Part shown: positions 1 through 64,000 of the stretch, one piece after another | Layout: each line of letters begins with the position of its first letter | How positions within the stretch are numbered: the stretch's first letter is position 1 | NCBI RefSeq assembly: GCF_900182705.1 | Contig: NZ_FXTP01000015.1 | Location: forward strand, 1-64,000 | From: Gracilimonas mengyeensis | GTDB taxonomy: Bacteria > Bacteroidota > Rhodothermia > Balneolales > Balneolaceae | Reading direction: 5' to 3' | DNA length: 64,000 nt | Program-made: the position numbers and the translations under genes | The notes under the pieces: model-generated | What the model saw: the letters and a program-made list of their open reading frames with translations, nothing else | What the model was told of the DNA's origin: nothing | Databases searched by the model: none

Positions 1-1
1 C

Positions 2-313
2 GGGAAACCGAAAATTTCCAAACAGGGCTCCAAATATATTCGTCGGGCAATGTTTATGCCGGCGGGTGTAGTGGTGCGAATGGGAAAAGGGCCCATGTAT
101 GAGTTATATGAGCGGTTGGTGGGTACCCATAACATTAAGATGAAGGGGCATGTGGCGGTCCAGAAAAAACTCTTAACCTATATGTACACCCTGTGGAATA
201 ACGGGCAGATATATGATCCGCAGGTGATCAAAACCCACCAAGCCACCCATAAAAAAAGTAGCCCTGCCGAAGGCAAGGCTACTGTAGATACATCACATGC
301 AAAAGCATCATGA
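2..313 (+). CDS. IS110-family transposase, C-terminal fragment (cut by window edge)
   Basis: The frame is open from the first bases and reads KPKISKQGSKYIRRAMFMPA before the first in-frame ATG at 50. This is the typical core of the C-terminal transposase_20 (IS116/IS110/IS902) domain, which supplies the catalytic serine half of the IS110 recombinase. The upstream RuvC-like DEDD domain lies outside the window, so whether the gene is intact cannot be judged. The C-terminus ends in a normal short polar tail and a stop at 311-313. IS110 transposases move circular intermediates using a structured guide (bridge) RNA encoded in a non-coding end of the element. The structured DNA just downstream is compatible with that. 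The family call is strong; subgroup (IS110 or IS1111) is not resolved. Confidence 0.85.
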   Translation, partial: GKPKISKQGSKYIRRAMFMPAGVVVRMGKGPMYELYERLVGTHNIKMKGHVAVQKKLLTYMYTLWNNGQIYDPQVIKTHQATHKKSSPAEGKATVDTSHAKAS

Positions 314-597
314 TGTTCTTTGAAGTCATAAAAATAGAAGTTTCTCTTGATTTTTAACACAGTACCTGACGATTAAAGAAGTGCGGCCTTTATGCTTTAA
401 CAACGCTGGCATATGTGTACGGTCCGTACACTTCAAAATAAAAAACTACCCGTAACGTGTTTACCGGTTAGAAGATCACATGTAAAAGAAAATCCTTAAA
501 GCGATTTATTAACCGACTAGTGTCCCGAATAACTCGGGGCGGTAGGCTGGGGGATATTGACAACCGGTAAACGCATTACCCTCAATTAAAAGCACAT
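314..597. other. Hairpin-rich non-coding flank of the IS110 element, candidate bridge-RNA region
   Basis: No convincing ORF lies here. It contains a perfect 8-bp palindrome with one central base at 415-431 (gtgtacgg/ccgtacac). An 18-bp inverted repeat with two mismatches pairs 452-469 with 562-579 (outer arm gtaacgtgtttaccggtt). Nested between those arms is a 5-bp hairpin at 524-538 (cccga/tcggg). A long stem enclosing a smaller one, immediately 3' of an IS110 transposase, is where IS1111-type elements place their RNA. The exact right end of the element is not visible, because IS110 elements lack simple terminal inverted repeats and the other end is outside the window. The RNA assignment is inference. 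Confidence 0.4.
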
Positions 598-1683
598 CTA
601 TTCCACCCAGTCGGCAACAAAAACATTAGTAGAGCGGGTGCCACCATTGTTACGGTTTGATGAAAACACAATCTTTTTGCCGTCGGGAGAAAACATCGGG
701 AAGGAATCAAACATGGCATCAAAAGTAATTTGCTCAAGACCGGTGCCATCCACATTAATCATGAAAATATTGAAGGGAAATCCCCGGCTGGATTGGTGAT
801 TGGAGGAGAATACAATTTTCTCGCCGGAAGGATGGAAGTAGGGCGCCCAGTTTGCGTTGCCTAATTCTGTGATTTGTTGAAGTCCGGTTCCTTCCACATT
901 CACTATGAAAAGCTCCATGTTGGTGGGTTCTACCAATCCCTGTTCCAACAGGTTTTTGTATTTGGTGATTTCTTCTTCGGTTTCAGGCCGGGAGGCACGG
1001 AAGACCAATTGAGTACCGTCAGGTGAGAAAAAGGCTCCGCCGTCATATCCTAATTCATCAGTAATTTGAATAACATTTGAGCCATCGGTATCCATGATGT
1101 ACAGTTCCAGATCCCCGCTGCGGTCAGAGGTAAACACAATTTTATCGCCTTGGGGTGATACAGTGGGTTCAGCATCGTAGCCGGGTTCATCGGTAAGTTT
1201 GGCGATGATGTTGCCGTCCATATCCGCTTTGTAAATATCATAGGTATCGTACACAGGCCAAACATAAGCTCCTCCGGCGCCGCGTTCGGGAGGAGTGGGG
1301 CATTCCGGCCCAGATGCATGGGTAGAGGAGTAAACAAAGGTAGAATCACCCGGCAGAAAATAAGAACAGGTGGTGCGGCCGTTGCCTGTACTGATCATAG
1401 GCGATTCAAAGCCGGGTTCTTTAGACGAGATATCCATGGTGAAAATCTGGTCACATTCCACGCCCCACTCGGGGTTGTTGGATTGAAAAATGAGTTCTTC
1501 ACTGTCGTAGCTCCAATACGCTTCGGCATTATCACCTCCGAAAGTTAGTTGCCGTACATTTTGAAGGTGTACCTCTTGCTCGTATTTGAGTGTATCATTG
1601 GCTGGATTGTAGGTTTCTTTTGGGGATTCTGAGGTACAGGAGATAGCAATTAGCAATAACAGTGGGACAGCAATGTATTTCAT
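598..1683 (-). CDS. TolB-like WD40/PD40 beta-propeller lipoprotein
   Basis: An exported lipoprotein of about 361 residues. The ATG at 1683 is chosen because it gives a clean lipoprotein signal (MKYIAVPLLLLIAISC, Cys16); an earlier in-frame start would add a second hydrophobic stretch. The mature part has at least four PD40-type blades with the repeating pattern SPDGxxIVFxSxR followed by an xDGTGLxQIT turn, roughly residues 175-355. TolB-type propellers act as periplasmic interaction platforms or read peptide ligands, and nothing here shows a specific ligand. The gene stands alone between the IS110 flank and a broken transposase, so the neighbourhood gives no functional hint. The propeller call is firm and the biological role is unknown. 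Confidence 0.8.
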   Translation of the reverse strand: MKYIAVPLLLLIAISCTSESPKETYNPANDTLKYEQEVHLQNVRQLTFGGDNAEAYWSYDSEELIFQSNNPEWGVECDQIFTMDISSKEPGFESPMISTGNGRTTCSYFLPGDSTFVYSSTHASGPECPTPPERGAGGAYVWPVYDTYDIYKADMDGNIIAKLTDEPGYDAEPTVSPQGDKIVFTSDRSGDLELYIMDTDGSNVIQITDELGYDGGAFFSPDGTQLVFRASRPETEEEITKYKNLLEQGLVEPTNMELFIVNVEGTGLQQITELGNANWAPYFHPSGEKIVFSSNHQSSRGFPFNIFMINVDGTGLEQITFDAMFDSFPMFSPDGKKIVFSSNRNNGGTRSTNVFVADWVE

Positions 1684-1810
1684 GAATAATGGGATTGGGA
1701 TATCAATTGAGAAAATAAAGATAACGAAAATCACGCAGGCTCCGAGAGGTTTTTTGTAAGGAAAGGGGGTGAAATCGCTCTTACCTCTAATCAACTATCA
1801 TAAATCTATT

Positions 1811-2141
1811 ATGGAATATTGGAGAAAATCGATTCGGTTAGATGGTTGGGATTACAGATACCCATGGTATTATTTTATCACCATATGCACCAAAAACCGG
1901 GTTCATTATTTTGGAGAAATCCCATGGGATTTCCCCACAGAATAGAAGGGAATTTGGAAAACCCAAACCGGGATCATTATCTGTTATTCTAAATCAATAT
2001 AAGGGAGCAGTTAAAAGATGGTGCAATCAAAACAATTATGAATTTGTGTGGCAATCCCGGTTCCATGATCACATCATCCGGAATTACAAGGCATTGCATA
2101 ATATCAGGGAATACATCAAGATGAATCCTGAAAACTGGTAA
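1811..2141 (+). pseudogene. REP-associated tyrosine transposase (RAYT, Y1/IS200-like) remnant
   Basis: The gene is split over two frames. The first frame starts with ATG at 1811 and reads a typical RAYT N-terminus (RKSIRLDGWDYRYPWYYFIT) before a stop at 1943-1945. The second frame carries the family's C-terminal block, including YKGAVKRW, FVWQSRFHDHIIRN, NIREYI and NPENW, ending at 2141. The middle third is missing: the GAYVVMPNHIHGI-type segment with the two catalytic histidines is not encoded anywhere between. An internal deletion plus frame change therefore inactivated it. The FHDHIIRN tail is characteristic of RAYTs, which mobilise short palindromic REP sequences. REP-like hairpins elsewhere in the window could be its former substrates, but no REP flanks this copy. 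Confidence 0.85.
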
Positions 2142-2171
2142 ACGGACTCAGAGTAATAGGTCAGACATAAA

Positions 2172-4655
2172 TCAGTTCCCAATCCTCAATTGCAAGGTCA
2201 CATAAAAGGTACGGGGCGGGGAGGGAATGATGCCCGGGCCGGGGTAACCGGTAGCACGACGTGTGAAATACCAGTCATCCAGCACATTATTAATACCGGA
2301 TTCAAGGCTAAAGTTTTTCCAAGAATAAGAGGCCGATACATCCAGTACATCATAAGCGGGAATCTCGCCGCGTATACCGCTTTGGTTGTCACGGGGATTT
2401 TGGCGGGCATTGGAGGCATCGGTATACTGGCTGGATACATAGGTGTATTGCAGACTCGCCAACAGGTTTTTGTAGCCGAAGGTTACTCCTGTTTTTAGGT
2501 TGATGAGGGGCACAAATTCTACATCATTTCCTTCCACACCGGGGATTTCAGAATCCAAATATTCGGATTGGGTGAGCGCAGTGTTGAGGAAAAGACTGAA
2601 TTTTAGATCTTTGCGGTTGTTGCCCATCAAAGGCAGCATATTCGTTTCTATTAGACTCTCAATCCCGTACATAAAAGCCCGACCAATATTTCCGCGAAAG
2701 CGTACTACCCGACCGGTTTCTTCCTGTTCGCCTTCAGCATTGACACGGGTTTCAGCACGTAGCACTTCACCAATGCGATTATCGTACATCAACCCAAAGC
2801 CGCCAATATCATACGATATAGCGCTTCCCAATTGACCACGAAGACCGAAGTCGGTGGTGAATCCGCTTTCGTCGGTGATGTCAGAATCTACCTGGAAAGT
2901 GGGGTTTACAATGCGGATGTCGTTAAAAGTTACCGAGCGGTAATTCTGTGAAAAGTTGCCGTAAAACTCTGTATTGGTATTGGGTAGGTAGCTCAATCCG
3001 GCCCCAAGCAGTACGAAGCTACGTTCGAACTTACGATTATCCTCAAAGGTTTGGTTTTGGATGGGGTTCCCGGCGAGATCAAAATTGACACGCTTGAAAG
3101 TGCCTATGCTTTGGGTTTTGATGTACTCAAACCGGAAGCCCGGAGTGATGGAAAGGTTGTCTTTCAGGTAAAAAATGTTCTCTCCGAAGAAAGCCACATT
3201 CTGGTTGGGAAAGGTGAAGTCAGACTGGTTGGGGTAGTCTGGGAACTGAGAATCTGCCAGTGAAAAGTCTGCCCTAGAACTGGCTGATCCGGGACCTTGA
3301 ACGGATGCATTTTCAGAATCATAATATTTGGCACCAACCAGGAAAACAGAATTTTTGGAGCCAATGGTATACCGGTTTAAAAAACGGATTTCTGTTCCCC
3401 AGTTGTTGAAGTCGCCAAGGATGAGATCCCGGGGGGCATCCAGGTCATCCTGCTGGGAAACCCTGTTGGTTCGGAAACCCACGGATTTACGGGAGGCATC
3501 CAGCCCAAAAGCCATCACACTGAGACGCGTTTTGTAGGAGAACCGGTGCTCAAGTTTCAGGGAAGCGAGTTTCCAGTTTACTTCGAACCAGTTGCGGGTG
3601 CGATTGCTGACCGTGGGATCGCGATAGAACTGGGCATCCGTCAAGCCGCCGGGCTGCTGGGCGAGATAATACAAGTACGTAAAATCGCCGCTCAGGGTAG
3701 TGTTTTCACCGAGCTGGTAATCGGTGTAGAAATAAAGGTTTTGGGATTCAAAATCAGAATTGGGACGAAATCCATCCCCGCGTTTATAGTTGAAAAAGCT
3801 GTAGTAACCGAGCTTGCCGGTCGTTCCGCTCAGGCTGTTGAAGGAGGTGAAAAGTGCATTGGAACCGGTGGCCTGACGTGACACCAGCTCAATATTTTTA
3901 TCCCGGGCCGGTTTTTTCATCCTGAAATTTACCAGTCCGCCAAACTGGGTGCCGTATTGCAGGGAGGCGGCCCCGCGAATCACCTGTATTTCTTCGAGTC
4001 CTTCGGCGGTAGGGGTGTAGTAACTTTCGGGGTAGCCAAGGACATCAGCGCTGATGTCGTAGCCGTTTTGACGGATGTTGAAGTTGGAGGAACGGTTGGG
4101 ATCAAGTCCGCGCCCGCCGATGTTGAGCTGCAGCCCCGCATCATTGGATTCGAAAATGTTGAGGCCTGCAATTTGTCCGTAGATTTGCCGGGCATTGTTG
4201 GCAGAGGTGTTTACCACCATCTGATCCAGGTCAATCACTTCGTTCTTTTTGCCGGCATAGATGGAGGTGCCTTCAACCTCACGCATTCGTTTGATAGCAA
4301 AAATCTGCTCACGCTGATCAATCACCGCTACTTCCGACATTTCCCGGTTCAGCTTTTCCATGCCGATGCGAAGTTCTACATCTTCATCTTCTACAACTAC
4401 CGGTCGGTTTATAACCTCAAAGCCCAGCTCAAAAATATAGAACACATAAGTGCCGGAGGGCAGGTTTTTGATCTCAAAATAGCCGTCTTTATTGGTGATA
4501 AAAGATTTGCCGGCTTTATTATCGTAAATCTCTACCCCTTCCATAGGCTGGCCGGTTTCCTGGCTGGTGATGTAGCCGGAAATTCGGAACTGAGCGAGGG
4601 CGTTCATCCCCATCAACCCAAATAATAAAAACAGACTAAAGGCCTTTAATCTCAT
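2172..4655 (-). CDS. FecA-like TonB-dependent outer-membrane receptor
   Basis: An 827-residue receptor with a Sec signal (MRLKAFSLFLLFGLMGMNALA). It has a carboxypeptidase-regulatory-like beta domain (about 22-105), a plug domain (about 130-245, with GGRGLDPNRSSNFNIRQNG and VIRGAASLQYGTQFGG), and a 22-strand-type barrel ending in the aromatic/Asn terminus FYVTLQLRIGN. FecA-type receptors import ferric chelates with TonB-ExbBD energy. It is the last gene of a four-gene minus-strand operon and overlaps the preceding carboxylase-like gene by 20 bp, so the two are probably translationally coupled. Its imelysin partner also points to iron. The ligand cannot be read from sequence. No FecR/FecI regulator is adjacent. 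Confidence 0.9.
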   Translation of the reverse strand: MRLKAFSLFLLFGLMGMNALAQFRISGYITSQETGQPMEGVEIYDNKAGKSFITNKDGYFEIKNLPSGTYVFYIFELGFEVINRPVVVEDEDVELRIGMEKLNREMSEVAVIDQREQIFAIKRMREVEGTSIYAGKKNEVIDLDQMVVNTSANNARQIYGQIAGLNIFESNDAGLQLNIGGRGLDPNRSSNFNIRQNGYDISADVLGYPESYYTPTAEGLEEIQVIRGAASLQYGTQFGGLVNFRMKKPARDKNIELVSRQATGSNALFTSFNSLSGTTGKLGYYSFFNYKRGDGFRPNSDFESQNLYFYTDYQLGENTTLSGDFTYLYYLAQQPGGLTDAQFYRDPTVSNRTRNWFEVNWKLASLKLEHRFSYKTRLSVMAFGLDASRKSVGFRTNRVSQQDDLDAPRDLILGDFNNWGTEIRFLNRYTIGSKNSVFLVGAKYYDSENASVQGPGSASSRADFSLADSQFPDYPNQSDFTFPNQNVAFFGENIFYLKDNLSITPGFRFEYIKTQSIGTFKRVNFDLAGNPIQNQTFEDNRKFERSFVLLGAGLSYLPNTNTEFYGNFSQNYRSVTFNDIRIVNPTFQVDSDITDESGFTTDFGLRGQLGSAISYDIGGFGLMYDNRIGEVLRAETRVNAEGEQEETGRVVRFRGNIGRAFMYGIESLIETNMLPLMGNNRKDLKFSLFLNTALTQSEYLDSEIPGVEGNDVEFVPLINLKTGVTFGYKNLLASLQYTYVSSQYTDASNARQNPRDNQSGIRGEIPAYDVLDVSASYSWKNFSLESGINNVLDDWYFTRRATGYPGPGIIPSPPRTFYVTLQLRIGN

Positions 4656-6006
4656 CGTTGAAGGGGTGTATCCAGTTTCGGTGTTTTAATGAAGGTTCTA
4701 TTTCGGTCAGGTCTACATCGGGATCAACATAAGGCCGGCTTCGGCGTCCATTCAAGGCTACGTAGCTTTCTACATAAATCTCAGGATTTTCAATGCCTTG
4801 CTGTTGATAGTGATCTTTCAGAAAATGAGCATATTCCAGGATAAAATCGGGTTGGGTAGACATCTGTTTTTCCTGGAAGCGAGTTAGAAATTGGGTGTTA
4901 TCCACATAAAAACGTTGTCCGTTTTCCGGGTTTACCACTTTGAAATTGGCATAGCCGGCTTTCTCCATCAGCATCACCCGCCAGGAGAAACGATAGCCTT
5001 CTTCGGTCCAGAATAGTTCCCCCGGATACAACATATATCGAAAAGGGAGCAGAAGCTGCAGCACGAAAAAAGCGGTGATGATGCCCATGGATCCCTTTCG
5101 CTGCCAGGCTTTTGGAAATTGGTAGATACGGCTATTATCAAACAATGATTTACTGATATTGAACCACCCGGAAATTTTGGACAGGATGCGGTTGTGCAGA
5201 TTGGCATCAAAAAAGATGAGTGCACTGCCAATCATGATGTAGGGAAACATCCCAATGGGGAATAAAACTCTGGTGAGTACATGAAATATCACTACAAAAA
5301 TAAAAGCAAAGGGACGCGTTTTGCGGTAGAGCAGCAAAAAGGGAATGGAAAGATCATAGAGGGCGCCCGACCAGGCAAAGGCATAATGGACCCAGGTTTG
5401 CTGCAGCAAATCTCCCAGTAAGGGAATGGAATATTTGGCAGGCAGCCAGATTTGCAGCGGCATGGCTTCAAGCAGCCAATCGGAATTCAGTTTGGCCAGC
5501 CCGGCATAGAAATAGACGATGCAGATCAGGAGTTTGATGGCATCGATGGACCAGGCAGGAACTTCCTGCGAGCGCAATTTTTCATCCCGCCACGCATCGA
5601 CGGAATAGTAGGTGTGGGCCGGCAAGAAAATCATCAGGAAACTGAGGATGCTGATGAAATAGTAATGGTTCAGGTAGGTGGTTTTGTCCATCAGCTCGAT
5701 GTAGCTAAAGCTGAGGAAAAACAGGATGATGGATATCCGGTATTTAAAACCCAGAGCAACAAAAAGAGCAGATAATCCACAGATTATGAAAATGAGATAG
5801 GTCCAGCCACCTAAGGGCTGAACCCATTTAAATCCGTAGTAAGAAAAGAAGAATTGCGGTTCAATATACAGCTTGTAAATCCAGCCGTAAGCGGCAAAAC
5901 GGATGATACTTATTAGCATCAGCAGCCCAAACAAAATCCGGAGAACGGCAAGGGGCGCCGCATTTTTGGTGCCGGAAAGATATGAGCGTAAGGATGAAGT
6001 ATTCAC
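4636..6006 (-). CDS. Vitamin K-dependent gamma-carboxylase-like (HTTM) membrane protein
   Basis: A 456-residue polytopic protein starting at a GTG (6004-6006), since the next in-frame Met is residue 30. Several hydrophobic helices span about 20-275, with another near 310-328. Two blocks match animal gamma-glutamyl carboxylase (GGCX): DKTTYLNHYYF (His114) and YFYAGLAKLNSDWL (residues 165-178), where Lys172 aligns with the proposed catalytic base Lys218 of the human enzyme. The C-terminal part (about 330-450) also follows GGCX in order, with GYRFSWRVM, NPEIYVESYVALN, DPDVDL and NWIHPF. Family members use reduced quinone and CO2 or related chemistry. Bacterial substrates are mostly unknown. It overlaps the TonB receptor gene by 20 bp and follows an imelysin gene. 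Carboxylase activity itself is inferred. Confidence 0.85.
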   Translation of the reverse strand: MNTSSLRSYLSGTKNAAPLAVLRILFGLLMLISIIRFAAYGWIYKLYIEPQFFFSYYGFKWVQPLGGWTYLIFIICGLSALFVALGFKYRISIILFFLSFSYIELMDKTTYLNHYYFISILSFLMIFLPAHTYYSVDAWRDEKLRSQEVPAWSIDAIKLLICIVYFYAGLAKLNSDWLLEAMPLQIWLPAKYSIPLLGDLLQQTWVHYAFAWSGALYDLSIPFLLLYRKTRPFAFIFVVIFHVLTRVLFPIGMFPYIMIGSALIFFDANLHNRILSKISGWFNISKSLFDNSRIYQFPKAWQRKGSMGIITAFFVLQLLLPFRYMLYPGELFWTEEGYRFSWRVMLMEKAGYANFKVVNPENGQRFYVDNTQFLTRFQEKQMSTQPDFILEYAHFLKDHYQQQGIENPEIYVESYVALNGRRSRPYVDPDVDLTEIEPSLKHRNWIHPFNDEIKGL

Positions 6007-6159
6007 ACTTTGCAGTGGTTGTTGGTTGATTTGTTAATGGTTGAGTGGGTATCCAAGGTATTATTTCTGATCTTATTTACTAATAAACCCTTAACAAATA
6101 ACGGAATAAATTTTCTGTTTTTAAGAACATATTAACTCATACTATCAGCACAAAGCACA

Positions 6160-7269
6160 TTAATCCCCGTCGGCGTCCACATAATCTACATTGATATTTA
6201 GGGCCTGCAGCATATCCACTTTCATAAACACCACGTTTCTCTGGAGCTCATCATAAGTTGATAGCATCAATGAATTATCAGATTCAACTTGAGCCGCGAA
6301 GTCAGGGTTCAAGTTCTCTGCTTCACTGCGGGCGCTGTCAAACTGTGTGTTGATAAGAGTGGCAAGACCACTTCCTTCTTTATCAATTTCCAAATATTCC
6401 AGGTAATCATCCAGGCTTTGGCCGTTTTGATCGCTATTGAAATGGGTACCATTGAAAAAATTGATGCTTGCCGTCAGGGCTTCGTTGAAAAGAGCCTTAG
6501 AAAAATCATCGCTGTAATAAGCTTCTACATGTCCGCTTAGGGGAGATCCTGAAAACACACCGGCCGGTATGCCAATTTTGCCAGCGCGGAGATGTTTCTC
6601 GTAGTAATAGATGTAGTCGTTTACCATCATGTCGAGTGAGGCATTGGCATCGTTGCCTGTATTGCTTACAAACTCATCCCGGTAGCCTGAGGTCCAGTGG
6701 TTCAGTACTTCCTTAGTGAGGCTGTCAATGCGCTGGCTTAGGTCAACCAGGTAAGTGCGATATCCTTCAGCATTGGTATTAGTAGTGTAATAGTTAAGAA
6801 TTTCTGCATCGTTTTCTCCAAGGCCATACAGTAGGTAATCCAAAGCAGGAAAGCCCTGACTGTCTAAAAGGGAGGGTAGTGCAAGATTATATTCTCCGGA
6901 TTCAATACTACCTTCAATTTCATCCGTATCGGTAGGATAAATATTCAGGTTATTCCGGTAATTCAGTTCCATGGCTTTGCCCATCTCAAACATGGAAACG
7001 TGCTGAAAAGCGAGGTACGATTCTTTCCAGGCCTCGCGAAGTGCCGTCAGGTTTTGCGGAGAAGGTGTTTCAGAAAACGCCTCGGCTTGAACCTGAAGTT
7101 CAGCGGTGGTTTCAGCGAAATGGGTAAAACCGGGGATGATAAGATTATTTGCCCAATTTTCAAGAATCGCTTGTCGGTCAAAATCATCTGCATTTGGACC
7201 AGAGGGGGCGTTATTGGTACATCCCCAAACCACGAATACGGTTAATAATAGAAGTGAAAATTTCTTCAT
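6160..7269 (-). CDS. Imelysin-like (peptidase M75 fold) lipoprotein
   Basis: A 369-residue lipoprotein (MKKFSLLLLTVFVVWGC, Cys17) with the all-helical imelysin fold. Typical segments are WKESYLAFQHVSMFEMG near 81-97, NIYPTD near 109-114 and SQGFPALDYLLYG at 137-149. Imelysins are periplasmic or surface proteins linked to iron acquisition, usually beside TonB receptors as here. The classic GxHxxE signature is replaced by GFPALD (residues 139-144), so the usual His and Glu ligands are gone at that site. The C-terminus lists the short acidic end NVDYVDADGD. It sits second in the operon, 72 bp after the DUF4856 gene with a terminator-like hairpin between them, and about 150 bp before the carboxylase-like gene. 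A role in metal or haem handling is inference. Confidence 0.88.
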   Translation of the reverse strand: MKKFSLLLLTVFVVWGCTNNAPSGPNADDFDRQAILENWANNLIIPGFTHFAETTAELQVQAEAFSETPSPQNLTALREAWKESYLAFQHVSMFEMGKAMELNYRNNLNIYPTDTDEIEGSIESGEYNLALPSLLDSQGFPALDYLLYGLGENDAEILNYYTTNTNAEGYRTYLVDLSQRIDSLTKEVLNHWTSGYRDEFVSNTGNDANASLDMMVNDYIYYYEKHLRAGKIGIPAGVFSGSPLSGHVEAYYSDDFSKALFNEALTASINFFNGTHFNSDQNGQSLDDYLEYLEIDKEGSGLATLINTQFDSARSEAENLNPDFAAQVESDNSLMLSTYDELQRNVVFMKVDMLQALNINVDYVDADGD

Positions 7270-7289
7270 GATAGCAGGTTTGTAAAATG

Positions 7290-7321
7290 AAAAAAGCTGA
7301 CAGTCTGCTAAGACTGTCAGC
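7290..7321 (-). terminator. Intrinsic terminator or attenuator inside the iron operon
   Basis: A perfect 10-bp stem (gctgacagtc/gactgtcagc) with a 6-nt loop is followed on the minus strand by six T. It lies between the DUF4856 stop (7342) and the imelysin start (7269). In this place it should reduce, but perhaps not stop, transcription into the downstream receptor genes. Confidence 0.8.
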
Positions 7322-7341
7322 GTAACACATAAAAAGTTTAT

Positions 7342-8559
7342 TTAGTTGGATGCCGCTTCTTGAATGGTAAACTCAAATTTCACGGCTATTTGTGCTGATA
7401 TTTCGTCCAGCGTAGAGGGCTCAACATCCCAGAGACCGTTTTCGCCATCACTTAGTAGTTGTGTGAGCAGTCCTTGTACTTCACTACTGGTTAAGTAAGG
7501 CTGGTCGGAGCCGGCAACGCGGGTAAATTGCAGGCTGTAAATAAAACCGTAACCCTCGGATAATGAATGAAAAGCAGCTCCGAGATCTCCGGCCTCCATT
7601 TGTCGTTTACCAGCCTGCAGGTAATACACGGCGCGAATACCAATAATATTTGAAACAGCTTCGCGGATGATGTTTGCCTGTTCGTCGCGGATATCATATT
7701 CGCCAGCTACAATAGCGGCACGTCCTTTTTTGAAGGCATTGTAAATGTCTTCGTCAATAGATTCGAAATCCTCATCATTGGCTACCCGGGCGGTATATTT
7801 GTTGAGAAAAATGTCGTCCTCGCCAATGGTTGCATTGGGGGTAGCTGGATCAGCAGCGGTGCCATAGATATATCCATAAGCTTCATCCCATTTGTGCTCC
7901 ATGGTCGTATAGTTGGAACCTTCTGCGGTTTCCCCGGCGGTGTTCTCTTCCCGGTTTGTGCTTTCATCCAGTACTGAAGTACTTAGGTAGTTATTGAGCA
8001 TCTGGTCCACCATAAGGGCGCCAATCAGGCCCTTGGCTACCATTTGGTTGTACTCGAGTCCTTGGGCGTTGATGTACCGTGCGCTGGTGCCATCCACAAT
8101 TTGTCCGGGCACTCCTGGTTCTGCTTGCTGATTCCAGTTAGGGAATACTTCATTAACCTGTCCGCTCATCCAGGTTTCAAAGTCATTCTTAAGTTCGGCA
8201 CTTAAGGTTGCATTGGATGCAAAATAATCGCGGGAGGCAGCTACTTTACTTTTTATGCTTTTGGATGATTCGTTAAGGGCTGCTTCAGAAAATGGGTCGA
8301 CATCAGAACCGTCTTCTGACAGGTTGCGATACATTCTCAGGAGATCTTGTTCGGTTGTTTGCTCAGGAGCAGACATAGCCTCGAAAAGCTCAGTGCCCAT
8401 TTTGATGCGGGTGGTTTGCCCGGAAAAAGAGACGGTGGATTCGCCGTTTCGGGTAAATTCATAGGTTGCAGGTTCATCCAATTGCACATCATTATTGGAA
8501 TCGCAGGACATAAAAAACCCCGTTATAAGGGCTATAACAATCAGGTGGTTAAGCTTCAT
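7342..8559 (-). CDS. DUF4856 domain lipoprotein
   Basis: A 405-residue lipoprotein (MKLNHLIVIALITGFFMSC, Cys19). It matches what I know of the DUF4856 family: a YEFTRNGESTVSFSGQTTRIKMG opening strand block near 34-55, then a mostly helical body with KWDEAYGYIYG near 224-234 and RAAIVAGEYDIRDEQANIIREAV near 280-302. The family has no established biochemical function but commonly sits beside imelysin and TonB receptor genes in Bacteroidota. It is first in the operon, directly behind the promoter region with two 25-bp repeats. A surface or periplasmic accessory role in metal uptake is inference from context. Confidence 0.82.
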   Translation of the reverse strand: MKLNHLIVIALITGFFMSCDSNNDVQLDEPATYEFTRNGESTVSFSGQTTRIKMGTELFEAMSAPEQTTEQDLLRMYRNLSEDGSDVDPFSEAALNESSKSIKSKVAASRDYFASNATLSAELKNDFETWMSGQVNEVFPNWNQQAEPGVPGQIVDGTSARYINAQGLEYNQMVAKGLIGALMVDQMLNNYLSTSVLDESTNREENTAGETAEGSNYTTMEHKWDEAYGYIYGTAADPATPNATIGEDDIFLNKYTARVANDEDFESIDEDIYNAFKKGRAAIVAGEYDIRDEQANIIREAVSNIIGIRAVYYLQAGKRQMEAGDLGAAFHSLSEGYGFIYSLQFTRVAGSDQPYLTSSEVQGLLTQLLSDGENGLWDVEPSTLDEISAQIAVKFEFTIQEAASN

Positions 8560-8594
8560 TTTACTTGCTGAATAGTTGTTCTTGGTTGGTCTAA

Positions 8595-8668
8595 CTTATT
8601 TAGATCAAGTCTAAGTTAAGAACTGTTTGCAGGCTTGTCAAAGCTTATTTGTAACAAATCTAAATTAA
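8595..8668. promoter_or_regulatory. Two related 25-bp repeats upstream of the DUF4856-imelysin operon
   Basis: Copies at 8595-8619 and 8644-8668 agree at 20 of 25 positions and start 49 bp apart. Both begin cttattt and end with tctaa-x-ttaa. The first contains a clean TTAGA-N5-TCTAA palindrome (8600-8614), reminiscent of DtxR/IdeR-type metal-repressor boxes rather than Fur. They lie 36-109 bp upstream of the DUF4856 start and within the divergent gap to the Glu-rich lipoprotein. Operator function is inference. Confidence 0.5.
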
Positions 8669-8840
8669 AGTAACTTTTGCTGCATGAAAATTCCTCTCTT
8701 GTCTTGTTGAGAAGACGGTAGCTATTGGTGTTGGGTTTTCTGTCTAAGATTTGGTGTAATGAAAAAGGGATTAAAAATTGGAACATTCACAATTGGAGCC
8801 TATTCAAGGAGGATAGAAACATCAATAAAAAACTAAATCC

Positions 8841-9272
8841 ATGACATATAGAATAATTGCAATTCTGTTAGCAGGAATGACTTTCATTTTTACCGCTTGC
8901 TCTGAAGATACCAAGCAGCAAGCTCAAGAGATGAATAAAGAAGTTGAGCAAACCGTTGAATCCGCTACACAGGATATGGAACAAACCAAAGAAGAATTCA
9001 TAGCTGAAGCAGAAGAGACGCTGGAAAACCTGAACGAGGATATCGAAGAAGCGGAAGAAGCGCTTAAGGATAAATCAGAAGAAGCTCGTGAAAATGCTGA
9101 GGAGCAAATCGAAGAGCTGAAAGGTGAGCGTGATACCTTCAAAGAAAATCTTGCCGAACTGAAAGAGTCTGGAGCAGACCAATGGGAAGATATGAAGGAT
9201 GAAATGAATGACGGGCTTGAAAATCTCAAAGATGAGTATAACGAAATGCTTGAAGAGCTTGAGATTGGGTAA
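8841..9272 (+). CDS. Glu-rich coiled-coil lipoprotein
   Basis: A 143-residue predicted lipoprotein (MTYRIIAILLAGMTFIFTAC, Cys20). The mature 124 residues are almost one uninterrupted charged helix with heptad character and no Pro. It holds 36 Glu and about 10 Asp, with EE pairs throughout. I do not recognise a named family; the pattern resembles small YtxH/apolipophorin-like coiled-coil envelope proteins. It is divergently transcribed from the operon containing the gamma-carboxylase-like protein, sharing the 281-bp gap with the metal-box-like repeats. Very Glu-rich exported proteins are what such carboxylases would need as substrate, but no link is proved. It may simply be a structural periplasmic spacer. 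Confidence 0.75.
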   Translation: MTYRIIAILLAGMTFIFTACSEDTKQQAQEMNKEVEQTVESATQDMEQTKEEFIAEAEETLENLNEDIEEAEEALKDKSEEARENAEEQIEELKGERDTFKENLAELKESGADQWEDMKDEMNDGLENLKDEYNEMLEELEIG

Positions 9273-9280
9273 CTAGCTCG

Positions 9281-10780
9281 TTAGTCGGTTTGTCTTGGGG
9301 AGACCATTTCCATGGCTTGCCCCAGGACATTTTTACCGATTTTGAAGAAACGCTCCTGATGGCCCATAGCCAGAAAACGGAGTACATGGCGTAATTCGCT
9401 TAACAATTTAGGTGGATTAGATATGAGGGAGTCTTCCGAAACTACTTCATCCCAGTTGATCGGGTGTTCAAAATCTACTCCTGCTCTCGCCATAGTTTTT
9501 AGATATACATTCGCCATAAGTCCATACCCGATGGTAGTAGGATGTAAGCCATCGAGGCTAAATATCCCGCCTTTGTAGATTTTTTTATTCTCATCCAGCC
9601 GTAAATAATCCGTAGTCAGATGTACCTCTCCATTCTCATCTACTAAATGCGCAGTGCTTTCCTTATTTTTCAACGCCTTAGCCAATCCCCGTGGCAAATC
9701 TCGAACCAATTCTCCCCCAAGCCGACGACGTGCCAGGCCGGCAACATTCTTGGCCATGGGCACCACGTGCCAGCCATATTCATCCGCCACTTTTTTTATG
9801 ATGTGATTGTATTCATCCATGGTCGCATCCAGTTCCATAGCCTGCTCTTTAGTAAGAAAGGCATGCTTTTCGGGATCAAAATCTTCATCCCAAATCCAGA
9901 AGCGGGTGTAGTAATCAAAGTAGCCCTCATGTTTCTCAGACAGGTCAGAATTGACTCCGCGTATCACCGGTGGAATGGTTACATAGGGCAGGGTGGGGAC
10001 GAACACCCGCTTTGCACCTAGCGCACTAATTTTGTGAGCCAGTTTCCGGTATTGTTGCTCAAAGTGTTCCGGCCGGTACACGGTATGTTTGCGCTGACCG
10101 GGAAAAACTTCAAGGTTATCATCCTCCGTCCATATGATTTTTAAATCGGTGATGGCGGCAATCATATTATTATGACCGAGGCAAACAATCAGGTTATCTA
10201 TGCCGCCGTCGTCAGCAAGGGCCTGGGCGTTATCAATCTGTGAGCGTGTTTCCAGTTCTTCTTTTAAAGGAGGATTTAAAACCAGTCGGGCTGTGGTGAA
10301 TTTGGCATGCTCGGGGAGCATATCAAAAACCGTAAACCGTTCGGGATTATTCTGAATGTGTTCCCGGCTGTTCCGCTCATTTACTACCCAGCTGTCACTG
10401 ATATTAAATCCCCAAACCGATTGGTTGTGAAAAGGGGTGTCGCGTTCTACAGATAAATCTTTAAGGCCGCCTTCCCAGTATTTCTTGATGCGTTTAAGGG
10501 TCTTAACCGTATAACCAGCCGCGGGCAGTAGTTCTTTCCAGTTAACCTCATCCCCAAATTCTTCACTTAAACCACGAACCAGCATTTCCAGGTTAAGAGG
10601 GATGCCAGTTTGGGCAGTAAAACTGGGCTGATCAAACCGGGGTTTGGGTTCAAAACACCGGTGCAACAAGGCGGGAAAGTTGATATCGGTTCGATAAATT
10701 CCCCCGTTGTTAAATCCTTGGGAAAGGCTGTCTCCAATTACAACCAATTTGTGTTTTGCTTCTTTTTTATTCCAGAACAT
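9281..10780 (-). CDS. SGNH/GDSL-family hydrolase
   Basis: A 499-residue protein with block I VVIGDSLSQG near residues 13-22 (catalytic Ser in GDSL), a CLGHNNM block III-like segment (Asn) near 200, and the C-terminal catalytic pair in SLDGLHPTTIGYG near 430. These are the hallmarks of SGNH esterases and lipases. It is longer than simple family members (about 200-250 residues) because of inserted segments between the blocks. No signal peptide is evident (MFWNKKEAKHK), so it is probably cytoplasmic. It converges tail-to-tail with the Glu-rich lipoprotein gene with only 8 bp between stops. The substrate, whether an acyl or acetyl ester, is not predictable. Confidence 0.85.
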   Translation of the reverse strand: MFWNKKEAKHKLVVIGDSLSQGFNNGGIYRTDINFPALLHRCFEPKPRFDQPSFTAQTGIPLNLEMLVRGLSEEFGDEVNWKELLPAAGYTVKTLKRIKKYWEGGLKDLSVERDTPFHNQSVWGFNISDSWVVNERNSREHIQNNPERFTVFDMLPEHAKFTTARLVLNPPLKEELETRSQIDNAQALADDGGIDNLIVCLGHNNMIAAITDLKIIWTEDDNLEVFPGQRKHTVYRPEHFEQQYRKLAHKISALGAKRVFVPTLPYVTIPPVIRGVNSDLSEKHEGYFDYYTRFWIWDEDFDPEKHAFLTKEQAMELDATMDEYNHIIKKVADEYGWHVVPMAKNVAGLARRRLGGELVRDLPRGLAKALKNKESTAHLVDENGEVHLTTDYLRLDENKKIYKGGIFSLDGLHPTTIGYGLMANVYLKTMARAGVDFEHPINWDEVVSEDSLISNPPKLLSELRHVLRFLAMGHQERFFKIGKNVLGQAMEMVSPRQTD

Positions 10781-10896
10781 CTTTTTTCACTAAATCATGA
10801 AAGCATAAAAAGATAACCAAGTGCAGGACGATTCAAAACGGGATTATATAGGAAAAGGTTATCGAGCGGCGATTTATGAAGAATCCCGTCAGCGGT

Positions 10897-11356
10897 AACC
10901 GAATGTAGCTACACGGCTTTAGTATGCTGTCGGCCTTAGTGTGTTTGCAGACCTGTCAGGTTTTGATTCCAATCCATGCGTTCAAGGCACGTTTCTATAA
11001 AACCTGACAGGTCTTTACCCATCACTTTGACTTTGACATAACATTGGCCCGTGGTTAAAAAGGCGAACTACAAAGCAAAGTCCCTACGGGACGACCTACT
11101 GGCTGGCATTATTGGGACATTCCTCACGGAATTTGTCTTTTGTAGGGCTAAATACCACGGAGTGAACTCCGTGGCTACATTCGGTAGTCCTTAACAGGAC
11201 TATTTCTCAGATCTTTCCAGTCTCTGTCTCTCTCAAGTTTACAAAGATCATAGAGAAAACCTGCCAAGAAATAGAAATAGACTTTCATGAAAATTGCTAT
11301 TAGCGGCAAGAACCTGTGTCCCTTAGGAGGGACCGAAAAATCAACTTGTTGATTTT
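10897..11356. repeat. Cluster of palindromes in a gene-free gap
   Basis: The gap from 10781 to 11460 has no supported gene but many stem-loops. They are 10950-10964 with 10999-11013 (gacctgtcaggtttt, perfect 15 bp), 11080-11092 (gtccc/gggac), 11119-11132 (attcc/ggaat), 11155-11174 (ccacggagt/actccgtgg), 11185-11202 (tagtcc/ggacta), 11318-11333 (gtccct/agggac) and 11337-11356 (aaaatcaa/ttgatttt). A larger inverted repeat pairs 10897-10916 with 11169-11185 (ccgtg-gctacattcggt). The set looks like nested REP/REPIN-type elements; whether it is transcribed is unknown. Confidence 0.6.
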
Positions 11357-11460
11357 GCAGGGAGGGCAGTTAGCAATCAAATTCTTCCATCCCTTCTCCA
11401 AAAACTCCCTATTTTATGGTTCGTTATTTAGCGGAAAACAATGGACAAACAAACACCCCT

Positions 11461-11829
11461 ATGTCAGACAAAAACCGGTTAGAACAATTCAGAGAACAGC
11501 GTGAAATCCAAAATGAAAAAGTGATGGATTTAGATCACCTTGGCATCAAACGCTTCTTCAATATGGATACCAACACGTACCGCGATGGCGCGCTGCCTAA
11601 GCAAACCAAAGAGCTGCTGGGCTTGGTAGCATCGGCGGTGCTGCGCTGTAATGATTGTATCGATTATCACCTGGAGCAATGCGCTAAAACCGGCTCAACC
11701 AAAGCTGAAATTGTGGATGCGCTAAATGTGGCTTTAATTGTTGGCGGAAGTATTGTAATCCCGCATCTGCGCCATGCCACCGAAACCTTGGAGATACTGG
11801 AAGAGGAAGGGAGTTTAAAGGTTGAATGA
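11461..11829 (+). CDS. Carboxymuconolactone decarboxylase/AhpD-like protein
   Basis: A small all-helical protein of about 122 residues of the CMD/AhpD superfamily. The key segment is VLRCNDCIDYHLEQC, carrying the CxxCxxxH redox motif that in AhpD accepts and passes electrons to peroxiredoxins. The ATG at 11461 is preferred because MSDKNRL gives a usual N-terminus. An upstream in-frame ATG at 11416 would add 15 residues. It stands alone between a palindrome-rich gap and a convergent toxin-antitoxin pair. A disulfide reductase or peroxidase-support role is likely from the motif; the physiological partner is unknown. Confidence 0.85.
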   Translation: MSDKNRLEQFREQREIQNEKVMDLDHLGIKRFFNMDTNTYRDGALPKQTKELLGLVASAVLRCNDCIDYHLEQCAKTGSTKAEIVDALNVALIVGGSIVIPHLRHATETLEILEEEGSLKVE

Positions 11830-11848
11830 AATGAATGTTGGAGCTACT

Positions 11849-12196
11849 CTAAAAATGGTGTTTCAGAATCTCATGAATCTGTTCTTTAAGTTTGGGCAAA
11901 TCATTTTGTGCTACCTCCCATACAATTCTCTCGTCAACCCCAAAATATTCATGAATTAAGATATTTCTGATGCCAATTATCTCTTTCCAGGAAACCTTAG
12001 GGTAAGATTCTTTAATTGCGGAGCTTATGTGATTCGATGATTCCCCAATAATTTCTATTTGTTTTACGGTGGCATACTTTTTCATAGAATCTGATGCAAA
12101 ACTATCAAAGGAATCATTTTCAATGTATGATTCAATCTCAGCGATCGCATCTAAAATATGTTTTAATCTTGCTTTATCACCCGAACTACCTTTCAT
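11849..12196 (-). CDS. HepT-like HEPN-domain RNase toxin
   Basis: A 115-residue DUF86/HepT family protein. It carries the HEPN RNase motif RNILIHEY (Rx4HxY) near 83-90, in a helical bundle of usual length. HepT toxins cleave RNA and are neutralised by MNT-type nucleotidyltransferases, which AMPylate the Tyr of this motif. Its start overlaps the end of the upstream mntA-like gene by 11 bp, so the pair is coupled with the antitoxin first. All motif residues are present, so it is probably active. The role (mobile-element maintenance or defence) cannot be decided from sequence. Confidence 0.9.
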   Translation of the reverse strand: MKGSSGDKARLKHILDAIAEIESYIENDSFDSFASDSMKKYATVKQIEIIGESSNHISSAIKESYPKVSWKEIIGIRNILIHEYFGVDERIVWEVAQNDLPKLKEQIHEILKHHF

Positions 12197-12473
12197 AAAT
12201 CAGCTCTTTTTTTCGTTCCACTTCCGGAAGAATATATTTTGATAAAGATCGGGCGGTCACTAAATCAACCTTACTATTTAAGAGCTCTTCGAGTTCTAAT
12301 TGCATTCGCACAAACTTGAGTCCTATAGGTTGACTATGATCAAGTTCTACCAAAATATCTATATCGCTGTTTTGTGCAGATGTCCCGTTAGCGTGAGATC
12401 CAAACAAGTACGCCTTAAGAACTGGCTTATCTTTAAAAAAGCCTCTGATCTTATTTTTAAGAATTGCATCCAT
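12186..12473 (-). CDS. MntA-like minimal nucleotidyltransferase antitoxin
   Basis: A 95-residue MNT-domain protein with the polymerase-beta motif GSHANGTSAQNSDIDILVEL, i.e. GS followed by DxD at about 26-41, plus a third Asp in KVDLV. In HEPN/MNT systems this enzyme transfers AMP from ATP to the toxin. Length and motif spacing are normal. It is the first gene of the two-gene unit and overlaps hepT by 11 bp. The coding sequence is AT-richer than neighbouring metabolic genes, as often seen for mobile TA modules. Confidence 0.9.
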   Translation of the reverse strand: MDAILKNKIRGFFKDKPVLKAYLFGSHANGTSAQNSDIDILVELDHSQPIGLKFVRMQLELEELLNSKVDLVTARSLSKYILPEVERKKELIYER

Positions 12474-12572
12474 ATGAATTCATTTTATAGAATGTAATAA
12501 AAATGAATATTGTAGAATAGGTAGTTTTATAGCTGTAATCTCAAAACTGACTAAACGACTCTTTCAGAATGT

Positions 12573-13394
12573 TCAAATTTTGGGCGAAAACTCCATTGGA
12601 TCAGGATGAACAAATTCAAAGTTAAAGGTATCCATTAATTTTTGGGGTGATACCACTTTTCCATCGGCTCCTCCATCCTGATATACCGGTGGCTCTAAAT
12701 TCAGTTTTTTTGCCATGGCCGGATAAATCTTCTTTTTAGCAGGATGTTCAGGGCTGCACACATTAAATATTTCACCATGGACATTCTCTTCAATCATTAG
12801 CTCAGTGGCCCGGATGATGTCTTCGCGATGAACCAAATTAACCGGGGCATCTCCGTTTTTCAGCTCCGTTTTGCCCGCAAGGTAGGTGATAGGATGGCGG
12901 TCATCTCCACACAAACCGGTTAATCGCAAAATAACGGCTTCAGGCATTTGGGCCCGGAGCTCTCCTTCTGCAGCTAAAATAGCGTGATCATTTGCCGCAT
13001 CCGGAGTAGCATCCTCTTCCGTTTTAACGCCGGTAGCGTCTCTACCATACACACTGCTGGAACTATACATCAGCACTTGTGCGTTATCATCACCCAAAAC
13101 CCGGGCAAGCTGTGCAATGGCTTTCGGATAGTGACTGCGATCGCCCTGCCGGCTGCCCGGAGAGATTGAAACCACTACAGTGTCGGCCTCGGGAAGCGTA
13201 ATGTCGGAAGGGTCATTAGCAGGAAGTTCAAGTTGAACGGGTTCTATGGAGTGCTCTCTCAAATCAGGAAAATTGGATTGAGAACGAGTGGTTCCAAAAA
13301 CTGTGTACCCTTTATAATTAAGATACTGGCCCAGTTTTTTCCCGGTCCATCCGCAACCAATAATTAATACCGCCTTGGTTTTATCTGATTTCAT
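12573..13394 (-). CDS. NAD(P)-binding SDR/epimerase-like protein (YeeZ-like)
   Basis: A 273-residue Rossmann protein. The nucleotide loop IIGCGWTGKKLG is near 11-22, followed by VFGTTRS, VVVSISPGS and YSSSSVYGRDA, the last being the SDR Ser/Tyr region, where the usual YxxxK is not clearly present. The C-terminal part GEIFNVCSPEHPAKKKIYPAMAKKLNL follows YeeZ-type proteins. Members are poorly characterised oxidoreductases or epimerases. It is divergent from hemH across about 196 bp. Substrate unknown. Confidence 0.8.
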   Translation of the reverse strand: MKSDKTKAVLIIGCGWTGKKLGQYLNYKGYTVFGTTRSQSNFPDLREHSIEPVQLELPANDPSDITLPEADTVVVSISPGSRQGDRSHYPKAIAQLARVLGDDNAQVLMYSSSSVYGRDATGVKTEEDATPDAANDHAILAAEGELRAQMPEAVILRLTGLCGDDRHPITYLAGKTELKNGDAPVNLVHREDIIRATELMIEENVHGEIFNVCSPEHPAKKKIYPAMAKKLNLEPPVYQDGGADGKVVSPQKLMDTFNFEFVHPDPMEFSPKI

Positions 13395-13590
13395 ACTTTA
13401 TTCACATTCATTGGAGTTCTTTCTTGGTCACTAAAGAAATGATTAGGTGGTCGAATACCAAAAATTTACCCTTTGGATTTCCTTTATTAACCTGATTGCA
13501 TCTAAAGATATGCAGCCAAAATGATAAAAGGTTAGTTTTGGACGGTATATTTTAAAGCCAAAGGCGCTCAATAAAACAGAACATTCTGAT

Positions 13591-14661
13591 ATGGAAAAAC
13601 AATCAAAGACAGGCATTTTATTAGTTAATTTAGGGTCACCGGACAGCTATGAGCCGGCAGACCTGAAAGTATATCTGAGAGAATTTTTAACGGATAAGCG
13701 GGTCATTGATTTACCTACGCCTCTGCGCAAATTTATAGTAGAAGGAATGATTTTACCTTTTCGTCCCAAAGAGTCTGCTGAGGCTTATGAGCTTATCTGG
13801 TGGGATGAAGGGTCGCCGCTTATTGTGATTACCCAGCGTGTGATCGACAAGCTACAAAAACGCCTGGGAGACCATGTTCCGGTATCCATGGGAATGCGCT
13901 ATGGCAATCCCTCTATCGAAGCAGGCTTTGACGATTTGATGGAGAAAAGTCCCGATTTGGAAGAGGTATTTGTGATTCCTTTGTATCCCCAATATGCCAT
14001 GGCTACTACCGAAACGGTTATTGAAAAGGCCAAAGAAGTGTGGCTGGAGAAATATCCCAATCTAAATGTGAAGTTTAAAGAGGCTTTTTACGATGATCCC
14101 CTGTATGTGAAAGCGTTGGGCGAAAGCATTAAGCCGTATATCGAAGAGCATGATGATATTGATCACTTGCTATTTTCTTATCACGGAGTTCCTGAGCGTC
14201 AAATCAAAAAGCGGGATATTACCGGAGATCATTGCCTGAAATGCGAAGATTGCTGTAATGTGAACTCTCCGGCACACACGTTTTGCTACCGCCATCAGGA
14301 CCTCATGACCACCAAAAATGCAGCCGAGTACCTGGATCTCGACAATAAAAAATTCACCTACAGTTCATCTTTCCAATCTAAGTTGGGCATCGATCCCTGG
14401 TTGACCCCTGCCACCGATGCCGAGCTGGTTCGCCTGGCCGAAGAGGAGGGGGCTAAAAAGGTAGCCGTGTGCTGCCCGGCCTTCATCTCTGATTGTATCG
14501 AGACGCTGGAGGAAATCGGGATTCGCGGTAAAGAAGATTTTGTAGAAGCTGGCGGGGATGATTTGATTTTGATCCCTTGCGTAAACGATAGCGATCTTTG
14601 GATTGATGCACTTGAAAACTGGTGTGGAGAGCTGTTGGAGCCGGCGGAGCAGATTACCTGA
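13591..14661 (+). CDS. hemH: Ferrochelatase
   Basis: A 356-residue enzyme inserting Fe2+ into a porphyrin. Visible features are LLVNLGSPDS at the N-terminus, FSYHGVPE with catalytic His198, and CCPAFISDCIETLEEI with the active-site Glu near 300. A Cys-rich insertion at about 215-232 (HCLKCEDCC...FCYRH) occurs in Bacteroidota homologues and could bind a metal or Fe-S cluster; it is not a feature of every ferrochelatase. The gene pairs with the downstream protoporphyrinogen oxidase gene, 66 bp apart, so both act in late haem synthesis. It is cytoplasmic or peripherally membrane bound. No riboswitch is seen upstream. Confidence 0.95.
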   Translation: MEKQSKTGILLVNLGSPDSYEPADLKVYLREFLTDKRVIDLPTPLRKFIVEGMILPFRPKESAEAYELIWWDEGSPLIVITQRVIDKLQKRLGDHVPVSMGMRYGNPSIEAGFDDLMEKSPDLEEVFVIPLYPQYAMATTETVIEKAKEVWLEKYPNLNVKFKEAFYDDPLYVKALGESIKPYIEEHDDIDHLLFSYHGVPERQIKKRDITGDHCLKCEDCCNVNSPAHTFCYRHQDLMTTKNAAEYLDLDNKKFTYSSSFQSKLGIDPWLTPATDAELVRLAEEEGAKKVAVCCPAFISDCIETLEEIGIRGKEDFVEAGGDDLILIPCVNDSDLWIDALENWCGELLEPAEQIT

Positions 14662-14727
14662 TTTCTTGATACTGATGAACCTGTTGGATAGAAATTGGTA
14701 TTTAATTGAAATAGTTGGGTCAAAGGA

Positions 14728-16068
14728 ATGAAAAAGCAGGAAGACCATGTAGAAGTGTTGGTTTTGGGCGGAGGGATCTCCGGACTGGCAACGGCATGGT
14801 ATCTTCAGAAAGCAGGTATTTCTTTTAAGCTCATAGAGAAAGAAGCTGAAACGGGAGGGGTGATTTCCTCAGTTCGGCTAAAGGATACCGTGCTCGATTT
14901 TGGCCCCAATTCCCTGCGCGACCGTGATGGTTCTATTCGAAAGCTGGCGGAAGAAGTCGGGATATCCGATGATATCATCCAGATTTCAGAGGCTTTTAAA
15001 ACGCGTTTCATTGTTCGGGATGGTAAACTTCAGGAACTCATTCCTTCACCCAAAACACTGTTTACCACGAAGGTACTTTCAGGTAAAGCAAAGTGGCGGT
15101 TACTGGCAGAACCTTTTATGGGAAAAGGGAAGGCAGGTGACGAAAGTGTAGGGACATTTCTAGAACGTCGAATCGGGAGAGAAGCTGTAGACTATCTTGT
15201 TGATCCGGTTTTTTCCGGAATTTATGCCGGGGATGTGTATCGGATGAGCAAGAATCAGATTCTACCCAAACTGGCTCAAAATGAACAACAATTTGGATCT
15301 CTGCTAATGGGAGCCTTTCGTTCCGAAAAGAAAAAAAGTGAGGTTAAACCGATGGTACTCACTTTTCGAAATGGTATTCAGCAATTAACGAATGCCATGG
15401 AGCAGCGTCTTGGTGATGGTATTGCACATGAGAGCGTCACTGGAATCATCAAGTCAAATGATGGATTTGAGGTTCAAACCAATTCCGGAAGTTGGCAGGC
15501 TAAACAAATAGTATCCTGTTTGCCGGCTTATGTATTGGCTGACTTATTGAGTGAGGAAGAGGAAGATGTCGCAAATCAGCTATCAGAAATCCCTTATTCT
15601 CCCATGCTTTCTACTCAGCTAATTTTTGACAAAAATGATGTGGAGCTCTCGGCCTCAGGTTTTGGTTTTCTCATTCCACGAAAAGAAAATATTCGATTAT
15701 TGGGTGCTATCTGGAAATCAAGCATCTTCCCGGAACTGAGTGGTGAGGATAAATTGCATTTCACGCTGATGACCGGGGGCGCTCATGATCCTCAGATTTT
15801 AGATGAGCCGGTTGAAAAGGTTGAAGAGCAAGTGCTGAGAGAGTTCAAAGCATTAACAGGGATTGAGGCAGAACCCGAGATCATAAAATCAAAATTGTGG
15901 GAGAAAGCCATTCCTCAGTTTGAAGTGGGATATCAGTCTGTGCTCGACAAAATAGATGAGGCAGAAAAAGACAATCCGGGCTTACATATAGGGGGAAACT
16001 TTCGGTGGGGCGTATCAGTACCTGATTGCGTTGCCGGTGGTAGGGAATTGGTTGCCAGTATGAAGTAA
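14728..16068 (+). CDS. hemG: Protoporphyrinogen/coproporphyrinogen oxidase (HemY type)
   Basis: A 446-residue FAD enzyme. The dinucleotide fold is VLVLGGGISGLATAWYLQ near residues 11-28, followed by LIEKEAETGGVI, the family region FGPNSLRDRD, and the C-terminal FAD contact LHIGGNFRWGVSVPDCV near 420-440. It oxidises protoporphyrinogen IX (or coproporphyrinogen III) with O2. It follows hemH with a 66-bp gap and is probably in the same transcript. Both hemG and hemY are used as names for this FAD type, and the sequence does not settle which porphyrinogen is the physiological substrate. Confidence 0.92.
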   Translation: MKKQEDHVEVLVLGGGISGLATAWYLQKAGISFKLIEKEAETGGVISSVRLKDTVLDFGPNSLRDRDGSIRKLAEEVGISDDIIQISEAFKTRFIVRDGKLQELIPSPKTLFTTKVLSGKAKWRLLAEPFMGKGKAGDESVGTFLERRIGREAVDYLVDPVFSGIYAGDVYRMSKNQILPKLAQNEQQFGSLLMGAFRSEKKKSEVKPMVLTFRNGIQQLTNAMEQRLGDGIAHESVTGIIKSNDGFEVQTNSGSWQAKQIVSCLPAYVLADLLSEEEEDVANQLSEIPYSPMLSTQLIFDKNDVELSASGFGFLIPRKENIRLLGAIWKSSIFPELSGEDKLHFTLMTGGAHDPQILDEPVEKVEEQVLREFKALTGIEAEPEIIKSKLWEKAIPQFEVGYQSVLDKIDEAEKDNPGLHIGGNFRWGVSVPDCVAGGRELVASMK

Positions 16069-16361
16069 TACACGGAACACGGTTTACGCTGATCTGGCGA
16101 ATGTCAGTAGATACATTTTTCTTTTCCCAAGATCTTTTGAAGTTGCACTTCAAAAGCCAAGTACATAAAGGCTGAGCCTTGTCTGTCTTAACCATAGGTC
16201 AGATTCACTTATCCTCCTTATCACTGCAACAAAGAAATCAATTTCAGCTCAACCCGTATAATCCTTGATCTATTCGAGGCCAAGGCTTGGTGAACGTATC
16301 CAAAACGTTTCAAGACAAGCATTTACAGTAAACTAAAACCTTGCACCTAACACCTTGCTTC
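16069..16361. other. Convergent intergenic gap with one strong stem-loop
   Basis: No gene is supported. A perfect 10-bp stem (cttttgaagt/acttcaaaag, 16134-16156) with a 3-nt loop lies between the convergent hemG and lysine aminotransferase genes. It lacks a clear T-run, so it may be a REP remnant or a weak bidirectional terminator. The start of the gap (16070-16100) resembles short haem-type intergenic repeat debris. Confidence 0.4.
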
Positions 16362-17699
16362 TTATTTCTCCAGTACAGTCTTACACGCCTTCTCTAAAAT
16401 ATCCAGGCCTTCATCAATTTGCTTTGTTTCAATGGTGAGTGGGGGACGGAAACGTACGGTTTGTGGTCCACAGGAGAGAATCATCAATCCATTATTTACG
16501 CATTCTTTGATCACGGCATTACGGATTTCAGTACTCGGTAAGTCGATGGCGCAGAAAAGTCCTTTACCGCGGGGATTGCTAAAATGTTCGTGATTGTCAG
16601 CCAAGGCTTCCAGGCGGGTTTGCAGGTAATTGCCAACGGTAGCTGCATTTTCTACGAGATTTTCTTCTTCGATCACATCCAGGATCTTACCAAAACGGAC
16701 CATGTCCACCAGGTTACCACCCCAGGTTGAGTTGATGCGTGAGGAAACGTGGAAGCAATTGGTTTTGACTTCATCCACGCGCTTGCCTGCTAAAATACCA
16801 CACACCTGTGCTTTCTTTCCAAACGCCAAGATATCGGGTTTAACAAAATGCTCGTGCGCCCAGAATTTTCCGGTCATGCCTACGCCCGTTTGTACCTCAT
16901 CATAGATAAGCAACGCCTCATGTTTGTCAGCCAGGTCACGCAGGGCCTGATGGAATTCAGGGCGGAAATGACGGTCACCGCCTTCTCCCTGAATAGGTTC
17001 TATCAAAATGCCGGCAATATCGTCCTTGTGGGTTTCAAAGTATCGTTCGGCTTGTGCGATGGCCAGTTTTTCCTGGGTAACAGTGGCTTCCAGATTTTCT
17101 CTGGTAGCAGGGAAAGTCATGGCTGGACTTACTACACGTGGCCAGTCAAATTTTGGGAAATATTTCACCTTGTCGGCAACCGTATTCGTCACAGATAATG
17201 TGTAGCCAGTACGCCCATGAAAAGCTTTTTCAAAATGCAGGATCTTATGCCCTTTTTCTTCCCGGTAGCCTTTTTCGAAATTCTTCTGCACTTTCCAGTC
17301 GAAGGCTACTTTCATAGCATTTTCTACAGCCAGGGCTCCGCCGGAAATGAAAAAGGAATAAGGCATATAATCTGGAATGCCGACCCGGTCAAATGATTCC
17401 ATAAACAGCGCCATATCTTCGGTATAAATATCCGAGTTAGAGGGTTTGTTAATGGCTACCCGGCCCAGTCGTTGAACAAATTCATCATCACCTGCCAATT
17501 TGGGATGGTTCATACCCAGGGGGTTGGACGCGAAAAAAGTGAAGAAGTCGAGGTATCGTTCGCCGGTTTTGGCATCGTACAAATAAGGTCCTTCACTTTC
17601 TTCGAGGTCCAGTACCAATTCGTAGCCATCAGTGAGCATGTGCTTGCTCAAAATGGATCGTACATTTTCCGGGTTGATGGTGTGAATAGCTTCGGGCAT
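16362..17699 (-). CDS. lat: L-lysine 6-transaminase
   Basis: A 445-residue class-III PLP aminotransferase. Key parts are YLDFFTFFASNPLGMNHP near 47-64, the DEVQTGVGMTG cofactor segment with its Asp, and AFGKKAQVCGIL with the PLP-binding Lys. The MPEAIHTINPENVRSIL opening and the FFTFFASNPLG substrate-side loop are diagnostic of lysine epsilon-aminotransferases rather than ornithine enzymes. It converts lysine and 2-oxoglutarate to the 6-semialdehyde and glutamate. It lies 142 bp downstream of the ornithine aminotransferase gene on the same strand. This may feed lysine breakdown or osmolyte/pipecolate-type metabolism; the latter is speculation. Confidence 0.92.
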   Translation of the reverse strand: MPEAIHTINPENVRSILSKHMLTDGYELVLDLEESEGPYLYDAKTGERYLDFFTFFASNPLGMNHPKLAGDDEFVQRLGRVAINKPSNSDIYTEDMALFMESFDRVGIPDYMPYSFFISGGALAVENAMKVAFDWKVQKNFEKGYREEKGHKILHFEKAFHGRTGYTLSVTNTVADKVKYFPKFDWPRVVSPAMTFPATRENLEATVTQEKLAIAQAERYFETHKDDIAGILIEPIQGEGGDRHFRPEFHQALRDLADKHEALLIYDEVQTGVGMTGKFWAHEHFVKPDILAFGKKAQVCGILAGKRVDEVKTNCFHVSSRINSTWGGNLVDMVRFGKILDVIEEENLVENAATVGNYLQTRLEALADNHEHFSNPRGKGLFCAIDLPSTEIRNAVIKECVNNGLMILSCGPQTVRFRPPLTIETKQIDEGLDILEKACKTVLEK

Positions 17700-17841
17700 A
17701 ATCTATCTCCTAATAATTTTTTCGCCTGTATATGAAGCTACCAAATACACCTCAAGGCCTCAATAGCGTTTAAATTCACTAAAGTTAGAATAGGGCTTTT
17801 TGAAGGGCCCTCCGGTGCGGAAGAGCCCTCTTTTGTACATG

Positions 17842-19104
17842 CTATTTATCGAATTCCAATACCGTTTTTCGAATGATTTCGACACAATCCATAAGCTGAT
17901 CTTCAGTCATAACCAGGGGAGGGGCAAAACGAATGATGTTACCATGGGTAGGTTTGGCAAGCAGACCGTTGTCTTTTAATGCTACACAAAATTTCCAGGC
18001 GGTTTTGCTATCGGGTGAATCATTAATCACTACGGCGTTGAGTAATCCTTTGCCACGTACTTTCACAAAAAGGTCAAATTCCTCTACCAGCTTTTGCATT
18101 TCATCTCTGAAGATCTTGCCAAGCTTGCGGGCATTTTGCGCCAGTTTTTCATCTTTAACCACTTCAAGCGCGGCAATAGCTACTTTACAAGCCAGAGGGT
18201 TCCCGCCATACGTAGAACCGTGCTGCCCGGGTCTTATGACTTCCATGATTTCATCATCCGCTAAAACGGCAGATACCGGATAGGCACCCCCAGAAAGGGC
18301 TTTACCCAAAATCAGGATGTCGGGTTTGGTATAGGTCGCTTGTTGTTCGCAGTGGCCCTGGCAAGTACAGTCTCCACATACAGCCAGCAGGCTGCCCGTA
18401 CGGGCAATGCCGGTTTGAATTTCATCGGCTATAAAAAGCACATTGTTTTTCCGGCAAAGCTCAGCTGATTTCCGGATGTAATCATCATCGGGCACTACAA
18501 CGCCTGCTTCGCCTTGTATGGGCTCTGCCAGTACGCCAGCTACGTTAGGCTTCTGTAAGGCTTCTTCTAAGGCCTCAGTATCGTTATAAGGTATTTTGAT
18601 GAAGCCTGGAGTGTAGGGACCAAAGTTCTTCCGTGCATCGGGATCATTTGAAAAAGAAATGACAGTGGTAGTACGTCCGTGAAAGTTATTCTCCAAGACA
18701 ATGATCTGTGCCTGTTCTTCGGGGATGCCTTTTTTCTCATAGGCCCACTTCCGGCAGATTTTGATAGCTGTTTCCACTCCTTCGGCCCCGGTGTTCATGG
18801 GCAGCACTTTATCGAAGCCAAAATATTCGGTCACATACTTCTCATATTCGCCAAGTACGTTGTTGTAGAAAGCTCTTGAAGTGAGGCTGAGGGTATTGGC
18901 CTGTTCAGTAAGTGCTTTATTGATTTTGGGATGGCAATGCCCCTGGTTTACTGCAGAGTAAGCGGAAAGAAAATCATAGTACTGGTTGCCTTCCGGGTCC
19001 CATACATGAACACCTTCTCCTTTGGCTAATACCACGGGCAGGGGATGATAGTTATGGGCTCCGTATTGGTCTTCCAGTTCAATGGTTTTTTCGCTTGTGA
19101 TCAT
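17842..19104 (-). CDS. rocD: Ornithine-oxo-acid aminotransferase
   Basis: A 420-residue class-III aminotransferase. The ATG at 19104 is chosen because [20 protein letters not shown] is the family N-terminus; upstream in-frame codons read into the tRNA leader. PLP contacts are DEIQTG (Asp227) and [10 protein letters not shown] (Lys268). The enzyme links ornithine to glutamate semialdehyde and hence proline. A Cys-rich insert at 243-252 ([10 protein letters not shown]) between the cofactor Asp and Lys could bind a metal; similar inserts occur in related Bacteroidota enzymes to my knowledge. It lies next to an initiator tRNA on the opposite strand. Confidence 0.92.
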
Positions 19105-19224
19105 AAATAGTAGCTTTAAATTTTTCTTTGAAAATAAAGAAAGGTTGACTGAAAGATTAATGAATATTTTTAAAATTTTGTTTGATATCGGGTGGAAATG
19201 ATTCGTATATTCTTGTCTCGACAT

Positions 19225-19297
<73 letters not shown>

Positions 19298-19307
19298 CTA
19301 CCTAACA

Positions 19308-19348
19308 GGGGTTAAGGCTTTATTAATCATAGCTTTAACCCCTTTTTT
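19308..19348 (+). terminator. Element-borne terminator for the tRNA
   Basis: The stem ggggttaaggc pairs with gctttaacccc with one mismatch across a 13-nt loop, followed by six T. It lies 10 bp after the tRNA, inside the element, and replaces the original chromosomal terminator now found at 25819. Confidence 0.85.
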
Positions 19349-19363
19349 ATTTTGGCGCTGTGT

Positions 19364-19378
19364 AACTATTGTGAAACA
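19364..19378. repeat. Left copy of 15-bp arm-type repeat
   Basis: The sequence aactattgtgaaaca recurs exactly, in the same orientation, at 25671-25685 near the other end. Paired copies inside both ends of a tyrosine-recombinase element suggest integrase or excisionase arm sites. Confidence 0.55.
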
Positions 19379-19485
19379 AAGTCGCTGTTTTCTTCCTTTT
19401 CTCTCCGTGTAATAGGGGTTCGATTCGTTCAATTCTCCGAACTATATCGCAGTATATTTCCGTAAATAACCTAAAACTTTAAGGA

Positions 19486-20109
19486 TTATAGTTCAAAGTC
19501 CGGCCAATTATCCCTTAACACTTTCGGCATATGTGCCGGGGTAAATCGCAGATAGTCGGCTCTCTGCTGTTTCTCTCTTAAGCGCTCCAGTCGTTTAAAG
19601 CGCCGGGTTGGTTTGCCGTTATAATGGGTTTGGTTTCGTGTTTCCTCTTCCAGCTTTTTAATTTGTTTATCGAGTCGCCAATATTCATCACAGTATTTGT
19701 AAATCTTTGAGCTTACCTGTGAAGGGTAAAAAATAGTGCGGTTGTAAGCGCCCCGGCTTTTCCATATCGGGGAACCATAGGCTTTATATAGTATCCGGCA
19801 TCTGTTCCCGGATTCGGGGCAAACAAAATATGGAACCTTTCCTTTGCCTAAATTTGAAGGAACAAAGGTTAGCTGAATTTTATAATCGTAGTCGGTTTCT
19901 TTTCCCTCCCATGAAGTGAGTGTATAGAAAAGCCGTATATACTGCTCTTTATCAGTGTAATGGCATTCAATACTAATCCGGCTCCCATCCGTCCAGTTCA
20001 TTTGTCCAGCAATAATATTACCCTCTCTGATAAAGCCCTTTTTTAAAAGATAGCTCAATTCAATTCGGCGGGTTTCTTTTGTGGTGTTTCCTGTTCTATC
20101 TCTTCCCAT
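19486..20109 (-). CDS. Hypothetical protein with degenerate zinc-ribbon-like block
   Basis: A 207-residue protein with no confident family. The middle, YFVCPESGNRCRILYKAYGS, resembles the first half of a two-part CPxCGxR...LY zinc ribbon found in uncharacterised mobile-element proteins. The second cysteine pair, expected in an FxCRxC block, is absent here (IFYPSQ). The C-terminal third is a charged helix (about 140-185) rich in Lys, Arg and Glu, typical of nucleic-acid contact. It is the last gene of the element operon, starting 1 bp after the stop of a 41-residue ORF. A role in element regulation or DNA binding is only a guess. Confidence 0.7.
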   Translation of the reverse strand: MGRDRTGNTTKETRRIELSYLLKKGFIREGNIIAGQMNWTDGSRISIECHYTDKEQYIRLFYTLTSWEGKETDYDYKIQLTFVPSNLGKGKVPYFVCPESGNRCRILYKAYGSPIWKSRGAYNRTIFYPSQVSSKIYKYCDEYWRLDKQIKKLEEETRNQTHYNGKPTRRFKRLERLREKQQRADYLRFTPAHMPKVLRDNWPDFEL

Positions 20110-20110
20110 G

Positions 20111-20236
20111 TTACCAATCAGTTTCTAACGGTTCTCCTAACGAATGGGAAACGCCCCGTACTTTTGGCAGTACAAACGGCATCAATTTTAAAACAATTAA
20201 CTGATTCCGCAAATCTTTGGTTATCACTTCATTCAT
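20111..20236 (-). CDS. Microprotein of 41 residues in the element operon
   Basis: ATG at 20236, stop at 20111-20113. It begins MNEVITKDLRNQLIVLKLMP and ends GEPLETDW. It overlaps the preceding 51-residue ORF by 8 bp in another frame and ends 1 bp before the next start, filling an otherwise empty 270-bp gap in a tightly packed operon. That tiling is the evidence for a gene. No family is recognised. The amphipathic first half could be a short regulator helix. Confidence 0.5.
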   Translation of the reverse strand: MNEVITKDLRNQLIVLKLMPFVLPKVRGVSHSLGEPLETDW

Positions 20237-20384
20237 GGTTCTTTCTCTGTTTTAGTTTCTGTTTATTTGAATCAAAATCTTTACTCCAATGGTCGGGAGC
20301 GGTTACCTTTTCAATGCGTTTTCGCTTTCTCTTCTTTTTTCGTGTGGGTTGGTATAGTACTTTCGCCATTTCATGGCCGTTCAT
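20229..20384 (-). CDS. Basic microprotein of 51 residues in the element operon
   Basis: The ATG at 20384 overlaps the primase-like stop as ATGA (20381-20384), a standard coupling arrangement. The sequence is strongly basic: an RKKKRKRKR run at about residues 15-23, followed by a hydrophilic tail. It may bind DNA or RNA, for example as a replication accessory. No family is recognised. It is supported by the coupled start and by the gap-free tiling with the next small ORF. Confidence 0.5.
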   Translation of the reverse strand: MNGHEMAKVLYQPTRKKKRKRKRIEKVTAPDHWSKDFDSNKQKLKQRKNHE

Positions 20385-21523
20385 TGTTCTGTGATTAGTT
20401 CGGGTTCAAACGTTTCATCTATATGTTTTAGAATTGGGTCGGCATCCATAGCCCGGTAATATTCTGCTTCTGCGTATTCAGCCGTACCCGGTTCCGGCGC
20501 TTCGATTTCATCCCATGAAGCCGGATACCCCCGTTTATCGAATATTTCCCCGGTATAGGGATTGAAGCCGTTAGGGGCTAAAATTTGGCTTCCATACTTT
20601 CCTTCTCCGGCGCTATCTCTCCGGGGTGCATGGTTTACCCTTGCTGAATTTCGGCTAATTGTATCCGGGGTGCGGGGAGTCTTTGTTCCGGTATCAAAAC
20701 CGCTGTTTATGGTCGCCCGTACTTCATGGCTTTTCAATCCAATGGAGAGCGCCGTTTGTTCGAGTGCCTGTTTTACTTCAAATTCGTTAAGCATCCCCCC
20801 GGCAACCAAGCCGGCTAAACTTGCTGAACTTTTGAAAAGCTGATTATTTCTATTTCCTTTTTGAGCGGTTGACAGAATTTCTATTTCATCTTTGAATGCT
20901 GTTTCTGCGTAGCTGGAATAATCGTTTGAAATGTGAACCGGTGTCGGGGAATATATTTGTACTGGTTCCGGTGGGAGTTTCTTATAAACCGTGAATGAAT
21001 CTTTAAGAATAGCGCCGGGGTCGTAACTGTAAAACCGAGCATCATTTGGGTTTTTTCCTTTGGAGCTATCCAGAACAATTCCGAACCCTTCAAAATCTTT
21101 GATAAGCATCTCGAAATGGTCGGCTTGTCTTTCCGGGTCGGCTACCTTAACAAGCGCCCAAACTCCAGCACCCCCGGTACTCAATCCGGCAAAGGATACA
21201 TTCTTTATCTTTGCCACTTCATCCCGGATACGTTCGGCATCGGGTAGGTGCTGGTTATCTTTGCCGTCAATGTCTAAGGCAATCCATCCGGTACGGTTTA
21301 CCACGTTCTCCAGTTTACGGCCATTAGAACAGACAGCGCCGACGGTTACAAGGGGTAAACTCTTCTTTAGGGAGTCGGCCTTTGTATCCCGGTACTTTAG
21401 CACTTGTTTGGCATATCGGGAACCATGTTTACACACTTTCAGCCATTGGTCTAAAGTGATTGTTTTAGGTTCGGAATGGAAGTTCTCGAATACGCTTACT
21501 TTGTCTTCAAACATGGCGTTCAT
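20381..21523 (-). CDS. BT4734/BF3469-type primase-like replication protein
   Basis: About 380 residues. A GTG four codons upstream would also be in frame, but the ATG at 21523 is preferred since the GTG lies inside a palindrome. The N-terminal half matches the VirE-N/BT4734 family, an archaeo-eukaryotic-primase-like fold: GWIALDIDGKDN (acidic DxD), FAGLSTGGAGVWALVKV, and a later KGKNPNDARFYSYDP. A helical PriCT-like region with QKGNRNNQLFKSSASLAG follows near 230-290, then a Pro/acidic tail. In mobile elements such proteins start DNA replication together with a RecA/DnaB-like ATPase, here the upstream gene. It lies just downstream of a GTTCAC/GTGAAC repeat cluster. Confidence 0.8.
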   Translation of the reverse strand: MNAMFEDKVSVFENFHSEPKTITLDQWLKVCKHGSRYAKQVLKYRDTKADSLKKSLPLVTVGAVCSNGRKLENVVNRTGWIALDIDGKDNQHLPDAERIRDEVAKIKNVSFAGLSTGGAGVWALVKVADPERQADHFEMLIKDFEGFGIVLDSSKGKNPNDARFYSYDPGAILKDSFTVYKKLPPEPVQIYSPTPVHISNDYSSYAETAFKDEIEILSTAQKGNRNNQLFKSSASLAGLVAGGMLNEFEVKQALEQTALSIGLKSHEVRATINSGFDTGTKTPRTPDTISRNSARVNHAPRRDSAGEGKYGSQILAPNGFNPYTGEIFDKRGYPASWDEIEAPEPGTAEYAEAEYYRAMDADPILKHIDETFEPELITEQ

Positions 21524-21529
21524 GTTTTT

Positions 21530-21629
21530 GTTCACGGGTGAACATTAGTGTGAACAGAAGGTGTTCACGTTCATATAGGTATGTGAAATGAACAGTGAAC
21601 ATATTATCCGGCGCTTAAATCCTGTTCAC
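21530..21629. repeat. GTTCAC/GTGAAC repeat cluster, candidate origin or operator
   Basis: Six exact copies of the hexamer in 100 bp: 21530, 21538, 21550, 21563, 21595 and 21624. Two pairs form perfect palindromes (gttcac-gg-gtgaac at 21530-21543, gtgaac-N7-gttcac at 21550-21568). It sits between the ATPase stop and the primase start, a usual place for iterons of a replication module or for an operator. Confidence 0.55.
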
Positions 21630-22587
21630 TTATATTGGAATACTTTGAGACAGTACCTACTCCAATATCCAGCAAGTCGGCAATTTCGCGGGTCGATTTC
21701 CCTTCATCTTTTAGCCGTTGAACTTCCCTTATTTTATGAAGCCTTTTTTCTTCTTTGGTTTGAGCTTCCAGCTCCGGCGAAAACATACGTTCCGAACGTG
21801 TTATTTTTAATTCATTCATAACATCATTGAAATATATTTCCGCCCGGAGTGGGGAAAGGGGTTTAGCGCTCCGGCTTTTCACACATTGCAATTCAATTAG
21901 GTTGGAACCGTCTTTTTGATATTCGCTTTTAAGTCCGAAAACAAAATCTGCTTTGGTTCCAAAAACGCGGGAGTCCGAAATGTCTTCCACGTTGTATTCA
22001 TTCTTAATTTTTGAACCTTTGCGGGTGTGAGTAATAAGGATAACGGCTACATTTGCCGAACGTGCCAAACGGGTAAACCTTTGCATGGTTATGTTTGCTT
22101 TTTCCGCTTCGTATAAATTCCCTTCGTGGAAGTCGGCAAGCGTATCAAAAATAACGGCATCAAATCCCTGGTTTTTTATTTGGTGCTCCAGTTCTCCCAT
22201 GAACTCATCATTTGTGGCTACACAATACAAGCTATCGGGAAGGGGAACAGTGTAAAGTCCATCATTCGATTTGATAGCCTTAGCCCGTCGCCGAATTTCG
22301 CTTTCAGATGAATCGGCTCCAGTTAGATATATCGCTTTCCCTTTTTGGGTTGGCAATAGTTCATCATTTCGTTTTTGAAATAATATTTGATTGAAAAGAG
22401 ATTTCCCACTCCCGGCGCTCCCGCCGATTACTGTGATTAATCCTTTAGCACAATAGCCATCTACAATGAACTCCAGCGGGGGAACATTAGCTTTCAGCGG
22501 GTCGGAAATATTGAACCATGTTTCCGGTTCATTATCCATTTCATTCAAATCTATATTTTCGGGGATTTTCAGTTCATTAGTTTTCAT
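21604..22587 (-). CDS. RepA/AAA_25-type RecA-like ATPase with C-terminal HTH
   Basis: About 327 residues. The ATG at 22587 fits MKTNELKIPENI; five further codons upstream are possible. Walker A is GGSAGSGKS near residues 53-61. Walker B is in AVIFDTLADFHEG near 138-150. A sensor-like ILITHTRKGS follows near 175. This is the hexameric RepA/RecA-fold helicase group of plasmids and phages. A C-terminal HTH (STREIADLLDIGVGTVSKYS, about 302-321) is an added DNA-binding module, perhaps for the nearby repeats. It overlaps the upstream small basic gene by 11 bp. With the primase-like protein it forms a replication pair. Confidence 0.85.
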   Translation of the reverse strand: MKTNELKIPENIDLNEMDNEPETWFNISDPLKANVPPLEFIVDGYCAKGLITVIGGSAGSGKSLFNQILFQKRNDELLPTQKGKAIYLTGADSSESEIRRRAKAIKSNDGLYTVPLPDSLYCVATNDEFMGELEHQIKNQGFDAVIFDTLADFHEGNLYEAEKANITMQRFTRLARSANVAVILITHTRKGSKIKNEYNVEDISDSRVFGTKADFVFGLKSEYQKDGSNLIELQCVKSRSAKPLSPLRAEIYFNDVMNELKITRSERMFSPELEAQTKEEKRLHKIREVQRLKDEGKSTREIADLLDIGVGTVSKYSNISEQDLSAG

Positions 22588-22807
22588 TATGAACCCCCTC
22601 AAAATTAGACTGTAAGCCTTCCAATACTTTCAGATATGTGATATGTCCATTTACTAAGGTGTGCTTTAGTACGGTTATTCTCCGGCGCTTAATAGCATTG
22701 TTTAAGCCTTTGGGATTGCCTAAATTAGTAGTGCCAGTTTTAAACTGGTTACCAATATTAAGGCCGTTCCCTTTCGCCGGGGTTCGGTCTTTTTTCTGCT
22801 CTCTCAT
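22577..22807 (-). CDS. Small basic protein of the element
   Basis: A 76-residue basic protein with central KRRRITVLKHTL and no cysteines. Its start overlaps the HTH gene's stop as ATGA (22804-22807) and its end overlaps the ATPase gene by 11 bp, so it is an integral operon member. No family is recognised. It may be a DNA-binding replication or excision accessory, similar in size to helper proteins in Bacteroidota mobile elements. Confidence 0.65.
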   Translation of the reverse strand: MREQKKDRTPAKGNGLNIGNQFKTGTTNLGNPKGLNNAIKRRRITVLKHTLVNGHITYLKVLEGLQSNFEGVHNEN

Positions 22808-23097
22808 TTTGGCTCCCCGTTGCTATTTACTTTTCCCTTGTTCAAATAGGCTTCTACTTCTTCGATATTATATCGGATAGTTCGGCCATTCTGTCGATAA
22901 GGCAACCGCCCGGAGTCTCTTAGGTGTTGAACGTGGCGACGGGAACATTGTAAGATGTCCATTACTTCGTCGGTCGTTAACCACTTTTTGCGGGTGGCTT
23001 TTCGGATAGCGCCGGGGAGAGAATCGTTTACCGTTTCTTTTACGGCATCCCGGATAAGTTCCTTTAAATCGTCTTTGGTGGGTATGTATGCGTGCAT
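22804..23097 (-). CDS. Excisionase-like HTH_17 protein
   Basis: A 97-residue protein. A helical N-terminus is followed by a MerR-like winged helix: WLTTDEVMDILQCSRRHVQHLRDSG then LPYRQNGRTIRYNIEEVEAYL, the standard HTH_17/excisionase signature. In integrative elements this protein directs excision or regulates replication genes. A 10-bp-arm palindrome ends 1 bp upstream of its start codon, suggesting autoregulation. It opens the replication sub-operon and overlaps the next gene by 4 bp. Confidence 0.88.
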   Translation of the reverse strand: MHAYIPTKDDLKELIRDAVKETVNDSLPGAIRKATRKKWLTTDEVMDILQCSRRHVQHLRDSGRLPYRQNGRTIRYNIEEVEAYLNKGKVNSNGEPK

Positions 23098-23098
23098 T

Positions 23099-23129
23099 TT
23101 ATCAGTGATTAATTAATGTTCACTGATAA
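23099..23129. promoter_or_regulatory. Palindromic operator candidate before the HTH gene
   Basis: Perfect 10-bp arms, ttatcagtga (23099-23108) and tcactgataa (23120-23129), flank an 11-bp spacer and abut the HTH start codon at 23097. Binding there would cover the ribosome site or promoter. Confidence 0.6.
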
Positions 23130-23196
23130 TTTGCATTCACTTAAAAAAGGAACTCAATACCCCGTATAACTGGAATTTAAACCGGAATAACCGGAA

Positions 23197-24375
23197 TTAG
23201 TGTTCTGTTTGCGCTTGGTCGGGTTTGTATTCATTCCAGTAAAACTTAACCCATCCATCTATGGTTTTTAAATCGGTTTTATTCAATATATCGGATTGGT
23301 TCTTAACCTCTTTTGAAATGGTTCTTACCTTTCTGTTTATAGAATCAAGTTGTTCATCAAAAATGTAATTCCTAACTATTTTTAAAGCCGTAGTAATAAT
23401 TTCAGAGTCATATTTTCCAGCTTTATTTTCCTCTCTGTTACAAAATTTATCAGCTACTGTTTCGGGTTCGGGTAGCTGTTTAAATCGTTCATCAAGTTCA
23501 AATTGAATTTTAGGTTTAACACGGTCGTTTAAAAAAGCATCTTCGAGAATGCTTTCTAATGGATTGATTTTATGCGCTAACTGTACCGCCATATCTATTA
23601 TCGGGTCTTTCTTTTTGGAAAGAGTTAGAACTCCGTGAATAGTGGTATCAATCAGATGTTCAGGTATATATTTGTTCTCTTTGAGTTTTTCCAGCAATGA
23701 ATGACGTTCAATCAATTCTGTTTTGGCTCCGCTTAATATTAGGGCCTCAAACAGGTTTCTTATATTTCTTAAAACGTTGCTTCGGTCTTTTACTCTCTGT
23801 TCAATCTCTTCATCTGGATTTCCTTTCAGAATGGCTTGTTCCGACTCGTAATAATACACTTTTAGAACATTAGATATTTCTTGGTTCCATTCATTAAGCT
23901 GTTCGGCTTGTCTATGGAGCTGTTTTAAAATTGTATCTCTGTAATTTGATATAACGGGTAATTTTTCCGGGGGAATGGTTCCGTTTTCACTTATCCCAAA
24001 CGTTTCCAGTGCCTGTTTATATTCCTCTCCCTTAAATCCATATCTGTTAATCTGAATATTTATAAAACTGAACCGGGGAGTTAAATATCCCGTTGGTTCA
24101 GATTGTGGAATCTCTTTAATTACAGGTTCTATACCGTGTTTCTTTGAACCGGGGAATTGTACCTTTTCTGTTTTACCGTTGGGTCTATGTGAACTTTTAT
24201 AATTAATCGGTTCCGGTATATCAAAGTACCCATTCCAGTTAAAATCTGGTTTATTCAGTTTCCTATCATTGGATTTATTCCAATGGTAATAAATACCCCC
24301 ATTCGCAGAAGTATAGGAATACTTACCCCCTAATTGAGCGCCTAAACTTTCATTTATTTCATTCCAATCATCCAT
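23197..24375 (-). CDS. Unknown 392-residue protein of the element
   Basis: The start is the ATG at 24375, overlapping the integrase stop by 1 bp (TGATG); a TTG one codon earlier is unlikely. The N-terminal about 120 residues are polar and aromatic (SANGGIYYHWNKS, DFNWNGYFDIPEP). The remainder looks entirely helical, with several charged, coiled-coil-like segments (about 150-200 and 340-380). No signal peptide, membrane helix, zinc site or nucleotide motif is visible. I do not recognise a family. It is coupled to the integrase and could be a recombination partner, a host-interaction or anti-phage protein, or a helper-sensing factor. Confidence 0.75.
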   Translation of the reverse strand: MDDWNEINESLGAQLGGKYSYTSANGGIYYHWNKSNDRKLNKPDFNWNGYFDIPEPINYKSSHRPNGKTEKVQFPGSKKHGIEPVIKEIPQSEPTGYLTPRFSFINIQINRYGFKGEEYKQALETFGISENGTIPPEKLPVISNYRDTILKQLHRQAEQLNEWNQEISNVLKVYYYESEQAILKGNPDEEIEQRVKDRSNVLRNIRNLFEALILSGAKTELIERHSLLEKLKENKYIPEHLIDTTIHGVLTLSKKKDPIIDMAVQLAHKINPLESILEDAFLNDRVKPKIQFELDERFKQLPEPETVADKFCNREENKAGKYDSEIITTALKIVRNYIFDEQLDSINRKVRTISKEVKNQSDILNKTDLKTIDGWVKFYWNEYKPDQAQTEH

Positions 24376-25601
24376 CAAAACACCTTTTTCATTGCTTTAT
24401 CTGCCAGCTCTTCATTCAGGCTTTTCAGATAGGATTGAGTCGTTTCAATTTTGGAGTGCCGGAGCGTTTGCATCAGTTCATATACATCTAAGCCCTTTTC
24501 AGAAACGGCATATTGTGCGAATGAATGTCGTGAAACGTGGAAGCTAATGTTTTCATCAATCCCGGCCATCTTTGCAATCAGTTTTAAACCGGTTTCGGCT
24601 CCCTCTTCTTTTTTACCGTTTACCCTCACATTATTGGAACTGATAGCCCGGCGCAATTCTACCGGGTCGCTGTAATCTTTATGGCTATTCAGAAACGGGA
24701 ATATGTATTCATCAGAAGCGCCGGAGTACCTGTTCAAAATATCTTTTTGGTACTCGTTTAATTCGGTACTGAATGGCTTTTCATTTTTGTTCATCTGATA
24801 GGATAGTTTCCCGTTTTTCACATTCTGCCATTGAAGCCCGCAAATATCCCCAAAACGTATTCCCCCGCTGTAAAAGCTGAACAGGAAAGCGTTCCGAACG
24901 TGCCATTCCCAAGAACAAGGTTCAAGTTTTAGCGCTTCAATATCCTGTATCTGCTCAAAGGTAAGTTTTACTTTCTGTTTGGCTCTGCTCCGTGTGGGTA
25001 CTTCATATTCTTTGAATGGGTCGTTTGCCATCAAATGAGATTTTAAAGCCCTATATATGATTTTGCGTATCGGCTCAAAGTTTTTGTTAATAGTCGAATC
25101 GCTGTTCCCGTACTCTGTTCTTAAATGGTTTTCAAACTTTTCGAGATACCCGCCATCTATCAGTTTCAGCGGGAGAGAGCGTTCCCCCTCAAACTCTTCA
25201 AACTTCTTTAAAACTACTTTCAGCGTTTTGGAAGCATAGTATTTTTTATTCGCTTCAAGCTCTTCGAGTAGCTGTTCCCCTAATTCAAAAAAATCAGCCT
25301 TTTGAGTAATTTTAATTCTCTGCCGGATAGCCTTCGCCGTTTCATGGCCGTTTCTTCTCAATTCCGTTTGAACCCGCCGGGCTTCACTTATTTTAAGCTC
25401 CAGCATTTCATTTAAAGTTTTATAAGTATCGTGGTTCCGCCGTACCTCTTCCGCTTCCGGGTTCCAGTGTTTCTTTTTAACAGATACCCCGGTACTTATA
25501 TACTTATGTTTCCGGTTGTTAGTGATTCGCAGATAGATAGGATATTCGCCGTTCTTTTTCTGAAAATCTGTTCTTAGATATAGATGAAATGAAGTCGCCA
25601 T
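24375..25601 (-). CDS. Tyrosine-recombinase integrase
   Basis: About 408 residues from ATG 25601; MATSFHLYLRTDF is the usual N-terminus of the Bacteroidota arm-DNA-binding_5 domain, while a start at 25622 would add seven residues. Domains are arm-binding (1-85), SAM-like core-binding (about 100-195) and catalytic (about 210-405). Catalytic residues visible are Arg in SGGIRFGD, the HxxR pair in HVSRHSFAQ, His in LRHSKIETTQ and Tyr in SYLKS. It lies next to attR, facing away from it, as integrases of tRNA-targeted elements usually do. It should catalyse integration into the initiator tRNA. Confidence 0.95.
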   Translation of the reverse strand: MATSFHLYLRTDFQKKNGEYPIYLRITNNRKHKYISTGVSVKKKHWNPEAEEVRRNHDTYKTLNEMLELKISEARRVQTELRRNGHETAKAIRQRIKITQKADFFELGEQLLEELEANKKYYASKTLKVVLKKFEEFEGERSLPLKLIDGGYLEKFENHLRTEYGNSDSTINKNFEPIRKIIYRALKSHLMANDPFKEYEVPTRSRAKQKVKLTFEQIQDIEALKLEPCSWEWHVRNAFLFSFYSGGIRFGDICGLQWQNVKNGKLSYQMNKNEKPFSTELNEYQKDILNRYSGASDEYIFPFLNSHKDYSDPVELRRAISSNNVRVNGKKEEGAETGLKLIAKMAGIDENISFHVSRHSFAQYAVSEKGLDVYELMQTLRHSKIETTQSYLKSLNEELADKAMKKVF

Positions 25602-25670
25602 GTTTTCGCCGTTGGTTACCAATTTGTTTTAAAGTGTATTCCAATATAAAGCTATTTGGTTTTACTGTAA

Positions 25671-25685
25671 AACTATTGTGAAACA
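25671..25685. repeat. Right copy of 15-bp arm-type repeat
   Basis: Identical to 19364-19378. It lies between the integrase start and attR, 115 bp from the core, as expected for arm sites. Confidence 0.55.
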
Positions 25686-25800
25686 TTTTTTGTATTTAGT
25701 ACTTTATTGGGAGTATTCAGAAACTCTTAATATACTCTATAAACGGCGTTTTTGTAAGTGTGAGCGTATTATTAAGGAACTGAAATGAATGGTTAATTAG

Positions 25801-25818
25801 TCCTGTCCCCGCCACTAC
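25801..25818 (+). other. attR core, 18-bp direct repeat
   Basis: A second copy of the tRNA 3'-end sequence, but without an upstream tRNA body. It is followed directly by a terminator, so it marks the original chromosomal tRNA tail. Confidence 0.9.
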
Positions 25819-25853
25819 AAAGGCTTCTTGATTCAGTTCAAGAAGCCTTTTTT
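25819..25853 (+). terminator. Original tRNA terminator, displaced by the element
   Basis: A perfect 13-bp stem (aaaggcttcttga/tcaagaagccttt) with a 6-nt loop and a T-run directly follows attR. Before integration it would have terminated the initiator tRNA transcript. Confidence 0.85.
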
Positions 25854-26157
25854 ATGGCTTATCTTTTTTTCATTACGATTCAGTTGCTGCACAAGAGTAA
25901 TCTTTTGAAGTGAATTTAGTAGTATAAACTCTGCAGGCAGGGAATCTGAGACACACCACTCATTCAAAGTTTGTATCCTGTTAACCTATTAGGTTTTGGT
26001 CTCTTTCACACGTTTTACAAAACAGGTAGAAGTTGAATGGCTTTAGGGATTGTGCTAATATGATTCTTCCAGATCAAATTTTCGATTAGAAAGTGTGGAT
26101 GGGCGAGTTTAGTAGAGGTGGGTAAAGGAAACAGATAATCAAAAAAACAGTGGGCAT
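25854..26157. other. Gene-free gap right of the element
   Basis: About 300 bp with no supported gene and only weak short ORFs. It lies between the displaced tRNA terminator and the SusD-unit terminator. I see no strong repeat or RNA signal in it. Confidence 0.5.
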
Positions 26158-26188
26158 AAAAAAAGCCCCGGAATTAACCGGGGCTTTA
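26158..26188 (-). terminator. Terminator of SusC/SusD unit 1
   Basis: The perfect stem aaagccccgg/ccggggcttt with a 6-nt loop is followed on the minus strand by a run of T, 28 bp after the SusD stop. Confidence 0.9.
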
Positions 26189-26216
26189 TAAGCTTTTCAG
26201 AGCTTTTGGATCCTAA

Positions 26217-27434
26217 TTATTCGCCAGTACAGCAATTAGGATTACCGTTTCGCTCACTTTGTGTTACCGGGAAGTACTGCCATGTACCAGCACCTAAATG
26301 CCAGTTGCCAGTTCTGCGTTGGTCAATAACACGGTTACCAGTCTGCATGAGTTCTTTGTCTCGCTCTACAAATAATGTTTCCATGTCGATAGAAGCAAGA
26401 GGAGAAATGTCGTGGCTGGCACGCACTTCGTTAACCAGACCTAAAGCGTCAAGAGAACCGGTCAGCGTTCCGCCTTCCAACTCAACTTCAGCCAGCATCA
26501 GGTTGTTTTCTTGCCAGGTAATGATGTTGATTGGCGTTTCTGGCCCTTTAGTGGATCTCCAGTAGGAAAATCCGCTTTCAAGCACAACTTCTTCAATCTC
26601 CAAACGGTTTGCTTCTTCCGCATTATCAGCAATGTAGTCAGCAAATCTGCTGGCTACAGAATACTGCGTACGGCTGGCACCGGCCTGAGTGTAGAATGCA
26701 TTCTGAGATTCCAGACTATGCTGAGAAGCGAATGCATCATCACCTGGTTGCAATCCAGCTTCTAAGTAAGGCTGAGCAGCGCTATGCTCGTTTTGGTAGA
26801 TGTAAATTCTCCCAATCAGAGAATTAACCAGGCGAGTTTCATAATCAGAAGAGGCATTAGCTAATGCCGTTTCCAGATGAGTAACAGCCTGATCATAAAG
26901 CTGAGCTGAAGGAATAAAGTCACTGTTATCAACCGGTGACCCACCTTGTGTTGGATTAAGACCGAAATATGATGCGTAAGCTGCACGGGTTAAACCTGCG
27001 TAGAGGTTACCGTTAAACAGAGCAGCAGTTTCGAGATCAGCATCGCTGAATTCGATCTGTTCAACTTTACTTAACAGGTTGTCTGCTAAGTAACGAGCCT
27101 GCCCTAAATTAGTGTAAGGTCCGTCAACACTGTTGTTGTCGATAGGAATTTCACCTAAGTCAATTTCCTCAAAAGTTGGGAAAGTGGCATTAGGTACATT
27201 TCGGTCAAATACAAATGCATCTGAGAGCCCAACTGCAATTACAGTTAAGGCATCGTGAGTTATGTGAAATCGTCCGGTTACACCGTCCATCAGAAATTGG
27301 ACCTGATCTTCAGCGACCAAGTTTTCCTCAGGAACCAGGTTAATGGGATCGTCCACATTCTGAACGTAATCTTCGCAAGACACGGCTGCAAATACTAAGA
27401 CAACCAGTGCCAGTAATGTTTTGTTAAGTTTCAT
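26217..27434 (-). CDS. SusD/RagB-family surface lipoprotein (unit 1)
   Basis: About 405 residues from the ATG at 27434, giving lipoprotein signal MKLNKTLLALVVLVFAAVSC; four extra codons upstream are unlikely. The TPR-like helical body ends with the family's usual return, IDQRRTGNWHLG...YFPVTQSERNGNPN. SusD proteins form a lid on their SusC channel and bind the incoming glycan or peptide. It follows its SusC partner (18-bp gap) in a two-gene unit ended by a strong terminator. Substrate not deducible; no glycoside hydrolase or sensor gene is adjacent. Confidence 0.9.
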   Translation of the reverse strand: MKLNKTLLALVVLVFAAVSCEDYVQNVDDPINLVPEENLVAEDQVQFLMDGVTGRFHITHDALTVIAVGLSDAFVFDRNVPNATFPTFEEIDLGEIPIDNNSVDGPYTNLGQARYLADNLLSKVEQIEFSDADLETAALFNGNLYAGLTRAAYASYFGLNPTQGGSPVDNSDFIPSAQLYDQAVTHLETALANASSDYETRLVNSLIGRIYIYQNEHSAAQPYLEAGLQPGDDAFASQHSLESQNAFYTQAGASRTQYSVASRFADYIADNAEEANRLEIEEVVLESGFSYWRSTKGPETPINIITWQENNLMLAEVELEGGTLTGSLDALGLVNEVRASHDISPLASIDMETLFVERDKELMQTGNRVIDQRRTGNWHLGAGTWQYFPVTQSERNGNPNCCTGE

Positions 27435-27452
27435 AATAAAATCCATATCTGA

Positions 27453-30341
27453 TTATAGTCCGAGATTTAAAGTGGCGTAGAATACGCGTGGTACCGGCAG
27501 CGTCAGGAAGTCGGCGCCACGAGTCAAGCTTCTTGCACCGTCAAAGTTAACTTCAGGATCGTTACCTGAATAATCTGTCAGTGTAAATACGTTTCTGGCC
27601 GCAACGGAAAGAGACAAGTTACGGATAGAACCACTGAGTGGAGTTTTTTCAATCAGGTTGTTGAAGTTATAGGTGAGACTCATCTCACGAACTTTCAGGT
27701 AGTCAGCTCTTTCAATGAAGTTGCCGTCGTAGCTGGTATTCAGATTAGCAAGGTTATCTGCTGCTTCCTGATATTCTTCAGATCCCGGAGTAGCATTGGC
27801 GAAGGTGTTTGAATATTCAGCATATTCTACATCGTTACCAAACTGTATCATAAAGGATCGGGTGTTGTTATACACGTACAGGTCAGCAGCCCAGTCAATC
27901 AGAGTATAGAACTGGAATCCACGAAGGAAGCTGAAGTTCAGACGAACAGAGCCGTTATGAGTTGGGTATGGATTCCCAAAATGAACGCGCTCGCCGTTGT
28001 TAACAACATTTGGTACCGGAGCACCACTTGCAGTAGTAACTACATTACCGTTTGCATCACGGGCAGCGCCGTCAACATCCAGTACGTAGAAAGCTGCCTG
28101 AGGAAGACCTTCACGAATAACGTTTACGTCAAAGCCGTCAAAGATGGGCTGTGCACCACCTAAGTCAGTAACTTCGTTTTTCTGATAACTGTACAGAATG
28201 TTGAAGTCGAACTGGAAGTCACGGGTACGAATCGGTGTACCGTTTAATCCTACTTCAACACCATAACCTTCGGTACCACCTACGTTTAACGGAGGATCAT
28301 CGAAAGTAAGACCAGAAGAAGGAGACTCTTCAAAGTCAATAATAGACTCTTGTGCTTGACGGTAGTAATAAGTTAACTCAACGCCGTAAGCATCAAGGAA
28401 GTCGGCATCAACACCTACTTCAAATTCTTTAACTCGCTCGGGCTCAATTTCCTGGTTACCAATTTCTTCAGGAATTGCACCACGGCCAATAGCATATGGC
28501 TCAGCAGTCCAGAGTACAGAAACACCATCATAAATTCCAGGAAGCTGGCCGGTCTCACCGTAAGCAGCACGGAATTTCAGAAGGTCAAAGAACTCGGGAG
28601 TAAAGTCGAACTGATCCAAACGTACAGAAGTACGTGCCTGTGGATAGAAAATTACAGGAGCTTCAGCACCGTTAGCTGATGCATAGTCAAGACGACCACC
28701 AAGAGAAATAATGTAAGTATCCATCAGGTTGATGTCATGCTGAGTAAAGATACCAGCTTCACGAGTGTGAAGGGCTGTTTCATCAGCATCTACAAATAAA
28801 CCACCTGAACCAACATTAATGATAGAGCTGGATGCAAAGTCATTCTTTTGAACGAAAGAAGTATATCGTTTACGGTCAAAGATTTGAGAACCTAAGATAG
28901 AAGTAACGTTTACATCTTCATTAACGTCATATTGGTATGTAGCGTTAACGTCATAAGTAGTTTGACGGTTTTCACGGTTATAAAGGGCTCTTTCACCATT
29001 TATAACACCTGAATAATTAAAATTCGGGCTAAATACCTGAGTCTGACGTAAGTTACTACCGTCATATCCAATAGAACCTTTCAGGGTTAAACCAGGAACA
29101 GGACGGTAAGATGCAGAAACAGAACCGATGAATCGGTTGATGTTATTTTCATCGCTAATGCCTTTAATTGCTTCTTTGGGGGTGAAGTAATAAGTGTTTC
29201 CGCCTGGTGCCAGAATAAGGTTACCTAACCATCCAAAAATGTTGTTATCATTTTGTGGGCGCTGGATTTCGTTCAGGGTAAATGAAGTGTTGGCTGTAAC
29301 GGTCAGTGCTTCGTTAGGATAAGCTTCAAAGTTAGCACGGAAGTTTTGGCGATCCAGTGAGTTGTCAGGACCAAGTCCTTCTTCATAACGTTGTCCCAGA
29401 GAAGTATAATAACGCAGGTTGGCAGTACCGCCGCTTACGCTAAGTTGGTTCTCATACATTGGGCTGCTGTCGATAACTTCGTTGGCTTCTTTAGCACTAA
29501 TCAGCTCATCAGGATCATAATCCTGTTGTTTGGTGTTCATACCATAAACGCTGCGGTAGTCAACTTGTACATCGTTGCCAATACCACGGCCGTCTTTGGT
29601 AGTAATTAAAACAACACCGTTAGAACCACTGGTTCCGTACAGGGCTGCAGCTGCTGGGCCTTTCAGTACGTCAACACTGGCAATGTCGTTGGGGTTAAGG
29701 TCAGCTAAAGCGCCAATACCTTGTCCACCAACAGCAAAACCTTCAATTTGAGCGTTATCAACGCGGGTTCCGTCAATATAGATGATAGGTTGGCCGTCGC
29801 CACCAAGACCAGCACCGGAACGCATAACAAAGCGGATACCACCGCCAGGGTTACCGGATGCAGGCTGCACGGTTAAACCGGCAACTTTACCACCTAACAG
29901 TTCACTTACACCAGTATAGGTGTTAGCAACCTGAAGTTCTTCAGCATCAATTTTAGAAATTGCAACGGGTGAAACAGCACGTGAAGTACTGGAAGCAATA
30001 CCGGTTACAACAACTTCTTCTAATCCGAGCACGTCTTCTGACAGCTCAATATTTAAAGTTGTAGTTCCGGAACCCACTTCTACAGTGGTTACGAACGATT
30101 GGAATCCAACAAAATTAGCTCTTAACCTATAAGTACCGGACTCTACGCCGCTGATTTCATATTCACCGTCGAGATTGGTAGCAGCACCCATGGTGGTGCC
30201 AGCTAATGTGATGTTTACACCGATTAATGGCTCTGATGTAGCAGCATCAGTAACAGTACCGGTTATGGTTCCTGTTTGTGCATAAATACTTGTACTAAGT
30301 ACAAACACAAAGAGGAACAACATTTGTAGCTTTTTTAACAT
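27453..30341 (-). CDS. SusC/RagA-family TonB-linked receptor (unit 1)
   Basis: A 962-residue receptor: signal MLKKLQMLFLFVFVLSTSIYA, a carboxypeptidase-D regulatory-like domain (about 25-105), plug (about 115-235, with IYIDGTRVDNAQIEG and VDVLKGPAAAALYGTSGSNG), and a barrel ending VFYATLNLGL. The LYGTSGSNGVVLITTKDG segment is diagnostic of the SusC group. The signal peptide, its DNA and the leader are nearly identical to the second SusC copy downstream in this window, evidence of duplication or gene conversion. It imports a ligand delivered by the adjacent SusD. Confidence 0.93.
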   Translation of the reverse strand: MLKKLQMLFLFVFVLSTSIYAQTGTITGTVTDAATSEPLIGVNITLAGTTMGAATNLDGEYEISGVESGTYRLRANFVGFQSFVTTVEVGSGTTTLNIELSEDVLGLEEVVVTGIASSTSRAVSPVAISKIDAEELQVANTYTGVSELLGGKVAGLTVQPASGNPGGGIRFVMRSGAGLGGDGQPIIYIDGTRVDNAQIEGFAVGGQGIGALADLNPNDIASVDVLKGPAAAALYGTSGSNGVVLITTKDGRGIGNDVQVDYRSVYGMNTKQQDYDPDELISAKEANEVIDSSPMYENQLSVSGGTANLRYYTSLGQRYEEGLGPDNSLDRQNFRANFEAYPNEALTVTANTSFTLNEIQRPQNDNNIFGWLGNLILAPGGNTYYFTPKEAIKGISDENNINRFIGSVSASYRPVPGLTLKGSIGYDGSNLRQTQVFSPNFNYSGVINGERALYNRENRQTTYDVNATYQYDVNEDVNVTSILGSQIFDRKRYTSFVQKNDFASSSIINVGSGGLFVDADETALHTREAGIFTQHDINLMDTYIISLGGRLDYASANGAEAPVIFYPQARTSVRLDQFDFTPEFFDLLKFRAAYGETGQLPGIYDGVSVLWTAEPYAIGRGAIPEEIGNQEIEPERVKEFEVGVDADFLDAYGVELTYYYRQAQESIIDFEESPSSGLTFDDPPLNVGGTEGYGVEVGLNGTPIRTRDFQFDFNILYSYQKNEVTDLGGAQPIFDGFDVNVIREGLPQAAFYVLDVDGAARDANGNVVTTASGAPVPNVVNNGERVHFGNPYPTHNGSVRLNFSFLRGFQFYTLIDWAADLYVYNNTRSFMIQFGNDVEYAEYSNTFANATPGSEEYQEAADNLANLNTSYDGNFIERADYLKVREMSLTYNFNNLIEKTPLSGSIRNLSLSVAARNVFTLTDYSGNDPEVNFDGARSLTRGADFLTLPVPRVFYATLNLGL

Positions 30342-30374
30342 AGTAGCCTCTATTTAATAGTTTATGTTTAGCAT

Positions 30375-30398
30375 GTCCCGCTTAATTTTAGGCAGGAC
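30375..30398 (-). promoter_or_regulatory. Leader stem-loop of SusC unit 1
   Basis: The stem gtcccgc/gcaggac pairs over 7 positions with one wobble and a 10-nt loop, about 35-57 nt upstream of the SusC start. The flanking sequence (gtttagcat on one side, ttttattacaag further out) is conserved with SusC unit 2, where a different stem sequence occupies the same place. Confidence 0.5.
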
Positions 30399-30565
30399 TT
30401 TTAAATATGAGGAGAAGTCAGTTTTATTACAAGAAAATTATTCCGGCATTTATTTTGGGTAAAATCGGAGGGTTTAAATACCTAATCAGATATTTTTCTT
30501 TTCCCCGTCATTTTAGTCGTAATAAGTGGTAGGCATATGCTAACCAACACAATAAAGGGTAAAAT

Positions 30566-30598
30566 AAAAAAGGCCAATTATTTAAAATTGGCCTTTTT
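30566..30598 (-). terminator. Terminator of SusC/SusD unit 2
   Basis: The 13-bp stem aaaaaggccaatt/aattggccttttt is A/T-flanked on both sides, so it could work bidirectionally. It lies 34 bp after the SusD 2 stop and separates the two SusC/SusD units. Confidence 0.9.
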
Positions 30599-30631
30599 AA
30601 CTATCAATAATTCAGTAAGTACTAAAACTAT

Positions 30632-32119
30632 TTAGTTAGCATCCCACCAAACTTGAGTGTAAGGAGTGTCGGGTCCTTGCGCATCTACAGCGGCATTGTA
30701 ATTCTCGGTGTTGTTTGAAACCTCAGAACTTGGATAAGTAAATCTGAGTGGAATTTCCGGGAATGATGCAGCCGCAAATGGGTTAGGTGCCAGTTGTGGA
30801 TACTCTAACCTTCTCCATTCTGACCATGCTTCGTAACCAAGTGGGAATAATGCTACCCATTTTTGATTACCAATTTTTTCATCCCACTCTGCGGAGGAGT
30901 AAGCTACGTCAGCTTGGGCAATGAAATCAGCATAGGCCGCTTCGTCGTAAACACCCCATTGGTTCCAGGAAGCTTCGATACCACTGTAATAGTGATCTTC
31001 TGCAGATCCGGAAATCCAGCCACGCTCTACAGCTTCAGCCATAGAGAAGTGTAATTCTGCCAGGGTGATAATAGGTAAAGGGGCACTTTGCTGACCTACG
31101 CTAGGTCCGCCGGCACCGATAGCAGCACCAGGGAAAGAAATTTCAGCATTTTCCAACTCGCCAGCGTTTTCGAGAAAAGGCATGCCACGAATTTCATCAA
31201 AGGTGATTACATCGTTGCCATCAGAGTAGTTAGGAGCAGGGTTGGCATAAACCAGTACACGGGGATCTTCCAGATCCTTCATGTAGCTTGCAATGGTCTC
31301 GTGGATGGCATAATCGGTACGAGTGCGAAAACGAGTATACCAGGGATTCTCGTTATCAGCATCGCTCAGGTAAGGATACATAACGTCTTCCTGAATAATA
31401 CCATCGTTGATTGCATCGGCAAATTCTGCTTCTGCTAATCCAGCATCCGATTCTGATAATCGGAGGGCAGCGCGGGCTCTCAGGCTATTGGCGAAGCGAA
31501 TCCATCGCTCCATGTCTCCGCTGAACAGGATATCACCGTTTACAGCCGCAGAACCTGTGTTGATTTGTTCGGCAGCTTCTTTCAGCTCAGTGATGATGTC
31601 TTCGTAGATAGCAGACTGACTATCGTAAGAAGGTTGTAGGTTGTCCCGGCCTTGCAGGGCTTCAGAATAAGGAATCATGCCCCAGCGGTCGGTAATCATC
31701 TGCATGTAATAAGCCTTAAGAATACGAGCTACTGCAATTTGGTTCTCATTACTTCCGCCGGAAAGTACATCCCCGCGGGTTTCTTCGTTCGTATTCAAGT
31801 CAATGATGGTTTGAAGATCCTGCAAAGGACCAGTATACCAGCCATTAAAGTCAGCATTGGTATTACGGTACTCCTGGTCTTCAGTATATTGCGTTTCGGC
31901 AATGTACTGAACCCAGAGCGTTCCCATAAATGCTCCGACTACATCGCTAACGTCTCGTTGAGCGTTAGTGAGTAGAAGTTCTGTTCGTACTTCTGACGGA
32001 TTATTTGGATCTACGTTCGTACTTCCAAAATCGTCACAGCTTACAAATAGCACTGTCATTAAAGCGACAACTGCTATTTTTCTATATAATCTCATATTAA
32101 GTGTATTTAAAATATTCAT
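30632..32119 (-). CDS. SusD-like lipoprotein, SusD-like_2 type (unit 2)
   Basis: A 495-residue lipoprotein. The ATG at 32119 is supported by a good ribosome site, gaggag, 7 bp upstream; an internal ATG at 32095 also leaves a signal peptide (…TVLFVSC). Features such as DDFGSTNVDPNNPSEV, IAETQYTEDQEYRNTN and ERWIRFANSLRARAALRLS are typical of the SusD-like_2 (PF12771) branch. It pairs with the 1123-residue SusC just upstream, whose gene ends 17 bp before the ATG. It binds an unknown nutrient at the cell surface. Confidence 0.92.
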   Translation of the reverse strand: MNILNTLNMRLYRKIAVVALMTVLFVSCDDFGSTNVDPNNPSEVRTELLLTNAQRDVSDVVGAFMGTLWVQYIAETQYTEDQEYRNTNADFNGWYTGPLQDLQTIIDLNTNEETRGDVLSGGSNENQIAVARILKAYYMQMITDRWGMIPYSEALQGRDNLQPSYDSQSAIYEDIITELKEAAEQINTGSAAVNGDILFSGDMERWIRFANSLRARAALRLSESDAGLAEAEFADAINDGIIQEDVMYPYLSDADNENPWYTRFRTRTDYAIHETIASYMKDLEDPRVLVYANPAPNYSDGNDVITFDEIRGMPFLENAGELENAEISFPGAAIGAGGPSVGQQSAPLPIITLAELHFSMAEAVERGWISGSAEDHYYSGIEASWNQWGVYDEAAYADFIAQADVAYSSAEWDEKIGNQKWVALFPLGYEAWSEWRRLEYPQLAPNPFAAASFPEIPLRFTYPSSEVSNNTENYNAAVDAQGPDTPYTQVWWDAN

Positions 32120-32136
32120 AATTCAACTCCTCTCAA

Positions 32137-35100
32137 TTAAAATCCAATGTTTACGTTGAATCCAATGGAGCGTGTGCCCGGCAGTGTACCGCCTTCCCAG
32201 AATCCAAAGCCATTGGCGTTGTTTTGGATAGCTGAGGGGTCAACACCATCAACACTGGTGTAAATCAACAGTGGATTGCGCATTTCTAAAGTCACACTTG
32301 CATTAGCGATAGGTAACCGGTCTGTCAGGTTAACTGGCAGGTTGTAGGTTACAGAAATCTCGCGGAGCTTAACGTAACTGGCATCTTCTAACCACTCTTC
32401 TTTATTATAGAACATGTTGATAAAGTGTCCTGAGGCTTCGTAGAGGTATGCTACTTCATTTCCACTTTCATCAACTCCTTCTACCAGTACTCCACCTGAG
32501 TTATCGGCGGCTTCAGATAATGAAACAAAGGTTTGAACATCGCCATTGGCGTCTCTTACCGGATCTCGCAAAGGGTTGCCAAGAGTGTTGTTACCTACGG
32601 TTTCTTCACCGAGGCCAGAATAGGCGTTAAACATGCGGGAAACAGAATAGAACTTGCCTCCTTTTTGGAATTCAATGAAAGCACCCAGTGAGAAATTTTT
32701 GTAGTTCACACCAAGGTTAAATCCACCATTCCAGTCAGGGATAATGCTACCTAAGTCTTTATTATACTCAAGAGCATAATGTCCCGCTTCGGTGTCAATA
32801 ACTTTGTTGCCGTTTTCGTCACGCACGTAACCACCATAACTGCTGGTAGTAATGGCACGTCCCCAGGTCTTGCCTTCTTCAGCATATAACTGGATTCCGA
32901 AATAAGCACTTTCTAGTAAGCGGGTGTCGATACCTTCGGCTAGCTCATTAACCTGGCTGTGAGTAGTGGCCCAGTTTACATCTACATCTACAGAAAGATC
33001 TCTTCGTTGAATAGGGGTGGCGCCAACATATACTTCCCAGCCAGAGGTGGTGAACTCACCAGCGTTAACCAGTGTGGCTTCAAAACCACTGGAGCCAGGG
33101 GCATCCAATTCAATGATTTCGTTTTCACGAACAGAGTGGAAGTAGTTGATGTCTGTTCTGATTTTGCCTTCCAAGAACCGTAAATCTGCACCAAACTCAT
33201 AATCAGAGGAGATGGCAGGTTTAAGTTGTGTGTTAGGCAGAACATTGGGAATGGTTTGTGTTGGATCGCTTCCGTAAGGAGTGGAGGTCTCGTAGGTTTG
33301 CTGGATTTCATAAGGCTCCAGATCATCACCCACCTGTGCAATAGAGGCGCGTAATTTACCAAAGCTCAGGATACCCTGATCATTAAAGGCATCAAGCTCT
33401 GTAAATACAAAGCTACCTGAAAGACCATAATAGAGGTAAGAGTTGTTGCCTTGCGGCAGGGCTGAAGACCAGTCATTTCTTAAGGTCCCATCCACATAAA
33501 ACATATCTTTATAGCCGATGGTAGTAGTTCCGAATAAACTCCTAACTACTTTCTCCTGTTTGAAGCTCTCTACATCCGGACGGTTGACAGAGGCCGCAAT
33601 ATTAAAGTAATTGGGAGTGGATAGTCCACCTACGGTTTGTTGGATTTGATACTTATAATCCCGGTTAAGGATGTTACCACCGATGTAACCACTAAAAGAG
33701 AAGTCCTCAAAGTCTTTATTAAACTGTGCTCCCCCTTCGTAGTTAATTTCGCGTTTGGTACGGTTGGATACATAGTACCAATCCTCTTCAAGTCCACCTG
33801 ATGCAATTCTGTCTTCTGCAACAAAAGAATAAGTATCCAAGTGAACTTTACCTACAAACTCAACATTGTCATTTAACTGATAGCTGAGGTTGTAATTTCC
33901 ATATAAACGGTCTCTTTCGTCATTGGAGACATTTTCATTAACGGTAAAATATGGGCTATCCCAATAAAGAGGACGCACATTTTGAGGAGACCGAATATTC
34001 CAGGACATAACGGTACCATCGTCCTGACGGTATTGTTTAAGCTTATCCATATCCAGCTGGCGTTGGAACCACTGGTTAAAGGATTGTAGCGGGTTACCCT
34101 GCGGTGCAGAATAACCGGTAGCAGGACGTCCTTCAGCCTGGGTATTTACGTAATTAACATTTACCCGAGACATGAATTTATTGTTATGGCTCAAGGCACC
34201 ACTAAAGTTAACAGCCGTTCTGTTTAGTTCGGCATTAGGCATTACACCATTTTGGAGCGTATTAGAAACGCCTGCACGGTAGGATGCATTCGTTGAACCG
34301 CCGGAAATAGAGAGTTTGTTTGATACCCGAATACCGGTATCAAAGAAATCCCGGATATTATCTTTGTTAGGTTCCAGAGGGATTTCGGTTCCAAAATCAC
34401 TTTGGCCGTCTCCAGTAAAGTCATGATCAAACCAAGACCACCACGGACGATACATCGTGCCATCCATTCTTGGACCCCAGCTTTCATCAGCTGCGTAATT
34501 TAATGTATTGTCAACATCGCCAGTCCACTGATCACTATAGGTTTCTGAATCACTATCATAGCCTAAGTAATAATTTCCGTCATCAGGATTAAAGTTCAGG
34601 CTTCTTCCGTCTGGTGTTACACTACCAAAACTTTGAACATACCCACCGGCATATTGATTCTGGTATTCAGGTAGAACATAAACTTGTTCAAACTGTGTAT
34701 TGTTTGTGTAGTTGATTTGCATGGGTTGTCCTTCTCCCATAGAACCTTTTTTGGTGGTAATCAGGATTACCCCGTTGGATGCACGGTTTCCATAGAGAGC
34801 TGCGGCTGCAGCACCTTTGAGCACCGAAACGTTTTCCACATTGCTCAGGTCAATATCTGAAGCCAGATTACCTAAGTCACGGCCCCGTGCATTTTCGTCA
34901 CTCGCGCCAGCACCAATAGTAAAGGCATCATTGGTAATAGGCGTGCCATCAACGACAAAGAGTGGTTGGCCGTCGGAAAGGCCGTTAACTCCACGAATAC
35001 GAATTCTTTCGGAGCCGCCAAGGGTTGTACTTCCGACTACCTGAACACCGGCAACTTTACCAGCTAAGGCACCCACAATATTGTTCTGATCAACGCGTGC

Positions 35101-35508
35101 AAGCTCTTCAGCCCCTACGTCTTGAACAGAATAACCAATGGATTTTTGTTGACGGCTTACACCAAATGCCGTTACAACAACGTCTTCGAGTTGCTGTACG
35201 TCGGTTTCAAGTGCAAAATTAAAAGTGTTATTGTCTTCGTCTACGGTGATTTCGCGAACCATTGTTAAGAAACCGACAGAACTAATACGGAGTGTGTACG
35301 TTCCATAGTCGACATCTTCAATAGTGTATTCACCGTCAAGATTTGTAGCAGCACCGGTTTGCAGTTCCTCTAAGAATAGAGCAGCTTGCGGAATTGGTTC
35401 ACCCGTTTCTGCATCTGTAACAGTACCAGTTATAGTTCCAGATTGTGCGTAGATACTTGTACTAAGTACACACACAAAGAGGAACCACATTTGTAGCTTT
35501 TTTAACAT
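32137..35508 (-). CDS. SusC/RagA-family TonB-linked receptor (unit 2)
   Basis: A 1123-residue receptor with signal MLKKLQMWFLFVCVLSTSIYA, regulatory-like domain (about 25-105), plug with RIRGVNGLSDGQPLFVVDG and NVSVLKGAAAAALYGNRASN, and a large barrel ending TLPGTRSIGFNVNIGF. It is longer than unit 1 through extracellular loops rich in Asp and Gly, which suggests a different ligand. The first about 22 codons and the leader are close to unit 1 at DNA level, while the barrels have diverged. It is co-transcribed with the SusD-like gene behind it. Confidence 0.93.
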   Translation of the reverse strand: MLKKLQMWFLFVCVLSTSIYAQSGTITGTVTDAETGEPIPQAALFLEELQTGAATNLDGEYTIEDVDYGTYTLRISSVGFLTMVREITVDEDNNTFNFALETDVQQLEDVVVTAFGVSRQQKSIGYSVQDVGAEELARVDQNNIVGALAGKVAGVQVVGSTTLGGSERIRIRGVNGLSDGQPLFVVDGTPITNDAFTIGAGASDENARGRDLGNLASDIDLSNVENVSVLKGAAAAALYGNRASNGVILITTKKGSMGEGQPMQINYTNNTQFEQVYVLPEYQNQYAGGYVQSFGSVTPDGRSLNFNPDDGNYYLGYDSDSETYSDQWTGDVDNTLNYAADESWGPRMDGTMYRPWWSWFDHDFTGDGQSDFGTEIPLEPNKDNIRDFFDTGIRVSNKLSISGGSTNASYRAGVSNTLQNGVMPNAELNRTAVNFSGALSHNNKFMSRVNVNYVNTQAEGRPATGYSAPQGNPLQSFNQWFQRQLDMDKLKQYRQDDGTVMSWNIRSPQNVRPLYWDSPYFTVNENVSNDERDRLYGNYNLSYQLNDNVEFVGKVHLDTYSFVAEDRIASGGLEEDWYYVSNRTKREINYEGGAQFNKDFEDFSFSGYIGGNILNRDYKYQIQQTVGGLSTPNYFNIAASVNRPDVESFKQEKVVRSLFGTTTIGYKDMFYVDGTLRNDWSSALPQGNNSYLYYGLSGSFVFTELDAFNDQGILSFGKLRASIAQVGDDLEPYEIQQTYETSTPYGSDPTQTIPNVLPNTQLKPAISSDYEFGADLRFLEGKIRTDINYFHSVRENEIIELDAPGSSGFEATLVNAGEFTTSGWEVYVGATPIQRRDLSVDVDVNWATTHSQVNELAEGIDTRLLESAYFGIQLYAEEGKTWGRAITTSSYGGYVRDENGNKVIDTEAGHYALEYNKDLGSIIPDWNGGFNLGVNYKNFSLGAFIEFQKGGKFYSVSRMFNAYSGLGEETVGNNTLGNPLRDPVRDANGDVQTFVSLSEAADNSGGVLVEGVDESGNEVAYLYEASGHFINMFYNKEEWLEDASYVKLREISVTYNLPVNLTDRLPIANASVTLEMRNPLLIYTSVDGVDPSAIQNNANGFGFWEGGTLPGTRSIGFNVNIGF

Positions 35509-35542
35509 AGTAGCCTCTGTTTATTAGTTTAGATTTAGCATA

Positions 35543-35564
35543 CTTACTTATTTTTTTAAGTAAG
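35543..35564 (-). promoter_or_regulatory. Leader stem-loop of SusC unit 2
   Basis: A perfect 8-bp stem (cttactta/taagtaag) with a 6-nt loop lies about 35-56 nt upstream of the SusC 2 start. It replaces the GC-richer stem of unit 1 at the same spot between conserved flanks, so structure is kept while sequence is not. Confidence 0.5.
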
Positions 35565-35635
35565 CGCCCCTAATATGATGAGAAGCTACTTTTATTACAA
35601 GGAAAGAATCGTATAAATTTTCTCTAATAAATATA

Positions 35636-37060
35636 TCAGAGATTATAATTTAAAATAAGCCCTGTACGCCATCTTTCTATTTGTTGTGACTGAATATTAT
35701 AGTAGAAATTAGAGCGCTGAAGCAGAAAATTATCAAAAGGATAATATTTCGAATTCAGTTTTGTTTTATTGAAATAAAAGTTTTTTTCCGGATCTTCGCG
35801 ATTATAAGAGTAAGACCAGTACATTTCATCAGAAAAAATGTCCGTGTACCAAGGTGGGCCAAAGAGTATATACATCATGCCCGGATCGGTCTTCCAGCCT
35901 TCTTTAAAGTTCGAAAATTGTTTGTTCGCCTCTTCCACACGTTCGTAATAAAGAGAGATTACACTGCGCGCCATGTTTGAGTTTTGAATGTTGGATAACC
36001 AAAACCGGTCGATAGCTTTTTTTAACGAATCGGGATCCTTAATGGCCATTAGGTCCTTGTATTCATTTCTTCCCATTAAATAGTAAAGCGGCCGTGCTAA
36101 TTCTTCCGGGGTTTTAAGGGAGGGATAATTAGGGCTTTTGATACCAAAATCCCTGCCCTTGAAGATTTCGTTATCGCTTCCTTCATTGCCAATCACTTCC
36201 AGCCGGTAATTTCCACGTTCCAGATCGGTAAAGGCAAACTCGATAATCACACTCCCTGGCTGATTCAATTGCCGTGTGGAGGATTGAATGACGTCATACT
36301 CATCGTAATCAATGCCCTGATAAGGCAGGCTGGAGGGAGAGTAATTGTTAAAATTCATGGGCCGGGCAATACTGGTATCAGACCGGAATTTTAGCAACCG
36401 GGATTCAATCTCAATAGGTCGGTCAGGATTGTTATTGGTCACCTGGAATACAAATTTGATGGAATCCTGGCTGGATTGAATATCATAGGTAGTGGCAGGC
36501 TTAAACTCACTATCGGGTAGATTATTATTTTTTGTGAGTATGCGTACCTCAGTGATATGGGAGGTATTCTCGGAAGGATCAGGGATGGAGGTTTTGGTAG
36601 TACGCAGGGTTTGTTGTCCCGAGGATTTGTCAATAACGCCTACTCTTACTATATAATTACCGGCGGGGATATCAAATTCACGTTCAAAACTATATACATC
36701 CTGGCTGTCTATTACACGCTGGTTTTGGCTGGTTAGTGTTTTGGAGAAGGTAGTGCGTTCTACGGCTCGTTGTTGCTCAGTATCTTCAATGATTTGTATT
36801 TCAATTTCAACATCGGCGGTAAAAATATCGTCTTTCCCTGAGTATACAAGACTGCCATACACAATATCTCCGGCAACATTGATATAGGTGTTGCTGTTTT
36901 CACTCACGTATCCGGTGGCTGCCAAACGCAGTTCCGGATAACCCGGACGGTAGTTATAGCCCTCACCGCGGTCAATATTGTCATAATAGTTTCTTGCACA
37001 TCCTGCTATAATAAAACCCAGAAATAATAGCAGAAAAAAAACAGGACCTGATCTCTTCAT
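35636..37060 (-). CDS. GWxTD domain lipoprotein
   Basis: A 474-residue lipoprotein (signal ending FIIAGC, Cys21). Beta-sandwich-like repeats fill about 45-330. The C-terminal GWxTD domain reads RFWLSNIQNSNMARSVISLYYERVEEAN then FKEGWKTDPGMMYILFGPP near 400-420. The function of this domain is not established; it is widespread in Bacteroidota and related phyla, often beside secretion or surface genes. It is divergent from pyruvate kinase and sits upstream of SusC unit 2 on the same strand, with about 127 bp between, probably a separate unit. Confidence 0.88.
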   Translation of the reverse strand: MKRSGPVFFLLLFLGFIIAGCARNYYDNIDRGEGYNYRPGYPELRLAATGYVSENSNTYINVAGDIVYGSLVYSGKDDIFTADVEIEIQIIEDTEQQRAVERTTFSKTLTSQNQRVIDSQDVYSFEREFDIPAGNYIVRVGVIDKSSGQQTLRTTKTSIPDPSENTSHITEVRILTKNNNLPDSEFKPATTYDIQSSQDSIKFVFQVTNNNPDRPIEIESRLLKFRSDTSIARPMNFNNYSPSSLPYQGIDYDEYDVIQSSTRQLNQPGSVIIEFAFTDLERGNYRLEVIGNEGSDNEIFKGRDFGIKSPNYPSLKTPEELARPLYYLMGRNEYKDLMAIKDPDSLKKAIDRFWLSNIQNSNMARSVISLYYERVEEANKQFSNFKEGWKTDPGMMYILFGPPWYTDIFSDEMYWSYSYNREDPEKNFYFNKTKLNSKYYPFDNFLLQRSNFYYNIQSQQIERWRTGLILNYNL

Positions 37061-37226
37061 ATGATATGAAATTTAACTTCTCTTAAGTAAAATACACTAT
37101 CTGCACTAAATAGCTCTGTTATATGAATAAAAGTTTTTTAAAAAACATTTCACAATGATAACAACATTTAGCCTATCTTTAGTACAATTAAAATTCAGCT
37201 ATATCTAATTTAAATATTCACTCTCT

Positions 37227-38660
37227 ATGATTTCTGCAAGGCGCCGCACAAAAATTGTTTGCACCATTGGCCCAAGTTGTAACACCCAGGAAAAAATTGA
37301 AGACTTATTATTGCACGGGATGAACGTAGCCCGGTTAAACTTTTCGCACGGTTCGCACGAAGACCATGCAAAGGTGATCAAACACATTCGAAAAGCTGCC
37401 CGCAAATATCAGTATAGTGTACCTGTTTTAATGGACTTGCAGGGCCCCAAAATTCGCGTGGGAAATATGAAAGACGGAGCACAGAAAGTTGAGAGTGGCT
37501 CCACTATAAAAATCACAGCTGAAGATGTTGAGGGTACGAGTGAAGTGGTACCCATCGATTATAAAAACCTGATCCATGAAGCAGAGCCCGGAAATACCAT
37601 TTTGCTGGACGACGGACTGCTTGAGTTTAAAGTCACCGAAAAACACCCTGATTCCCTGATGGCAGAGGTCATCATCGGGGGGATGTTGAAATCTCGCAAA
37701 GGGGTGAACTTGCCTAATGTACGTATTTCTATTCCTTCCTTAACGGAGAAAGATCTTAAGGATCTTCAGTTTGGTATCGAACAGGATGTGGATTTAATTG
37801 CTCTTTCATTCGTGAGAAGCGCCAAAGATGTACGGGATATCATCTCAAGGGTAAGGGCGGCTGGCAGCCAGGCAGCTATCATTTCAAAAATTGAAAAACC
37901 GGAAGCTTTGGAAGTGATTGATGAGATCATTGAAGAATCCGACGGAATTATGGTGGCAAGGGGTGATTTGGGTATTGAGATCCCAACTGAGCAGGTGCCG
38001 GTGGTGCAAAAAAGCATCATCGAAAAATGCCGAATGGCTGGTAAACCGGTAATTACGGCCACGCAGATGCTTGATTCTATGATCAATAACCCGCGCCCAA
38101 CCCGTGCTGAAAGTTCAGATGTGGCCAATGCTGTTCTGGATGGTACGGATGCCGTAATGTTATCCGGAGAGACGGCGGCCGGTGAATATCCGATGGAGGC
38201 AGTAAATGTTATGGATCGAATCTGCCGTTCTATAGAAGATAAGCGCCCTCAAATCTACAATAGCCTGAAATATCGCAAGCCGGAATGGCGTGAAAAACAA
38301 GTGATAGAATCTTTAGCGTACTCGTGCGTTACCATTTCCGATAATGTGGAAGCTAAGGCGATAAGTACTATCACACACTCAGGAAACACCGCACGGCGAA
38401 TTGCGAAGTTTCGCCCGAAAGTGCCTATTGTAGCTTTTACGGAAAGCCAGAAAGTTCGGCGCCAGCTTAACCTGGTGTGGGGCGTATATTCCGTTCGTCT
38501 TGATGAGCTTTTTGATACAGATCGCAGTGTCCGTTTGATGGAAGAATATCTGCGGGATAACGGCTTGGTTAAAACCGGCGACCGGGTAATTGTAGCAACA
38601 GGAATGCCCATTGCTAAACGCGGCCGTACTAATATGATTAAGGTAAGTACGATTGACTAA
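37227..38660 (+). CDS. pyk: Pyruvate kinase
   Basis: A 477-residue glycolytic enzyme converting phosphoenolpyruvate and ADP to pyruvate and ATP. Signatures are RTKIVCTIGPSCNT, MNVARLNFSHGSHEDH, and the active-site block ITATQMLDSMINNPRPTRAESSDVANAVLDGTDAVMLSGE near 270-310 (with ISKIEKPEAL at about 228). Length and C-terminal regulatory domain are normal. It precedes a TPR lipoprotein gene on the same strand by about 30 bp and may be co-transcribed with it. Confidence 0.97.
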   Translation: MISARRRTKIVCTIGPSCNTQEKIEDLLLHGMNVARLNFSHGSHEDHAKVIKHIRKAARKYQYSVPVLMDLQGPKIRVGNMKDGAQKVESGSTIKITAEDVEGTSEVVPIDYKNLIHEAEPGNTILLDDGLLEFKVTEKHPDSLMAEVIIGGMLKSRKGVNLPNVRISIPSLTEKDLKDLQFGIEQDVDLIALSFVRSAKDVRDIISRVRAAGSQAAIISKIEKPEALEVIDEIIEESDGIMVARGDLGIEIPTEQVPVVQKSIIEKCRMAGKPVITATQMLDSMINNPRPTRAESSDVANAVLDGTDAVMLSGETAAGEYPMEAVNVMDRICRSIEDKRPQIYNSLKYRKPEWREKQVIESLAYSCVTISDNVEAKAISTITHSGNTARRIAKFRPKVPIVAFTESQKVRRQLNLVWGVYSVRLDELFDTDRSVRLMEEYLRDNGLVKTGDRVIVATGMPIAKRGRTNMIKVSTID

Positions 38661-38691
38661 CATCGTGCGTTAAAGCAGCACAATTTATTTT

Positions 38692-41511
38692 ATGCGCAAT
38701 TTTGTAATACTTATTTCTCTGGCCATTTTGCTAACCGGATGCGGGTCTGCCCTGAAATCCAACTGGAGGAATTTTAATGCCTATTACAATACATTCTACA
38801 ATGCTACGCAAAGCTACGAATCGGGGCTTGAAAAAAACCTGAATCAGTCACGGGATTATAATCCCCTTCAGCCTATACGTATTCACCAGGAGCCTGTAAA
38901 TGCCGGAGCCCAGGAGTTTGATAAAGCCATCACCAAGGGTGCTGATATCCTCCGTAAATATAATGATACCAAGTGGGTTGATGATGCCCTTCTGCTCATA
39001 GGTAAATCCTATTATTATCGGCAAGAATACTTTTCAGCCGATCAGAAGTTTAAAGAGCTGTACGTAACTACCGAAAATCCCGAGATGAAACAGATTTCGG
39101 TTTTCTGGCAGGGACGCGTACTGTTAGAAATGGAGCTGTATAATGAAGGGATTGCTTTTTTATCTGAGCAGATTAGTTTGCTGGAAGAGGATGAGGATGG
39201 ATGGAATGAACGTCACAAAGCACAGGTACAAGCGGTATTAGCCCAGCACCATGTTGAATTGGAAAACTGGCAAACTGCAGCCGATCAGCTTTCTGAGGCT
39301 TTGCCTGATCTGCCAAAAAAGGAATATAAGGAGCGAGGCTACTTTCTTTTGGGACAAATCTATGAGCAACTGGATGATACCGATGCCGCTTTTGCTGCTT
39401 ACGATAAAGTCAGTGACCACTATGTAGAATACAGGGTGCAGTACCTGGCGCTGCGTAAAACAGCTGAAGTAGCCAGAAGGCTGGGGCGCCTCGATGTAGC
39501 GTACTCTATTTTTGACAATATGGTACGGGATGATAAAAACCTGGAATATAAGGCAGAACTTGATTTTGAACTGGCCCGCACAGAACAAGATCGTGGAAAT
39601 ATCGAGCGTTCGGAACGATTGTATAATTCTGTGCTTCGTAATCAACAAAATAAAGCCAGTGCGGAGATTAGAGCCCAGGCATATTACGGGCTTGCCGAAA
39701 TGTATCGGTACCAATATGATGATTTCAAAAAAGCAGCTGCTTATTATGATTCAGCTGCTCAGCAAAATGTAGCTCCCGAACGATTACCAGAGGATTTTAA
39801 GGCTGGTGAATTGTCTGAATCGTTTGGAGAATATGCCCGTTTACGCTCTCAGGTTGCTTTACAAGACAGCCTTCTGCGGCTTGGACAAATGTCGGAAGCG
39901 GAATTTGATTCTGCGATGGCTGAATTACGTAAGAAGAAAATTGCTGAAATAGAGAGACAGCGCCGCGAACAGCGTAACCTGCAAAACCAAATTGTTAACA
40001 CCAACAACCGCCAACAGCGCGGACAGAATACAGGAAGCCTCAATAATGGCTTTCTGAATTCAGATAATCCTTCCTTACAGCAAAATGAAAAAGCACAGTT
40101 TTTAGCTATTTGGGGAGACCGTCCGTTGGCTGATAACTGGCGTGTGGCTTCTATGATCTCAAATACAGCAGGTAATGCCGACGAGAACTTATCGGAAGCC
40201 GAAGGTCAGCAGCAAACACAGGATCAGGTCCGGGTGAATATTGATATTAGTAATATTCCTTTTAAACCAGCTGAGCAGGACTCTGTTCGTAAACTTATTG
40301 CTTCTTACCAGTATGAATTGGGTAACCTATTCTTTTTATCACTGAACATGCCCGATAGTGCCTCTTATTACTTTAATGAAGCGCTGGAAAACCCTGCTAC
40401 CCAAAATGTGAATATGGTTTCTCTTTATGCACTTTCCGAATTATATGCTATGCAGGAAAACCAAAACCAGGCCGTAAGATATGCTCAGCTGTTGGTGGAT
40501 GATTATCCCTCATCAAACTATGCTCGCCGGGTAAGTGAAAAGTACAATTTTGAACGAGAAACTGAGGAGGAAGCCAGCGGCATAGATACGGTTCAGGTCT
40601 TCAACCTCATTCAGCAAAACGACACCCTCTCTACCTTGGAAAAAGCAGGACGTTTGGTTCAGTTTGCCGATTCTTTCAAAACACACCGCTTAGCCCCTTT
40701 GGCCCAGTTCCAGGCCATTCAGGACTACATGGAGGCTGGGAAGCAAGACTCGTTGTATAAGTCTCAATTCACCAACTGGGTGCGGGTCAATGAGACTTGG
40801 GAAGAAAGAAAGCGGCTTTTGGCGGAAGAAAAAGATTCCGCCCGTGTAAGATTAAACGATACAACCTTAACCCAGGAGCAGCGTGCGCCTTTTCAGGCTG
40901 TTATAGATTCTACCCTGGAAGAGCCTGATTTTGCCGAGTATTTTCCCTACAAGGGAGCCGACTGGGACAGCGCCCGTGCAGCTATAGATACTTTTCTTGT
41001 TCATTTTGATACTTCGCGCCTAAAGCCAAGAGTCACCGTTTTAAAACAAGAGCTGGCCAAACCCTCTGATCAGAAAGAAACAGAAAGGCCACGCGAAGAA
41101 GAAGTACCAGTGGTGGAAACTGCCCCTGGAGAATACAGGCGCTGTGAGGAATTGGATATAAGCCTTGCAGTACGAGGAGGGATGGAGCAATTCCTTGCTG
41201 AAGTTACCAATACGGTAGACGCCGGGGTGAACGAAATCAGTTACCGCTTCCGGATTAACCAACGGGGTATTGTCGAGGATTATTCACTGCTGAGCGCTCA
41301 GCGTCAAGATTCTTTGATTCAATCCGATTCGTCTGCTGCAGATTCTATGGCGGCCAGTTCTTTGGCTGTAAATTCAGACTCACTGAATGCAGAATGGAGA
41401 ACTGCCTTCGAAGAAACAATTGAAAATAACCTGCTATTTGAACCGGTTCTTTACCGCGGGCAGGCCATTAAAGCGGAATGTGTGGTTACTTTCCCGCTTA
41501 AAGACGAATAG
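38692..41511 (+). CDS. PorW/SprE-like TPR lipoprotein (type IX secretion-associated)
   Basis: A 939-residue lipoprotein (signal MRNFVILISLAILLTGC, Cys17). Its opening WRNFNAYYNTFYNATQSYESG parallels PorW/SprE, where a TYHNTTAKYNGYFNG-like block follows the lipid Cys. TPR helices run through about 65-370, a low-complexity Gln/Asn-Arg stretch is near 420-450, further TPR at about 530-640, and a C-terminal TonB-like/energy-domain-resembling region is near 815-939. PorW/SprE is needed for the type IX secretion and gliding machinery. Two T9SS-sorted proteins in this window fit. Orthology is likely but not certain. Confidence 0.75.
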   Translation: MRNFVILISLAILLTGCGSALKSNWRNFNAYYNTFYNATQSYESGLEKNLNQSRDYNPLQPIRIHQEPVNAGAQEFDKAITKGADILRKYNDTKWVDDALLLIGKSYYYRQEYFSADQKFKELYVTTENPEMKQISVFWQGRVLLEMELYNEGIAFLSEQISLLEEDEDGWNERHKAQVQAVLAQHHVELENWQTAADQLSEALPDLPKKEYKERGYFLLGQIYEQLDDTDAAFAAYDKVSDHYVEYRVQYLALRKTAEVARRLGRLDVAYSIFDNMVRDDKNLEYKAELDFELARTEQDRGNIERSERLYNSVLRNQQNKASAEIRAQAYYGLAEMYRYQYDDFKKAAAYYDSAAQQNVAPERLPEDFKAGELSESFGEYARLRSQVALQDSLLRLGQMSEAEFDSAMAELRKKKIAEIERQRREQRNLQNQIVNTNNRQQRGQNTGSLNNGFLNSDNPSLQQNEKAQFLAIWGDRPLADNWRVASMISNTAGNADENLSEAEGQQQTQDQVRVNIDISNIPFKPAEQDSVRKLIASYQYELGNLFFLSLNMPDSASYYFNEALENPATQNVNMVSLYALSELYAMQENQNQAVRYAQLLVDDYPSSNYARRVSEKYNFERETEEEASGIDTVQVFNLIQQNDTLSTLEKAGRLVQFADSFKTHRLAPLAQFQAIQDYMEAGKQDSLYKSQFTNWVRVNETWEERKRLLAEEKDSARVRLNDTTLTQEQRAPFQAVIDSTLEEPDFAEYFPYKGADWDSARAAIDTFLVHFDTSRLKPRVTVLKQELAKPSDQKETERPREEEVPVVETAPGEYRRCEELDISLAVRGGMEQFLAEVTNTVDAGVNEISYRFRINQRGIVEDYSLLSAQRQDSLIQSDSSAADSMAASSLAVNSDSLNAEWRTAFEETIENNLLFEPVLYRGQAIKAECVVTFPLKDE

Positions 41512-42526
41512 CTTTTTTTAATTCTCTAACTAGGCCGGGTCCTTTATAAATCATTCCCGTGTAAATTTGAAGTAAGCTTGCTCCGGCTTCCAGCTTTTCA
41601 AGGGCCGCTTCTGCTGAATCTATTCCCCCGACTCCCACAATTGGTTTTTTCCCTTCGGTAATTTCATGCAGCCATCGTACTACCTGGGTGCTTCGCTGCC
41701 GAATAGCCCGGCCACTTAAGCCACCATTTCCAATGGTTTGCAGGCGGGCATTACTGGTGTTTAAACCTTCACGAACCGAGGAGGTGTTGGTAGCTACGTA
41801 TCCCGATATATCATAATCCTCGCAAATTGAAACCAGTTCCGCAAGGTTTCTTTTATCGATATCTACAGTGAATTTTACAAGCGAAGGCTTGCGTCCGGCT
41901 TTGGCTGGCTCCAGTGTTTGCAGAAGATCACGGAGAGCACTTGGGTCTTCAAATGTTTTCCCTTCACCGGTATTTGGGCACGAAATATTGATGGTGATAT
42001 AATCCGCTACCGGCTGGGCTTTTTCGTAGCTATACAAATAGTCTTGCAACGCTTCGTCACCCTCTATGGTTGCATCATTCGTTTTAGCTATGTTTACGCC
42101 AAGGGGGATATCCAGATCAAGGTCGGCAAGACGCGCCGTGATAACATCGGCCCCTTCGTTGTTCAGTCCCATCCGGTTAATAAGGGAATGATCCTGGGGT
42201 AACCGAAAGGCTCGTGGTTTAGGGTTTCCTTGTGAGGGCTTAGCTGTGATGCTGCCCACCTCAACAAATCCAAAGCCGAGGGCTTGCATGGCACGGGGTG
42301 TGGTTCCGTTTTTATCGAAACCGGCGGCCAGTCCAACTGGATTTGGAAACCTTAAGCCAAAGAGGTTTTGTTGAAGTCCCGTATCCGGTTGTTTGTATAT
42401 GGCAGAAGCCAGTTCCTGCAGCACGGGATTGCGGTGGGTTAGTGATGCCATTAAGATAGCCATCTCATGAGCTTGCTCGGCATCCATTTTAAAAAGGAGT
42501 GGTTTTAACAGTCGTTGATACATCAT
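41498..42526 (-). CDS. pyrD: Dihydroorotate dehydrogenase, class 2 (quinone)
   Basis: A 342-residue FMN enzyme oxidising dihydroorotate to orotate with membrane quinone, the fourth step of pyrimidine synthesis. Signs are the N-terminal membrane-associating helix (MMYQRLLKPLLFKMDAEQAHEMAI), FPNPVGLAAGFDKNG, NISCPNTGEGK and the active-site segment VATNTSS with Ser as base, diagnostic of class 2. It overlaps the preceding gene's end by 14 bp tail-to-tail, so each stop lies in the other gene. It is divergent from pabB. Confidence 0.96.
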   Translation of the reverse strand: MMYQRLLKPLLFKMDAEQAHEMAILMASLTHRNPVLQELASAIYKQPDTGLQQNLFGLRFPNPVGLAAGFDKNGTTPRAMQALGFGFVEVGSITAKPSQGNPKPRAFRLPQDHSLINRMGLNNEGADVITARLADLDLDIPLGVNIAKTNDATIEGDEALQDYLYSYEKAQPVADYITINISCPNTGEGKTFEDPSALRDLLQTLEPAKAGRKPSLVKFTVDIDKRNLAELVSICEDYDISGYVATNTSSVREGLNTSNARLQTIGNGGLSGRAIRQRSTQVVRWLHEITEGKKPIVGVGGIDSAEAALEKLEAGASLLQIYTGMIYKGPGLVRELKKAIRL

Positions 42527-42592
42527 TTGGACAATGATACGAAAAAACGTTCAAAAAGAGTGAAAGAAGCCTTATTATCGGGCGCAAATACT

Positions 42593-43867
42593 ATGAGATT
42601 ATCATCCCCACAAATAATAAACCTATTGCGAAACTTGCGAAGCGAAGGTCCGGTAATTTTTCTGGATTCGCAGATGCAAGGCCATCCGGCGAGTAGTAAA
42701 AGCTATATTGCGGCCCGACCAAAGCGCTGGATTAAGTCTATAGATGATGGAATTGAAATTTATGAGGGAGATCAAGTTCGTCAAGAGAAGGGTAATCCCT
42801 GGGGGTTACTTTCCCGGTTTTGGCAGAAAAGCTGGTTATTTGGTTATCTGGGATACGACCTGAAAAATCACCTCGAAAAGCTCTCATCAAAAAATAAGGC
42901 TGAGGTGGATGTACCCGACTTATACTTCATGGAACCCGAACTGATTTTAGAATTAGAAGAAGACGGAGAGGCGAAAACAATTAAAGGGAAGGTTCCGGAA
43001 ATAAAATCTTCGGAAAATATAAGCGGTGAATTTCATATCAAGCTGGAAACACAGATTTCGGAGCATGAATACAAAGCCAAAATTAAGCGGGCTCAGCAGG
43101 ATATTACAGAAGGAGAATACTATGAAATCAATCTTTCACATCCGCTGGTTTTTGAGGTTACAGGGGATAGCCTGGATTTATACCAGGCAATGAAGCAGGT
43201 GGGGCCCGTCCCATTTGGGGCATTTCTGCAATTGGATGATGTATCGGTCTGCTGTGCCTCTCCCGAACGTTTTTTAGCACGAAAAGGGCAGCGGGTTTGG
43301 TCTCAGCCTATTAAAGGGACGGCTTCGCGGGCAGGACATTCTGCCTCCGATCCTGCCATTGAGACACTTCTTAATTCGGAAAAAGAGCGTGCAGAAAACC
43401 TGATGATCGTGGATCTGGTGAGAAATGATCTGGGGCGGGTCGCTTTAAAAAACTCGGTACAGGTCTCTGATTTATTTGAAATTCAGACTTTCGAAACGGT
43501 ACACCAAATGGTTTCTACGGTGGAATGTACGGTGAGCCAACAGGCCAACAGCTTTGATGTTATTAAGGCTTGTTTCCCTATGGGCTCGATGACCGGCGCC
43601 CCAAAAATTGCGGCTATGAAAGCGATTGAGGAGCTGGAAAGTTATCGTCGGGGAATCTACTCCGGAGCTATTGGATACATTCAGCCGAATGGTGATTTTG
43701 ATTTTAACGTGGTTATCCGGTCAGCAATAAGAGAAGGCCGTAAACTTGTATACCCAACGGGTGGAGCCATAACCAGTGATTCGGATCCGGAAGCTGAATG
43801 GGAAGAAACCCTTGTAAAAGCGCAAGCTCTTACCCGGATTTTAAATAATATGGAAAGTGCTGAATGA
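42593..43867 (+). CDS. pabB: Aminodeoxychorismate synthase component I
   Basis: A 424-residue chorismate-binding enzyme. The ATG at 42593 is taken; a TTG further upstream (42515) would overlap the divergent pyrD. Family signatures are EYYEINLSHPLVF, FGAFLQLDDVSVCCASPERFL, QPIKGTASRAGH, IVDLVRNDLGR and FPMGSMTGAPKIAAMKAIEELE, all of the chorismate enzyme fold. Combined with a glutamine amidotransferase it makes 4-amino-4-deoxychorismate for folate. No pabA or pabC is adjacent. An anthranilate synthase assignment is less likely because of the short N-terminal domain. Confidence 0.88.
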   Translation: MRLSSPQIINLLRNLRSEGPVIFLDSQMQGHPASSKSYIAARPKRWIKSIDDGIEIYEGDQVRQEKGNPWGLLSRFWQKSWLFGYLGYDLKNHLEKLSSKNKAEVDVPDLYFMEPELILELEEDGEAKTIKGKVPEIKSSENISGEFHIKLETQISEHEYKAKIKRAQQDITEGEYYEINLSHPLVFEVTGDSLDLYQAMKQVGPVPFGAFLQLDDVSVCCASPERFLARKGQRVWSQPIKGTASRAGHSASDPAIETLLNSEKERAENLMIVDLVRNDLGRVALKNSVQVSDLFEIQTFETVHQMVSTVECTVSQQANSFDVIKACFPMGSMTGAPKIAAMKAIEELESYRRGIYSGAIGYIQPNGDFDFNVVIRSAIREGRKLVYPTGGAITSDSDPEAEWEETLVKAQALTRILNNMESAE

Positions 43868-43926
43868 AGTAGACTCATTATCGGTTTTAAAAACAGAACT
43901 AATTCAGATATGAGGAACGTATAATA

Positions 43927-45411
43927 ATGAAGGCAAGCACGTTAGGCGAGTTGAAAGATAGCGGGTGGAAATCCGTTTCGGTTAAAGAAGAGATTAGAAA
44001 TAACCTGATTCAAAAAATTAAAAACAAAGAGGAGCTGTTCCCCGGCATTCTGGGTTATGATAAAACCGTACTTCCCCAGATACAGCACGCATTGCTTTCT
44101 AAGCACGATATGATTTTGCTGGGATTGCGCGGTCAGGCTAAGACTAAGATTTTGCGCCTGCTGGTTAATTTCATGGATGAATACATCCCGATTGTAGCCG
44201 GCTCCGAGATCAACGATGATCCACTGAACCCTATTTCAAAGTATGCCAAAGATTTAATAGAAGAGAAGGGAGATGATACCCCTGTTGAGTGGCTGCACCG
44301 ATCCCTCAGATATGGCGAGAAGCTTGCCACTCCCGATACTACCGTCGCTGACCTGATCGGTGATATTGATCCCATTAAAGCAGCTACTAAAAAGCTGACT
44401 CTGGCTGATCAAAGCGTGATCAATTTTGGATTAATTCCACGTACCAACCGGGGATTATTTGTGATTAATGAGTTGCCTGATCTTCAGCCCAGAATACAGG
44501 TGGCTCTGTTGAATATCATGCAGGAACGTGATATTCAGATTCGTGGCTTCAACGTACGAATCCCCCTGGATGTATCGATGGCATTTTCAGCCAACCCTGA
44601 AGATTATACTAATCGTGGGAATATCATCACCCCGCTAAAGGATCGTATTGATTCACAGATCATCACGCACTATCCCAAAGAAATTGGCATTGGTGTAGAC
44701 ATCACCCGGCAGGAAGCCTGGCAACACCGTGAGTCTGGGGTGGATATTCATATCTCTGAACTATTTCGTGAAATCATTGAGAAAGCAGCATTTGAAGCCC
44801 GTGATTCTGAATATGTAGATCAGAAAAGTGGTGTGTCAACTCGGATGACTATCACAGCTCTGGAACAGGTAGTTTCATCTGCAGAACGCCGCGCCATTGT
44901 AAATGGGGAAGATTCTACGGAAATCCGGATCGCTGACTTGTATCATATGGTGCCGGCGCTTACCGGTAAGATTGAGCTGGTGTATGAAGGTGAACAGGAA
45001 GGTGCATTAAATGTGGCCAAGCATATTTTAGGCAAAGCAATAGGGAAGATATTTAAGATGCATTTCCCCGACCCGCAAAGTAAAGCCGATGAGCAGAAGA
45101 AAGTGTACAAAGAAATTACCGACTGGTTTGCCGATGGTAATGAAGTAAATATTTCGGATACGGTCAGCACACAAGCCTATAAAGAAGAATTGGATAGAGT
45201 AAGCGGCCTCAAATCCCTTGTGAATGAGCACATTGATGATGCTAATGAAACTGAAACATACGTGTGGATGGATTTTGTGCTTGAGGCTCTGCACCAGCAT
45301 TCTATGCTAAGCAAGCAGGATCTGGACGATCAAACGCTTTACACCGATATGCTCGGATCTATGTTTTCTTCTCTGGGAGATATAGATGATGACTTTGACG
45401 AGTTTGAGTGA
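43927..45411 (+). CDS. ChlI/MoxR-like AAA+ ATPase
   Basis: A 494-residue AAA+ protein. Walker A is the unusual GLRGQAKTK near 66-74, the sensor/Walker B region LFVINELPDL near 175-184, and a magnesium-chelatase/MoxR-type helical lid follows. Many homologues are annotated as sigma-54-interacting, but no GAFTGA loop or HTH is present, so that label would be wrong here. MoxR/ChlI ATPases usually work with a VWA-domain partner, yet none is adjacent. A chaperone-like role is inferred. Confidence 0.85.
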   Translation: MKASTLGELKDSGWKSVSVKEEIRNNLIQKIKNKEELFPGILGYDKTVLPQIQHALLSKHDMILLGLRGQAKTKILRLLVNFMDEYIPIVAGSEINDDPLNPISKYAKDLIEEKGDDTPVEWLHRSLRYGEKLATPDTTVADLIGDIDPIKAATKKLTLADQSVINFGLIPRTNRGLFVINELPDLQPRIQVALLNIMQERDIQIRGFNVRIPLDVSMAFSANPEDYTNRGNIITPLKDRIDSQIITHYPKEIGIGVDITRQEAWQHRESGVDIHISELFREIIEKAAFEARDSEYVDQKSGVSTRMTITALEQVVSSAERRAIVNGEDSTEIRIADLYHMVPALTGKIELVYEGEQEGALNVAKHILGKAIGKIFKMHFPDPQSKADEQKKVYKEITDWFADGNEVNISDTVSTQAYKEELDRVSGLKSLVNEHIDDANETETYVWMDFVLEALHQHSMLSKQDLDDQTLYTDMLGSMFSSLGDIDDDFDEFE

Positions 45412-45882
45412 TATGGTTGATTGAAGATTAAAAATTAAAGATTCAAGATTGGATAAAGCTCCGGCAACCATCAAAGTGTTGTTTAAGCTATCCTGAATTA
45501 TTGGGATCTTTTGAAGGATTTTAATTCTCATCTACTCTCACTTATAGAGGTCATTAATGGTTGGAATAAGAGACCGTATTTGTTGAAGGATTAGCTATTA
45601 GATTATTTTTGAAATTTCTTCAGTCATGAATTTTAAATCTTTAATTTTCAATCTTTAATAAATTTAAAACCTCGCCCCACACGCTCTGCGTTGGAGCGCA
45701 ACAGGTGAACCAATAAAATTGTTTTCCTCAGACGTAAATCCACATATTTATGTAACTGGTTCAAGCGTCCGCTTGGACCAAGTAATGTGATGTTCAATTT
45801 TCCTTACAAATAAATTGAATTCAGTTTTTGATAGTGTTATCTTTAAGGCCTTTGCAAATTTCAAGCAAGACAGCATAAGATC
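45412..45882. other. Intergenic gap with inverted AT repeat and REP-like palindrome
   Basis: No gene is supported. A 19-bp inverted repeat, with one mismatch, pairs 45423-45442 with 45637-45655 (atctttaatttt-x-aatctt type). A REP-like palindrome at 45758-45779 (ggttcaagcg-tc-cgcttggacc) matches another at 63637-63659. The L31 promoter must lie in the last 100 bp. Confidence 0.5.
45758..45779. repeat. REP-like palindrome, copy 1
   Basis: ggttcaagcg and cgcttggacc form a 10-bp stem with one mismatch and a 2-nt loop. The same arms recur at 63637-63659 with different loop bases, so it is a dispersed REP family in this genome. Confidence 0.65.
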
Positions 45883-46095
45883 ATGAAGAAAGGAATTCAT
45901 CCAGATTACAAAGAGATTACGGTAGTGATGAGCGATGGTACCGAAGTAGAAACCCGCAGCACTATGGATACCCAAGATGGGGTATACCGCAGCGAGGTTG
46001 ATTCTAAAAACCATCCGTTTTACACTAAGAGCAATACATTTACCTCTACTGCCGGACGTATTGATCGCTTTAAGCGACGTTACGGCAAAAAGTAA
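45883..46095 (+). CDS. rpmE: 50S ribosomal protein L31
   Basis: A 70-residue bL31 protein of the zinc-free type: no Cys is present, with MKKGIHPDYKEITVVMSDGTE at the start and HPFYTKSNTFTSTAGRIDRFKRRYG at the end. It sits on the large subunit and contributes to the intersubunit bridge. Zinc-free and zinc-binding paralogues often swap under zinc limitation; whether a second copy exists is outside this window. It has its own terminator. Confidence 0.93.
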   Translation: MKKGIHPDYKEITVVMSDGTEVETRSTMDTQDGVYRSEVDSKNHPFYTKSNTFTSTAGRIDRFKRRYGKK

Positions 46096-46117
46096 GTTTT
46101 GTAACTTAATTTTATAC

Positions 46118-46150
46118 AAAGGATGTATCTTATCGGTACATCCTTTTTTT
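46118..46150 (+). terminator. Terminator of rpmE
   Basis: The 10-bp stem aaaggatgta/tacatccttt with a 9-nt loop ends in a long T-run. It ends only 11 bp before the start codon of the MBL-fold gene. Confidence 0.9.
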
Positions 46151-46161
46151 ATTTCAGGCAT

Positions 46162-46788
46162 ATGGAACTGCATATTTTTGAAGTTGGCCCATTCATGGAA
46201 AACACCTATCTGCTCACAAAAGACGGGCAGCACCTGCTGATTGACCCAGGCTTTTCCAGTGCAACGGAGTATCAAGAGTTCGAAGAAAAGTTAACCGGAG
46301 AATTGGTGGGTGTGGTTTTAACACACGCACACGTAGATCACGTGATGGGGCTTAGCCGGGTTAAAAACGATTACGACGTACCTGTCTATCTCTCCGATGA
46401 AGACCGGTTTTTGTGGGATAATTTCGGGAGTCAGGCCCAAATGTTTGGCTTGCGTCAACCTGATTTCAACTTTACTCCAAAAGCCTTGCCATCGGGAGGT
46501 GACTTTACGGTAGGTAACTTTGAGTTCGAATGCCTGTACACGCCCGGACACTCCCCCGATCATATTTCCCTGTATTTCAAAGAAGAGCAATGGGTGATTG
46601 CGGGGGATGCCTTATTCAAAGAGAGCATTGGTCGCACCGATTTATACAAGGGCAATTTTGAGGTTCTCGAAAAAAGCATCAAAGAAAAGCTCTACGTTCT
46701 ACCGGAAGAAACAAAGGTATATCCCGGACATGGCCCCGCTACCACTATTGGCCATGAGAAGAAGCACAATGGGTTTGTGAAAGGGTAA
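46162..46788 (+). CDS. MBL-fold metallo-hydrolase
   Basis: A 208-residue enzyme of the glyoxalase II-like branch. The ATG at 46162 is chosen because MELHIFEVGPFMENTYLL is the family start. Metal ligands are in THAHVDHVMG (HxHxDH, near 63-68), the second His in CLYTPGHSPDH (about 132), Asp in IAGDALF (about 151) and His in VYPGHGP (about 193). It probably binds two metal ions and hydrolyses a thioester or similar small substrate. Its start is directly behind the rpmE terminator. Confidence 0.9.
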   Translation: MELHIFEVGPFMENTYLLTKDGQHLLIDPGFSSATEYQEFEEKLTGELVGVVLTHAHVDHVMGLSRVKNDYDVPVYLSDEDRFLWDNFGSQAQMFGLRQPDFNFTPKALPSGGDFTVGNFEFECLYTPGHSPDHISLYFKEEQWVIAGDALFKESIGRTDLYKGNFEVLEKSIKEKLYVLPEETKVYPGHGPATTIGHEKKHNGFVKG

Positions 46789-46896
46789 GCCGCTGGCAAA
46801 TAAGGCGTATTCTATCTCTTTTTGATTATCCCGGAGAATTTATCTAATGTTGATTTGGTGTTACCACTTAATATTAGAGAGTTAAGGGATTGAAAT

Positions 46897-49047
46897 ATGG
46901 TACTTCTACATACTTTTTTCCGGGTTATAATGATTGGGATTCTTGCCACTTTTCTTTTAGAGGATAATCCAGTCCAAGCCCAAACCTGGCAATCTCTAAA
47001 TGGGCCATTGGAGTCCAATATTTCCAAAATTATAGTTCAAGGAGACTCCATTTTTGTAGTCTCACATGAATTAGATGGCTTCTTTAAAAAACATAAAGAT
47101 GCAGATCAATGGTTATTTGTGCATTTTTCAGTTTCGTATGGTAGCTCTGCTCCCGAGATGTTTAATTCTCTAGAAGTAAAATCAGACGGAACATATTTTG
47201 CCGGTCTTCCCGGTGGCGCTGTTCCTGTGAAAACTAATGAGATTGATTATTTTTACACATCCGATGATTTTGGGGAATCCTGGAAGCCTATGGGAGATGG
47301 GCTCGGGTACTGCAGCGGAGGCATTTACCCTGGGGTAAATGCCATAATAATATCACGAAAAGGAAGCCTCATTGTAGATTGTGGATATAGCATCTATAAG
47401 TATTCTGATGAAGAACAAATCTTTAAAGAAACTTCCGAAAACCTTACCATATCCTCAAACCCTGTGTTCTCCTTCTATGAATTCGAAGATACGCTTGCAG
47501 CGGGTAGAGCAACTGGAATCGAATACTCAACTGATGACGGAGATAGTTGGACGACTTCTTCTTTCGATTCGGTTGAGGTGTTTGATTTCGAATTCATGAG
47601 TGGAAAGTGGTTTGCAGGAACCAATGCAGGTCTTTATAGCAGTAACTCTATCACCGGAGCATTTAAAAAGGTTAATGAGCTGCCTGAGTTAGAAGTTTAT
47701 GCTTTGTATAGATACAAAGATCATCTTTTTGTGGGAACAGGTTCCGGGGCATTTCGAATCAATCCAATGGATGCCAGCGTACGTGCCATTTTCAATGATT
47801 CGCACGATGGTGCCATTAAAGCCTTAAATAGCGTAGAAGACATGCTCTTACTTGGTACTGAGGAGGGGTTATATGAATGCAGTACAGGTGAGGAAAATTG
47901 TACGTTAACAGGTGTGCCAAACGCCGGAATTCGAACGATTAATTTCCAGGGAGAGGATACTCTTTGGGTAGGAACCAGAACGGGTGTTCACCGCTATTTT
48001 AAGCAAACCGGGCAATGGGATTCTTCCTTTGTACCTATCAGGGGAACAACTTTGAGAGGTAATATCATCCCCTTAAGTGATAACCGTTTTTATAGTTTTG
48101 GGCGGAATTATTTCTACAGTTGTTCTATGGTTAATTCCCGATGTGATAGCACCCAGGTAGATCCGGGGAATACAATTTTTGATGTAAAGAAAAATACGGA
48201 AGGAGATCTGTTTTTGGCTACCCGGAGACGAGTTTTTAAATCGATCAATAAAGGAGAGAACTGGGAGCTGATTTACAGTAGTCCCGAAGGGCAAAATTTT
48301 AGTTTAAATACATTTTCTGATTCTCTGTTATTCATCAATAGTGATGCCATCAAATATAATCTGATCGATAACAGCTATGAGAGTATCGATAAAACAGTGT
48401 CTCTTGTAACACAGGATGGAATCCTCTATTCAAGTAGTAATGGGATACATAAAAGTACGGACTTTGGCGAAACATGGACTACTATTTTTCGGAGTTCAGA
48501 TATTTCAAATCAAGATTTAGGCGGGATAAAATTTCTCTTGAATAATGAAGATGAAAATAAACTATATGCCATAACTACGGAGGGAGCAGTTTTTGTATCC
48601 GAAAACCAAGGGGAATGGGGAGTAAACAAAGAAATGTATCCAGTGTATACAGAGAGTGTGGCAATTGGACCGGGTGGTACTTTGTATCTTGGTACGAGCA
48701 CTGCCGGTGTTTTCTCCAACACCAAACCCCTCAATCCGCCCATTACTATTTCTAATGAAGAGAAAGCAAAAGGCTCTATTCCCAGGCAATTCAATCTAAA
48801 GCAAAACTATCCCAACCCGTTCAATCCAACCACCATGGTACCTTATGAACTAAGCCAGGCTGTGGAGGTACGTATTTCCCTGTATAACATATTTGGGCAA
48901 AAAGTAAGGGAGTATAACCTTGGGTTGCAACAACCTGGTGCATATCAACATCCAGTTGAGATGAATCAGCAAGCAAGTGGAGTGTACCTTTTAAAGATGC
49001 AAGCGGGCGAGCATTCGGATGTTGTTAAAATCTCTTTTATAAAGTAG
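46897..49047 (+). CDS. Type IX-sorted beta-propeller protein
   Basis: A 716-residue secreted protein. A Sec signal (about 1-28, ending NPVQA) is followed by sortilin-like or two-component-regulator-type propeller repeats, with several xDDFGESW / DDGDSW / GENW / DFGETW Asp-box blades over about 30-600. The C-terminal type A sorting domain starts at LKQNYPNPFNPTT and ends GVYLLKMQAGEHSDVVKISFIK. Such proteins are exported by the type IX system and anchored or released. It is monocistronic here. Ligand or enzymatic function unknown. Confidence 0.88.
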   Translation: MVLLHTFFRVIMIGILATFLLEDNPVQAQTWQSLNGPLESNISKIIVQGDSIFVVSHELDGFFKKHKDADQWLFVHFSVSYGSSAPEMFNSLEVKSDGTYFAGLPGGAVPVKTNEIDYFYTSDDFGESWKPMGDGLGYCSGGIYPGVNAIIISRKGSLIVDCGYSIYKYSDEEQIFKETSENLTISSNPVFSFYEFEDTLAAGRATGIEYSTDDGDSWTTSSFDSVEVFDFEFMSGKWFAGTNAGLYSSNSITGAFKKVNELPELEVYALYRYKDHLFVGTGSGAFRINPMDASVRAIFNDSHDGAIKALNSVEDMLLLGTEEGLYECSTGEENCTLTGVPNAGIRTINFQGEDTLWVGTRTGVHRYFKQTGQWDSSFVPIRGTTLRGNIIPLSDNRFYSFGRNYFYSCSMVNSRCDSTQVDPGNTIFDVKKNTEGDLFLATRRRVFKSINKGENWELIYSSPEGQNFSLNTFSDSLLFINSDAIKYNLIDNSYESIDKTVSLVTQDGILYSSSNGIHKSTDFGETWTTIFRSSDISNQDLGGIKFLLNNEDENKLYAITTEGAVFVSENQGEWGVNKEMYPVYTESVAIGPGGTLYLGTSTAGVFSNTKPLNPPITISNEEKAKGSIPRQFNLKQNYPNPFNPTTMVPYELSQAVEVRISLYNIFGQKVREYNLGLQQPGAYQHPVEMNQQASGVYLLKMQAGEHSDVVKISFIK

Positions 49048-49146
49048 AGGAATTCCCTGCTTTTGGCCAAACTCATTTAGGTTTTTTAAACAGGTATCGT
49101 TGGGGAGTTTTTTGCTACACTGTTCAATGAGATAGCACCCAACTAT

Positions 49147-49770
49147 TTAACCCGAAGCATCCTCTTTCAGCTTCGCAATGGCTTCCTGAAAGTCCTTTTC
49201 TTTTTCCGGCTTTTTAAGGATTAGTTGCTCGTACATCTTGATAGCCTCTTTATGGCGTCCCTGCTGAGCGTGTATTTTTGCCAGAGTCTCAGAAATTACA
49301 TCATCTACTTCTTCGGCTTGTTTGCTCAGATCTTTACCGTCTGACTCATCGTCTTCTTTATCGGGAATTTGTATGCGTTGGGATTCCGCTGCCTCCAGCA
49401 GTTCAATCAGTTTATCAAGGTCGAGCACCGGCGAAGTCCGGGAACCATGTTGCAGCTGTATTCGGGATGAGGTGTAAGAATGTTCGGGGATGGCAGCTTC
49501 AAATTTTTCGGGGTGAACCAGGAAGTAATGCAGGTGCTCCATTAGTGGACTGCCCGGCGCATAAGTTTTTGCCTTCAGGGCTTCTTTAACGGCTTTTTGT
49601 TGCTCATTTTGCAGATGATAAAACCAGGCGAGCAAAAAGTGTCCCACCGCATCCGGTCCACGCCTTTTAAGGTGCCGCTTGAGCTTTTTGATCACCTCAT
49701 CGGGTTCATCGTCAAACTTCTCGGCGTAAGACGAAAGTGACCTGGGTATGTTAAAAGGGAGTTGCTGCAT
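49147..49770 (-). CDS. TPR-repeat protein
   Basis: A 207-residue cytoplasmic protein from ATG 49770 (MQQLPFNIPRSL; seven upstream codons are possible). A TPR-like pair near 45-80 (AVGHFLLAWFYHLQNEQQKAVKEALKA) and another near 160-195 (ISETLAKIHAQQGRHKEAIKMYEQLILKKP) flank an acidic linker. It probably acts as a protein-interaction scaffold. It lies downstream of lptE on the same strand with a 55-bp gap and may share its transcript. Confidence 0.8.
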   Translation of the reverse strand: MQQLPFNIPRSLSSYAEKFDDEPDEVIKKLKRHLKRRGPDAVGHFLLAWFYHLQNEQQKAVKEALKAKTYAPGSPLMEHLHYFLVHPEKFEAAIPEHSYTSSRIQLQHGSRTSPVLDLDKLIELLEAAESQRIQIPDKEDDESDGKDLSKQAEEVDDVISETLAKIHAQQGRHKEAIKMYEQLILKKPEKEKDFQEAIAKLKEDASG

Positions 49771-49825
49771 AAGTTTAATTTCGGTGCACAATAATAAAGT
49801 GATGCGGCCTTACTATCAAAACAAA

Positions 49826-50341
49826 TTACCAATTACTTACGGCATCGTTGAACATATTATTAGCGACCTGTTCGAGGGCTCCGTCGGCGGCCAGGTCTTC
49901 GCCTTCAATGGGGTTTTCATTGGGATCGTAGGTGAATTCTCCCGTAAATGATTTATTCCACTCCGGTTCTTCTTCAGATGCATACACAAAGGAGGCCCGA
50001 ACCGTGATGCGCACCTGGTTTTGGTTGGCCCGTTCGTCACCTCCAATACTAAAAGGACGGTTGCTGTAACCGGTAATCACTCCATCGAGTACCGCATCGG
50101 CATCTTCTTCGCTATTTGCCAGCTGTAGCTTGCTTTGGTTTACAAAACGCTCGATAAGTGCCTGATTTAAACGGTCACTTAAATCCCCCAAACCACTGTT
50201 TGATTGATCAGGAAAGAAAGGAATGAAGATAGTGTTTACGCCCGGAGGGATAGAAGCCCCGGTGAAACTGTAACGCAGGCAACCGGTCAGGCTTAAGGCC
50301 GTAATCAAAAAAACAAACCACCGTAGTTTAATCGAGCCCAT
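49826..50341 (-). CDS. lptE: LptE-family lipoprotein
   Basis: A 171-residue lipoprotein from ATG 50341; lipobox ALSLTGC. The core RYSFTGASIPPGVNTIFIPFFPD and LTERFVN/QLANSEEDADAVLDGVITGY match the LptE superfamily of Bacteroidota. LptE forms the plug of the LptD translocon that inserts lipopolysaccharide into the outer membrane. Its first codons overlap the end of the sigma-54 activator gene (stop at 50328) by 14 bp, so expression is coupled to that regulator. Confidence 0.85.
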   Translation of the reverse strand: MGSIKLRWFVFLITALSLTGCLRYSFTGASIPPGVNTIFIPFFPDQSNSGLGDLSDRLNQALIERFVNQSKLQLANSEEDADAVLDGVITGYSNRPFSIGGDERANQNQVRITVRASFVYASEEEPEWNKSFTGEFTYDPNENPIEGEDLAADGALEQVANNMFNDAVSNW

Positions 50342-51623
50342 ACTGATCCAGTTTTCTGTAGAGCGTGCGTTCACTTACTCCAAGGGTTTCGGATGCTTTG
50401 CGGCGGTTCCCGTCAAAGCGTTTTAGGGCCTGCTGAATGAGAAACTTTTCGGCATCCTCAATAGAGGGAATGTCATCGCTGTCGAAAAAGGTACTCAGTT
50501 CTGATTCTTCTACTTCTTCAATATCTTTTTGGCCGGGCATGGATTGCATCCCAAGAGAACCACTGTCGCCAACGTTGACGTTTACACCACCAACTTCACT
50601 ATTATCCATATCTACTTCGTCACGTACAGACGCAGGCAAAGCTTTCAGGTTTTTCTGGGAAAAAGTGGAATACAGGAAGTTCGCAAACATCTTTTTTACA
50701 TCGGCGATGTCATTGCGCAATTCAACAAGGGCGCGATAAACCAATTCACGGTCTTTGCCGTCAAAATCATCAGAGGACTGCTGTTGTTGCTCCCGTGGTT
50801 TCTCTGAAAGCATAGGCAGGTTGTCGGCGCTTCCCTCATGCTGCCGGCCTTTGAGGTACTTCTGAAGCTTTTCCTTGTCAACAAATTGGGACTTTTCCAG
50901 CACTACCAATTGTTCAGCCACATTACGCAGCTCACGGATGTTACCCGGCCAGCGGTAAGAGGTGAGCAATTCGCGTGCTTCGTCAGAAAATCCCTTAAAT
51001 ACCGAATCGTATTTGGCGGAGTACTCTTTTACAAACTTGCGGAAAATTGGAATGATGTCTTCTGGACGTTCCCGCAATGGAGGCAGCTTGATCTTTACGG
51101 TATCCAGTCGGTAGTAGAGATCTTCTCTGAAGGAACCATCCTGCACCATTTGCCATAAATCCTGGTTGGTGGCTGCAATTACACGTACGTCGGTGGTCTG
51201 TACTTTACTGGAACCTACACGAAAGAATTCACCGTTTTCGAGTACCCGCAGCAGTTTTACCTGCACATTTTTTGGGGTATCCCCGATTTCATCCAGAAAG
51301 ATGGTTCCTTCGTCCGCTTTTTCGAAATAGCCCTGGCGGGATTCATTGGCTCCGGTAAAGGCGCCTTTCTCGTGGCCAAATAATTCACTTTCGATGATAC
51401 CCTCAGGAATAGCGCCACAGTTTACAATAACCAGGTGGTTATTCTTGCGCTCGCTCATGGCATGAATGGCCCGTGCCGTAACGTCTTTACCAACGCCACT
51501 TTCACCTTGTAAGGTTACGGTGATGTCGGTTTTGGCCACCTGCATAATTTTATCAATAACCTGACGCATAGCATCCGAGCTACCGAGCAAGCCATATTGT
51601 TCCTGAAAGACTTCGCGATCCAT
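50328..51623 (-). CDS. Sigma-54-dependent Fis-type transcriptional activator
   Basis: A 431-residue AAA+ activator. Walker A is GESGVGKD near 39-46, the sigma-54 loop GAFTGANESRQG near 87-98, Walker B GTIFLDEIGD near 105-114, and a C-terminal Fis helix-turn-helix (NRRKASETLGVSERTLYRKLDQYG). No receiver or sensor domain precedes the AAA+ part, so control must come from a partner or from its 260-400 linker. The last codons overlap lptE. Targets are unknown; no sigma-54 promoter was examined in detail. Confidence 0.92.
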   Translation of the reverse strand: MDREVFQEQYGLLGSSDAMRQVIDKIMQVAKTDITVTLQGESGVGKDVTARAIHAMSERKNNHLVIVNCGAIPEGIIESELFGHEKGAFTGANESRQGYFEKADEGTIFLDEIGDTPKNVQVKLLRVLENGEFFRVGSSKVQTTDVRVIAATNQDLWQMVQDGSFREDLYYRLDTVKIKLPPLRERPEDIIPIFRKFVKEYSAKYDSVFKGFSDEARELLTSYRWPGNIRELRNVAEQLVVLEKSQFVDKEKLQKYLKGRQHEGSADNLPMLSEKPREQQQQSSDDFDGKDRELVYRALVELRNDIADVKKMFANFLYSTFSQKNLKALPASVRDEVDMDNSEVGGVNVNVGDSGSLGMQSMPGQKDIEEVEESELSTFFDSDDIPSIEDAEKFLIQQALKRFDGNRRKASETLGVSERTLYRKLDQYGLD

Positions 51624-51773
51624 AAAAGATGTGTAGTTGCAAAATTAAAGCTTCGCCAAACTGCTTAGATAAATTGTAGACGAAGCTTTGTTAAACTTAC
51701 TGCCAGAACGACATAAGTTAATGAATATACCCGTGGTAAGTAAGTAAAATGTAGGAGGAAAAAGTGAAGCTAT

Positions 51774-52256
51774 TTACGACTTTATCAGCTCAACAGCATG
51801 CTCTACGGGAAGCTTACGGGTTTCTTTAAAACTGGAAAGCACAAGGTTTGAGCGGGTTTTACTCACCCCTTCCCAGGCTTGGATACGGGAAAGAAGACTT
51901 TCAAACGAGCCGGTATTTTTTGTGCGAACTTTTAGAAAGTGCGATCCGTCACCGGTAATAGAATGGCACTCAAGTACTTCGGGCTCCACAATGGCTTTGT
52001 CTACAAAATCACGGTAATTTTCAGAGCCGTCCACTTGAACGAAAATAAAAGCAGTGATATCAAAGTGAAACTTTTTACTGTTAAGAATAGCATTGTATCC
52101 CTCGATTAATCCACGTTCTTCCAGTTTTTTCATTCGCTCTGAAACAGAAGGAACCGAAAGATTTACCAGTTCTGCAATAGTATTACGCTGTGCACGCCCA
52201 TTGTCTTGTAAATGATTGAGAATAGCCAGATCGGTATCATCTAATAAATGACTCAT
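51774..52256 (-). CDS. Lrp/AsnC-family transcriptional regulator
   Basis: A 160-residue regulator with an N-terminal HTH (DTDLAILNHLQDNGRAQRNTIAELVNLSVPSVSERMKKLEERGLI, residues 7-51) and a C-terminal RAM/ActD ligand domain with the typical VLECHSITGDGSHFLKVRTKN segment. It binds an amino acid and regulates metabolism genes. It is divergent from serS across 225 bp containing AT-rich palindromes, so autoregulation is plausible. Confidence 0.93.
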   Translation of the reverse strand: MSHLLDDTDLAILNHLQDNGRAQRNTIAELVNLSVPSVSERMKKLEERGLIEGYNAILNSKKFHFDITAFIFVQVDGSENYRDFVDKAIVEPEVLECHSITGDGSHFLKVRTKNTGSFESLLSRIQAWEGVSKTRSNLVLSSFKETRKLPVEHAVELIKS

Positions 52257-52271
52257 GATAAACGGTTTTAA

Positions 52272-52304
52272 ACCTAATAATTATTGGTGTGGTTAATAAT
52301 AACC
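52272..52304. promoter_or_regulatory. AT-rich palindromes upstream of the Lrp gene
   Basis: acctaataattattggt (52272-52288) and ggttaataataacc (52291-52304, perfect) lie 16-48 bp upstream of the lrp start. Such arrays near Lrp-family genes are usual autoregulatory sites; the binding is inferred. Confidence 0.4.
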
Positions 52305-52441
52305 TTAATTATTTAGGTAATCAATAGTATAAGCGCTTCCAATCACATTTTAATAAAACTTTTACAGGCATTGAGTTTAATATATTTAGTGGTAACAAAA
52401 TATTTTGCCAAAAAGGTGCTACAAATACACGAATTACCTCT

Positions 52442-52449
52442 TATCTTTG
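52442..52449 (+). promoter_or_regulatory. Bacteroidota-type -7 promoter element of serS
   Basis: tatctttg fits the TAnnTTTG -7 consensus and lies 32 bp before the serS ATG, giving a short leader. A clear -33 TTG is not visible, so the call rests on the -7 box. Confidence 0.45.
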
Positions 52450-52481
52450 GGGCCTAATCGCAAACGTAAGAAACAGTTCAC

Positions 52482-53750
52482 ATGCTTGACATTAATTTCA
52501 TTAAAGAAAACCCTGCACAGGTAGAAAAAGCGATCCGGGATAAGGGGGAAGAAGATATTTCCATTGTTCAAAAGCTACTGTCAGTGGATGAAGAATGGAG
52601 AACCAAGGTTCATAAAGGTGATACCCTTCGCAGCGAGAGCAATACCAAGTCAAGCAAAATTGGTGAGTTGATGGGCAAGGGCGAGAAAGAGAAAGCCCAG
52701 GAAATCATCAAAGAGACTTCTGCGATGAAAGAAGAGATCAAAAAAATTGATGAAGAAGTAAAAGCCCTGCAGGAAGAACGCGAGAAACTTCAGCTACGCA
52801 TTCCAAACGTGCCACACCCAAGCGTGCCTGTGGGTGCTACCGAAGAAGACAACGAAGTTTTCAAAACCTGGGGTGAGCCGGATCAGAACGAATGGCGGAA
52901 GCCACATTGGGATCTCACTGAGCGCCATGGCTGGATTGATTTTGAGCGTGGAGTGAAGGTGACCGGAGCTGGATTTCCTTTTTATGTGGGAGCCGGAGCC
53001 CAGTTGCAGCGCGCGCTGATTAACTATTTTATCAACACCGCCGTGGATAACGGCTACACGGAGTTACAGGCGCCATATTTTGTGAATGAAGATTCAGCCC
53101 GGGGCACAGGACAAATTCCCGACAAGGAAGACATGATGTATGTTATTCCCCGCGATGGCTTTTTCACAATTCCCACGGCCGAGGTTCCTGTAACTAACTT
53201 TCACCGGGACGAAATCCTGGAAAAAGGAGAGCTGCCCATACGCTATGTATGTCATACACCATGCTGGAGACGGGAGGCTGGTTCTTATGGCAAAGATGTT
53301 CGCGGATTGAATCGCCTGCACCAATTTGATAAAGTAGAGCTGGTGAAAATCGTTAAGCCGGAAGATTCTTATGATGAGCTTGAAAGTTTGCGTGAGCATG
53401 CCGAAGGATTGCTGGAAGCATTGGAGCTGCCTTACCGAACATTGTTGATGTGTACGGGCGATATGGGCTTCACCCAAAGCAAAAAATACGATTTAGAAGT
53501 TTGGAGCCCCGGTCAGCAGCGATGGCTGGAAGTGAGTTCCTGCTCCAATTTTGAAGGATTCCAGGCACGTCGTATGCAACTGCGTTATCGCAAAGAAGAA
53601 AAACAGATTGAAATTCTGCACACGCTTAATGGATCCGGCTTGGCGCTGCCACGCATTGTATCTGCTATTCTAGAAGCCTACCAGGAGGAAAATGGCAAGG
53701 TTAGAGTCCCCGAAGTGCTGAAGCCATTTATTGGCCGTGATTATTTGTAG
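52482..53750 (+). CDS. serS: Serine-tRNA ligase
   Basis: A 422-residue class II synthetase. The N-terminal tRNA-binding coiled coil covers about 30-105. Catalytic motifs follow: motif 2 CHTPCWRREAGSYGKDVRGLNRLHQF near 259-284 and motif 3 LNGSGLALPRIVSAILEAYQ near 384-403, with SSCSNFEGFQARRM before it. It charges tRNA-Ser (and tRNA-Sec). Length is normal. No T-box is seen upstream. It is divergent from the Lrp gene. Confidence 0.98.
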   Translation: MLDINFIKENPAQVEKAIRDKGEEDISIVQKLLSVDEEWRTKVHKGDTLRSESNTKSSKIGELMGKGEKEKAQEIIKETSAMKEEIKKIDEEVKALQEEREKLQLRIPNVPHPSVPVGATEEDNEVFKTWGEPDQNEWRKPHWDLTERHGWIDFERGVKVTGAGFPFYVGAGAQLQRALINYFINTAVDNGYTELQAPYFVNEDSARGTGQIPDKEDMMYVIPRDGFFTIPTAEVPVTNFHRDEILEKGELPIRYVCHTPCWRREAGSYGKDVRGLNRLHQFDKVELVKIVKPEDSYDELESLREHAEGLLEALELPYRTLLMCTGDMGFTQSKKYDLEVWSPGQQRWLEVSSCSNFEGFQARRMQLRYRKEEKQIEILHTLNGSGLALPRIVSAILEAYQEENGKVRVPEVLKPFIGRDYL

Positions 53751-53944
53751 GATTTAGGTGATTGGGTGATATAGTGATTGGTGGATAAGGCATTTTAGCT
53801 TTTCCACTTTCAAGGCTATAGATTTTGTCTTCCACCATGGTATCGACATATCAAATCGCTAAGCCAATCTTCAGTTCTTTGAGGGTCTATATTGCTTAAA
53901 TGACCGGGCTTTGCTAAAATCCTTTTGAAGAAAATGGAGAGATT

Positions 53945-54700
53945 ATGGGAAAGTCAAGAATCACGGTCATAGCATTATTGCTTGTTATTTTTAGCTTGGG
54001 GTGTACTGCCGATGTATATCTGTCTAACTCACACAACATTCCCTTGTTAGAAGAAAAGGGCGATTTAGTGGTAAATGGAGGGCTGAACTATATGGGGGTT
54101 GAAAATAACCCTGGTTTGGGCTTCAATGCGGCCTATGCCATTACGGATAATTTGGGTGTAGGAGCCGGGGGGTTATTTCTGAACTATTCTCATTTAGATG
54201 AAACGCATGATATACCTATTGAAGATGTACAAGAGTATAAATACGGTGAGTTATCAGTTATTTATTACCTAAAACCTAAAAGCTTTTGGAGAGCTGAATT
54301 ACTGGGTACTGCCGGTATAGGTAAGGGGAAAGCAGTAGAAGAATTTGCTTTTATATGGGATAAGGTTGCCACCCGTCATGAGGCTGAGGATAGATTTTAC
54401 AAACTTGCACTACAGTCAAATGTAGGAATTGGAACCGAATATTTTAATATGGGTTTAGCTCCAAGCCTCGCTTATGTTGATTTTTATGATTATTCAACGA
54501 ATCAAATTTCTTTTCCATCTGAGAATACTTCCGCTTTTTTCCTTGAACATTCCTTCTTTGTACGTTTTGGAGTAGATCCGATTAAGTTAGATTTTCAGGT
54601 GAGTAATTCTAAACCACTTAGGAAAACAAAGTTTTATTACGATACGGGGATCACTAAGCTCGGCCTCAATATCAAACTGGATCAGCTTTTCGGCTTTTGA
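53945..54700 (+). CDS. Lipoprotein with barrel-like strand pattern
   Basis: A 251-residue protein with a lipoprotein signal (…VIFSLGC, Cys20). The remainder alternates hydrophobic and polar residues with aromatic strand ends (LGVGAGGLFLNYSHL, YGELSVIYYLKP, FRVD-like ends), as in small outer-membrane barrel or porin-like families. A lipid anchor on a barrel is unusual, so it may instead be an outer-leaflet surface protein. No family is recognised. It precedes the S9 peptidase gene by about 100 bp on the same strand. Confidence 0.7.
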   Translation: MGKSRITVIALLLVIFSLGCTADVYLSNSHNIPLLEEKGDLVVNGGLNYMGVENNPGLGFNAAYAITDNLGVGAGGLFLNYSHLDETHDIPIEDVQEYKYGELSVIYYLKPKSFWRAELLGTAGIGKGKAVEEFAFIWDKVATRHEAEDRFYKLALQSNVGIGTEYFNMGLAPSLAYVDFYDYSTNQISFPSENTSAFFLEHSFFVRFGVDPIKLDFQVSNSKPLRKTKFYYDTGITKLGLNIKLDQLFGF

Positions 54701-54801
54701 CAGAATTTGTCCCATCACTTCTTTTAACATCCTATACATTTGATTTAATAGTGCTGATAGTATATTTAGGTCTGTCTGTTTAACTAATCCTGATATACCT
54801 C

Positions 54802-56835
54802 ATGCAAAAAACGTTACTCACTCTTTTAGCACTCATCGTATCCTTTTCTGCCGTAGCTCAAAAACGAGCTATGACTACCGACGATTACATCAACATGGTA
54901 AACCTGCGTTCTTCCTACCTGTCACCGGACGGGGAGTTTGTGATTTTCGGGAAGTCGAAAGTGGATTGGGATGAAAACGAATACAACACCAAATATTACT
55001 ACATCCCGGCTGATAGCGGCGATAGCTACCAGTACCTGGGCGAGGAGGGAGGCAGCGACATCAAGTTCTCTCCCGATGGGAAATACATCTCCCTGAAACG
55101 CCGGGCTGATAAAAAATCCCAGATCTTTCTGCTGCCCACACAGGGAGGGGAAGCCGTTCAGCTCACCGAACACAAAAGCAGTGTGGGAAGCTATGAATGG
55201 GGCGCAGATAGCAAAACCATTTATTTTGAATCGGATGTTCCAAAATCATCCGAAGAAAAGAAAAAATATGAGGCCGGTTACGACCACTTTTTTATGGATG
55301 AGCCACCTCATGGCCAATCTGAAGGCGAGTGGAATCACCTTTGGAAATTTGATATCGACAGTAAAGAAGAAACCAAGCTAACACATGGTGAGTTAATTAT
55401 TGGAAGTTTCACCGTCTCGCCAGATCAAAAACGATTGCTCTATACAGCCAAATTTCAAAACCGGAGAAACCTGGGTAATAAATCTGAGATTTATCTGCTG
55501 CAGATTGGCGATTCCACGGTCACACAACTTACCGATAATGATGCCCCTGAAGGAAGCCTGACCTGGTTGCCTGATAACAAGCATTTTGTATATAGTGCTC
55601 CTGATGATGAAGAGTGGGAACTTCGCCAAGATAAACTCTGGAAAATGAATGTAGATTCTAAGGAATATGAAATGATTTCCGGGAATTATAATGGAGATAT
55701 GCGTGGGTATTACGTATCTCCAAACGGGAAAAAAATCTATTTCCAGGGAACTGAAAAAACCAATACGAACCTATATTCTTTGAATGTTGACAATGGCCGG
55801 GTGCAGCGACTATCGGATGTTACCGGCACGTTTAATGTGATGGATTTTGACAAGAAAAGAGAGACCGTGTTGTTCTCTAAAGAAGATATTGTAACCCCGG
55901 CTGACTTATATGTAGCTGATTTAGGAGATCTTGAAAATCCAACCCGTCTCACCGATTTAAATCCCTTTGTGCGAGACAGCCTGCAGTTGGCCGATTACGA
56001 AGTAGTAAGCTGGGAAAGCTACGATGGTCTCGAAATTGAAGGCATCAAATATACTCCGGCTGAAGTAGAGAATGATGGCTCTGCTCCATTCCTGCTGCAC
56101 ATCCACGGTGGACCGGCGGGTGTGTTTACCAATTCATTCTCGGCACGTTACCATGTGTGGGCAGGTCTGGGTTATGTACAGCTGGCGCCAAATGTAAGAG
56201 GAAGTACGGCTTATGGCGATGAATTCCTTCAAGGCAATATGGAAGATATTGGCGATGGCGACTACAACGACCTCATGAGTGGCGTGGATATGATGATTGA
56301 AAACGAAGAAGTGGATTCCGATAAAATGGCTGTTCGGGGATGGAGTTACGGAGGTATTTTAGGTGGAACCGTGATCACCAAGACTGATCGTTTCAAAGCT
56401 GCGTCTTTAGGGGCTATGGTATCCGATTGGTCTTCTGAATATGGGCTGGGTTTCAATTACGATGTGCGTCTTTGGTACATCGGGGGAACTCCCTGGAACA
56501 ATCCGGAAGATTACCGCCACCGTTCACCTGCAACCCACGCAGCTGATGTAACTACGCCAACCTTGTTTCTACATGGGCTCAACGATCGTGTGGATACACC
56601 CGCACAAAGCCAGATTTTCTTCACCTACCTGAAAGACATTGGTAAAGTGGATACGCGCTACATAAAATTTAAGCGTGAAGGCCACGGCTTCCGGGAACCC
56701 CGCAACCAGCGCACCCGTGATATCGAAGAGATAAAATGGATTCAAAAGTACACGCTTGGCTTAGATTGGGAAGCTTGGGAGCGAGCTGAGAAAAAAGACA
56801 AGAAAAGTGATGAAGAATCTGAAAAGGATAGCTAA
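54802..56835 (+). CDS. S9-family prolyl oligopeptidase
   Basis: A 677-residue secreted peptidase (signal MQKTLLTLLALIVSFSAVA). An N-terminal seven-blade propeller (about 25-390, with SPDGxxISL and WGADSKTIYFES turns) precedes a C-terminal alpha/beta-hydrolase. Catalytic residues: Ser in RGWSYGGILGG (GxSxGG), Asp in GLNDRVDTPAQS and His in EGHGFREPRN. S9 enzymes cleave short peptides, often after Pro. A Lys/Glu-rich tail follows. A good terminator lies 35 bp downstream. Confidence 0.93.
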   Translation: MQKTLLTLLALIVSFSAVAQKRAMTTDDYINMVNLRSSYLSPDGEFVIFGKSKVDWDENEYNTKYYYIPADSGDSYQYLGEEGGSDIKFSPDGKYISLKRRADKKSQIFLLPTQGGEAVQLTEHKSSVGSYEWGADSKTIYFESDVPKSSEEKKKYEAGYDHFFMDEPPHGQSEGEWNHLWKFDIDSKEETKLTHGELIIGSFTVSPDQKRLLYTAKFQNRRNLGNKSEIYLLQIGDSTVTQLTDNDAPEGSLTWLPDNKHFVYSAPDDEEWELRQDKLWKMNVDSKEYEMISGNYNGDMRGYYVSPNGKKIYFQGTEKTNTNLYSLNVDNGRVQRLSDVTGTFNVMDFDKKRETVLFSKEDIVTPADLYVADLGDLENPTRLTDLNPFVRDSLQLADYEVVSWESYDGLEIEGIKYTPAEVENDGSAPFLLHIHGGPAGVFTNSFSARYHVWAGLGYVQLAPNVRGSTAYGDEFLQGNMEDIGDGDYNDLMSGVDMMIENEEVDSDKMAVRGWSYGGILGGTVITKTDRFKAASLGAMVSDWSSEYGLGFNYDVRLWYIGGTPWNNPEDYRHRSPATHAADVTTPTLFLHGLNDRVDTPAQSQIFFTYLKDIGKVDTRYIKFKREGHGFREPRNQRTRDIEEIKWIQKYTLGLDWEAWERAEKKDKKSDEESEKDS

Positions 56836-56869
56836 CAGAGATTCTCAACGTTATTTGTAGTAGTAGAGT

Positions 56870-56897
56870 AGGGCGGGCCGTGTGTCCGCCCTTTTTT
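56870..56897 (+). terminator. Terminator of the S9 peptidase gene
   Basis: The stem agggcgg/ccgccct, with a 9-nt loop, is followed by six T directly after the peptidase gene. Confidence 0.88.
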
Positions 56898-56923
56898 ATT
56901 TTTGAATATCCGGGGCAAATAAA

Positions 56924-57271
56924 TTAAATATCCAGCAGGATGGCTAAATTATTGAGCACTTTCTCTTTACTACTTTCTGACAAAGAACCAATCCTTTTTA
57001 TCAAGCGCTGATTATCAATAGCGCGGATTTGGTCCATCATAATGTCGCAATCTTCATTTAAACCATTGTCTCCGGCAATCAATCCTACTCTCAAAATTTT
57101 GGATTGCGGCTGAACGTTTGTTGTTAATGGACAGATTATAGTAGAAGGGTGCCCGCTTTCATTCAGTAAATCAGTTTGAAGAACCACAACAGGTCTTCGT
57201 TTACCTGCTTCAGTACCCATTCTTGGATTAAGATCAGCAATCCAGATATCAAACTGATGTATCCTTTCCAT
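56924..57271 (-). CDS. MazF/PemK-type endoribonuclease toxin
   Basis: A 115-residue PemK/MazF fold protein: QFDIWIADLNPRMGTEAGKRRPVVVLQTDLLN at the start, PSTIICPLTTN near 42-52 and MMDQIRAIDNQRL near 77-89 are the family blocks. MazF toxins cleave mRNA at short motifs and are held by the upstream antitoxin. The start overlaps the antitoxin stop by 1 bp (TGATG), so the two are coupled. Length and blocks are complete. Confidence 0.92.
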   Translation of the reverse strand: MERIHQFDIWIADLNPRMGTEAGKRRPVVVLQTDLLNESGHPSTIICPLTTNVQPQSKILRVGLIAGDNGLNEDCDIMMDQIRAIDNQRLIKRIGSLSESSKEKVLNNLAILLDI

Positions 57272-57495
57272 CAGTCCTCAATGGTTTCAAATTCTTTTAG
57301 TACGGTGAGAGATTCTTCTTTAACTAATTTAGATTCATTTTTTAGCTGCTGCTTTAAATCTTCTCTTTTCTGCTTACTATTGTAGGCTCTGATGGCCTCA
57401 GAGATATATTTATTTCTGGAAGTGTTCTTTTGTGATAAGATCTTCTCTGTCTCTACAAGTGTTTTTTCGTCTATTTGAAAAGAAATGGTCTTCAT
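57271..57495 (-). CDS. MazE-like RHH antitoxin
   Basis: A 74-residue protein. The N-terminal MKTISFQIDEKTLVETEKIL followed by NTSRNKYISEAIRAYN is a ribbon-helix-helix DNA-binding unit. The Lys-rich, acidic C-terminal tail should wrap the toxin. It precedes and overlaps mazF by 1 bp, the usual antitoxin-first order. Confidence 0.85.
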   Translation of the reverse strand: MKTISFQIDEKTLVETEKILSQKNTSRNKYISEAIRAYNSKQKREDLKQQLKNESKLVKEESLTVLKEFETIED

Positions 57496-57559
57496 GATCC
57501 TGTCTTATTTTCAACTAATGTAATTTCAAATTGTGACAGATTCAAAGAAATCATGAGCG

Positions 57560-57760
57560 CTAGTTCCTTTTAGCCAGCCATACCACTCCCCAAATCAATC
57601 CAACCAAAGCCAAAGCCAGACCAAAACCTCCGAGGAAAGCATACAGCAGGTAGGGAATGATGATACTTACAACAATGCCGGTGATGGCTTTAAGAGGGGC
57701 AGCAGCTACAGCGGATGCACCAAGAAATGAATTAATTAATCGGGCCAGACGTGAAAACAT
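57560..57760 (-). CDS. Small two-helix membrane protein
   Basis: A 66-residue hydrophobic protein with two membrane segments (about 25-43 and 45-62) and a short basic C-terminus (AKRN). It has no known family. It lies between the MazEF pair and a repeat-rich gap on the same strand as both. It could be a toxin-like or stress membrane peptide, but there is no direct evidence. Confidence 0.55.
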   Translation of the reverse strand: MFSRLARLINSFLGASAVAAAPLKAITGIVVSIIIPYLLYAFLGGFGLALALVGLIWGVVWLAKRN

Positions 57761-57826
57761 AAGAATCAGTTTTTATTAAAGTCTTTGCGCGATTACGAGT
57801 GCTTGGAGTAAAAGATTCAAATGCGA

Positions 57827-57980
57827 GTGATATGGTGATATAGTGATATGGTGATTTAGTGAGAGGGTGATTTTGCCTGCACAAATAAACCAAATCTGCA
57901 CAACTTAGGTGACGGATACTAAAATTAGGATATACGTTACTGGAAAAACACTATATCACTAAATCACCATATCACTAAAT
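57827..57980. repeat. 8-bp tandem repeat arrays in inverted orientation
   Basis: Six 8-mers of the form GTGATATG/GTGATTTA run from 57827 to 57874. Four complementary 8-mers of CACTAAAT/CACCATAT type run from 57949 to 57980, ending at the dusB stop. The outer parts pair perfectly over 22 bp (57841-57862 with 57956-57977). A related, less regular stretch follows serS (about 53755-53785). Confidence 0.7.
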
Positions 57981-58969
57981 TAAGCCACCGCATGAATCTC
58001 AGTCTCGTCAAAGTTGTAGAGCAGCTCCAGAATAGGATCCATTTCGTCGTGTTCCATCAATTGCATGCGTAGTTTTTTTCCGTTGCGTACGCCCTTCAGG
58101 TATTGGCCGTAATGCTTTTTCATGATGATGACGCCGTAGCGTTCACCATGCTGTTTTACAGAAAGCTGAAGTTGTTCCGCGCACAATTCAACCCGCTGTT
58201 TCACCGTAGGCTCGGGTAACAATTCACCGGTTTCCAGGTAGTGTTTGGTTTGCTCAAAAATCCAGGGATTGCCGATGGCGCCCCGGCCAATCATCACACC
58301 ATCTACACCGGTTTCTTCAAACATCTTTTTAGCCAGTTCGGGGGAAGTCACATCGCCGTTGCCGATAATGGGAATTTCGAGTCCGGGCGTATTTTTGAGT
58401 TTCTTCAGCCAGTCCCAGCGGGCATCGCCTTTATACTTTTGGGCGCGGGTGCGGGCATGAACGGTAAGCGCCTTCACACCAAGCTTTTGTAGCATTAGTG
58501 CCACTTCCTGGATTTTGATAGTATTATCATCCCAGCCCAGGCGGGTTTTTACGGTCACCGGACGGTCTTTAACCGCATCCACCACGGTACCCGCCATACG
58601 CTCCATCATCGCTAAATCTTTGAGGCATCCGGCCCCGGCGCCTTTTTTTACAATCTTATAGACCGGGCAGCCAAAATTGATATCTACCAAATCGGGATTC
58701 TGATCTACGGCTACCTTGGCGGCCCCTTCCATGGCTTCCTCGCGTCCGCCAAAAATTTGCACGCCAAAGGGACGTTCCATCTCCTCAAAATCCATTTTTT
58801 GCATGGCGATATCGGAATCCCGGATGATAGCTTCCGAGCTGATAAATTCAGTGAATACAATATCTGCCCCTTTTCTTCTACAGATTTGGCGGAAAGGGGA
58901 GTCTGTGACATCCTCCATTGGGGCTAAGAATAAAGGCTGCTCCGGTAATTCGATGGAACCGATGTTCAT
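57980..58969 (-). CDS. dusB: tRNA-dihydrouridine synthase
   Basis: A 329-residue FMN enzyme reducing uridines in the tRNA D-loop. Signatures are LAPMEDVTDSPFRQICRRKGAD at the start, VDINFGCPVYKIVKKGAGAGCLKD with the catalytic Cys, and GVMIGRGAIGNPWIF near 225-239. Length is normal. It ends inside a short inverted tandem-repeat region. Confidence 0.95.
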   Translation of the reverse strand: MNIGSIELPEQPLFLAPMEDVTDSPFRQICRRKGADIVFTEFISSEAIIRDSDIAMQKMDFEEMERPFGVQIFGGREEAMEGAAKVAVDQNPDLVDINFGCPVYKIVKKGAGAGCLKDLAMMERMAGTVVDAVKDRPVTVKTRLGWDDNTIKIQEVALMLQKLGVKALTVHARTRAQKYKGDARWDWLKKLKNTPGLEIPIIGNGDVTSPELAKKMFEETGVDGVMIGRGAIGNPWIFEQTKHYLETGELLPEPTVKQRVELCAEQLQLSVKQHGERYGVIIMKKHYGQYLKGVRNGKKLRMQLMEHDEMDPILELLYNFDETEIHAVA

Positions 58970-59223
58970 GTTGGGCTAAAGTCTCTTTGATGTTGCTAAT
59001 TTGAAAACAAAGATACAGCTTTTCGAGAGGATTTTTAAAAGTGGTTATTGAACGAGTTGTTAAGGGGTGAATGGTGATCAAATTTTAGATCTTATAAGGT
59101 TATATCTCCAAAACTCTGGAAGCTTTTACCTAGCCATTTACATTTCACAAAAAGATCGAATCTTTCCTATGTAAATCCTCTAAATCTGCGTTTATTTGGG
59201 TGAAATAAATAGTAGAGATTAAT

Positions 59224-60015
59224 ATGAAAACCTTAGTGGCTTTTATTGCCCGCACCGGATATATCACCAAGGGCATTGTGTATTTTTTTGTAGGATTGTT
59301 TGCCGTTCAAGCCGCTATAGGGGTATCTGCAGCTGCTTCAGGCACCAAGCAAACGATTCAGGAATTTATCTATCGTCCTTTTGGGGATATTATTCTATAT
59401 GTATGTATGGCTGGACTTTTCGCTCATGCTGTCTGGCGTATCCTGCAAGCTATAAAAGATCCCGAAGAAAGAGGCAGTGGGGCCGGGGTAATGTTTTTCA
59501 GGTTGATCGATTTCTTAACGGGATGCCTCTACATTTCTTTGTCTTATGCCTGCTGGCAAATTTTGCAAGGGCTGCAAACGCAGAGTAGTGACAAAAATAC
59601 GGAGGTATGGGTGGGCAAAATTCTGGTGTTGCCTTTTGGGAAGTGGTTGGTGCTATTTTGTGCACTGGTGATTGTAGTGGCAGGCTTATACCAGTTTTAT
59701 TCTGCGGCTATTGCGAGCTTTGATTACAGTTTCGAAGACACCAAAATGTCCGAAAAGGAAAAAAAGATGCTACGGACCCTGGGGCAAATAGGTATCAGTG
59801 CGTGGGGCGTGGTGTATTGTATGGTCGGATTTCTTTTTTACCAGGCAGCCATGCAGTTTGATGCCGATGAAGCCGGTGGGTTGTCCGATGCTTTGAATGC
59901 ACTCCAAGAGCAACCCTTTGGCGTATGGATTTTAGGAGCTACTGCAGGGGGCTTACTAATCTATGGTATTTATTTGCTCATCTTATCCTATTACCACAAA
60001 ATTTATGGGCGATAG
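59224..60015 (+). CDS. DUF1206 integral membrane protein
   Basis: A 263-residue protein with about six hydrophobic helices arranged as three similar pairs, as expected for DUF1206: ARTGYITKGIVYFFVGLFAVQAA, FGDIILYVCMAGLFAHAVWRILQA, LRTLGQIGISAWGVVYCMVGFLFYQA and EQPFGVWILGATAGGLLIYGIYLL. The family function is unknown. It stands alone. Confidence 0.88.
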   Translation: MKTLVAFIARTGYITKGIVYFFVGLFAVQAAIGVSAAASGTKQTIQEFIYRPFGDIILYVCMAGLFAHAVWRILQAIKDPEERGSGAGVMFFRLIDFLTGCLYISLSYACWQILQGLQTQSSDKNTEVWVGKILVLPFGKWLVLFCALVIVVAGLYQFYSAAIASFDYSFEDTKMSEKEKKMLRTLGQIGISAWGVVYCMVGFLFYQAAMQFDADEAGGLSDALNALQEQPFGVWILGATAGGLLIYGIYLLILSYYHKIYGR

Positions 60016-60342
60016 AGCAGTGATGAATAATGGGCGTTCGGGTTAGTATCTCAAATTTTATCGAAATTGCTCCGGCCTTCAGACCGGTGAAAGCGTATCC
60101 CTTTTGTAAAGAACCCGAATTTTGATGGTATTAAAGTCCATACGTTGGTTGAGGGTCGGCAGCAAGAAAAGCAAAGGCGAAATCGTGCAAAAAGAAGTTT
60201 TAAAGTCATCCCTGCGAAGGCAGGGATCTAAATGCTGATATCAAGCGAACTATTGATTTCTAATAACAATAAGATTCCGGGCTTACGCTGCGGAATGACT
60301 GCAAAACATATTCTATCTAATTTTACCTCGAACTGACGCTAA
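60016..60342. other. Intergenic gap with dispersed palindromes
   Basis: No gene is supported. It contains a perfect 8-bp hairpin atccctgc-gaag-gcagggat (60208-60227), of a kind common as intergenic repeats in many bacteria. A second pair attccg/cggaat near 60275-60297 encloses an imperfect stem. Both resemble REP sequences. Confidence 0.5.
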
Positions 60343-62208
60343 TTATTGCTCCAAAACCTTCACTTCTATGGAAGAGGGATGATCTTTTTCATGATAAACC
60401 CGCTGGGTGGCATTGATAAAATCAGCTTCAGAGGCTTCAAAAATGTTGGGGACGTATTTTTGGGGATTCAGATCAATTAAAGGAAACCAGGTGCTTTGAA
60501 TTTGAACCTGGATTTTATGGCCCTTTTTGAAAGTGTGGAGCACATCCTGTAACGGCAAATCTACATACGTGATTTCTCCGGGCACGAAAGGTTCAGGCTC
60601 TTCATAGCTGTTGCGGAAACGTCCGCGAATCACTTCACTGCGCACCATTTGGTGATAGTTGTCCAGCTCAACGCCTTCGGGCATTTCCTCCGGCTCTTTT
60701 ACGCCCTGAGGATAGACGTCTACTAATTTTACGATCCAGTCAGAGGCGGTGCCTGTTGTAGATACATACAAATTGGCCAGGATATCACCGGCGAGAGTTA
60801 AATCGTCTTTCAATACTTCTGTCTCGAAAGTAAGAACATCGGGGCGGCGGGCGGCAAAGCGCTGGTCGCTGGTCATGTAGGGACGCGGTGTAAATCGCAG
60901 CTCGGGTGTTTCAATATGCGGCACCGGCTTGGATAAATCACTCACATATTCAGAAAATGCATCGTCGTTGCCTGATGGTTTGCTCTCGTTCAGAGATCCA
61001 TCCCCATGAATAAACCAAGTTTTTGCGGATGATTTTTTGGGTGGCCACTGATCAAATTTTCGCCATTCCTTCCGGCCGGTATCAAACATATACGCTTCCG
61101 GGATGTTTGCATCGCCTTCGCCTTTCAGATGAGCTTCAAAAAAGGGATACTCCATTTCCTTTTTGAAGAAATCAGATAAATCATCCCCAAAATAAATATC
61201 CCCAACTAACTGATGCTCACTGCTTCGCGCCCAGTCGCCATGACTCCAGGGACCCATAACGATAGAATTGGCAGCTTCAGGGTTTTCTTTTTCTATGGTT
61301 TGATAGGTGTGTAGCGGTCCATATAAATCCTCGGCATCAAACCAACCGCCTACCACCAGCACAGCATGATCGATGTCCCGCAGGTGAGGAAGGATATTTC
61401 GGGATTGCCAGAAATCGTCATAATTGGGGTGGTTGATGATTTCCTGCCAGAAGAAATTGTCCTCTCCATAATATTTTAAGGATTTGGAAAGCGGAGTGAG
61501 GCTATCCAAAGCAAACTGATAGAAATCCATACCGGGAACTTCAGGGAGTGAGTACCAGGAAGTATCGGTCGGTCCCTCATGTTGATAGCCGAACACATTG
61601 GTGGCAAACCAATAGCCCATCAGGTACGCGCCCTGATGATGAAAGTCATCAAAAAAGAAATCTGCAATAGGAGCTTGCGGCGAAGAAGCCACCAAAGCAG
61701 GATGCGCATTGGGGAGGACGGCCGTGGTGTAATAGCCGGGATAGGAAATACCGTACTGTCCCACTTTTCCAATATGGTTTGGGATGTTAGCCAGCAGCCA
61801 TTCGATGGTGTCGTAAGTGTCAGAGCTTTCATCCGGACCTTCGGGGCCGGGAATATTGGGCGTCATGGTAGAATAACTGCCTTCCGACATCCAGCGTCCG
61901 CGCACATCCTGACAAACAAAAATATAGCCCGATTCTACCAGGTAGGGGTTAGAATGAATGGCATAGGGGAAAGCATCTTCGCCATAAGGCCGGCAACTGT
62001 AAGGAGTACGTTTTATCAGTATTGGATAGCTTTTAGAAGTGTCTTTTGGAGCATAAATGGTAGTATGCAGCTTAATGCCATCCCGCATTTCAATTTGGAG
62101 CTCCTGTTTGGTGTAATCCTCATTCGAAGGATTTTGAGCAAATGAAGGACTGGAATAAAAGGTTAGAGCAAGAAGAAAAGATAAGAGAAGTGACTTAGCA
62201 TATAACAT
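60343..62208 (-). CDS. CocE/NonD-family secreted hydrolase
   Basis: A 621-residue enzyme of the X-Pro dipeptidyl-peptidase S15 / cocaine-esterase group, with signal MLYAKSLLLSFLLALTFYSSPSFA. Catalytic Ser lies in GQYGISYPGYYTTAVLP; Asp is in the VVGGWFDAEDLYG region and His in MGPWSHGDWAR. A C-terminal jelly-roll (about 450-620) holds LYVSTTGTASDWIVKLVDVYP and HKIQVQIQSTWFP. It acts on acyl or aminoacyl substrates, not deducible further. It is monocistronic. Confidence 0.92.
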   Translation of the reverse strand: MLYAKSLLLSFLLALTFYSSPSFAQNPSNEDYTKQELQIEMRDGIKLHTTIYAPKDTSKSYPILIKRTPYSCRPYGEDAFPYAIHSNPYLVESGYIFVCQDVRGRWMSEGSYSTMTPNIPGPEGPDESSDTYDTIEWLLANIPNHIGKVGQYGISYPGYYTTAVLPNAHPALVASSPQAPIADFFFDDFHHQGAYLMGYWFATNVFGYQHEGPTDTSWYSLPEVPGMDFYQFALDSLTPLSKSLKYYGEDNFFWQEIINHPNYDDFWQSRNILPHLRDIDHAVLVVGGWFDAEDLYGPLHTYQTIEKENPEAANSIVMGPWSHGDWARSSEHQLVGDIYFGDDLSDFFKKEMEYPFFEAHLKGEGDANIPEAYMFDTGRKEWRKFDQWPPKKSSAKTWFIHGDGSLNESKPSGNDDAFSEYVSDLSKPVPHIETPELRFTPRPYMTSDQRFAARRPDVLTFETEVLKDDLTLAGDILANLYVSTTGTASDWIVKLVDVYPQGVKEPEEMPEGVELDNYHQMVRSEVIRGRFRNSYEEPEPFVPGEITYVDLPLQDVLHTFKKGHKIQVQIQSTWFPLIDLNPQKYVPNIFEASEADFINATQRVYHEKDHPSSIEVKVLEQ

Positions 62209-62430
62209 GGCGTTATTCTGTTCGTGAAGAGATTGTAGCTAAAGCAGGACACAAAATTCCTAAAATATCATAGGTAGGTACTCTTCTTTTGTGAAGAAGT
62301 TATGAGGTCATCATGAGCTGGAGAAAGACTTTTTTGGAAAAATCTGGGCAAAATGAACTTTCTTAGTGGTCTCTTACGCATCTAAAGCAAAAGAACTATC
62401 TAATCTAAATCAATAATTAATTTTTTTGCT

Positions 62431-63612
62431 ATGGATAAATCATTTACTATTGATAAAGGAAAAACCCATTTTTTCCTGACTTTTTTTATTTGTTTGATAA
62501 CAGGCTGGTTGGTACAAACCAATCCGGTAAATGCCCAGATGTATTACGTTTCGGGCGATACACTTTGGGTGCAGGAGTCAGCCGATGCCGATCCGGTTTT
62601 TATTGCTGATGGAACCACCAATCCCATATATGCGGTTGAGGCAGATGTTGACAATGGGTACCTGTACTGGTCGCAAGAAGCGTCTTTTGATACCGAGATT
62701 TACCGGACTTCATTGGATGATTTCACCAGCGAGATGCTGGTAGACGCAGGTGGCAGTGTTCGGGGTATAGCACTGGATACTGAAAATGGAAAAATCTATT
62801 GGGCCGATCTTCAAAACTCCGGCGCCATCGAAAGGGCCAATCTGGATGGTACGGAAATAGAAACCCTGGTATCCGGTGAAACCACCGAGGGAACCCTGGA
62901 TATTGCCTTGGACATCGCTAATGGCAAAATGTACTGGGTAAAAACCGGCGCCGTGATGCGGGCAAATATGGACGGAAGCGAAGTGGAAACGGTTGCAGAG
63001 ATGGCATCCTATATTCAACCCCAAGGCATAACACTGGATACAGGCAATGGTTTTGTTTACTGGTCGGATACCAGCAGCGATGAAATCCTCAGAGCACCAG
63101 TATCAGGCGGAGATAGCGAGACATTTGTGGATGCCGACTCGCCTTCAGCTTTAGAACTGGATGCCGATGCGCAAAAATTGTATTGGATAGAGGATTACAC
63201 CTTTTCCGGTAATGGAGGAGCCATTTATCGCTCTGATCTGGATGGCAGCAATGTGGAGATAGTGATGGAACTTTCCTGGACGCGCAGTGCATTGGCTGTT
63301 TCCGGTTGGGGTTCTGCCGTTTCCGCGGAAAGAGAAACAGAAATGCCTTCTTCCGTGAAGTTATATGACAATTATCCCAATCCTTTCAACCCCTCTACAG
63401 TGATCAGTTATCAGTTACCAGTGAGCAGTGAAGTTTCCCTAAAGGTTTTTGATATGCTGGGGCGCGAAGTGGCAACGCTGGTGGATGGCAACGTGCCTGC
63501 CGGGGAGCATAATGTGCAGTTTGATGCGGCCGGACTTTCCAGCGGGATGTATTTTTACCGGCTCACAGTGGGCGATAAAATTCAAACCGGAAAAATGACG
63601 CTGCTGAAATGA
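62431..63612 (+). CDS. YWTD/LDL-B repeat protein with type IX sorting domain
   Basis: A 393-residue secreted protein. A signal ends near TNPVNA (about residue 34), followed by LDL-receptor class B (YWTD) repeats: NGKIYWADLQNSGAIERANLDGTEIETLV, NGKMYWVKTGAVMRANMDGSEVETV, NGFVYWSDTSSDEIL and KLYWIEDY. A C-terminal sorting domain starts with LYDNYPNPFNPSTVISYQL and ends SSGMYFYRLTVGDKIQTGKMTLLK. It is exported by the type IX system. Gene context gives no ligand. It is followed by a REP-like terminator. Confidence 0.9.
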   Translation: MDKSFTIDKGKTHFFLTFFICLITGWLVQTNPVNAQMYYVSGDTLWVQESADADPVFIADGTTNPIYAVEADVDNGYLYWSQEASFDTEIYRTSLDDFTSEMLVDAGGSVRGIALDTENGKIYWADLQNSGAIERANLDGTEIETLVSGETTEGTLDIALDIANGKMYWVKTGAVMRANMDGSEVETVAEMASYIQPQGITLDTGNGFVYWSDTSSDEILRAPVSGGDSETFVDADSPSALELDADAQKLYWIEDYTFSGNGGAIYRSDLDGSNVEIVMELSWTRSALAVSGWGSAVSAERETEMPSSVKLYDNYPNPFNPSTVISYQLPVSSEVSLKVFDMLGREVATLVDGNVPAGEHNVQFDAAGLSSGMYFYRLTVGDKIQTGKMTLLK

Positions 63613-63636
63613 GGGCATGGTTAATCCATAATATCT

Positions 63637-63667
63637 GGTTCAAGCATCTTGCTTGGACCCTTTTTTT
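63637..63667 (+). terminator. REP-like hairpin acting as terminator
   Basis: ggttcaagca (63637-63646) and tgcttggacc (63650-63659) pair with one mismatch and are followed by C and seven T. It is the second copy of the palindrome at 45758, here with a T-run 24 bp after the YWTD gene, so a dispersed repeat may serve as a terminator. Confidence 0.7.
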
Positions 63668-64000
63668 GGTGAGATATTTCCCCGGGATCGCTTAAGTCTT
63701 AAGCGTGGCAAGTTTCTTTGATTGGGAATGATGTTTAACGAGCGGTGACTTAAGACCGCAAGCTGATTAGTTCTTTAATCGTCAGACCAATTCTTGCTTA
63801 GCAAAACGGCCTGCTTTATGGAGCTCTACAAATGACGCAAACGGTTGTTTCCATATCAGTGGTCGGACGAGTTTGGTCCTCTTTTTGAGTCCCTTACTTC
63901 TTCCGACGACTCCGGCTCGTCTGACAATTGAATCTTGCAAAAATGTTTTTTGGCTAAAACATTTCTCTTAGCACCTCAAAATAAAAACCTTCCCCTGTCT
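63668..64000. other. Hairpin-rich gene-free end of the window
   Basis: No ORF is supported. Stems visible are 63689-63705 (cgcttaa/ttaagcg), a 10-bp pairing with one wobble between 63862-63871 and 63916-63925 enclosing a smaller one (63887-63891 with 63908-63912), and 63941-63964 (perfect 9 bp, aaatgtttt/aaaacattt). The nested arrangement could be a structured RNA, a repeat element or the start of a mobile element cut by the edge. Confidence 0.4.

Follow-up and report, generated by a model that had tools for sequence, protein, structure and literature searches.

Analysis of the window, a stretch of 64,000 nucleotides from Gracilimonas mengyeensis (positions 1-64,000 of contig NZ_FXTP01000015.1), revealed an element of 6,517 bp inserted in the tRNA-fMet gene. 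ARAGORN located the integration site, an initiator tRNA-Met(CAT) that is the sole match in the genome, at 19225..19298 on the plus strand, where the gene is kept intact, and the exact 18-bp direct repeat TCCTGTCCCCGCCACTAC forms attL (19284..19301) and attR (25801..25818), both on the plus strand. A terminator-like hairpin supplied by the element (AGGGGTTAAGGC...GCTTTAACCCCTTTTTT, 19303..19352, plus strand; inverted repeat I2) replaces the tRNA's own terminator, which is displaced past attR (25819..25857, plus strand) and lies directly 3' of tRNA-fMet in relatives with an empty site. Such empty sites were found in six genomes of the same genus, while in two same-genus genomes the same tRNA-fMet is occupied by islands of 45.7 kb and 75.6 kb with a related integrase. 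The nine element genes, all on the minus strand, encode an integrase, a 392-aa protein, an HTH_17 excisionase, a small ORF, an AAA_25 ATPase, a BT4734-type primase, two small ORFs and the 207-aa protein p207. Pfam and PHROG searches of the element matched no family of relaxases, terminases or structural proteins, and a complete virion gene set is absent. The preliminary description, which had reported the exact att repeats in the initiator tRNA, the single-strand gene set and the lack of relaxase, terminase and structural genes, thus holds, and Pfam matches bear out its integrase, excisionase-like HTH, primase-like and RecA-like proteins.

The tyrosine integrase (24375..25601, minus strand) matched Arm-DNA-bind_5 (PF17293, 3e-18), SAM_5 (PF13102, 7e-16) and Phage_integrase (PF00589, 1e-15), and its matches in IMG/VR reached 26-31% identity only. 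Its stop codon is overlapped by 1 nt (TGATG) by the ATG of the 392-aa gene (23197..24375, minus strand), and an overlap or a gap of at most 20 nt between int and the next gene was observed in 15 of 22 elements. The 392-aa protein is 87-89% identical in the sister element L005 (dN/dS 0.14) and shares its C-terminal part with L006 and L007, with sequence conservation limited to close relatives. It showed no significant Pfam or PHROG match, no relatives were found in phages, plasmids or IMG/VR, and a fold search returned no match for a poor model (pLDDT 46) that is ordered only at about residues 300-383. Pfam likewise gave nothing significant for ten other proteins at this second position, and a resemblance to RteC was weighed and then discarded. 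The excisionase-like HTH_17 protein of AlpA type (22804..23097, minus strand; PF12728, 1.1e-14) is 91% identical in L005, and an inverted repeat upstream of its gene (I15, 23093..23135) is a candidate operator. Between excisionase and ATPase lies s76 (22577..22807, minus strand), which is 47% identical in L005.

The replication module comprises a RepA/RecA-type replicative ATPase (AAA_25; 21604..22587, minus strand) with a C-terminal HTH (PF13481, 3e-18; HTH_23, 3e-4) and a primase-like protein (20381..21535, minus strand) with a BT4734-like N-terminal domain (PF08800, 6e-10; phrog_18375 primase/helicase, 7e-16), whose relatives in IMG/VR are distant only (at most 36% identity). The iterated short repeats seen earlier are real and of three kinds. 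TGAAC/GTTCA iterons cluster at 21530..21628, the predicted replication origin, where eight of them lie within about 105 bp (21.5-21.6 kb) versus a maximum of four in 20 shuffles of the window, and in L039 a homologous ATPase is adjoined by iterons of the same motif and spacing. The second kind is a 15-bp repeat, AACTATTGTGAAACA, the putative integrase arm-type site, at 19364..19378 (left, kept in L005) and 25671..25685 (right), both on the plus strand, and these are its only two matches in 64 kb allowing up to 2 mismatches. The third kind, the 8-bp AGCGCCGG, is scattered in both orientations and all frames, with 9 copies in the element versus 0.25 expected and 1 copy in 57.5 kb of flanks. A codon-usage effect was rejected for this motif, as synonymous-codon shuffling gave a mean of 0.5 and a maximum of 3 in 2,000 shuffles. 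The scarcity of the motif in the host genome (3 copies in 100 kb) also makes a host Chi or uptake signal unlikely.

Two small ORFs and, last before attL, the p207 gene complete the set. The basic 51-aa ORF s51 (20229..20384, minus strand) is 82% identical in L005 (dN/dS 0.27), and the 41-aa ORF s41 (20111..20236, minus strand), whose type has no family match, resembles the end of a protein of about 70 aa that precedes p207 in L158 and L164 (53% over 28 aa; E 3e-6 in a small search set). The gene for p207 itself (19486..20109, minus strand) has no Pfam or PHROG match, and its predicted fold (model pLDDT 84) matched nothing in the PDB or among viral models. Relatives of p207 were detected in 11 of 395 genomes of the phylum and, in a species-wide scan, at 13 loci; the majority adjoin tRNA or tmRNA genes. 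One homologue stands on an IMG/VR contig that also has an integrase. Judged by these similarities, p207 is conserved across Bacteroidota elements. The 392-residue protein had been proposed as the likeliest novel function; a new core function is more plausibly sought in p207, which is met across the phylum next to att sites in tRNA genes.

Syntenic elements, which the preliminary description had suggested seeking in other genomes, were indeed found: about 25 related elements have the same layout. The closest, L005, occupies the same tRNA in another genus, and its integrase is 94% and its 392-aa protein 87-89% identical, compared with 79% for the neighbouring host aminotransferase; dS is 0.4 for the element and saturated for the aminotransferase. 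This contrast shows that the element moved between genera. The integrase, 392-aa, excisionase and primase genes are under purifying selection (dN/dS 0.05-0.20). L005 carries a helicase non-homologous to that of the window (PF13148, DUF3987, 8e-30), which is predicted to depend on CTTAGT/TTAATTAAGC repeats, and across elements the origin iterons vary with helicase type; the replicon of these elements is thus swappable and modular. That the element is a degraded remnant of a larger prophage is very improbable: integrase, excisionase and primase genes also occur in prophages and L041 has some virion genes, but the larger reading frames are all intact and under selection, the same compact layout is seen at many tRNA genes, in elements of 5.6-14 kb flanked by fresh att repeats, and none of the members showed a large terminase, portal or major capsid.

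Genes related to phage packaging were found among the relatives. Six related elements (L006, L041 and L202-L205) have a recognisable small terminase without a large terminase, placed last in the same operon, and all five PHROG 6299 small-terminase matches in 92 genomes of the family fall within compact elements that are broadly laid out in this way. L041, whose primase is related and whose att repeats lie in tRNA-Gly, encodes a small terminase (6e-11), a head protease (7e-44) and a tape measure (2e-36). L005 encodes an HGG protein, a type that stands immediately before a large terminase in 7 of the 10 phage loci that were tested. A self-sufficient integrative plasmid that needs no dedicated helper and spreads solely through natural transformation or passive transduction would fit the integration and replication genes of the window element, and the dispersed 8-bp motif superficially resembles an uptake signal; its scarcity in the host is unlike host uptake signals, however, and the small terminases of the relatives imply packaging, so that we regard this reading as quite unlikely. 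Close relatives of the element were found neither among phage records and plasmids nor among IMG/VR contigs. As a search of the host genome for a large terminase gave no PF03354 and only weak, ATPase-like phrog_2 matches, no resident helper is known. Both negative results were counted against a satellite.

Bacteroides NBU-type elements combine a Bacteroidota tyrosine integrase, an excisionase-type HTH protein and a primase. An alternative is an integrative mobilizable element that, like reduced NBU-type elements, has an oriT but no relaxase of its own and is moved in trans by the machinery of a conjugative element: Bacteroidota integrative elements often have an integrase, an excisionase and a BT4734-type primase, and the two larger islands use the same tRNA-fMet. 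However, unlike NBU-type elements the window element encodes neither a relaxase nor a mobilisation protein, no relaxase occurs in any element seen, and 11 of the 12 genomes that bear an element, among them the host, lack the MOBP relaxase (PF03432). The relatives carry terminase, head-protease and tape-measure genes rather than mobilisation genes, and the ORF listing of the two islands shows no evident conjugation gene. We therefore consider this explanation unlikely, though less so than the plasmid.

Comparison with known satellites revealed the same layout in PICMI115, one of the phage-inducible chromosomal minimalist islands (PICMIs) and an element of 6.1 kb with 17-bp repeats and the order int-iolg-alpA-up1-prim-cargo (PMC10803314). 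Size (6.1 versus 6.5 kb), repeat length (17-18 bp) and the succession of int, an overlapping unknown gene, AlpA/HTH_17, a small ORF, a replication gene, a variable gene and att agree, the 392-aa gene and s76 taking the positions of iolg and up1. The window element has the PF00589 integrase, the AlpA regulator (PF05930 or PF12728; here the latter) and the int-overlapping gene (iolg/icg) between int and alpA of the PICMI model. Its primase module (AAA_25, PF13481, plus BT4734-N, PF08800) lies outside the primase families of that model, DUF3987 (PF13148) and DUF5906 (PF19263), which we counted against a satellite; L005 and the related L051 (PF19263, 1e-17) do have such domains. Capsid-remodelling genes are absent from both, and a further likeness is that relatives have restriction systems in the corresponding end region. 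PICMIs occur in Vibrionaceae downstream of fis, whereas the window element and its relatives occupy tRNA and tmRNA genes of Bacteroidota, and either a small terminase or p207 is found in many of these relatives. Induction by a virulent phage and packaging as concatemers in full-size capsids belong to the PICMI model, and no helper of the window element is known. PICIs and cf-PICIs share the AlpA-type regulator, integrase and primase, the small terminase of some relatives and, in L041, also the head protease and tape measure, but differ in gene order, and the window element lacks their small terminase and capsid- or packaging-redirecting genes. The absence of a recognisable small terminase, capsid-remodelling or other direct phage-hijack gene was likewise counted against a satellite. 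Tycheposons and VEIMEs, tRNA-targeting satellite-like islands of marine bacteria (named in PMC11389934), are similar by description only, in tRNA targeting and satellite-like nature.

Taken together, the syntenic elements, the empty sites, the lone small terminases of relatives and the failure of decayed conjugative relatives to appear favour a satellite over an integrative plasmid or mobilizable element, in line with the helper-dependent satellite or integrative replicon family of Bacteroidota/Balneolota proposed earlier. We conclude that the window element is probably a minimalist helper-dependent phage satellite. The integrase and the AlpA-type HTH protein, probably together with the 392-aa protein, would excise it from tRNA-fMet, the ATPase and primase would replicate it from the iteron origin between their genes, and it would exit the cell inside particles of an infecting helper phage. 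Since p207 occupies the end-of-operon slot where relatives have a small terminase, it may direct packaging or otherwise engage the helper. More tentatively, and short of what we would call probable, a Bacteroidota-wide tRNA/tmRNA-targeting satellite lineage may share one frame (int, iolg-like gene, AlpA, swappable helicase and iteron cassette, hijack gene, att). In such a lineage p207 would represent a new kind of protein, without kinship to known small terminases, that exploits the helper or acts in packaging, and some elements would each have a scattered 7-8-bp motif of their own, which a helper factor might recognise.

The satellite families known from descriptions come chiefly from Proteobacteria, Firmicutes, Cyanobacteria and Actinobacteria. 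An open-literature search found none in Bacteroidota, although this phylum has a central place in gut, soil and marine ecosystems. The related elements form a scattered, apparently undescribed group for which p207 could serve as a marker gene. Helicase and iterons that switch in step offer a testable replicon, and the layout match with PICMI makes the roles of the integrase-overlapping and end-of-operon genes testable by comparison. Some relatives carry type I restriction systems, and such elements may thus help to spread phage defence. That different proteins match the PICMI layout gene for gene points to a minimal plan common to satellites.

The 6.5-kb element lies between two exact 18-bp att repeats (19284-19301 and 25801-25818; 6,517 bp from repeat to repeat), the repeat being located at the 3' end of tRNA-Met(CAT), the single such gene found in the whole genome. 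All nine genes of the element are encoded on the minus strand and run from the far end toward the tRNA in the order integrase, 392-aa unknown protein, HTH_17 excisionase, 76-aa ORF, AAA_25 ATPase with a C-terminal HTH, BT4734-type primase, 51-aa ORF, 41-aa ORF and a 207-aa unknown protein (p207), with the start of the 392-aa gene falling within the integrase stop codon (TGATG). One copy of the 15-bp repeat AACTATTGTGAAACA is found close to each att site, on the inner side; this repeat occurs nowhere else in the 64 kb (two or fewer mismatches allowed), is conserved in the sister element L005 and has the form that would be expected of integrase arm sites. In six same-genus genomes (L177, L179-L182, L184), an aminotransferase gene and tRNA-fMet are followed by a terminator hairpin, which in the window stands directly beyond attR (25819), and the tRNA is instead followed by a replacement hairpin brought by the element; the insertion is clean. 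Islands of 45.7 kb (G399:C1:640758-686569) and 75.6 kb (G187:C6:260978-336706), edged by tRNA 3'-end repeats, occupy the same tRNA-fMet in two other same-genus genomes; their integrases are 33% identical to that of L005 and among their cargo are genes resembling those for efflux, restriction and helicase functions.

L005 is inserted in the same tRNA in a genome of another genus (G235). Comparison with the window element revealed amino acid identities of 94% for the integrase, 87-89% for the 392-aa protein, 91% for the excisionase and 77-81% for the primase (dN/dS of 0.05-0.20 for all four genes), and of 79% for the neighbouring aminotransferase of the host. The integrase and 392-aa genes show a synonymous divergence of about 0.4, versus saturation in the host gene, which indicates that the element has moved between genera. 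The sisters lack homology in two modules, namely the helicase/ATPase, where L005 carries a DUF3987 protein (8e-30) in place of the AAA_25 ATPase, and the gene block beside the tRNA, where a 165-aa HGG protein and a 118-aa ORF replace the p207 block. Iterons lie in the gap between the helicase and primase genes, and their type varies with that of the helicase: TGAAC repeats, identically spaced in both elements, were found in the window element and L039 (ATPases 72% identical), CTTAGT-type repeats in L005 and L040 (DUF3987 proteins 60% identical) and GGTTTAA-type repeats in L041. The TGAAC cluster of the window comprises eight copies in ~105 bp versus a maximum of four in shuffled sequence. We infer that the iteron cluster is a replication origin travelling with its helicase. 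The short primase C-terminal peptide NGFNPYTGEIFDxRGYPxxWDE (window 20500-20640, residues about 300-345) is common to primases from otherwise unrelated replication cassettes and is possibly a docking tail.

The element is further marked by an 8-bp motif, AGCGCCGG, present in nine copies (window 19599-24717) in both orientations and all frames, compared with one copy in the 57.5 kb of flanks, three in 100 kb of other DNA from the same genome, and a mean of 0.5 (maximum 3) in 2,000 synonymous shufflings of the window genes. L005 contains eight copies (L005:5866-10572), some within its non-homologous helicase gene. A few other elements feature dispersed motifs of their own (ACCTCATC in L157, CGCGCCG in L007, GGATGAC in L049), beyond anything seen in 22 control segments of chromosomal DNA. 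One possibility is that AGCGCCGG is a helper-related recognition site.

Within the host family, the primase is encoded by 14 of 92 genomes. Related elements, identified through their reading frames and profile matches rather than curated annotation, occupy tRNA-Met, Gly, Val, Leu and Arg sites (5.6-14 kb; att repeats of 12-50 bp). Three more of the same general layout reside in the host genome (L040:5697-14281, L052:7962-14911, L153:9053-14086), giving this single host four satellite-like elements in all. p207 was detected in 11 of 395 phylum genomes and at 13 loci in a scan of 84,980 species, including Saprospiraceae, Paludibacter, Flavobacterium, Fibrella and Ignavibacteriaceae, mostly with a tRNA or tmRNA no more than about 3 kb away. 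Its commonest place is that of the last gene, after integrase, position-2 gene (the one right after the integrase), excisionase and a replication cassette of at least three unrelated types, including DUF5906/D5, DUF6371 and rolling-circle Phage_CRI. The same array is found on a 30.6-kb IMG/VR contig (L303:673-7100), and such elements are therefore sometimes catalogued as viral. Type I restriction-like clusters lie inside or beside satellite-like elements (L150:9083-14863, L202:159-8327, L203:1467-8978, L204:147-3220), and cargo proteins weakly similar to proteasome-type (Ntn hydrolase) proteins occur in unrelated elements (L040:12801-14087, L150:15484-16797, L055:11870-12514). No earlier description of such elements was found in literature of partial coverage, an absence that is no proof.

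Packaging genes in relatives point to a phage satellite. All five PHROG 6299 small-terminase matches in the 92 family genomes (L006, L202-L205; the L203 integrase is apparently shortened and L006 is cut by a contig end) fall in compact elements built along these general lines, directly after the replication gene and without an adjoining large terminase. The HGG proteins of L005, L007, L054, L055, L206 and L207 gave only weak small-terminase scores, but of 10 loci tested in IMG/VR phages, 7 have the HGG protein immediately ahead of a large terminase. L041, a 14.1-kb tRNA-Gly element between 47-bp repeats (L041:5100-19256; G171:C107), has a backbone of the same kind and also carries a small terminase (6e-11), a head protease of the ClpP type (7e-44) and a tape-measure protein of 635 aa (2e-36); neither a large terminase nor a portal or major capsid gene was seen in it, and it looks like a satellite with tail-length and head-maturation genes. 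The absence of a MOBP relaxase from 11 of 12 element-bearing genomes also argues for the satellite reading.

Among known satellites, PICMI115 of Vibrio (a phage-inducible chromosomal minimalist island; 6.1 kb, 17-bp repeats) has the order int, iolg, alpA, up1, prim, variable gene or defence region, att gene; its iolg overlaps int and is required for excision, and alpA sets off excision (PMC10803314). The window element is not a PICMI by the model of that study, from which it departs in primase family and integration site, and its host group differs. However, its gene order corresponds position by position, and gene roles were assigned from this match. By analogy, the HTH_17 protein would be the excision trigger, the 392-aa protein an iolg-like cofactor of excision, and the ATPase and primase the putative replication genes. 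p207, whose position is taken by a small terminase in relatives and by the defence gene up2 in PICMI115, would be the gene facing the helper.
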